Below are positions 1 through 32,830 of a stretch of DNA of 32,830 bases, one piece after another; within the stretch, counting starts at the first letter, position 1; every line of letters begins with the position of its first letter. Both the position numbers and the translations under genes were made by a program. Below the pieces are notes generated by a model. It saw nothing but the letters and a program-made list of their open reading frames with translations. It was not told the DNA's origin and did not search any database. Source of the stretch: Chitinophaga pinensis (lineage in GTDB: Bacteria; Bacteroidota; Bacteroidia; AKYH767-A; OLB10); the NCBI GenBank assembly GCA_943332105.1, contig CALQOD010000028.1, forward strand, positions 1-32,830, given 5' to 3'.

Positions 1-90
1 GAAGGTGATCAGCTTTACAGCTCTGTGAATTCAATCATCAATCAAGCTTCAGACTTCAATAATTACGCCCAAGGCAACGACGAAAAATAA
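1..90 (+). CDS. 3' end of an unidentified gene
   Basis: The first 90 bases are open in frame 1 and end with TAA at 88-90, giving a 29-residue C-terminal fragment that ends in YAQGNDEK. The fragment is hydrophilic, with no membrane segment or recognisable motif, so no function is assigned. The next gene starts 54 bases downstream on the same strand. The call rests only on the open frame running in from the window edge, and it could be non-coding. Confidence 0.5.
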   Translation, partial: EGDQLYSSVNSIINQASDFNNYAQGNDEK

Positions 91-144
91 AAATACGATT
101 ACAATCTATTGACAAACCAAATCAAATTAAACTAACCAATTTTT

Positions 145-3100
145 ATGTTCCTGTCGTTAAGAATTAAGATTTTCTATGCAGCATTTATAATAATGAATAT
201 GCTGCATAGTTTTTCATTTGCACAAAATCCTACGGCTTCTTTCACATCAAATAAGTCTATTGGTTGTGCACCTTTAATGGTCAACTTTACGAACAACTCC
301 AGTAACTTTAATACATGTATGTGGTATTTCGGAAATACCAATACTTCAGCTGCAAACAATCCAACAACAGTTTATACTACACCGGGCCTTTATACTGTAA
401 ATCTAGTTGTATTTGGCTCTAACGGACAAATAGATTCAACAACACAAACGATTACTGTAGTTGACAATCCCATTGCGAATTTTTCGGTTTCTCAAACTAC
501 AGGATGTGCTTTAGACAACTCATTTCAATTTACTAATACCTCCACCAATACCGTATCTTATATATGGGATTTTGGTGATGGAACTTCATCAGTAGATCCG
601 AACCCATCTCATACTTATATTAATGCAGGCACTTTTAATGTAAAACTGATTGCCACCAGTACTTATGGGTGTCAAGCAATTGAAATTAAAAATTCGCTTT
701 TAACAATCTATGCTAAACCTATTGTTCAATTTACCTCAAACTCTACTTCTACCTGTGATGTAAATTCAACATTTAATTTTACAGATAATACAACAGGAAG
801 CAATTCATGGTCATGGACATTTGGTGATGGGGCGACCTCAACATTACAAAATCCTTCACATCAGTATTCATCAACAGGAAACTTTAACGTAACACTTATT
901 GCAGGTAATTCTAACGGTTGTTATGATACAACTTCGCAGAGTAACTTTATCCATATTGGAAATACTTTAGTTCCTTCATTTACCAGCAGTGACACTAATG
1001 GATGTGCACCATCGTCTATCCATTTTAATGCAACAACTGCAAATGCCAATTCATGGGTATGGGATTTTGGAGATGGTACTACATCAACTTTGAAATCTCC
1101 TAATCATACTTATAATAATCCTGGACAATACACCATTACACTTACAGTAACAACAAACAGTGGATGTAATGGCAGTATTATAAAGAATCAATATATCAAA
1201 ATTGATTCAAAACCAATTCCTGCATTTTCATTAGTACAAGATACAGGTTGTGCTCCATTCACAATTCAAACAATAAACAACTCGATTGGAGCAAGTTCCT
1301 ATTTATGGAGCTTTGGAAATACAACATCAACATTAAACAGTCCAACAAAAACATACTCTTCTGGAGGAAGCTATTCAATTTCATTAGTAGCAATATCTCA
1401 AAATGGATGTTCAGATTCAATAAAAATGACATCTGCTGTGAAAGTATATGATCCGGAGGCACAATTTCAAGCGACTCCTAAAGCAGGCTGTCCTGGTATG
1501 ACAGTACAATTTAATAATACGACAACACAAATAAATATTGTAAATTATTTATGGTTATTTGGAGATGGGACTAGTTCTACTTTACAAAACCCAACACATA
1601 CTTTCAACTCTATTGGTATTTACCCTATAACATTAATTGTCACTAATACATTCGGCTGTGTAGATACTACTATTAAATTAAATTATATAACCATAGTTGA
1701 CCCAACAATTAACTACACCTTGCCAGATACAATAAAAATTTGTTTAGGCGATCCTCATACATTTAATGATCCTACATCGTCAAGTAATTCTTGGAATTGG
1801 GATTTCGGCGATGGCAATACATCAAATACACAAAACGCAACAAATTTATATTTAAACGCTGGTGTATACATCGTAAGCTTAATGACGGCTATGCCTGGTG
1901 GTTGTACGCAAACTTTTAATCCATTTGCTATTGTAGAAGTTGTACCTTATGTAAAAAAGCCTATCGATTTTACATTGATGGGTAACTGCAAACCATATGT
2001 TGTACAATTTAACTGCACCACTCCAAATGTAATTTCTTATAATTGGAGTTTTGGCGATGGCACCTATTCATCAGTTGCAAATCCATTACATACATTTGAT
2101 AGTGCAGGGGCCTATACCGTGAATTTAACATTAACAATTGGCTCTGGATGTATAACTGAAATGGATACAATCGTAACAGTAGGACATTTAAATACAGCCA
2201 GCGCAAGTTCATATAATGAATGTATAAATAATGCAATTCAATTTGCTATTACTGATAGCTCGGAGTTTGTTTCTTGTGTTTGGCATTTCGGAGATGGATC
2301 AACTTCAAATAATTTTTCAACAACCCATGCATACACTGCAGTTGGAAGCTACAATGCATTTATAATTACTACTGATTATACTAATTGTATTGATACATTT
2401 TATTTACCAAAAGAAGTTAATGTGACCAATTCAAGCGCCGACTTTAATGTATCAAATCCGGTTGTTTGTTTAGGTGGTAGTATCTCATTTAATAATTTAA
2501 GCTTATATGGTAACTCTTACCTCTGGGAATTTGGTGATGGAACTACTTCTACTGATACATTCCCATCACATACATATACACAGGCTGGATTGTACACTGT
2601 TATATTAAAAGTTTTTAATGGTGGTTGTATCAGAACAAAGACAGCTATTAACTATATCAATATTGTTGATCCACAAGCTAATTTCAGCTTTGTGACTAAC
2701 GGTATGTGTATGCCAATATCAGTCACATTTACTCCGCAAACACCAACAGCAGTGACATGGCTATGGGAATTTGGAAATAATGATACCTCAAGTTTATCAA
2801 ACCCGGTTTATACTTATTATAATGCACCTAATGATTCAATCAAGTTAACTATTACAGATAATTACGGTTGTTCAAAGGTTGTAAAGAAGAAAAAGATTAG
2901 CTATTACAAAGCATCTGCTATTGCAAATAATACAAATGGCTGCGCTCCATTACAAATTCAATTTACCGATGCAAGTAATGGCGCAATTTCTTGGAATTGG
3001 TTTTTTGGCGATGGGTCAACATCAACACAAAAAAATCCCATTCACACCTACAATGGCGGTTTATTTGATGTGACGCTAATAGCGACTTTTCCAAGTGGAT

Positions 3101-5652
3101 GTATAGATACCGCCTTTTACCCTGGACTAATTAATTCTCAAAAACCAACATCGGATTTTTATTCGCCGACTATTGCTGGCTGCTCTCCGACACAAATCAA
3201 CTTCACGAACACATCAACAGATGCAACTGATTTCGAATGGAGCTTTGGTGATGGTGTTTCATCAACAAGTATAAATCCTAGTCATATTTATAATATACCA
3301 GGATACTACACTATTTCATTAATTACAAGAAGTGATATTGGTTGTGTAGATACTATGGTTAAACCACAGTATATTTTTATTCCGGGCACATATACAAAAT
3401 TCAATATTCCAATTACATCAGGATGCCAAAATACCTCTATCGGATTTGTTGACTCCTCCATTAACGCATCAATTTACAATTGGAATTTCGGTGATGGTTA
3501 CACGTCAACTACGACGAATCCTAATCATATTTATCAGGATACGGGAAGTTTTACTGTTACCTTAATCACTTATGATACTTTAGGATGTAGCTCATCATAT
3601 TCTTTCCCAACTCCAGTTCGTATTTATCAGATTCCAGTAGCAGCAGCAACAACTTCGAACTATACTGGCTGTTCTAATTTTACAACAAGCTTTATAAATC
3701 AATCACAATTCGCATCGCAGTATATCTGGTCCTTTGGTGATGGAGCAACGTCAACAGCAACCGACACCTCACATACTTATAACATTGGAGGAAACTTTTA
3801 TCCTGAATTAATTGCTATTACTAACCGTGGATGTAGAGACACGTTCAACTTTAGTACTCCTGTTAATGTATTGCAGACCCCAACTGCTTCAATGACATTA
3901 AGTGATACATTGGCTTGTAATCCTGCAGGAATAACATTAACAACGATTTCATCAGACACGATTAATGCAACTTATAACTGGACATTCGGCAATGGATTAT
4001 CTAGCAATTCAATAAATCCATCAACATCCTACAACAATCCAGGTTATTATTATCCGAACCTAATTGTAACAAATGCTAACGGTTGCGCAGATACTACTTC
4101 AACAACAATACATATCTTAGAAAGTCCAATCGCTAATGGAACAGCATCCATTTATCAAGGATGTAATCCATTAACAATTAATTTCAGTAATATTTCTACA
4201 AATGCTGTCGACTATTTATGGAATTTTGGCAATACCGATACCTCACAACTTGAAAATCCTAATTATACCTATTTACAAGCAGGTGTTTATAGTCCACAAA
4301 TAATTGCATACAACAATTTAGGTTGTTCAGATACTTTTAAATTAAGTAACATAACTGTTTTGCAAAGTCCGATTGCAAATTTCTATAGCAGCGATACAAT
4401 AGGATGTAAGAACTCTCCAGTTAATTTTATCAATACATCTTCAAATTTAATTGCTTCAACATATAATTGGAATTTGGGAATAAGCACTTCAACTATGTTT
4501 GAACCTACTATCTCCTATCCATTCTCGGGGAATTATACTATTTCATTAATTGTTTTGAATTCGAATGGATGCAGTGATACATTAACTAAAAACAACTACA
4601 TTAATATTGCTGATTCATTACCGCCAGATGAAGATCCGATTATGAGCGTTTCTGTTTTATCTGACAATACAGTCAGTATTACCTGGAGAAATAGCTTTGC
4701 TAGTGATTTAAAAAAGTACAAACTTTATCGATTAAATGATTCAACTAGTGATTATGATTTGATCTATACAGACAATAATGCCCAAAATTTTTCATCAATT
4801 AATTATAGTACTTATATCGATACTGCTTTAGTAACGAAGTTCAACACGTATACTTATAAAGTTCAAACCATCGATTACTGTGAAAACGCACTTGCAATTA
4901 GCCAATTACATGCTTCAACTAGCATTAATATAACTGCACAAACTGCAAATCAGAATATCTATGTATCATGGACACCTTATGGCGGTTGTGATTTAAACAC
5001 CTACGAATTATATCGTACCGAAAAACCAAGTGGTAGTCCTGTTTTAATAGCAACACTTAATAACACTACACTATCATACTTAGACACAGGCTTGTATTGT
5101 CCATATGAGTACTCCTATTTGGTTAAAGCAACTGATTTATGTTCATCAACATTTTACTCTAACAGCGACACATCGAACGCTACACCAATAAACATTTTAG
5201 AAAATCAACATGTAGATATTATACGATCAACTGTAGTAGATAATAAAATGGTATTAACAGAATGGTCAACGCCTGCATTACATCCTGAAAGAGTTTCATC
5301 TTATGAAATATACAGATCAATAGACAATATTGCATTTTCTTTAATTGCATCAGTGCCGGCAGGAATTACTTTCTACAATGATTATGATTCAGATGTTAAT
5401 GCAAAAGAATATTATTACCATATTCTTGTAAAAAACGACTGTAGTCTATTAGGAACAAAAAGTAATCTTGTTACATCCATTTATTTACAAGGTGAGTTAA
5501 TTAATAGGACAACCTATTTAAACTGGACACATTACAAAGAATGGACTCCAGGAGTTGATAAATATGAGATTCAATATTTAAACTCAGAAGGGCAATGGGA
5601 GGTAATTAAAGTAGTTGATGGAAATAATATTTCAACATCTTTTGATGAATAA
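145..5652 (+). CDS. Giant secreted PKD-repeat / fibronectin-III protein, apparently truncated at the C-terminus
   Basis: This is an 1835-residue exported protein, probably a surface adhesin or matrix protein. A Sec signal peptide occupies about residues 1-26, with likely cleavage after SFSFA. Residues ~28-1490 hold 18 PKD-type repeats of about 80 residues. Each carries the W-x-FGDG/FGN core (for example YIWDFGDGTSS, WVWDFGDGTTS) followed by the SHTY/NPTHTF strand. The first core is near residue 60 and the last (WNLGIS) near 1442. Most repeats have a GC pair near the start and another near the end, suggesting one disulfide per repeat. From ~1493 the sequence changes to fibronectin-III-like domains (starts near 1494, 1592, 1690 and 1783) with Y-x-LYR / Y-E-IYR signatures. 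The fourth is cut short at SFDE and the gene ends. Related Bacteroidota proteins normally finish with a T9SS type B (CHU_C) sorting domain, and none is present. The start has no clear Shine-Dalgarno. Confidence 0.9.
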   Translation: MFLSLRIKIFYAAFIIMNMLHSFSFAQNPTASFTSNKSIGCAPLMVNFTNNSSNFNTCMWYFGNTNTSAANNPTTVYTTPGLYTVNLVVFGSNGQIDSTTQTITVVDNPIANFSVSQTTGCALDNSFQFTNTSTNTVSYIWDFGDGTSSVDPNPSHTYINAGTFNVKLIATSTYGCQAIEIKNSLLTIYAKPIVQFTSNSTSTCDVNSTFNFTDNTTGSNSWSWTFGDGATSTLQNPSHQYSSTGNFNVTLIAGNSNGCYDTTSQSNFIHIGNTLVPSFTSSDTNGCAPSSIHFNATTANANSWVWDFGDGTTSTLKSPNHTYNNPGQYTITLTVTTNSGCNGSIIKNQYIKIDSKPIPAFSLVQDTGCAPFTIQTINNSIGASSYLWSFGNTTSTLNSPTKTYSSGGSYSISLVAISQNGCSDSIKMTSAVKVYDPEAQFQATPKAGCPGMTVQFNNTTTQINIVNYLWLFGDGTSSTLQNPTHTFNSIGIYPITLIVTNTFGCVDTTIKLNYITIVDPTINYTLPDTIKICLGDPHTFNDPTSSSNSWNWDFGDGNTSNTQNATNLYLNAGVYIVSLMTAMPGGCTQTFNPFAIVEVVPYVKKPIDFTLMGNCKPYVVQFNCTTPNVISYNWSFGDGTYSSVANPLHTFDSAGAYTVNLTLTIGSGCITEMDTIVTVGHLNTASASSYNECINNAIQFAITDSSEFVSCVWHFGDGSTSNNFSTTHAYTAVGSYNAFIITTDYTNCIDTFYLPKEVNVTNSSADFNVSNPVVCLGGSISFNNLSLYGNSYLWEFGDGTTSTDTFPSHTYTQAGLYTVILKVFNGGCIRTKTAINYINIVDPQANFSFVTNGMCMPISVTFTPQTPTAVTWLWEFGNNDTSSLSNPVYTYYNAPNDSIKLTITDNYGCSKVVKKKKISYYKASAIANNTNGCAPLQIQFTDASNGAISWNWFFGDGSTSTQKNPIHTYNGGLFDVTLIATFPSGCIDTAFYPGLINSQKPTSDFYSPTIAGCSPTQINFTNTSTDATDFEWSFGDGVSSTSINPSHIYNIPGYYTISLITRSDIGCVDTMVKPQYIFIPGTYTKFNIPITSGCQNTSIGFVDSSINASIYNWNFGDGYTSTTTNPNHIYQDTGSFTVTLITYDTLGCSSSYSFPTPVRIYQIPVAAATTSNYTGCSNFTTSFINQSQFASQYIWSFGDGATSTATDTSHTYNIGGNFYPELIAITNRGCRDTFNFSTPVNVLQTPTASMTLSDTLACNPAGITLTTISSDTINATYNWTFGNGLSSNSINPSTSYNNPGYYYPNLIVTNANGCADTTSTTIHILESPIANGTASIYQGCNPLTINFSNISTNAVDYLWNFGNTDTSQLENPNYTYLQAGVYSPQIIAYNNLGCSDTFKLSNITVLQSPIANFYSSDTIGCKNSPVNFINTSSNLIASTYNWNLGISTSTMFEPTISYPFSGNYTISLIVLNSNGCSDTLTKNNYINIADSLPPDEDPIMSVSVLSDNTVSITWRNSFASDLKKYKLYRLNDSTSDYDLIYTDNNAQNFSSINYSTYIDTALVTKFNTYTYKVQTIDYCENALAISQLHASTSINITAQTANQNIYVSWTPYGGCDLNTYELYRTEKPSGSPVLIATLNNTTLSYLDTGLYCPYEYSYLVKATDLCSSTFYSNSDTSNATPINILENQHVDIIRSTVVDNKMVLTEWSTPALHPERVSSYEIYRSIDNIAFSLIASVPAGITFYNDYDSDVNAKEYYYHILVKNDCSLLGTKSNLVTSIYLQGELINRTTYLNWTHYKEWTPGVDKYEIQYLNSEGQWEVIKVVDGNNISTSFDE

Positions 5653-5676
5653 GCTGTTATTTTAATTCATTAGGAT

Positions 5677-5684
5677 TAAATTTG
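5677..5684 (+). promoter_or_regulatory. -7 promoter element for the histidine kinase gene
   Basis: TAAATTTG is a perfect match to the Bacteroidota -7 consensus TAnnTTTG. It lies in the 37-base gap after the PKD gene and only 5 bases before the kinase ATG, so the transcript would start at or next to the start codon. No convincing -33 TTG is found at the usual spacing. Confidence 0.5.
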
Positions 5685-5689
5685 CTGTT

Positions 5690-6670
5690 ATGGCAGTGCA
5701 AATTAGAACATCGAGAACTTTACTTTTATTTTACTCTTTAGTATTTTATGTTTTACTGCAATTTTCTTGGTGGTCTTATTTACTCATTAATTTAAATAAG
5801 GAGTTATACTATCAAAAAATAGAATTTGCACAAAAGACTTCTATTACCAAACAAGAATTTGAACATTATAAATTACAAAACAACAACCTTCTTAAAAAGA
5901 GATGGTCAATGGTTGCGGGCGAAGGAGTAGTTTTTCTTTCCCTTTTGATTTTTGGAATTTACAGAACTAAAAGAGCTTTTAATCAGGAATTTGATTTAGC
6001 TAGACAACAGAAAAACTTTTTATTGTCAATTACACATGAATTTAAATCTCCATTAGCCGCTATAAAACTTAGTCTGCAAACAATACATAAAAGACATTTA
6101 GAAGAAAATCTAAAAAAAGAAATTATTTCCAGAGCACTAAACGAGACAGACAGAATAAATTTATTAATTGAAAATGCACTCTTTGCAAGCCGCTTAGAGT
6201 CTCAAAATGCTGAATATCATTTTGAGGATTTTAATTTTAGTGATTACGTAACCGAACTTATATCAAACTATCAAAAGGGTATCTTCAACGAATCAGAAAT
6301 AATTTTAGAACGAGAGAACAACATTTTTTATAAAGGCGATAAACTTGCATTAACTTCTTTGATTTACAACTTGCTAGAGAATGCTGAAAAATACAGCCAC
6401 AAGCCTGCACAAATCATGTTAACACTTAAAAAAAAACATAGCAATATAGAGCTAATAGTTAAAGATTTTGGATGTGGAATAGAAATAAAAGAACGAGATA
6501 AAGTTTTTGATAAATTCTATCGAATTGGGAATGAAGAAACAAGAAGAACAAAGGGAACCGGACTTGGACTATACATTGTTAAAAAAGTAGTTTTAATTCA
6601 TAAAGGAAATATTGAAATCAAATCAAATATTCCGAATGGAACAATTTTCACAATTAAGCTGCCTAATTAA
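5690..6670 (+). CDS. Membrane sensor histidine kinase (orphan)
   Basis: This is a two-component sensor kinase of 326 residues. Two hydrophobic segments (about 10-34 and 74-91) enclose a short extracytoplasmic loop of roughly 40 residues, so there is no large sensor domain. The HisKA dimerisation domain carries the phospho-acceptor His116 in SITHEFKSP. The HATPase domain has the N box (N227/N231 in YNLLENAEKYS), the G1 box DFGCGIE (259-265), the F box KVFDKFYRI and the G2 box GTGLGLYIV (289-297). All catalytic boxes look intact. No response-regulator gene is adjacent: gpmI follows 50 bases downstream. In Bacteroidota a response regulator often sits beside such a kinase, so the partner is probably encoded elsewhere. 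The signal sensed is unknown. A -7 element 5 bases before the ATG supports this start and transcription independent of the PKD gene. Confidence 0.92.
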   Translation: MAVQIRTSRTLLLFYSLVFYVLLQFSWWSYLLINLNKELYYQKIEFAQKTSITKQEFEHYKLQNNNLLKKRWSMVAGEGVVFLSLLIFGIYRTKRAFNQEFDLARQQKNFLLSITHEFKSPLAAIKLSLQTIHKRHLEENLKKEIISRALNETDRINLLIENALFASRLESQNAEYHFEDFNFSDYVTELISNYQKGIFNESEIILERENNIFYKGDKLALTSLIYNLLENAEKYSHKPAQIMLTLKKKHSNIELIVKDFGCGIEIKERDKVFDKFYRIGNEETRRTKGTGLGLYIVKKVVLIHKGNIEIKSNIPNGTIFTIKLPN

Positions 6671-6696
6671 TCACAAGTTCATTTATCTTTTATATC

Positions 6697-6704
6697 TACC
6701 TTTG
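6697..6704 (+). promoter_or_regulatory. -7 promoter element for gpmI
   Basis: TACCTTTG fits TAnnTTTG. It lies 16 bases before the gpmI ATG, in the 50-base gap after the kinase gene. A weak AGGAAA directly precedes the ATG. No clear -33 element was found. Confidence 0.45.
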
Positions 6705-6720
6705 TATTCTATTTAGGAAA

Positions 6721-8238
6721 ATGCGCAAATTAGGTTTAATTATATTAGATGGATGGGGCATTGCTCCAGAATCGGAAGGGAATGCAATATCAAAAGCAAA
6801 TATTCCATTTTTCACAAGTCTGCTTAATAATTATCCATCTGCTTCATTAGTTACAAGCGGTGAAGATGTTGGATTACCTGAAGGGCAAATGGGTAATTCA
6901 GAAGTTGGGCATTTAAATATTGGAGCTGGCAGAGTCGTTTGGCAAGACCTTGCAATTATCAATAAATCTATCCGAGAAAACACACTAGAATTAAACCCTG
7001 TTCTGGTTAAATTAATTCAATTAGCCAAAGACAAGAAATGCAATGTTCATTTGATGGGATTAGTTTCAGATGGTGGCGTTCATTCTCATATTGAGCATTT
7101 AAAATATCTGACTTCAATTCTGCATAAGTATAAAGTTGACAATGTTTTTATTCATGCATTTACAGATGGTAGGGATACTAATCCCATAAATGGTATAAGT
7201 TATTTAAAAGATTTAGATAGCCATTTAAAAATCAATACCGGTAAAATAGCTAGCATAATTGGAAGATATTACGCAATGGATAGAGATAATAGATGGGATC
7301 GAATTAAAATAGCTTATGATGCATTAGTTAATGGAATTGGCGAGCATTATACTAATTGGGAAGATGGCATCAATGAATCGTACAAGAATGAAGTTACCGA
7401 TGAGTTTATAAAACCAATAATTGTTACTAACGGTATTGGAGAACCGACAGTTACTATAAAAGAAAATGATTTAGTTTTTTGTTTTAACTTCAGGACTGAT
7501 AGATGTCGTGAAATAACGCAAGTACTTACCCAAGATAGTATGCCTGCATTTAACATGAAAATAATCCCATTAGATTATTTCACTATGACTAAATACGACC
7601 ATAACTATAAAAATATTCATGTTGTTTTTGAAAAGGACAATTTATATAACACATTGGGCGAAGTACTAGAAAAGGCGGGGAAGCGACAAATTCGTGCAGC
7701 TGAGACTGAGAAATATCCTCATGTTACATTTTTCTTTTCTGGCGGAAGGGAGACACCTTTTAAAAATGAGATAAGGTTAATGGCAGCATCTCCAAAAGTT
7801 ACTACCTATGATTTACAGCCTGAAATGAGTGCGGAAGATGTTAAAATTCTTGTATTGGAGGAAATAAAAAAAGAAAGTGCTGAATTTATCTGCTTAAATT
7901 TTGCCAATGCAGATATGGTAGGTCATACAGGTGTAATAAGTGCGGCCATTAAAGCCGTTGAAAAAGTTGATAACTGCTTGAATGAAATTATCAATTTGGG
8001 TATAAAGCATCAATATGATTTTATTATTATTGCTGATCACGGAAATGCTGATAAAATGTTAAATGACGATGGAAGTCCGAATACAGCTCACACATTAAAT
8101 CCTGTTCCAATAATTTATGTTGGCGACAAAAATAAAAAGGTAAGAAGAGGAAAGCTAGCTGATATTGCCCCGACTATTCTTCACTTAATGAACATCCCTA
8201 TTCCGAGTGAAATGACAGGTGAAATTTTGATACATTAA
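6721..8238 (+). CDS. gpmI: 2,3-bisphosphoglycerate-independent phosphoglycerate mutase
   Basis: The enzyme interconverts 3-phosphoglycerate and 2-phosphoglycerate in cytoplasmic glycolysis/gluconeogenesis, using two Mn2+ ions and a phosphoserine intermediate. At 505 residues it matches the family's usual ~510. The alkaline-phosphatase-superfamily metal site starts with LILDGWG-type ILDGWG (Asp10). The catalytic serine is Ser60 in GQMGNSEVGHLNIGAGR. Further signatures include VSDGGVHSH, FTDGRDTNP, GRYYAMDRDNRWDR, FNFRTDR, ANADMVGHTG, the metal-binding IADHGNADKM and the AHTLNPVP segment near the C-terminus. All catalytic signatures look intact. It has its own -7 element, and the DUF6089 gene starts 2 bases after its stop, so the two are probably co-transcribed. 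Confidence 0.98.
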   Translation: MRKLGLIILDGWGIAPESEGNAISKANIPFFTSLLNNYPSASLVTSGEDVGLPEGQMGNSEVGHLNIGAGRVVWQDLAIINKSIRENTLELNPVLVKLIQLAKDKKCNVHLMGLVSDGGVHSHIEHLKYLTSILHKYKVDNVFIHAFTDGRDTNPINGISYLKDLDSHLKINTGKIASIIGRYYAMDRDNRWDRIKIAYDALVNGIGEHYTNWEDGINESYKNEVTDEFIKPIIVTNGIGEPTVTIKENDLVFCFNFRTDRCREITQVLTQDSMPAFNMKIIPLDYFTMTKYDHNYKNIHVVFEKDNLYNTLGEVLEKAGKRQIRAAETEKYPHVTFFFSGGRETPFKNEIRLMAASPKVTTYDLQPEMSAEDVKILVLEEIKKESAEFICLNFANADMVGHTGVISAAIKAVEKVDNCLNEIINLGIKHQYDFIIIADHGNADKMLNDDGSPNTAHTLNPVPIIYVGDKNKKVRRGKLADIAPTILHLMNIPIPSEMTGEILIH

Positions 8239-8240
8239 AG

Positions 8241-9128
8241 GTGAAAAAAACTATTTTTCTATTACTGCTTTGCAGTGTCTTTACAATTAAATTATCCTTT
8301 TCTCAGTCGAGATTAGGAATTTTTGCCGGATACGGTACTACTTGGTATTATGGAGATCTTAATGATCGTATTTTAACGAGTAAGGAACTTTTGGGCCATT
8401 ACTGGAATGTTGGATTTGTCTATCGCTTAAACACAAGGAGTAGTTTATCAATTAACTATAACAATGCATATATCGAAGGGGCGGACTCTTTAGCCATTCA
8501 TGCATTCAATAGAAAAAGAGATTTGCACTTTCAATCCGATATAGAAGATATTGCATTGAGATATGAATATCAACTCTTCAAAAAATTTTCTGTTAGAAAA
8601 AAACAATTGCTTACTCCCTATATTATTTTAGGAATTGGCGCTTTACATCATAATCCTGTGGCCATTTTAAACAACAATGAGGTTGAATTACAATCACTGG
8701 GAACAGAAGGCCAGTTCATAGAAGGAGGACAATATCCAAAACCTTATAAACTTTATCAATTATCAGTGCCAACAGGTATAGGAGTTGAAACTAGACTTTC
8801 CAATGCTTTTTCATTGCGATTAGAGATTATTAATCATTGGACATTTTTTGATTACTTAGATGACATTAGTACTGTATTTGCCGATTCAACCAGACTTTCA
8901 CAAACGACTAATGGACAACTGGCTGTTGAACTAGCAAATAATTTTCAAAAAGGATACCCTGCAGATGGAGTTGGAAGAGGAAACAAAAAAAATAACGATA
9001 CTTATGTTACAGCTGGCATTAGCATAGTTTATAGAATTGTTAATGGAAATCAGCAAGGAATGAAAGGGAACAATAGAAAATCAAAGGGCAAGAAAAAGAA
9101 AAAGAACAACTGTGACGCTTACGATTAA
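8241..9128 (+). CDS. DUF6089-type outer-membrane beta-barrel protein
   Basis: This is a 295-residue exported protein. It starts with GTG two bases after the gpmI stop, which places the first codon exactly at the beginning of a Sec signal peptide (cleavage after about residue 21, LSFS|Q). The mature N-terminus (LGIFAGYGTTWYYGDLND), the internal LHFQSDIEDIALRYEYQ stretch and TPYIILGIGALHHNP match the pattern of the Bacteroidota DUF6089 family, predicted small outer-membrane barrels of unknown function. The end is odd for a barrel: it carries a strongly basic Lys/Asn-rich tail (KGKKKKKNN) rather than a terminal aromatic strand. In many Bacteroidota a DUF6089 gene sits beside uppS and bamA; those genes are not here, so this may be a paralogue or a rearranged copy. 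The family call is from motif recognition only. Confidence 0.8.
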   Translation: MKKTIFLLLLCSVFTIKLSFSQSRLGIFAGYGTTWYYGDLNDRILTSKELLGHYWNVGFVYRLNTRSSLSINYNNAYIEGADSLAIHAFNRKRDLHFQSDIEDIALRYEYQLFKKFSVRKKQLLTPYIILGIGALHHNPVAILNNNEVELQSLGTEGQFIEGGQYPKPYKLYQLSVPTGIGVETRLSNAFSLRLEIINHWTFFDYLDDISTVFADSTRLSQTTNGQLAVELANNFQKGYPADGVGRGNKKNNDTYVTAGISIVYRIVNGNQQGMKGNNRKSKGKKKKKNNCDAYD

Positions 9129-9146
9129 ACAACGGATTGTTTTTAG

Positions 9147-9154
9147 TAATTTTG
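9147..9154 (+). promoter_or_regulatory. -7 promoter element for mfd
   Basis: TAATTTTG fits TAnnTTTG and lies 16 bases before the mfd GTG start, in the 42-base gap after the DUF6089 gene. A TTA at 9125-9127 sits at the N19 spacing where a -33 TTG would be expected. Confidence 0.45.
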
Positions 9155-9170
9155 CATTCTCAAATTAATC

Positions 9171-12100
9171 GTGGAACTACAACAAGTCATTGAATTTTAC
9201 AAAAACAGAGGACAAACTTCTGAACTCTATTCAATGCTTTTTAACGAACAGAAAAAAGCTGTTTATTTAAATGGGTTAACAGGTTCTGCAAGTGCTTTAT
9301 TCATTGCTGGGTATTTTAATCAATTTACAAGCCCAATTTTAGTTTTATTAGGTGATCGTGAAGAGGCGGCCTACTTTCAAAATGATTTAGAGAACCTACT
9401 TGGAGAAAAGAGAGTTTTATTATTCCCTTCCTCTTATAAAAAGCCTTACAAAATTGATCAACTCGATAGTTCGCTGGTACTTCAACGAGCGGAAGTACTA
9501 ACGCGAATTAACAAATCAGACAATCTGATTGTAGTCAGTTATCCTGAAGCTATTCAAGAAAAAGTAATTACTAAAAAATCACTCGAACGAAATACTTTAG
9601 AAATAAAATTAAACGAACGACTTTCAACTGACTTCATTCAGGAGTTTTTAATAGAAAATAAATTTGAAAAAACTGATTTTGTTTATGATCCAGGACAATT
9701 TTCAATCAGGGGTGGAATAGTAGATATCTATTCTTTCGCTCATGAACTGCCCTACCGAATTGAATTTTATAACGATAAAATTGAGTCTATCAGATGTTTT
9801 GATCCTTCAACGCAGTTAAGTGAGAAGAACATTGGATTTGTAACTATCATTCCGAATATACAAACCGGAATTGTTAAAGAAGAACAAGAAACCTTTTTTA
9901 ATTTCATTGCAAAAAACACCCTGTTTTTTATCAAAGATTTAGAATATGTTTATCAATGCATAGAAGCTTCGCAAGAGATCACAGAACAAAATTATGGTAC
10001 CAATATCTTTTATGAAGAGGAACAAGTAGAGCGAAATATAGATGACATCTTTGATTCAATTAAAATCTTCAAAGAAAATTTACAAGCAAGAACTATCATT
10101 GAATTTGGTAATAAGCCTTATAATAACGATGTTCCTATTATTGAATTTAAAACAAAGCCTCAACCACATTTCAACAAGAATTTTAATTTATTACTAGAAG
10201 ACTTATATAAGAGTCAAAAAAAAGGATTTACTAACTTGCTTTTTTCTGATCAAGCTAAGCAAGCTGAACGAATCCATTCGATATTTGAGGATATACCGAG
10301 ACCAGATGAATTTAAAGGAAAAGAATTAAAATTTCATACATTGCTAACATCACTTCATCAAGGATTTATTGATGATGATTTAAAAATTAATTTTTACACT
10401 GATCATCAAATTTTTGATCGCTATCATCGTTTCCGTTTAAAAAAGAATTATAGCAAAAGTGAATCGATAACTTTAAAAGAGCTCTACTCATTAAAACCTG
10501 GGGATTTTATCACACACATTGATCATGGTGTTGGAAGATTTGCAGGCCTAGAAACAATGGATGTAAATGGGAAACCCCAAGAAGCCATTCGTTTAGTTTA
10601 TAAGGATAACGATATTTTATACATCAGTATTCATAGTTTGCATCGTATTGCAAGGTATAGCAGCAAAGATGGTAATGCTCCCACATTAAATAAGCTAGGA
10701 TCTACTGCTTGGGCAACATTAAAATCAAAAACAAAAAAGAAAGTTAAAGATATTGCCAAAGACCTAATTGCTCTTTATGCAAAACGAAAAGCACAGAAAG
10801 GGTTTGCGTTTAGCAGAGATGGATACCTTCAAAATGAATTAGAGGCCTCATTTATATACGAAGACACTCCCGATCAAATCAAGTCGACAGTAGACGTTAA
10901 AAAGGATATGGAGAAAGAATATCCGATGGATCGTTTAATTTGTGGAGATGTTGGATTTGGCAAAACTGAGATTGCCATCAGAGCGGCTTTTAAAGCAGCA
11001 ACAGATGGAAAACAGGTAGCTATATTAGTGCCTACAACAATTTTAGCATTACAACATTACCGTACATTTAAAGATCGATTAAAGAGTTTTCCAGTCAACA
11101 TTGATTACATCAACCGCTTTAAAACTAGTGCGCAGCAAATAGAAACTCTGAAACAATTAAGCGAGGGTAAAATTGATATTATCATTGGTACTCATCGTAT
11201 ACTGAGTAAAGATATAAAGTTTAAAGATTTAGGTTTGATGATTATTGATGAAGAACAAAAGTTTGGTGTATCATCAAAAGAAAAATTAAAATCAATTAAA
11301 TTAAACGTTGATACATTAACACTAACGGCTACGCCTATTCCAAGAACACTTCAGTTTTCTTTAATGGGCGCTCGTGACCTCTCCATTATTAACACACCTC
11401 CTCCTAACCGCTATCCTGTAACTACAGAGGTGCATACTTTCAATGACCATTTGATACGTGATGCTATTAATTATGAAATATCTCGCGGTGGCCAGGTGTT
11501 TTTCATTCATAACAGGGTTCAGGATATACATGATATGGCTGGTATGATTGCAAAACTTTGTCCGGGTGTTAAAATTGCTGTTGGTCATGGACAGATGGAT
11601 GGGGATAAATTGGAAGAAGTTTTAATGAATTTTATTGAGGGGGAAACAGACGTATTATTAGCTACTACCATCATTGAATCTGGTTTAGATATTAGTAATG
11701 CAAATACGATGATCATCAACAATGCTCATTATTTCGGATTGAGCGACTTACATCAGATGCGTGGCAGAGTTGGACGATCAAACAAAAAAGCCTTTTGCTA
11801 TTTACTGGCGCCTCCAGTAACAGTTCTTACACCTGAAGCTCGTCAGCGCTTAAAAGCAATTGAAGAGCATTCCGATTTGGGAAGTGGGTTTCACGTTGCG
11901 ATGAAAGATTTAGATATTCGCGGTGCAGGTAATTTATTAGGCGGAGAACAAAGTGGATTCATTTCCGAAATTGGTTTTGAGATGTATCATAAAATTCTTG
12001 ACGAGGCTATTCAAGAATTAAAAGACTCTGATTTCAAAGATGTTTTTCCAAAAGATGAACATGCAGACTTTGTGCAGGATTGTCAAATTGATACCGATAT

Positions 12101-12524
12101 GGAAATGAGAATTCCTGAAACATATGTAGAGAATATTGCGGAACGTTTAAGCTTGTACAAAGAACTTGATGAAATAAGTAACGAAGAAAAACTACTAGCA
12201 TTTGAAAGAAATCTAAAAGATAGATTTGGAGATGTGCCCGCTCAGGTTATTGACTTAATGGACACAATTCGTTTGCGATGGAATGCTAAAAAAATAGGAT
12301 TCGAAAAAATATTACTAAAGAATAAGCTATTTAAAGGGTATTTTATCAGCTATTCCACTTCTGATTATTTTCAAAGCAATGCATTTAATACCATATTAAA
12401 ATTTGTCCAACAACATCAACATATTTCAAAGATGAAAGAAGACAAAGGAAAGCTAAGTGTTAGTTTCAGTAATATAAAAACGATTTCTGATGCTAATGCA
12501 TTGCTAAAAAAAATCTTATCATAG
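9171..12524 (+). CDS. mfd: Transcription-repair coupling factor
   Basis: Mfd is an ATP-dependent DNA translocase that removes RNA polymerase stalled at DNA lesions and recruits UvrA. At 1117 residues it is close to the usual ~1150. The UvrB-like N-terminal module is followed by the CarD-like RNA-polymerase-interacting domain (GDFITHIDHGVGRFAGLE, from ~445). The RecG-like motor has Walker A GDVGFGKTE (592-600), DEEQKFG (from 693), the TATPIPRTL motif, TTIIESGLDI (832-841) and the arginine-finger motif RGRVGRS. The C-terminal TRCF domain includes the EDC-type AFERNLKDRFGDVP segment. The start codon is GTG at 9171; no upstream in-frame ATG exists, and residue 2 onward aligns with the expected N-terminus. 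All motor motifs are intact. Confidence 0.98.
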   Translation: MELQQVIEFYKNRGQTSELYSMLFNEQKKAVYLNGLTGSASALFIAGYFNQFTSPILVLLGDREEAAYFQNDLENLLGEKRVLLFPSSYKKPYKIDQLDSSLVLQRAEVLTRINKSDNLIVVSYPEAIQEKVITKKSLERNTLEIKLNERLSTDFIQEFLIENKFEKTDFVYDPGQFSIRGGIVDIYSFAHELPYRIEFYNDKIESIRCFDPSTQLSEKNIGFVTIIPNIQTGIVKEEQETFFNFIAKNTLFFIKDLEYVYQCIEASQEITEQNYGTNIFYEEEQVERNIDDIFDSIKIFKENLQARTIIEFGNKPYNNDVPIIEFKTKPQPHFNKNFNLLLEDLYKSQKKGFTNLLFSDQAKQAERIHSIFEDIPRPDEFKGKELKFHTLLTSLHQGFIDDDLKINFYTDHQIFDRYHRFRLKKNYSKSESITLKELYSLKPGDFITHIDHGVGRFAGLETMDVNGKPQEAIRLVYKDNDILYISIHSLHRIARYSSKDGNAPTLNKLGSTAWATLKSKTKKKVKDIAKDLIALYAKRKAQKGFAFSRDGYLQNELEASFIYEDTPDQIKSTVDVKKDMEKEYPMDRLICGDVGFGKTEIAIRAAFKAATDGKQVAILVPTTILALQHYRTFKDRLKSFPVNIDYINRFKTSAQQIETLKQLSEGKIDIIIGTHRILSKDIKFKDLGLMIIDEEQKFGVSSKEKLKSIKLNVDTLTLTATPIPRTLQFSLMGARDLSIINTPPPNRYPVTTEVHTFNDHLIRDAINYEISRGGQVFFIHNRVQDIHDMAGMIAKLCPGVKIAVGHGQMDGDKLEEVLMNFIEGETDVLLATTIIESGLDISNANTMIINNAHYFGLSDLHQMRGRVGRSNKKAFCYLLAPPVTVLTPEARQRLKAIEEHSDLGSGFHVAMKDLDIRGAGNLLGGEQSGFISEIGFEMYHKILDEAIQELKDSDFKDVFPKDEHADFVQDCQIDTDMEMRIPETYVENIAERLSLYKELDEISNEEKLLAFERNLKDRFGDVPAQVIDLMDTIRLRWNAKKIGFEKILLKNKLFKGYFISYSTSDYFQSNAFNTILKFVQQHQHISKMKEDKGKLSVSFSNIKTISDANALLKKILS

Positions 12525-12572
12525 CATTAATTTAATATTTAGCGTTCCAATAAATTATTGCTTTAAGAATTA

Positions 12573-12580
12573 TATCTTTG
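12573..12580 (+). promoter_or_regulatory. -7 promoter element for the SET-domain gene
   Basis: TATCTTTG fits TAnnTTTG. It lies 29 bases before the ATG in the 85-base gap after mfd. No -33 TTG was found at the usual distance. Confidence 0.4.
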
Positions 12581-12609
12581 CACCTCCAAATCCATTATCA
12601 AAACATAAA

Positions 12610-13074
12610 ATGTTATATCTAAAAAAGAGTTTAATTCCTGGTGCTGGCAAAGGCCTGTTTGTAAAAAACGAAGTTAAAAAAGGCGAAATCGTTTGCGAAT
12701 ACGAAGGGGAAATTGTTCCTTGGTCAGTATGTGAAAAAAGAGCAGAAGAAGGTCATGAAGGATATGCATTTTTTATTACTAAAAATAGATGTGTTGATGC
12801 CTATTTTACAAAAGAAGCGATAGCTAGATATGCGAATGATGCAAAAGGAATTGGACGAGTTGAAGGCTTAAGAAACAATGCTCAATATGAAATTAAAACA
12901 CGACAAGGAGAAAAGCGTGTTTTCATAGTTGCAACTAAAACATTAAAAGCAAATGACGAAGTTTTAGTTGATTATGGTAAAGACTATTGGAAGAACCTCA
13001 ATAAGGCAAAAGATTTAAAGGAAAAAGTTAAATCAGAAATAGATAAAGTTCAAAAAAAGGCTAAGAAAAAATAA
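12610..13074 (+). CDS. Small SET-domain protein (probable lysine methyltransferase)
   Basis: This 154-residue protein consists almost entirely of a SET domain, which in characterised proteins uses S-adenosylmethionine to methylate lysine. Visible signatures are GAGKGLF near residue 11, KKGEIVCEYEGEIV, the ARYANDAKG / RNNAQYEI region that corresponds to the SAM-binding core (usually NHxCxPN in eukaryotic enzymes), and ANDEVLVDYGKDYW with the conserved Tyr near the end. The tail after the domain is strongly Lys-rich (KKAKKK). There is no signal peptide, so it should be cytoplasmic. Its substrate cannot be inferred. The stop lies 4 bases from the convergent fluC stop. SET proteins of this compact kind occur in many bacteria, and the activity here is inferred from the fold only. 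Confidence 0.85.
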   Translation: MLYLKKSLIPGAGKGLFVKNEVKKGEIVCEYEGEIVPWSVCEKRAEEGHEGYAFFITKNRCVDAYFTKEAIARYANDAKGIGRVEGLRNNAQYEIKTRQGEKRVFIVATKTLKANDEVLVDYGKDYWKNLNKAKDLKEKVKSEIDKVQKKAKKK

Positions 13075-13078
13075 TTTC

Positions 13079-13450
13079 TTAACCGCTTTTCGTCATCAAA
13101 TATCCTGCATAAGTTAAAGTAATACCAATGACAATGCTGATTAAAATATAGATCAGCATTGCTATTAAATTTCCCTGTTTAATTAATTGTAACGACTCAA
13201 TAGAGAATGCGGAGAAAGTTGTAAAACCTCCACACAATCCTGTTGTTAGCAATAATTTCCAATCGTTATTAATTAAACTTTTTTCGAAGAGGCCATATAA
13301 CACTCCTATTAATAAGCAACCGAAAAGATTTACTGATAATGTTGCGTAAGGAAAATCAGGATTTACTTTTTGATTAAAAAAAACGGAGATTAAATATCGA
13401 AGTCCTCCTCCTAAAAAACTTCCTATTCCTACAATAAAGAATTGCTGCAT
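13079..13450 (-). CDS. fluC: Fluoride channel FluC/CrcB
   Basis: FluC is an inner-membrane fluoride exporter that forms a dual-topology homodimer. The protein is 123 residues, the usual length, with four hydrophobic segments. Family signatures are GGGLRYLIS (Arg18), SVNLFG with the polar-track Asn41, and GLCGGFTTFSAFSIE (71-85), which contains the Na+-site GG and the TFS/Phe-box residues. It is a single gene with no partner subunit nearby. I saw no fluoride-riboswitch-like structure in the short upstream region (13451-13546), so riboswitch control is not supported. It converges with the SET gene and diverges from the DUF4476 gene. Confidence 0.96.
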   Translation of the reverse strand: MQQFFIVGIGSFLGGGLRYLISVFFNQKVNPDFPYATLSVNLFGCLLIGVLYGLFEKSLINNDWKLLLTTGLCGGFTTFSAFSIESLQLIKQGNLIAMLIYILISIVIGITLTYAGYLMTKSG

Positions 13451-13531
13451 ACTTAGCGATGAAATTGTTATTTCAAATATCTACTTTTTTTTGGCATGAT
13501 GATTGGCTTCCGCAAAATAAGTTCAAAAAAT

Positions 13532-13538
13532 AAGGAGG
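13532..13538 (+). promoter_or_regulatory. Strong Shine-Dalgarno that fixes the start of the DUF4476 gene
   Basis: AAGGAGG lies 8 bases before the ATG at 13547, an ideal spacing. It shows that translation starts at 13547 and not at the upstream in-frame ATGs (13496/13499). Such a full anti-16S match stands out here, since neighbouring genes have weak or no ribosome-binding site. Confidence 0.8.
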
Positions 13539-13546
13539 ACCTAATT

Positions 13547-14281
13547 ATGAAAAATTTACTTTACGCTTTTATTGCTTTAGTTATTCTAAATGTTAGTGCT
13601 AAAGCAGATGGATTCAGATCTAAACTTAATATCCGGACTTTTAACGATAGGTCAATCATAGTAGAAATCGACCGGATCAATTACAATAACCCTTCAAGAG
13701 AAATTATCATTAATGATTTAGCGCCAGGTGACCATAAAATTAAAATATGGACCGTTGGTGGACAGCATCATAACTGCGGACTAGGAGCTGGAAATTTTAG
13801 ACTAATTTATAATGGATTTATTACCATTCCTGCTAGATCTAAAGTAAAGGCAGTGCTAACCTATCAAAACATTTTAAAAATAACCGAAATTGATCCTTTG
13901 CAAGGTAATTATCATCAAGAGTGTAACAATGCGGGAGTACCAAGTGGTTATGGATATTGCGGAAACTATTACGGCAACTATTTCACTAATAACAACTACC
14001 ATAATAATCGATTTGAGGAATTAAAAGATTTAGTAGCGCGTGAAAGCTTTGATGATACGAGATTAGACATCTGTAAGGAATACATCAGAACAAACCCAAT
14101 TAGCAGTGAAGAACTCAAAGAACTTTTAGAACTCATCACCTTTGAAAGTAACCGAATTAATCTTGCGAAATATAGTTATCGATATGTAAATGATCCTGGT
14201 TATTTCTACACAGTATACAATGCTTTTACATTCAACAGAAGTGTCACCGAGTTAATCAATTGGATTAACCGCCAGTCATAA
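13547..14281 (+). CDS. Secreted DUF4476-domain protein
   Basis: This is an exported protein of 244 residues. The ATG at 13547 is chosen because it follows AAGGAGG and opens a clean Sec signal peptide (residues 1-20, cleavage after AKA). Residues ~25-125 form a beta-rich region. A Gly/Tyr/Asn-rich linker follows (YGYCGNYYGNYFTNNNYHNN). The C-terminal ~85 residues match the DUF4476 pattern of short alpha-helical repeats (FDDTRLDICKEYI, LLELITFESNRINLAKYSY, YNAFTFNRSVTELINWI). The function of DUF4476 is unknown; the proteins are mostly periplasmic or surface-exposed in Bacteroidota. The gene is a single transcription unit ending in a hairpin terminator. Confidence 0.85.
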   Translation: MKNLLYAFIALVILNVSAKADGFRSKLNIRTFNDRSIIVEIDRINYNNPSREIIINDLAPGDHKIKIWTVGGQHHNCGLGAGNFRLIYNGFITIPARSKVKAVLTYQNILKITEIDPLQGNYHQECNNAGVPSGYGYCGNYYGNYFTNNNYHNNRFEELKDLVARESFDDTRLDICKEYIRTNPISSEELKELLELITFESNRINLAKYSYRYVNDPGYFYTVYNAFTFNRSVTELINWINRQS

Positions 14282-14300
14282 TCCCCACTTTTCATGTTTT

Positions 14301-14333
14301 AGCCCCGGTGTGTGTAACAATCGGGGCTTTTTT
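14301..14333 (+). terminator. Rho-independent terminator after the DUF4476 gene
   Basis: The arm AGCCCCGGT (14301-14309) pairs with ATCGGGGCT (14320-14328), including one G-U pair, around a 10-base loop. A run of six T (14328-14333) follows. It is the clearest intrinsic terminator in the window, lying 20 bases after the stop codon and upstream of the korA promoter. Confidence 0.9.
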
Positions 14334-14369
14334 ATGTTTGTCTTTTAAGGTTACAGAGTAAATTATAGT

Positions 14370-14377
14370 TAAATTTG
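14370..14377 (+). promoter_or_regulatory. -7 promoter element for korAB
   Basis: TAAATTTG fits TAnnTTTG. It lies between the terminator and korA, 31 bases before the ATG. The -33 region is poor. Confidence 0.5.
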
Positions 14378-14408
14378 TATCAACATTTAAAGTACCAAGC
14401 TTAAAAAC

Positions 14409-16247
14409 ATGACATCCAACAATCAAGTTCTTGAGAAAGTAATAATAAAATTTGCAGGTGATTCTGGCGACGGAATGCAGCTGACAGGAACACAGTTTAC
14501 GAATACAGCAGCCATGTTTGGGAATGACCTAAGTACATTTCCAGATTTCCCTGCTGAAATCAGAGCCCCTCAGGGAACAATTCCGGGTGTATCTGGATTT
14601 CAATTGCACTTTGGCAGTGTAAACATCTTTTCACCAGGCGATTTTTGCGATGTGCTTGTTGCGATGAATGCTGCTGCATTAAAAGCTAACCTCGCAAATT
14701 TAAAAAAGGGGGGGACTGTCATCGTGAACAGTGATGGATTTGATCCTAAAAACTTAAGATTAGCAAATTACTTCGATAATGTAAGTCCTTTGACAGATGG
14801 GTCATTAGAAGCATACCGCATAATTAGTATAGATGTCACCAAAATTACCAAGGCGGCGCTAGCTGATTCGGGCTTAGGCACTAAAGAAATTGATCGTGCC
14901 AAGAACATGTTTGTACTTGGGTTTTTATATTGGATGTACAACCGCGAAATGTCGTTTACAATTAAGTTTTTAGAAGATAAATTCTCCAAGAAACCTGAGA
15001 TTCTTGCTGCTAATATTAAAGTGCTTCATGCAGGGTACAACTTTGGTGAGACCAGCGAAACTGCACCTACCCGATTTACTATAAACCCGGCACCGATGCC
15101 TTCGGGAATCTATAGAAACATTATGGGTAATCAGGCAACTGCCATTGGTTTGATAGCGGCCTCTAAAAAAAGTGGTCTTGATTTATTTTTAGGTAGTTAC
15201 CCTATCACACCTGCTTCGGATATATTGCACGAATTAGCGCGACATAAAAATTTCGGAGTTAAAACATTTCAGGCAGAAGATGAAATTGCTGCGATTTGCT
15301 CTGCAATAGGAGCTTCGTTTGGAGGGAAATTAGGAATTACCACTTCATCAGGACCAGGTATTGCCTTAAAGACGGAAGCAATGGGTCTTGCTTTAATGCT
15401 TGAATTACCGCTTTTAATTATCAATGTTCAGCGTGGAGGCCCATCAACTGGCTTACCTACCAAAACAGAGCAAAGCGATTTGTTTCAGGCTGTTTATGGA
15501 CGAAATGGAGAAGCACCAATTCCTGTGATTGCTGCAAAATCTGCTGCTGATTGTTTTGAAACAGTTTATGAAGCATGCAGAATTGCTTTAGAATATATGA
15601 CTCCCGTAATCTTCCTAAGCGATGGATACATTGCAAATGGATCAGAGCCTTGGAGATTTCCAAATGCGGATCAACTAAAGCCTATCAAAGTTGAATTTAC
15701 AACTGAGTTAAACAGTGAGAAGTTTTTACCTTATAAACGAAATGAAAATCTTTCGAGACCATGGGCTATACCTGGAACTAAAGGATTAGAACACAGAATT
15801 GGGGGATTAGAGAAGCAACACGAAACTGGTAATATCAGCTACGATCCGGAAAACCATGAATTCATGGTAAAAATGAGAGCTGCTAAAGTAGAGAAAGTTG
15901 CAGATTCAATACCTGATCAAACAATCGACAACGGAACAGAGAAAGGTAAAATTTTAGTTTTAGGATGGGGTTCAACCTATGGTGCGATTAAAGGTGCAGT
16001 TATAGAAGCAAGAGCTAAAGGAATTGATGTTAGCCATGCACATATCAGACATATCGTTCCTTTCCCAAAAAACCTAGGTGATTTATTAAAGAATTACGAA
16101 ACAGTTTTAATTCCTGAAATGAATACGGGACAATTAAAATCAATTATCAGAGATAAGTTTTTGGTGCCTGCAATTGGGTTAAATAAAATTAAAGGGATGC
16201 CATTTGCAACTTCAGAAATTTTAGTAAAAATAGAAGAACTAGTTTAG
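14409..16247 (+). CDS. korA: 2-oxoacid (2-oxoglutarate):ferredoxin oxidoreductase, fused gamma-alpha subunit
   Basis: With KorB this catalyses CoA-dependent oxidative decarboxylation of a 2-oxoacid, most likely 2-oxoglutarate to succinyl-CoA, reducing ferredoxin. The protein is 612 residues, typical of the fused type. The N-terminal gamma domain (1-~190) begins [16 protein letters not shown] and contains [19 protein letters not shown]. The alpha domain (from ~225) has the substrate/TPP signature [14 protein letters not shown] (263-276), [33 protein letters not shown] and [18 protein letters not shown] transketolase C-like domain closes the protein ([26 protein letters not shown]). Substrate choice between 2-oxoglutarate and other 2-oxoacids is by family resemblance. 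korB starts 29 bases downstream. A G7 run near 14708 is in frame and intact. Confidence 0.95.
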
Positions 16248-16276
16248 TATACACATTACCGTTAGACAACATTTTA

Positions 16277-17317
16277 ATGGAAACAACAAACACAACAACC
16301 CCTGCAATGACAAGTAAAGATCTGGTTACAGATCAAGAAATAAGATGGTGTCCTGGCTGCGGTGATTATTCAATATTAAAACAAGTTCAAACAGTTGTAC
16401 CAGAACTTGGAATACCAAGAGAAGATATTGTTTTTATCTCTGGTATCGGCTGCTCATCTCGCTTTCCTTATTACATGGAAACGTTTGGAATGCATTCTAT
16501 TCACGGGAGAGCATCTGCAATTGCTAGTGGATTAAAAGCAACGCGACCAGAACTTAGTGTATGGATTGTTTCAGGCGATGGTGATTCATTATCTATTGGA
16601 GGCAATCATTTTATTCATTTATTAAGAAGGAATTTTAATGTGAATCTACTTTTGTTCAACAATGAAATTTATGGTTTAACAAAAGGACAATATTCACCAA
16701 CCTCAGAAGAAGGAAAGATAACTAAATCTACTCCTATGGGGTCTATTGATCATCCTTTTAATCCTATTGCGTTAGCGCTAGGAGCTGAAGGAAGTTTTAT
16801 TGCAAGGTCGATGGACAGAGATCCTGTTCATTTGAAGGATATGCTCAGAAGGTCTAATGCTCATATTGGAACATCGTTATTAGAGATATATCAAAATTGT
16901 AATGTTTTTAATGATGGGACATTTGAACTTTTCACTGAAAAATCAAGTAAGAAAGAGGAGACGATTTTTTTAGAAAATAATAAGCCATTAGTTTTTGGTC
17001 AGAATTTAGACAAAGGAATTATGCTTGATGGATTTAAACCTATTATTGTTTCATTGGAAAATGGAAAATATAGTGTTAATGACTTATGGGTTCATGATGA
17101 AAGTGATTTAACAAAGGCTGGTATTCTTTCTAGATTTTTTGAAAGACCTGTTGATGGCACTGGACATTTACCTCGACCATTCGGTGTGTTTTACGAAAAC
17201 AATCGTGCTTGCTATGAAACAGGCCTTAACGATCAAATTGAATTCGCAAAGCAAAAGAAAGGAGAAGGAAGTTTAGATGCCTTGTTAAAAGGTGGAGAAA
17301 CCTGGGAAATCAAATAA
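16277..17317 (+). CDS. korB: 2-oxoacid (2-oxoglutarate):ferredoxin oxidoreductase, beta subunit
   Basis: This is the beta subunit of the KorAB complex. It binds thiamine diphosphate and one [4Fe-4S] cluster. The four cluster cysteines expected in the two-subunit family are present: Cys25 and Cys28 in WCPGCGDYS, Cys59 in GIGCSSRFPYY and Cys208 in YQNCNVF. The TPP/Mg motif is SGDGDSLSIGG followed by LLFNNEIYGLTKGQYSPT. Length is 346 residues, normal for the family. No separate delta (ferredoxin-like) subunit gene is present, in line with the two-subunit type. Its stop is 3 bases from the convergent nadE stop, with no visible terminator between them. Confidence 0.96.
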   Translation: METTNTTTPAMTSKDLVTDQEIRWCPGCGDYSILKQVQTVVPELGIPREDIVFISGIGCSSRFPYYMETFGMHSIHGRASAIASGLKATRPELSVWIVSGDGDSLSIGGNHFIHLLRRNFNVNLLLFNNEIYGLTKGQYSPTSEEGKITKSTPMGSIDHPFNPIALALGAEGSFIARSMDRDPVHLKDMLRRSNAHIGTSLLEIYQNCNVFNDGTFELFTEKSSKKEETIFLENNKPLVFGQNLDKGIMLDGFKPIIVSLENGKYSVNDLWVHDESDLTKAGILSRFFERPVDGTGHLPRPFGVFYENNRACYETGLNDQIEFAKQKKGEGSLDALLKGGETWEIK

Positions 17318-17320
17318 TTG

Positions 17321-18967
17321 CTATTCGTATTTAGCTACTATTGGCATTCGGCGTCCGCGACCAAATGACTTAGTAGAAACTCGTATGATTGGAGCAAATT
17401 GATTTCGCTTCCATTCATTGGCATTAACCATTTTTATCACTTTCGTTACTACATCGGCGTTATTCAACTTTTGAATTATTGATTGAACACTTTTTGTTTT
17501 TTCGATATACTCAAACAAAATAGCATCTAATAAATCATAATCGGGTAAGGAATCAGAATCCTTTTGATTGGGGTGTAATTCAGCTGATGGAGCTTTTGTA
17601 ATAGTGTTTACAGGAATAATCTCACTTTTACGATTGATATAATTAGCGAGCTCATAAACTTCTGTTTTATACAAATCTCCAATAACAGATAATCCTCCGC
17701 ACATATCGCCGTAAAGGGTTCCATACCCTACTGCTAATTCACTTTTATTAGAAGTATTTAAAAGAATAAAACCAAACTTATTGCTTAATGCCATTAAGAT
17801 ATTTCCACGGATTCGCGATTGAATATTTTCTTCAGCTATATTAAAAGAGGTGCCTCGAAAAGAATCATGCAAAGCAAGTTCATAGCGGTTAAATATATCG
17901 GCAATAGAAACAATTTCGTGTGAACACTTTAATTTATCAACTAAGCACAATGCATCATCGATAGAATGCTGTGAAGAAAATTCTGAAGGCATTAAAACTG
18001 CATGCACATTTTCTGAACCTAGTGCATCAGCAGCTAACGCTAATACAACTGCAGAATCAATTCCTCCAGATAGACCAACAATAGCTTTTTGAAAACCTGA
18101 TTTACCAAAGTAATCTTTTATTCCAAGAACAAGTGCGTTATTAATCTTGGAGATTTTCGAAGGTGTTTCGTAACTAACTTTTTTGTCGGTAGTAAATGAC
18201 TTTGTAGTCGTATCAAAATCTACAATTAAAAAGTCATCTTTAAAATAATCCAGTTCCTTTACGATAGATCCATCAGCATTCATTGCCAAAGATCCCCCAT
18301 CAAAAACAAAATCCGTATTAGCGCCAACCTGATTTACATAAACAAGCGGAAGTTGATAGTTGCTTACATTCTTTCTTAAAATATTTTTACGCTCTTCTTC
18401 GTGATTAAAATCAAACGGAGAAGCTGCAATATTTACCATTAATGACGGAGCCTCTTTAACGAGTTCATTCATTGGCCAATTGGTATACAAAGGATCGGCA
18501 TCAATATTCCAAAGGTCTTCGCAGATTGTTAAGGCTATTTTCACCCCTTTCACATTTACGCATGCGTAAGATTTGTTTTGTTCAAACCAACGATACTCTT
18601 CAAAAATATCATAAGTGGGCAATAACGATTTATTTCTTATTGAAGTTATTTCTCCATTCTGAATTAGCACCGCAGAATTAAACAAGTTCTTTCCATTAAC
18701 ATCTGGATTAACAGTTGGCGCTCCTATAATGACAGAAATGTTTTTACATTGTTGGGCGATATCCTGCAAATCAATATTACAGCTTTCAATAAAGTGTTGG
18801 TAATTTAGTAAATCCAATGGAGGATAGCCACATAAAGCCAATTCAGAAAAAACTAGCAAATCGATATTTTGGTTTATCGACTCATGAATTTTATCGAGAA
18901 TAATTTTCTTATTGAATGTTAAGTTACCTACATGGTAATTCAACTGAGCTAGTGCAATACGCAGCAT
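17321..18967 (-). CDS. nadE: Glutamine-dependent NAD+ synthetase
   Basis: NadE carries out the last step of NAD biosynthesis: ATP-dependent amidation of nicotinate adenine dinucleotide using ammonia from glutamine. The 548-residue protein has an N-terminal nitrilase-type glutaminase domain with the triad Glu42 (FSELALCGYPP), Lys113 (RNKSLLPTYD) and Cys149 (LTICEDLWN). A C-terminal synthetase domain follows, with the PP-loop SGGIDS (300-305) and downstream NTSNKSELAVGYGTLYGD and GLSVIGDLYKTEVYELA. All catalytic residues are present. It lies 19 bases after the beta-barrel gene on the same strand and is probably co-transcribed with it. Confidence 0.98.
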   Translation of the reverse strand: MLRIALAQLNYHVGNLTFNKKIILDKIHESINQNIDLLVFSELALCGYPPLDLLNYQHFIESCNIDLQDIAQQCKNISVIIGAPTVNPDVNGKNLFNSAVLIQNGEITSIRNKSLLPTYDIFEEYRWFEQNKSYACVNVKGVKIALTICEDLWNIDADPLYTNWPMNELVKEAPSLMVNIAASPFDFNHEEERKNILRKNVSNYQLPLVYVNQVGANTDFVFDGGSLAMNADGSIVKELDYFKDDFLIVDFDTTTKSFTTDKKVSYETPSKISKINNALVLGIKDYFGKSGFQKAIVGLSGGIDSAVVLALAADALGSENVHAVLMPSEFSSQHSIDDALCLVDKLKCSHEIVSIADIFNRYELALHDSFRGTSFNIAEENIQSRIRGNILMALSNKFGFILLNTSNKSELAVGYGTLYGDMCGGLSVIGDLYKTEVYELANYINRKSEIIPVNTITKAPSAELHPNQKDSDSLPDYDLLDAILFEYIEKTKSVQSIIQKLNNADVVTKVIKMVNANEWKRNQFAPIIRVSTKSFGRGRRMPIVAKYE

Positions 18968-18986
18968 TGAGTAATGATAAACCTAA

Positions 18987-19637
18987 TTAGAACATAATTC
19001 CAAGATTCAAGGCTACATAATTTGAAATAGCCTTGAATTCAGGATCATTGTCTTTTGATTTTGTTAAAACATCAACAAATCCATTATTAAATTCTAACGA
19101 TACTAAAAAAGTTGTTGACCCCGAGATGGTGTACTCCGCACCTAAGGCTATCATCATCGACATATTTATATCTGTAATGTTTGCTTTCGATTCAATATTT
19201 GATTCAGTAATTGACCCCTTTTCGGTATTTGTCTTAGCCGACAAGTTCAATCCTGGCACCAAACCAAATTGTCCGAAATAGCGATAACGGTTGAACTCAT
19301 TTGTTTTCATTTTAATTCCGATTGGTAGCTCCACATACTTTAATACATAACTTGTTCGAGTTAATACCGCAGCGCTATCATAGTTTAAAATTCCTCCACG
19401 ATAAGTAACCTGCAATCCGTATGTCAATGCGTAATTAGATGCAAAATTACTTTCTCCCATCAAACCGTAAGTAAAACCTAACTTAGAGCCATCTTTATTT
19501 AAGTCTTTCGTATCTGGTTTCATCCAAGCAATAGTGGGTGCAACTTTTAACCCAAAATGAAATTTTTGTTCCTGAGCGTTCGTTATCTTCGCAGACAATA
19601 TTGCAATAGTTAAAAATAGTAAAAACTTATTCTTCAT
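18987..19637 (-). CDS. PorT-like outer-membrane beta-barrel protein
   Basis: This is an exported protein of 216 residues. The ATG at 19637 is chosen over the longer open frame because it begins a textbook Sec signal peptide (MKNKFLLFLTIAILSA..., cleavage after TNA). The mature part reads as alternating amphipathic strands (FHFGLKVAPTIAW, LTYGLQVTYRGG, YVELPIGIKMK, YFGQFGLVPGLNLSAK, MIALGAEYTISG), typical of the 8-stranded OMP_b-brl_2/PorT-like family, and it ends with a Phe (LGIMF). True PorT belongs to the type IX secretion system, but many paralogues do not, so no symbol is given. Its start codon overlaps that of the divergent gldB inside one CATG. nadE follows 19 bases downstream. Confidence 0.85.
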   Translation of the reverse strand: MKNKFLLFLTIAILSAKITNAQEQKFHFGLKVAPTIAWMKPDTKDLNKDGSKLGFTYGLMGESNFASNYALTYGLQVTYRGGILNYDSAAVLTRTSYVLKYVELPIGIKMKTNEFNRYRYFGQFGLVPGLNLSAKTNTEKGSITESNIESKANITDINMSMMIALGAEYTISGSTTFLVSLEFNNGFVDVLTKSKDNDPEFKAISNYVALNLGIMF

Positions 19638-20736
19638 GATTTCAAGATTTGGTTCGGTAAAATTAGGAAAATTTGCAATAGTTGTTTGCTTATTTGGGAT
19701 AATAATAGGGCTTAACAGCTGTACTGAAAATAAAAAGAAAAAAAACGCTCCTATTCCGGTAGAAATACCAGATATCAAAATATCCTTAAAGGTTAATCGA
19801 TTTGAACAGGATTTATTTTCAATTAGAGAATTTGATAGCCTTTCAGTAGACAAACTTCGAAATAAATACGGTGATTTTTTTGATATATGGTGTTTAAAAT
19901 TATCAGGTATTGCTACAAGATCAATGTTAATAAAATCAAATGGCCAAATAACATTACCAATTAGCCAGGAGTTAATAAGCAATTTAAAGCAATACACAGA
20001 TGATAAATACATGCTTGAGGTATTTAGCGATGTAAATAAGAAATATTCAAACTTCGAAGGACTGAGTGATAGCTTAAAAAATGTTTTTAGCAGATATCAT
20101 GTGGCATTCCCAAATAAAAAAATTCCAACAATCACAACTTACCTATCTCCTTTTTACTCTAACATCACTGCAACAGAAAGCAACTTAGGAATTGGTCTGC
20201 ATTCTTATCTGGGTTCCGATTACAAATATTATCCGAGTACTGGCATGCCACTTTATATAATCAAAAAATTGAGCAAGGATTATCTTATAACAGATGCTAT
20301 GAAAGGATGGCTTGATAGCGATTACATGAATGACACATCTGATCAAGGTTTTATAAATCAAATTATATATCAAGGCAAAGTTTTATACGCACTTGAGTTA
20401 TTGGTGCCTGAAGCCGATGATACAATTAAAATCGGCTATTCATCAAAACAGTTAGATTGGGTATTTGAAAACGAACAGAATATTTGGAAAGTTTTTGTAG
20501 ACAACAATCTTTTATTCAGCAACAAACCTAAACTATATTTAAAGTTTATTAACGATGGCAATACAACTAGTGGATTCCCTAAAGAATCTCCTGCAAAGCT
20601 AGGTGCATTTATTGGTTGGCAAATAGTAAGATCTTACATGCATAAGCATGAAGGAGTAAAACTAGAGGCACTTTTTAATATGAATGATGGCAAAGCAATA
20701 CTTAATGAATCGGGATACAAGCCTAATAAAGATTAA
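19636..20736 (+). CDS. gldB: Gliding-motility lipoprotein GldB
   Basis: GldB is a lipoprotein essential for gliding in Flavobacterium and associated with the gliding/type IX secretion machinery; its molecular role is unclear. The 366-residue protein has a lipoprotein signal peptide with lipobox LNSC (26-29), so Cys29 is the lipidated residue. The mature domain contains RFEQDLFSI, KYGDFFDIWCLKLSGI, ITTYLSPFYSN, GLHSYLGSDYKYYP and a C-terminal KLGAFIGWQIVRSYM segment typical of the family. There is no alternative in-frame ATG before the lipobox, so the start at 19636 is well constrained even though it overlaps the divergent beta-barrel start. A near-consensus -7 (TATCTTCG, 19585-19592) lies inside that neighbour. 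gldC, often adjacent in flavobacteria, is absent; an MBL-fold gene begins on the base after the stop. Confidence 0.9.
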   Translation: MISRFGSVKLGKFAIVVCLFGIIIGLNSCTENKKKKNAPIPVEIPDIKISLKVNRFEQDLFSIREFDSLSVDKLRNKYGDFFDIWCLKLSGIATRSMLIKSNGQITLPISQELISNLKQYTDDKYMLEVFSDVNKKYSNFEGLSDSLKNVFSRYHVAFPNKKIPTITTYLSPFYSNITATESNLGIGLHSYLGSDYKYYPSTGMPLYIIKKLSKDYLITDAMKGWLDSDYMNDTSDQGFINQIIYQGKVLYALELLVPEADDTIKIGYSSKQLDWVFENEQNIWKVFVDNNLLFSNKPKLYLKFINDGNTTSGFPKESPAKLGAFIGWQIVRSYMHKHEGVKLEALFNMNDGKAILNESGYKPNKD

Positions 20737-21381
20737 ATGAACACGATAAAATATTTCACTTTCAATCCTACACAAGAAAACACTTATGTGATTAGCAACG
20801 AAAGTAACTTGTGCGTTATTATAGATCCAGGATGTTATTATCCAGAAGAGAAAAAAGAACTATTCGATTATATTCAAGAATCCGGTTTACAACCAGTTCA
20901 CTTATTAAATACTCATTGCCATACCGATCATGTAATGGGTAATGCATTTGTAAAAGAGTGCTTTGGCTTAAGTCCGAAAATTCACGCTCAAGAATTAGTT
21001 GTGTTAAATCATGCTAAGACATTAGGGTCTTCATTTGGATTATTTATGGATGAATCACCAGATCCTGAAATTTGTCTTGAAGAAGGGGGATTCATTACTT
21101 TTGGAGAAACGACATTAAAAATTATTTTCACTCCAGGGCATTCACCAGGAAGCGTTTGTTTTTATAATGAAAGTGAAAAATATTTAATTGGTGGAGACGT
21201 CTTATTTAAAAATAGTATTGGTCGAACAGATTTGCCAGGAGGGGATTTAGAAACATTGCTAAATTCAATATCTGAAAAATTGTTTAAATTAGATGAGGAT
21301 ACAATTGTATACCCGGGACATGGACCATCAACGAGCATTGGATACGAAAAAATCAATAATCCATTCTTAAAAAATTATTGA
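20737..21381 (+). CDS. MBL-fold metallo-hydrolase (glyoxalase II-like)
   Basis: This is a 214-residue zinc hydrolase of the metallo-beta-lactamase fold, probably a thioester hydrolase of the glyoxalase II / YcbL type. The metal ligands are all present: H60-x-H62-x-D64-H65 in NTHCHTDHVMGN, His135 in TPGHSPGSVCFY, Asp154 in GGDVLFKNSIGRTDLPGGD and His195 in YPGHGPSTSIGYEK. The GRTDLPGGD segment is typical of the glyoxalase II-like subgroup. No signal peptide is visible, so it is cytoplasmic. The ATG follows the gldB stop with no gap (TAAATG), which implies translational coupling. The actual substrate cannot be told from the sequence. Confidence 0.95.
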   Translation: MNTIKYFTFNPTQENTYVISNESNLCVIIDPGCYYPEEKKELFDYIQESGLQPVHLLNTHCHTDHVMGNAFVKECFGLSPKIHAQELVVLNHAKTLGSSFGLFMDESPDPEICLEEGGFITFGETTLKIIFTPGHSPGSVCFYNESEKYLIGGDVLFKNSIGRTDLPGGDLETLLNSISEKLFKLDEDTIVYPGHGPSTSIGYEKINNPFLKNY

Positions 21382-21385
21382 ATTA

Positions 21386-22849
21386 ATGAGCTATAGAGCA
21401 ACTCTCACGTTATTATTACTTTTTTCATTCTCCTTTACCTATAGTCAGTCAGTACAATTATCTTCCGCCAATATCAATCAAGGTGGTTTTGATTACGCAG
21501 CTGTAATTGGAAAACTTGATGAAGGTTATGTAGTACTTCAGAGCAATATACCAATTGGAACAGACAAAGAGCGTGTAGGCTTAAAAACTAGAAAACTACA
21601 AATAAGTTTTTTTGATGATCAATTAATAAGAAAATGGCAAGCGCCAATGAACTGTAATGTTAATGGTGCTACAATAGAAAATATTTTTGCATTCGACAAC
21701 AAAATAATTTTACTGTATAGTTTGTTTTCAAAAGATAATAGCACCATTGAAATTTATTATGACTCTTATAACTCGGATGGAAAATCAGTACAACTAAAAA
21801 ATAAATTAGGATCTGTTGCCATCACCAAGTTTAATAATTTGGAAAAAATCAGAGTGATTCTTAGTCCAGACAAAAACAATTTTGGAGTTTACATTAATGA
21901 ATCAGACGACAACAATCAGAACATAAACATACTAACATGTAGCAACATTGGTGAAATCAGCAATAATGCATTTAAATTAAATTTTGGAAGCGGACAATTA
22001 TATCTGAGCAATTTCATGTTGGACAATTCGAACAACTTTTACTCAAGCGGACAAGTTAAAAGCAAAGAAAATAAAAAGCAAAAATCACAGTACCTTTTTT
22101 GCTATTTATCATCAATAAATTCTGTTATAGAAAAAGTTGTAAGCGATATCAATTCTCCAGTATCAGATATCATGATAAAATACAATTCAGTAAAAAACGA
22201 AATAGTTTGTGGGGGTATTGGTGTTGACAATACATCATATAGTGGCTCTGGCATAAAGCTTTTAATTATAGATTCACTTTTTCATTTCAGAGAAGTAAAC
22301 TATTCTATACAAGGTAGCAGTTTAAAAGAATTAATTGGAGAAAGAAACAATAGTGGAATCAGTCTGGACAATTACACTATACAAGACTTAATACCCAGAG
22401 AAGATGGTGGTGCTTTGCTTGTTGCAGAAGCTCAATATTTAAGTGAATATTCATTTTATGATCAGTTCACGCAAACATTTAACAGAAGAACAGAATATCA
22501 CTTCGATAATATCGTTTTATTTTCTATTTCACCTGAAGGAAACATTGATTGGTGTAAAGTGATTAAGAAGGAGCAAGTTACGATGGACGATTTTGGAATA
22601 TTCTCTTCATTTGCATCCTATCTAAATAACGAGGAAATAGGAATCATTTACAATAAAGACTCTGGCAGAAACTTCGAATTAATGCATGTATTAATCACAA
22701 AAGATGGTCAATTATCGAGTAAAAGAATAAGTAAATCGAATATTGACGCGATTATTCCCAAATATAACAGGCAGACCAATGCCACTGAAATTTGTGTTCC
22801 GGTTCTAATAAAACGACAGTTATATTTGGCCAAAATTGAATTTGAATAA
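21386..22849 (+). CDS. Secreted protein of unknown family
   Basis: This is a 487-residue protein with a Sec signal peptide (cleavage after TYS, about residue 20). I do not recognise the family. The mature sequence is rich in short beta-strands separated by Asn/Asp/Gly turns, repeatedly in the form of a hydrophobic strand followed by D-G or N-N (KLDEGYVVLQSN, NKIILLYSLFSKDN, LDNSNNFYSSGQVKSKEN, GNIDWCKVI, NEEIGIIYNKDSGRN). That pattern suggests a beta-propeller-like fold, similar to other Bacteroidota periplasmic propellers. There is no lipobox and no evident C-terminal T9SS sorting domain, so it is probably periplasmic. It starts 4 bases after the MBL stop and forms the third gene of the gldB operon. 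Confidence 0.85.
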   Translation: MSYRATLTLLLLFSFSFTYSQSVQLSSANINQGGFDYAAVIGKLDEGYVVLQSNIPIGTDKERVGLKTRKLQISFFDDQLIRKWQAPMNCNVNGATIENIFAFDNKIILLYSLFSKDNSTIEIYYDSYNSDGKSVQLKNKLGSVAITKFNNLEKIRVILSPDKNNFGVYINESDDNNQNINILTCSNIGEISNNAFKLNFGSGQLYLSNFMLDNSNNFYSSGQVKSKENKKQKSQYLFCYLSSINSVIEKVVSDINSPVSDIMIKYNSVKNEIVCGGIGVDNTSYSGSGIKLLIIDSLFHFREVNYSIQGSSLKELIGERNNSGISLDNYTIQDLIPREDGGALLVAEAQYLSEYSFYDQFTQTFNRRTEYHFDNIVLFSISPEGNIDWCKVIKKEQVTMDDFGIFSSFASYLNNEEIGIIYNKDSGRNFELMHVLITKDGQLSSKRISKSNIDAIIPKYNRQTNATEICVPVLIKRQLYLAKIEFE

Positions 22850-22970
22850 CACTTAGATTCATTAGGAATTTAACTTGTTTTCTTTATGTTCGCCAAAACT
22901 ATTATTAATCAGAGATTGTTTGTATTCGTAATTATCCCTTTAATTATTCTAGAAAATTAGATATATTGAT

Positions 22971-22978
22971 TAAATTTG
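22971..22978 (+). promoter_or_regulatory. -7 promoter element for the desaturase gene
   Basis: TAAATTTG fits TAnnTTTG and ends 5 bases before the ATG at 22984. It lies downstream of the alternative ATG at 22966, which argues against that upstream start. No good -33 element is visible. The rest of the 22850-22983 gap holds nothing else recognisable. Confidence 0.5.
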
Positions 22979-22983
22979 CGACC

Positions 22984-24051
22984 ATGAGAAAAATAACATT
23001 TAACAATAAGCAAAGTCCGTTATTTGACGCTTTAAGAGAAAAAACAGACGCTTATTTCGAGACTCACAACATCCCTGCTACTGGTAACTATAAACTATTT
23101 AGCAAGACCATTATATTAGTTTCGGTTGCAATTACCGCCTATCTGCTTTTAGTTTTAGGTGATTTACATTGGGGTATTCAAGTAGGGTTATGTGCTATAC
23201 TTGGATTAACCTTTGCGAGCATTGGATTTAATGTAATGCATGATGGTGCTCATGGCTCCTACTCTTCAAACAAACATTTGAACAATATCATGTCATACTC
23301 ATTAAACATGATGGGCTGTTCAAGTTTTATGTGGAAGATAAAGCACAATGTTATTCACCATACTTATACAAATATTGAAGGTGTTGATGATGATATTGCA
23401 ATTGGTCCTTTAATGCGCGTTAATGAACACCAAAAGAAATATTGGATTCATAGATTTCAACATATCTACTGGGTGATATTATACGGATTAACTTACTTTA
23501 TATGGATATTTGGTAACGACTTCAAAAAATATTTTACTGGAAAAATTGGTCCAACTCCAATTCGCAAAATGAAGCTTTCTGAACACTTTGGATTTTGGAT
23601 TACTAAAATAATTTATATTTCATTATTGATTGTTTTGCCATCATACCAGCATGGATTAGGTTATGCATTAATTGGATATGGAGTGATATTATTTGTAACT
23701 GGATTAGTTATAGCAGTTGTATTTCAATTAGCGCATGTTGTAGAAGACACTAAATTCCCATCTCCAGATAATAATACTAATAAGATTGAAAATGAGTGGG
23801 CATTGCATCAGATTAATACAACTGCAAATTTTGCAACACACAATAAAGTAATTAGTTGGTTCATGGGTGGATTAAACTTTCAGGTGGAGCATCACCTGTT
23901 TCCAAAAATAAGCCACATTCATTATCCAGAAATAAGTAAAATTGTACGCAACACATGCAGAGAATTCAATGTTCAATATATTGAATATCCTACATTTATT
24001 AGTGCAATTGGGGCACATTTGCGCCACTTAAAAGAATTAGGAAGAGCCTAG
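22984..24051 (+). CDS. Membrane fatty-acid desaturase
   Basis: This is an integral-membrane di-iron desaturase that introduces a double bond into a fatty acyl chain of a lipid or acyl-CoA. Counting from the ATG at 22984 (355 residues), the three histidine boxes are H86-DGA-H90 in NVMHDGAHGSYS, H121-NVI-H125-H126, and Q300-VE-H303-H304 in QVEHHLFP. QxxHH at the third box is typical of front-end/linoleoyl-CoA-desaturase-like enzymes, but no cytochrome b5 domain is fused here. Hydrophobic segments flank the boxes (~41-59, 62-84, then two pairs around 155-175 and 205-255). The start at 22984 rather than 22966 is preferred because the -7 element lies between them. It converges with the polyprenyl synthase, the stop codons sharing CTAG. 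Confidence 0.93.
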   Translation: MRKITFNNKQSPLFDALREKTDAYFETHNIPATGNYKLFSKTIILVSVAITAYLLLVLGDLHWGIQVGLCAILGLTFASIGFNVMHDGAHGSYSSNKHLNNIMSYSLNMMGCSSFMWKIKHNVIHHTYTNIEGVDDDIAIGPLMRVNEHQKKYWIHRFQHIYWVILYGLTYFIWIFGNDFKKYFTGKIGPTPIRKMKLSEHFGFWITKIIYISLLIVLPSYQHGLGYALIGYGVILFVTGLVIAVVFQLAHVVEDTKFPSPDNNTNKIENEWALHQINTTANFATHNKVISWFMGGLNFQVEHHLFPKISHIHYPEISKIVRNTCREFNVQYIEYPTFISAIGAHLRHLKELGRA

Positions 24052-25019
24052 TTTTTACGATTCATTAGTGAATCTGCAAGATCAATTAACGGCTGTTTAC
24101 GATCTACGTCAATAGGAATTGCGTTTAAATGCTGCAACGCATCATTATAAAGTTCATGCATTTTATTTTCTGCAATTTGTCTTACACTTATTTGATCATA
24201 AATAGCGGTAATAGAATTTACTTTAAGTTGGGTTTTATCGGTACTATTAATCCAACCGGATAGTTCCTCTTTTAATTCACCATTTGCTTTATTAAGCGCG
24301 GTAATCAACAAATATGTTTTTTTATTTGCCAAAATATCTCCTCCTACTTGTTTTCCAAAAAGACTGGCATCACCATAAACATCAAGAATATCATCTTGAA
24401 GTTGAAATGCAATTCCAAGGTTTACACCGAAGTTGTATAGGTGGTTAGCCGCTGTAATATCAGCTTTTCCTATTAGCGCACCGATTTTAAGCGAGGCTCC
24501 TAACAATACTGCTGTTTTCAATCGAATCATCTCAATATAGTCTTCGATACTTACCTCATTCATTGATTCGAAATCCATATCATATTGTTGACCTTCGCAA
24601 ACTTCCAAAGCGGTTTTTGTAAATACTTCCATTACTTCTTTAACAACGCTTGAAGGAGAATCCATCACTAGCTGACACGATCGAACAAACATTGCATCAC
24701 CAGCTAAAATTGCGATATTAGAATTCCATTTTGCATGCACAGTTGGCTTTGTTCTACGAAGAGGTGCATGGTCCATAATATCATCGTGAAGTAACGTGAA
24801 ATTATGAAAGACTTCCAATCCTAATGCTGGAGAAATAGCGAGCTGCACATCTCCATTAAACGCATCACAAGCCATTAAGGTAAGGACTGGTCGCATTCTT
24901 TTGCCACCGAGTGAAATCATATACCTTATAGGATCGTATAATCCTTTAGGGTTTTCAGGAAATTTGAGTTTATTTACAGACTGATGAATCAAATCAGAAA
25001 GTTCAGCAAGTGATTTCAT
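24048..25019 (-). CDS. Short-chain polyprenyl diphosphate synthase
   Basis: This is a trans-isoprenyl diphosphate synthase that condenses IPP with allylic diphosphates. The 323-residue protein has GGKRMRP (38-44), the first Asp-rich motif D79-D-IM-D83 in LLHDDIMDHAPLRR and the second D209-D-IL-D213 in FQLQDDILDVYGD. The fifth residue before the first motif is Phe74, an aromatic that in characterised enzymes blocks elongation, so a C15-C20 product (FPP or GGPP) is inferred rather than a long quinone tail. Its ATG immediately follows the stop of the upstream sugar epimerase gene without any gap, so the two are coupled. It ends overlapping the convergent desaturase stop. Confidence 0.94.
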   Translation of the reverse strand: MKSLAELSDLIHQSVNKLKFPENPKGLYDPIRYMISLGGKRMRPVLTLMACDAFNGDVQLAISPALGLEVFHNFTLLHDDIMDHAPLRRTKPTVHAKWNSNIAILAGDAMFVRSCQLVMDSPSSVVKEVMEVFTKTALEVCEGQQYDMDFESMNEVSIEDYIEMIRLKTAVLLGASLKIGALIGKADITAANHLYNFGVNLGIAFQLQDDILDVYGDASLFGKQVGGDILANKKTYLLITALNKANGELKEELSGWINSTDKTQLKVNSITAIYDQISVRQIAENKMHELYNDALQHLNAIPIDVDRKQPLIDLADSLMNRKN

Positions 25020-25961
25020 TTACGCAGAAACTAAATGGCGTACTTCGATTAATTTCTTAATTCCTTCATCTAAGGAAGTCATTCTGCGATTCAACAATTG
25101 ACGAGCAACTGTAATATCCGGGCATCGTCTTGTCATATCACCTTCTTTCAAAGCAGGCAGAAAAACGATTTTAGATTTAGAGCCTGCAATTTCGATGATT
25201 TTACTTGCAAGATCAAGAATTGTTATTTCATAATCGCTACCAATATTAGCAACATCATTTACAATTTGATTATTATAAAAAGCATTTAAACAAGCATCCA
25301 CATTATCATCCACATAGCAGAATGTTCGTGTTTGACTACCATCTCCATAAATTGTAATATCCTGATTACTTAATGCAGCCGATAAAAATTTAGACATTAC
25401 AAAATCTTCACTTTGCTTTGGGCCATAGGTATTGAAGAATCGAAATATTGTAAACTCCAATCCATATTCTTGAAAATAAGATCTTAGATAGGCTTCTCCT
25501 ACATTCTTTACAATCGCATAAGGCAATCGAGAATTTAGAGGAGTTGTATGTTCGTTTTGAGGAAACTCCACTGGTTCGCCATAGACCTCTGAACTTGAAG
25601 AATAGTAAACTCGCTTTACCCCTGTATTTTTACTTAGATTAAGAATATTACGAATACCATCTAAGTCGTTTAAAACCATTACTGGATTAGCTATTGTGCG
25701 CTTCACGCCCACTACTGCTGCATAATGAAAAACATAATCAAAACGAAAGGCATGAAAAATCGAAGATATTTCAGTTAAATCATTTACATCTGCCTTTATG
25801 AAACGGACATTATTATAAACCGAAACGGGTAATTTATGTTCTGACCCCGTCAACAAATTATCTACGATAATAATAGAGTTTTCGGGATTGTCGGCCAATT
25901 TTTGCGCTAGGCAACTCGCAACAAATCCTGCTCCTCCAGTAACTAATATTTTTCTCTGCAT
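25020..25961 (-). CDS. NAD-dependent sugar epimerase/dehydratase (extended SDR, UDP-glucuronate decarboxylase-like)
   Basis: This is a nucleotide-sugar-modifying enzyme of the extended short-chain dehydrogenase family. The ATG at 25961 is preferred over a TTG 18 bases upstream because it gives the usual MQRKILVTGGAG start; the protein is then 313 residues. The catalytic set is Ser123/124 (YSSSSEVYG), Tyr148 and Lys152 (YAIVK). RFFNTYGP, ITIYGDGSQTRTFCYVDD and the overall order resemble UDP-glucuronate decarboxylase (UXS) and related C4-modifying enzymes, but the substrate is not certain. An oddity is that the nucleotide-binding GxxGxxG is GGAGFVA, with Ala15 in place of the third Gly. It lies 78 bases after rmlA on the same strand and abuts the polyprenyl synthase start. 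Confidence 0.9.
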   Translation of the reverse strand: MQRKILVTGGAGFVASCLAQKLADNPENSIIIVDNLLTGSEHKLPVSVYNNVRFIKADVNDLTEISSIFHAFRFDYVFHYAAVVGVKRTIANPVMVLNDLDGIRNILNLSKNTGVKRVYYSSSSEVYGEPVEFPQNEHTTPLNSRLPYAIVKNVGEAYLRSYFQEYGLEFTIFRFFNTYGPKQSEDFVMSKFLSAALSNQDITIYGDGSQTRTFCYVDDNVDACLNAFYNNQIVNDVANIGSDYEITILDLASKIIEIAGSKSKIVFLPALKEGDMTRRCPDITVARQLLNRRMTSLDEGIKKLIEVRHLVSA

Positions 25962-26039
25962 ACTTAATTCACTTTTCAACTTTATTGCGAAATACTACAA
26001 CTAGATTTGTAATGCAATTTACAACTTTGCAATTAAAAA

Positions 26040-26897
26040 TCAAATCAAATTTAGCAAATATTTACCATAGCCACTTTTAACCAATGGCTCAGCTAATTTA
26101 TTCAATTGATTTTTATTAATGTACCCCATTCTAAAAGCTATTTCTTCGATACAGCCTATTTTAAGTCCTTGGCGTTCTTCAATAACCTGAACAAACTGAC
26201 CAGCTTGCATTAACGATGTGAAAGTACCCGTATCCAGCCAAGCAGTACCTTTATCAAGGATACCTACTTTCAATTTACCTTTTTCCAAATAAGCTTTATT
26301 TATATCTGTAATTTCATATTCTCCGCGAGGTGAAGGCTTCAAATTTTTTGCTATTTCAATTACATCATTATCATAAAAATAAAGACCTGGTACAGCATAA
26401 TTAGATTTAGGGTGGGCAGGCTTTTCTTCAATACTGATTGCATTATTCTGATCGTCAAATTCAACTACACCATATCGTTCAGGGTCAGAAACGTGATAAG
26501 CGAAAACAACACCTCCATTAGGTTTGCTATTGCTTTGCAAGATTTGTTGCAAGCCAGTTCCATAAAAAATATTATCACCAAGAATTAAGGCTACTTTATC
26601 GTTCCCAATAAACTCTTCTCCAATTACGAAAGCCTGAGCTAATCCGTTAGGCACTTCCTGTATTGCATATTGAAAATTACAACCCAGGTTTTTTCCATCA
26701 CCGAGAAGCTTTTGAAACATCTCTTGGTCGTGAGGTGTAGTAATAATAAGTATTTCATTGATACCTGCTAACATTAAAATACTTAGTGGGTAATAAATCA
26801 TTGGTTTATCATAAACGGGCATCAATTGCTTACTTACAGCAAGAGTTAATGGATGTAAACGAGTGCCTGACCCACCTGCGAGAATTATTCCTTTCAT
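26040..26897 (-). CDS. rmlA: Glucose-1-phosphate thymidylyltransferase
   Basis: RmlA makes dTDP-glucose from glucose-1-phosphate and dTTP, the first step to dTDP-rhamnose and other deoxysugars. The 285-residue protein has the nucleotidyltransferase signature [11 protein letters not shown] (8-18), [26 protein letters not shown], the metal-binding Asp108 in [31 protein letters not shown]-type region (157 onward) and [10 protein letters not shown]. It is close to the usual ~290. The other rml genes (rmlB, rmlC, rmlD) are not in this window. It starts 3 bases after the transporter stop, so the two are probably translated from one mRNA. Confidence 0.96.
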
Positions 26898-26900
26898 TAT

Positions 26901-29300
26901 TTAATTTATTAATTCGTTTTTCTGTATTTCCAATTCGTCATGGTCAATGTCATCATCTTCAACATCTGTCTCAAATAATGGTTCTGATAAAAACGCTTTG
27001 GTTGTTAATCTTCTTTCCAGACTTACTAAAAATGCAGGAAGCAAAATCAAATTTGAAATCATTGCCATTAGCAAGGTTGTACTTAATAATTTTCCTAACG
27101 CTGCAGTACCTCCAAATCCAGAAGCACTAAAGATAAAAAATCCGAAGAATAATATTATAGCTGTATATATCATACTCAATCCTGACTCAAAAATAGTATC
27201 TGTTACCGCCTTTGAAATCGACTTGATTTTACTGTGTCGCATTTCATGACGGTATTTCGTTAAAAAATAAATAGTTTGATCAGAGGCGATTCCGAAAGCA
27301 ATACTAAATATTAATATTGTAGAAGGCTTTAAAGGCACATGAAAAAAACCCATTAAACCAGCAGTAATAATTAGTGGTATTAGGCTTGGCAAAATAGAAA
27401 CTAACATCATTCTTAACGACATGAAAAGTGTTATCATGATAATTGATATTAAAAATATAGCGAGCAAAATACTCTCCATTAAGTTTTCGAATAAATATTT
27501 ATTGCCTTTTAAAAATATAAGACTATTTCCAGTAATTTTAGTATTATACTCATCACTTGGAAAAATAGAATCTACTTTAGGGCGAATCTGATTCAACAAT
27601 ACATCCATTTTTTTAGAGCCAATATCAGACATTTGAACACTAATCCTTGTCTCCATTTTATTACTATCCAAGAAGCTCTTGAATATAGCAGACTTTCCAT
27701 TCTGATCATCCATATAAGAAGACATTTCCGCTAATTGCATTGAGCCTGGAAGAATGTAATATTTCTTTTCACCTCCTTGATACGATTGATATGAATATTT
27801 AATTCCATCAACAACAGAAATAGGCTTTGAAAGCTCTGGCATCTTTGCTAATTCTTTCTCGAGGCGGTTTATTTTTTGCAGGGTTTTAGGGTCGAGAATA
27901 TTGGAACTATCTTTAGTTGACACACTAAATTCTAAAGGTAAAACACCTTTGAAATTTTTTTCAAAAAATTTCATGTCTAAATACACAGGATCTTTCGCGG
28001 GCAAATCATCGACCACGTAACCAACGTTATCGAGTTTCGTCATTCCATAGAATGAAATAATGACGATAACTATTACAACAGTATAAACCTTTCTAGTATG
28101 AAAGCGAACCCAACTGTTTACATAGGTTAACACCTTTTGCATGCGAGGAGCTTCGAGATGTTTCACATGCTTTACATTAGGCGGAGCTAAAAAGCTAAAA
28201 ACAATGGGAATTAAAATTAATGAAATCAACCAGGTTGACATTACATTCGCTGCAGCTACCAATCCAAATTCCATCAACAAACGACTTTCTGTAAAATACA
28301 AAACAAAGAATCCGATGGCTGTAGTAACATTAGCTAAAAATGTTGTTAATCCGATGCGCTGCACCATTCGAGATAGAGCAATTCCTTGCGAATTGTGGCG
28401 TGCATATTCCGTTTGATATTTATTTAGCAATAAAATACTATTAGGTATACCAATTACAATTATCAAAGGAGGAATTAATCCACTTAAAATTGTGATTTTG
28501 TACCCTAAAATAGCAATTGAACCCAACGACCAGATTACTCCAACTGCAACAACAATCAGCGAGAAGAAAACTACTTGAAAAGATCGGAAGAAAACAAAAA
28601 GAACTATCGCTGTAACAAGAACTGCGAGTATCATAAACAATTTCATTTCATGAACCACCTTAGTGGTGATCTCAGTTCTGATAAATGGCATACCGCTTAA
28701 ATGAACATCGACTCCATTTTTACTAGAAAACTCTTTGGCTTTTGCTTGAATATTTTGAACAATTTGAATTCGGTTTTTGGTATTTAATTTAACCTTATCG
28801 AAGGTTACAGCCATTAACGAAGCATGTGATTCTTTATTCAAAATAAATCCATCATAAAATGGCAAATCAGAAATCACATTTTGAATACGGTCTAACTCCG
28901 CTTGATTAACAGCTGGACCATCCTGTAGTAATTTCATTTCAAATTTTTGAAGAGAATCATTGCGATGCAAACAATACAATCGAGCTGTAGAAACAACTGC
29001 TTCAATACCTTCTAATTTGCGAATATCTTCTCCTAGCTTCCACCATGCATTGTATTTATTCAATTGGTTCATGGATGAGTCCTGAATACCAATAAACATT
29101 ACAGAGCCGTCTTCACCAAATTTCGCTTTAAATTGCTGGTAAACTTTATAATCCGGATCAGAGGCAGGTAAAATTTTAGCAAACTCGTAGGATAGTTGAA
29201 TATGTGTTGCTTGCCAACCCATAAAGGTGGTAATCAATGCAATAATTATCAATAATAAATATCGATTGCGTAAAATCAGCTTTGCCAGTCTTTTAAACAT
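26901..29300 (-). CDS. RND/MMPL-family membrane transporter
   Basis: This is a large inner-membrane transporter of the RND superfamily (MMPL type), probably moving lipids or other hydrophobic compounds by proton motive force. From the ATG at 29300 it has 799 residues. An earlier ATG (29324) would add 8. The layout is the classic two-fold RND repeat: one N-terminal TM (~15-34), a large periplasmic loop, five TMs, a second TM7-loop unit (YTVVIVIVIISFYGM onward) and five more TMs near the C-terminus. TM4-like segments hold GIPNSILLLNKYQTEY and AFGIASDQTIYFLTKYRHE, positions where RND proteins carry proton-relay polar residues. The C-terminal tail is acidic. It heads a - strand operon with rmlA, a sugar epimerase and a polyprenyl synthase, which suggests an envelope-lipid role; this is inference. 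Confidence 0.9.
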   Translation of the reverse strand: MFKRLAKLILRNRYLLLIIIALITTFMGWQATHIQLSYEFAKILPASDPDYKVYQQFKAKFGEDGSVMFIGIQDSSMNQLNKYNAWWKLGEDIRKLEGIEAVVSTARLYCLHRNDSLQKFEMKLLQDGPAVNQAELDRIQNVISDLPFYDGFILNKESHASLMAVTFDKVKLNTKNRIQIVQNIQAKAKEFSSKNGVDVHLSGMPFIRTEITTKVVHEMKLFMILAVLVTAIVLFVFFRSFQVVFFSLIVVAVGVIWSLGSIAILGYKITILSGLIPPLIIVIGIPNSILLLNKYQTEYARHNSQGIALSRMVQRIGLTTFLANVTTAIGFFVLYFTESRLLMEFGLVAAANVMSTWLISLILIPIVFSFLAPPNVKHVKHLEAPRMQKVLTYVNSWVRFHTRKVYTVVIVIVIISFYGMTKLDNVGYVVDDLPAKDPVYLDMKFFEKNFKGVLPLEFSVSTKDSSNILDPKTLQKINRLEKELAKMPELSKPISVVDGIKYSYQSYQGGEKKYYILPGSMQLAEMSSYMDDQNGKSAIFKSFLDSNKMETRISVQMSDIGSKKMDVLLNQIRPKVDSIFPSDEYNTKITGNSLIFLKGNKYLFENLMESILLAIFLISIIMITLFMSLRMMLVSILPSLIPLIITAGLMGFFHVPLKPSTILIFSIAFGIASDQTIYFLTKYRHEMRHSKIKSISKAVTDTIFESGLSMIYTAIILFFGFFIFSASGFGGTAALGKLLSTTLLMAMISNLILLPAFLVSLERRLTTKAFLSEPLFETDVEDDDIDHDELEIQKNELIN

Positions 29301-29407
29301 CAGGGTAAAAATAGTAATTTTCATAGAGTATAGGTATTTAAAAATCAAGTTTTAAAAACCTGCTTTTTAGAATGATGAATATTGATAGAATTAAAACCTT
29401 AATAAAC

Positions 29408-29415
29408 TACCTTTG
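29408..29415 (+). promoter_or_regulatory. -7 promoter element for the radical SAM gene
   Basis: TACCTTTG fits TAnnTTTG and lies 10 bases before the ATG at 29426. Its position downstream of the in-frame ATGs at 29372/29375 supports 29426 as the true start. Confidence 0.45.
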
Positions 29416-29425
29416 CCATAATAAC

Positions 29426-30448
29426 ATGAACAGGAATTTTCGAGACGGTATTAATTTTATTAGCAAGTTTTCCATAAATCGTTCATGGAATGCTGTAAAA
29501 GTCCTTTCTTCATTTTATATTTCTAAGTTGACAAAAAGTCCTATAAACTGGGGTTATCCAGTTGCGTTATCATTTGAGCCCACCACATCATGCAATTTAA
29601 GATGTCCTGAATGTCCTAGTGGATTACGATCTTTTACGCGCCCTACAGGCATGCTCGAAAGCAGTTTTTTCAAGAAGGTAATTGACGAAACGAGTAGCCA
29701 TTTATGGTATTTAATTTTTTATTTTCAAGGCGAACCTTATTTACATCCTGAATTTACTGAACTTGTAAAATATGCATCTGAAAAAAATATATATACCGCC
29801 ACATCTACGAATGCACATTACCTAACGGAATCGAATGCACGAAAAACGGTAGAATCGGGTTTAGATCGATTAATTATTTCCATTGATGGCAGTACTCAAG
29901 AGGTATATCAGCAATATCGAATTGGAGGAAAGCTGGAAAAAGTTTTAGAGGGGACAAAGAATATTGTCAAGTGGAAAAAAGAATTAAAATCAAAAACTCC
30001 GCATATCATCTTTCAGTTTTTAGTCGTAAAACCAAACGAACATCAGATGAAAGATATTATTCAATTGGCCAACGAATTAGGTGTTGATGAAGTAGCTTTT
30101 AAAACAGCTCAGGTTTACGAATATGAACAAGGAAATCCATTAATTCCTGATAACGCCGACTATTCACGTTATCGAAAAAAAGAGGATGGCACTTACGAAA
30201 TCAAAAATCAATTATTAAATCAGTGTTGGAAGATGTGGCATTCATGTGTAATTACCTGGGATGGAAGTGTTGTACCTTGTTGTTTTGACAAAGACGCATC
30301 ACATCCGATGGGAAGCTTACAAGAAAGCACATTTAAGGAAGTTTGGGACAACGATAATTACCGTAATTTCAGAGGTAAATTATTACAATCGAGAAATCAA
30401 ATAGACATCTGTAAAAACTGTACAGAAGGAACTAAAGTTTGGGGTTAA
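29426..30448 (+). CDS. Radical SAM / SPASM-domain protein
   Basis: This is a radical S-adenosylmethionine enzyme of 340 residues. The ATG at 29426 is chosen because the -7 element lies between it and the upstream in-frame ATG at 29372. The core [4Fe-4S] motif is C56-NLR-C60-PE-C63 in TTSCNLRCPECPSG. FQGEPYLHPEF (a GEP variant of the SAM-binding GGEP) and LIISIDGSTQEVYQQYR follow, the latter typical of SPASM peptide/sugar-modifying families. A C-terminal SPASM domain has Cys267, 274, 285, 286, 329 and 332, able to hold auxiliary clusters. The residue pattern is that of a large Bacteroidota group with unassigned substrates. No peptide precursor gene is evident nearby. It is divergent from the RND operon and may belong with it. 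Confidence 0.92.
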   Translation: MNRNFRDGINFISKFSINRSWNAVKVLSSFYISKLTKSPINWGYPVALSFEPTTSCNLRCPECPSGLRSFTRPTGMLESSFFKKVIDETSSHLWYLIFYFQGEPYLHPEFTELVKYASEKNIYTATSTNAHYLTESNARKTVESGLDRLIISIDGSTQEVYQQYRIGGKLEKVLEGTKNIVKWKKELKSKTPHIIFQFLVVKPNEHQMKDIIQLANELGVDEVAFKTAQVYEYEQGNPLIPDNADYSRYRKKEDGTYEIKNQLLNQCWKMWHSCVITWDGSVVPCCFDKDASHPMGSLQESTFKEVWDNDNYRNFRGKLLQSRNQIDICKNCTEGTKVWG

Positions 30449-30457
30449 CCTACCTGA

Positions 30458-31771
30458 TTACTTCCCTGAATGGTGCGCTTTTGCTTCCATCATTAACTCT
30501 TCAATCTCTTCTACCTCTAACGGAATATTCGACATTAAATCAACAGGCTCTTTTGAAGTAATTAAAATATCATTTTCAAGACGAATACCTAAGCCTTCTT
30601 CTGGAATATAGATGCCAGGCTCGCATGTAAACACCATCCCTGCTTTTATCAGTTCATAGCGATTACCGATATCATGCACATCTAATCCTAAAAAGTGAGA
30701 AGTACCATGCATGAAATACTTCTTATAAAGTGGCATATCTGGATTTTGCTTTTTCACTTCATCACGATCTATGAGACCCAAGCCAATTAATTCTTCCTCC
30801 ATAATCTTACCAACTTCTACATGATATTTCTCGATAGTATTACCAGGAACCAGCATTGCAGTTGCTTGCTTCATCACACGAAGAACAGCATTGTAAACAT
30901 CACGCTGACGCTCTGTAAATTGTCCGTTAACAGGAATACTGCGAGATAAATCGGCAGCATAATTTCCATATTCAGCACCGAAATCAAGCAAAATCACATG
31001 GCCATCTTTACACTCTTGATTATTATCTATGTAATGTAAAACATTCGCATTTGGACCAGAAGCAATAATTGGGGTATAAGCATGCCCGGTAGCGCGCTTA
31101 CGGATGAATTCGTGTGTAATTTCAGCTTCAATTTCGTACTCCATTACTCCAGGTTTTACAAAACGTAATACGCGGCGAAAAGCTTTTTCAGTAATATCGA
31201 TGGCACGTTGCATTACCTGAATTTCGAAGTCGCTTTTTATTGCACGAAGTTGGGCCATAATAGGACCCGAACGATGGAAGAAATGAGCGGGATATTTCGC
31301 ATTCATCTCATTAGAAAATCGAAGTTCTTTATAAGGCACTTCACTAGCAAAACGATCATTTTCATTTAAATTAATATAAACATTCAACGAATGATTCATC
31401 AGCATTGGAATCACAGAAGGAATATCTTCTGTCCACATAATTGTTTGAATTCCCGAAGCAGCTCGTGCCTCTTCTTTCGTGTATTTATGTCCTTCCCAAA
31501 CAGCGATATGTTCATTGGTTTTACGTAGGAACAAGATCTCGCGGTATTTAGGAAGTGGTGCATCTGGAAAAATGACTAATAAAGTTTGTTCTTGATCAAT
31601 ACCCGTAAGGTAAAATAAGTCGGGATGTTGATGAAAAGGATAGTTCTGATCTGCTGACCGGGGCATTTCGTCATTTGCATTAAAAAAAGCAATTGATTTT
31701 GGGAGCAAATGAGCTTTATAGCGTTCGCGGTTTTCGATGAATAGCTTATTGACTATTGGCAGATATCTCAT
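30458..31771 (-). CDS. pepP: Xaa-Pro aminopeptidase (aminopeptidase P family)
   Basis: This is a di-manganese peptidase that removes an N-terminal residue preceding proline; it is cytoplasmic, since no signal peptide is seen. The 437-residue protein has an N-terminal AMP_N domain (about 1-170, with FYLTGIDQEQTLLVIFP) and a C-terminal pita-bread domain. The five metal ligands of E. coli PepP are conserved: Asp263 (LLDFGAEYGN), Asp274 (YAADLSR), His359 (HGTSHFLGLDVHD), Glu384 (TCEPGIYIP) and Glu399 (GIRLENDIL). Its stop lies 9 bases from the convergent radical SAM stop. Confidence 0.96.
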   Translation of the reverse strand: MRYLPIVNKLFIENRERYKAHLLPKSIAFFNANDEMPRSADQNYPFHQHPDLFYLTGIDQEQTLLVIFPDAPLPKYREILFLRKTNEHIAVWEGHKYTKEEARAASGIQTIMWTEDIPSVIPMLMNHSLNVYINLNENDRFASEVPYKELRFSNEMNAKYPAHFFHRSGPIMAQLRAIKSDFEIQVMQRAIDITEKAFRRVLRFVKPGVMEYEIEAEITHEFIRKRATGHAYTPIIASGPNANVLHYIDNNQECKDGHVILLDFGAEYGNYAADLSRSIPVNGQFTERQRDVYNAVLRVMKQATAMLVPGNTIEKYHVEVGKIMEEELIGLGLIDRDEVKKQNPDMPLYKKYFMHGTSHFLGLDVHDIGNRYELIKAGMVFTCEPGIYIPEEGLGIRLENDILITSKEPVDLMSNIPLEVEEIEELMMEAKAHHSGK

Positions 31772-32051
31772 GATTAAATGATTTAAAATTTATATTACGA
31801 AACTACGAAAAGAGTGATAAAAAGCGAGTTGAAAGAATAAAAAATTAACGATTACCCTAAGTTCAACTTTATTTTTATTGACATTCAAAACTCAAAATGT
31901 GAAATAATTGTTCTATGTCATTGAAATAATAGCATTTAGGAGATAAGCAAGAAAGCTTCTAAATTATGATCGAATTACTTGTTGCTTGCCTTGCGAAAGT
32001 TAAATTTGTGGTCTAGAAAATTCAACTAAAAATAACAGATATAATTTTATT
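31772..32051. other. Divergent pepP-sdhC intergenic region (280 bases)
   Basis: This is the largest gene-free stretch of the window. It is very AT-rich and holds the sdhC promoter near its right end. A loose inverted repeat (AGTTGAA near 31828-31834 and TTCAACT near 31861-31867) is too weak to call. No open reading frame, RNA gene or terminator is supported. Confidence 0.5.
31979..32008 (+). promoter_or_regulatory. Full Bacteroidota-type promoter for sdhC
   Basis: TTG at 31979-31981 is separated by exactly 19 bases from TAAATTTG at 32001-32008. This matches the Bacteroidota consensus TTTG-N19-TAnnTTTG except for one base of the -33 box. It is the best complete promoter in the window, with an expected leader of about 38 bases before the ATG at 32052. 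Confidence 0.7.
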
Positions 32052-32830
32052 ATGAGCAAATTCTTCGAGTTTCTGAATTCATCGGTAGGGCGAAAATGGT
32101 TAATGGCCCTGACTGGTTTATTCTTGTGTTTGTTTGTTGTCGTGCACATGTCGGGCAACTTACAGCTATTCAAAAACGATCAAGGGAAGGCATTTAATCA
32201 GTACGCTGTATTCATGACGACCTTTCCGCCAATTAAAGCAGTATCTTATTTTAACTATTTTTTCATTTTATTACATGCTGCTAACGGATTCTATTTAGTA
32301 TTAAGAAACCGCAAAGCTCGTCCTGTAAAGTATGAAGGAAAAAAAGCCGGTGGAGAAACAACATGGTCGTCGAAGAACATGGGACTTTTAGGTTCTATCC
32401 TTTTAGTATTTATTGTTATTCACATGGGACATTTCTGGAGAGAGTTTCATTTTACGTCGATGCCTGTAAAACAATACGTAACGGACATGACGACTGATAG
32501 CTTAGTTGATGTTAAGCCATTTCCTGTGGAAGAGTTTAAAAAACCAATCCATTTAACTTCACAGCAATACGAGATTATCATTGTAAAGGATTTATATGCA
32601 GAGGTAGAATCAGCATTTAAGAATCCTTGGTATGTTGCATTTTACGTGATTGCAATGATTGCTTTATCGTATCACTTAGCGCATGGATTCCAGAGTGCAT
32701 TTCAAACTATGGGAATTCGCAGAAAGAATTACGAAAAAATAATCAAGAGCATAGGAACTATTTTCTTCGCAATTATCATCCCTGCATTATTTGCAGCAAT
32801 GCCACTTTATTTCTTATTCATTAAACACTA
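32052..32830 (+). CDS. sdhC: Succinate dehydrogenase cytochrome b558 subunit (cut by window edge)
   Basis: This is the membrane anchor of complex II, carrying haem b and linking succinate oxidation or fumarate reduction to the quinone pool. The reading frame is open to the last base: 259 codons are present, ending FLFIKH, and only two bases (TA) of the next codon are visible, so it may end there or run on. The protein has five hydrophobic segments and the N-terminal FFEFLNSSVGRKWLMALTG signature of the single-subunit SdhC b558 (diheme) type. Candidate haem-ligand histidines are His32, His75, His124/127 and His208/211, most of them inside the membrane helices. sdhA and sdhB are expected just beyond the window. 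Confidence 0.95.
   Translation, partial: MSKFFEFLNSSVGRKWLMALTGLFLCLFVVVHMSGNLQLFKNDQGKAFNQYAVFMTTFPPIKAVSYFNYFFILLHAANGFYLVLRNRKARPVKYEGKKAGGETTWSSKNMGLLGSILLVFIVIHMGHFWREFHFTSMPVKQYVTDMTTDSLVDVKPFPVEEFKKPIHLTSQQYEIIIVKDLYAEVESAFKNPWYVAFYVIAMIALSYHLAHGFQSAFQTMGIRRKNYEKIIKSIGTIFFAIIIPALFAAMPLYFLFIKH

Follow-up and report, generated by a model that had tools for sequence, protein, structure and literature searches.

Start codons of gldB and a divergent outer-membrane barrel gene share one CATG in a tightly packed control region with predicted head-on promoters

Divergent genes that share bases of their start regions have been surveyed across prokaryotes: a count over 58 species lists 331 divergent overlaps (its Table 2), and such overlaps are strongly under-represented in most of these prokaryotes (PMC2174442). 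At the level of transcription, a related arrangement is that of the E. coli bidirectional promoters (Warman et al., 2026; PMC12825309): two promoters lie on a short stretch, one polymerase binding event blocks the other, and divergent transcripts result, with one pseudo-symmetrical sequence serving both directions. In that system basal bidirectional transcription is too weak for the promoters to compete, and competition sets in once one side is activated (PMC12825309). The primary-sigma promoter of the Bacteroidota is characterized by a -7 element of the form TAnnTTTG or TAHHTTTG (PMC6847099; PMC9723704). In F. johnsoniae transcription starts 4-5 nt after this element, the mean leader is 33 nt, and G is almost never found at the two n positions (PMC6847099); the median leader of F. 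psychrophilum is 24 nt (PMC9723704). The promoter of gldB is not described in the main texts of these two studies, one of which names gldB once, in its reference list (PMC6847099), and the other not at all (PMC9723704). Its product GldB has been called necessary for gliding, with its function given as unknown (PMC5879114).

The window considered here is a stretch of 32,830 nucleotides from a Chitinophaga pinensis assembly (contig CALQOD010000028.1). In it, gldB and a gene for a small outer-membrane beta-barrel (henceforth the barrel gene) diverge from overlapping start codons (Table 1). The pair resembles the divergent overlapping genes surveyed earlier (PMC2174442) in that the two genes share start-region bases; those overlaps were counted across species, whereas the present one is a single case whose origin we trace to a start codon shifted from genus to genus within one family. 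Its likeness to the E. coli promoters (PMC12825309) is a predicted one: two promoters on a short stretch, of which polymerase binding at one would block the other, with divergent transcripts. Unlike the E. coli case, the pair has, across relatives, two separate predicted -7 elements that face each other and often overlap the opposite start codon. These elements are of the same type as the Bacteroidota primary-sigma element, and the leaders predicted from them are of similar length (PMC6847099; PMC9723704). Our literature search found no published description of the gldB/barrel locus among the open-licence articles covered.

Table 1. Features of the gldB/barrel locus, in positions of the window
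Feature	Position	Strand	Evidence or remark
nadE, NAD+ synthase	17321..18967	-	NF010588 666.9 bits
Small outer-membrane beta-barrel, signal peptide, 216 aa, not PorT	18987..19637	-	PF13568 58.8 bits, cut-off 27
Weak candidate gldB -7 element TATCTTCG, one mismatch	19584..19591	+	inside barrel gene; read by eye
CATG, start codons overlapping by two bases	19635..19638	.	direct reading; in 6/7 genus genomes
gldB, lipoprotein, 366 aa, lipobox Cys29	19636..20736	+	TIGR03514 222.2 bits, cut-off 190; PF25594 304.9 bits
Candidate barrel -7 element TAATTTTA, one mismatch to TAnnTTTG	19658..19665	-	inside gldB codons 8-10
Metallo-beta-lactamase-fold hydrolase, directly behind gldB	20737..21381	+	PF00753 116.6 bits

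The initial annotation had claimed that the start codons of the two genes share one CATG, and direct reading of the sequence bears this out: with C at 19635, the gldB ATG occupies 19636-19638 on the forward strand and the barrel ATG 19637-19635 on the reverse strand, an overlap of 2 bases in the context ...TTCTTCATGATTTCAAG... (shown also as ...TTATTCTTCATGATTTCAAG...). Both starts, which it had held to be well supported, are indeed so: from the preceding in-frame stop to where the signal peptide gives way to the rest of the protein (lipobox Cys29), no ATG, GTG or TTG is found other than the gldB ATG; the barrel ATG opens MKNKFLLFLTIAILSAKITNAQ; and at both codons a signal peptide starts normally. 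The mechanically called ORF of the barrel gene extends further upstream, to an ATG at 20012. We place the barrel start at 19637 because this extension runs antisense to gldB and because the frame is shut 75 nt upstream in two members of the genus (G003 and G005). The open barrel frame antisense to gldB (19638-20012, reverse strand) spans 375 nt, and long open stretches are present in four close relatives; it is not kept in G003 or G005.

The overlap is real and uncommon. A rough gene caller yields 37 divergent pairs on a 358-kb contig from a member of the genus (G005:C14), and in a single one of them, the gldB pair, does a CATG close to the two starts lie in both reading frames; with the first-ATG starts of that caller, the gldB pair stands at -65 and one other pair at -20. 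The sharing of the CATG appears to exceed chance, as the same CATG is kept in G002-G006 despite GldB identities of 53-75%.

GldB passes the curated cut-off of the equivalog model TIGR03514, and its lipobox cysteine, preceded by 28 residues, is invariant in 26 aligned members. Its structural model (pLDDT 89.8) aligns with the catalytic domains of M1-type zinc aminopeptidases (Z 8.4 over 200 residues, rmsd 5.0); an HExxH motif is present in 0/26 GldB proteins, and a Foldseek search gave no significant match (best E 0.39). Hence, GldB may be an inactive peptidase-like fold, or an alignment of this level may reflect only a common arrangement.

The barrel protein passes the gathering cut-off of PF13568 (OMP_b-brl_2), a family to which each of 26 aligned members is matched with an E of at most 0.001, and its model (pLDDT 91.5) resembles small barrels of the OmpA/OmpX/OmpW type. 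It had initially been taken for a PorT-like protein. With PorT/SprT of the type IX secretion system it has in common that both are small outer-membrane barrels with weak sequence similarity; an identification as PorT was rejected, as it scores 29.3 bits against NF052311, far below the cut-off of 125, and the same genome carries a separate PorT/SprT on another contig (G000:C72:11200-11886; 220.5 bits). Across a class sample of 197 genomes, PorT (E 1e-25) was found in 185, of which 151 also have the barrel (E 1e-15); six of the 12 genomes without PorT have the barrel (both counts read by hand). This co-occurrence is only suggestive of a link between the barrel and type IX secretion. Individual genomes of this sample show other combinations. 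In one rated 100% complete, with no barrel match at E 1e-15, PorT lies tail-to-tail with gldB (G075:C2:872561-874273); another, a single contig likewise rated 100% complete (G079), has no match for gldB, barrel or PorT; and three genomes of one family (G072, G109 and G167) have a gldB match and none for barrel or PorT, the E-value limits in the latter two cases differing between the proteins.

Of the flanking genes, nadE lies 19 nt behind the barrel gene and is perhaps co-transcribed with it. The hydrolase behind gldB was matched in 12 of the 48 loci tabulated, all in the genus and its two nearest genera; as the loci extend about 400 nt beyond gldB, its absence elsewhere is weak evidence. Further downstream, an ORF at 22966-24051, which we take to be fatty-acid-desaturase-like, is called with TTG as its first codon; its start may instead be the in-frame ATG six codons further on.

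We compared the locus across 7 genomes of the genus, that of the window (G000) among them, and 24 of the family. The overlap recurs within the genus: the shared CATG is found in six of the seven (G000 and G002-G006). It is absent from the seventh (G001), which has CATAATG with the two ATGs one base apart (gap 1), and from the 16 other readable family members, where gldB and the barrel gene are separated by gaps of 20-43 nt. The shared CATG is a genus trait. Starts were set by hand in nine relatives; three of the 16 gaps (G010, G017 and G021) rest on a TTG so set and would be 6 nt with an upstream ATG or GTG. A seventeenth family member outside the genus (G019) was left out, its pair being split over contigs.

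The head-to-head pair itself, unlike the shared CATG, is to judge from its distribution an old feature. In a sample of 61 relatives, all 55 pairs readable on one contig are adjacent and head-to-head; as for the other six genomes, G019 has the genes on different contigs, G034 and G055 yielded matches for gldB only, G032 for the barrel only, and G040 and G059 for neither. In the class sample (197 genomes, at least 90% complete), gldB was matched in 193 and the barrel in 157 (E 1e-15). The two are adjacent and divergent in 122 of the 130 genomes with both places listed, a count that uses listed places only (at least 150 for gldB and at least 149 for the barrel, as against 193 and 157 genomes with matches). 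Among the eight exceptions are the three members sampled from each of the families f48 and f54; some such lineages have probably split the pair. Of the 55 loci, 48 were tabulated, and 43 of these have a nadE match behind the barrel gene, five of them to the C-terminal part only; the barrel is thus part of an old nadE-barrel / gldB cluster. The gldB-barrel overlap is best read as the extreme form of close divergent packing in a control region that most of the class genomes examined retain. In f48 and f54, barrel and gldB were found on different contigs in each of the three sampled members.

The control region was analysed in 141 pairs with starts assigned for both genes, 55 from the relatives and 86 from the class, the kinship among pairs being left uncorrected. 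There were 101 new class pairs, of which 100 were fetched (G206 was left out) and 14 were dropped for lack of a start that could be assigned or because their gap was not within -5 to 260. The median gap is 48 nt, and 95/141 pairs have a gap of 60 nt or less. Each XXnnXXXX pattern occurring in the 80 nt upstream was ranked against an expectation from shuffles that keep single-base content only. Upstream of gldB, TAnnTTTG ranks first among 2630 patterns (88/141 pairs versus 9.0 expected). Upstream of the barrel gene it ranks second among 2726 (51/141 versus 5.2 expected), the first being TAnnATTG (57 pairs versus 6.5 expected). Within 90 nt, TAnnTTTG is present in 93/141 pairs on the gldB side and 54/141 on the barrel side, while 30 arrangements of its letters have medians of 11 and 6, the highest of the others reaching 23 and 30. 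For the broader TAnnWTTG, 42/141 gldB and 32/141 barrel genes are without a match within 90 nt.

Many of these elements lie on the opposite start codon. The gldB TAnnWTTG starts most often at the T of the barrel start codon (39 pairs); seen from the barrel side, this gldB element reads CAAAnnTATG, which occurs at 38/141 barrel starts versus 1/141 gldB starts, and at 1/261 ORF starts of a genus contig. The barrel element overlaps the gldB start codon in 16 pairs, and in 54/141 TAnnWTTG overlaps the opposite start codon in at least one direction; elements are found away from start codons too. Both directions have a -7 element in 79/141 pairs. With transcription predicted to start 5 nt after the element, the predicted starts overlap head-on in 63 of these 79, and the leaders have medians of 33 nt for gldB and 24 nt for the barrel gene, close to the lengths reported for F. 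johnsoniae and F. psychrophilum (PMC6847099; PMC9723704); in 46/79 the facing elements are 25-45 nt apart (T to T). If G is barred from the n positions, as in the F. johnsoniae promoters (PMC6847099), TAHHTTTG is retained in 74/141 (gldB) and 41/141 (barrel) pairs, and the opposite start codon is overlapped in 27 and 16; with TAHHWTTG, both elements are present in 53 pairs, 40 of them with head-on starts. The gldB elements of G003, G005 and G016 violate this rule and can be accounted for by barrel codons.

The relatives also suggest how the shared CATG arose. Half of the 16 readable family members from other genera (eight genomes, five genera) have the gldB ATG inside the barrel element, which reads TATCATTG (7) or TAACATTG (1) and whose CAT is the complement of that ATG. 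The two nearest genera (five genomes) have gaps of 20-22 nt and 19-20 residues of GldB before the lipobox cysteine; in the genus of the window the gap is -2 (1 in G001) and the signal peptide is longer, with 28 residues before the cysteine (27 in G001). The distance of the barrel element from its own ATG is 26-28 nt in those five genomes and 28 nt in G003 and G005. The gldB start of the genus lies about 8 codons (24 nt) further upstream, against the barrel ATG, and the spacer is now coding. Since gaps are wider elsewhere, we infer that the start moved upstream here and not downstream elsewhere.

In the window's genome an exact TAnnWTTG is found within 90 nt for neither gene, as is also the case in G001, G002, G004 and G006; its promoters were therefore read by comparison with relatives. 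The claim in the initial annotation that each promoter must lie inside the opposite gene thus stands in part: comparison of the 141 pairs points to promoters on or in the opposite first codons, and the genome itself has no exact -7 element there. The site of the barrel candidate reads TAATTTTA in G000, G002, G004 and G006 and TAAATTTG in G003 and G005, and its spacing from the barrel ATG corresponds to that of TATCATTG in the nearest sister genera; G001 has the same letters as TAATTTTA, three bases nearer its own gldB ATG. The gldB candidate TATCTTCG reads TATATTCG in four close relatives and falls within a block of conserved barrel codons; it is not convincing alone, and one-mismatch candidates are common by chance. 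A leaderless gldB mRNA in G003 and G005, from TACGTTTG at -11 to -4, was considered and set aside, as this has G at an n position and is explained by barrel codons. Between 18900 and 21500, a sigma-70 promoter scan gave 11 promoter-like sites versus 14.2 expected and a terminator scan none versus 1.3 expected, both being uninformative for this phylum; Rfam gave no match at 19300-20000.

The first codons of both genes are conserved beyond the protein. Among columns with identical amino acids in the five closest genomes, the codon is identical in 7/7 within gldB codons 1-15 versus 67/222 in the rest (p=0.0003), and in 17/23 within barrel codons 1-30 versus 43/132 in the rest (p=0.0003). These windows were picked after viewing bins; the same test gives 9/14 for gldB codons 1-30 (p=0.015) and 6/9 for barrel codons 1-15 (p=0.09). 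Such conservation fits signals inside both 5' ends, and may instead stem from translation.

We consider it fairly probable that this old, conserved pair carries overlapping head-on promoters between which polymerase competes. Its control region would have been compacted into some tens of bases, with each gene transcribed from a primary-sigma promoter of the TAnnTTTG type on or near the start codon of the other. Promoters so placed would therefore face and overlap each other; RNA polymerase would be unable to occupy both simultaneously, and the gldB and barrel mRNAs would begin with complementary ends. In the genus, the gldB start codon would have shifted upstream by 24 nt (8 codons), the leftover spacer becoming signal-peptide codons until the gldB start met the barrel start, and the barrel -7 element would have stayed put, so as to lie inside gldB now. 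Interference between the two genes or their co-regulation, as the initial annotation had predicted, can reasonably be inferred. The interference may be conditional, given that competition at the E. coli promoters appears only with one side activated (PMC12825309).

The overlap would call for no such coupling if it were a neutral by-product of compact gene order, with a chance ATG gained upstream of gldB and the promoters left where they already were. The lack of a shared CATG in G001, the gaps of at least 20 nt in sister genera and the separation of the genes in 8/130 class genomes would all agree with this. We nevertheless regard it as unlikely, as start sharing is rare both on the genus contig (1/37 divergent pairs) and in the survey of 58 species (PMC2174442), the genes stay tightly divergent throughout the class sample with -7 elements on opposite start codons, and the 5' codons are conserved.

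The two further explanations concern the signals themselves. Enrichment of TAnnTTTG could mirror translation signals, in that A-rich leaders before an ATG read as TTTG on the other strand: F. johnsoniae does adjust its translation through Kozak-like bases close to the start (PMC6847099), and 39 gldB elements begin exactly at the barrel CAT. A mirror of this kind is improbable in view of the near-confinement of CAAAnnTATG to barrel starts, as opposed to gldB starts and the ORF starts of the genus contig, the lower counts of all other arrangements of the same letters and the presence of elements away from start codons. Least credible is a misassigned start, whereby gldB or the barrel gene would begin at a downstream non-ATG codon and the overlap would vanish. 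The barrel frame open to 20012 and the ambiguous gldB starts of G010, G017 and G021 speak for it; it is highly improbable against an ATG at the site in six of seven genus genomes (one codon less in G001), the lack of any ATG, GTG or TTG between the site and the gldB lipobox, and the normal beginnings of both signal peptides.

A further and doubtful possibility is that GldB has in the barrel an outer-membrane partner so far unrecognised: the two would be made in linked, mutually limiting amounts by promoters kept interlocked across the class, with start codons inside each other's -7 elements, and the shared CATG would be the extreme form of this lock. The barrel gene, which lies head-to-head with gldB in the majority of the class genomes examined, gives deletion studies a definite candidate partner to test. 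The locus also offers a natural example of start codons sharing bases with predicted promoter elements, and of a start codon that has seemingly moved along a promoter that stayed in place.
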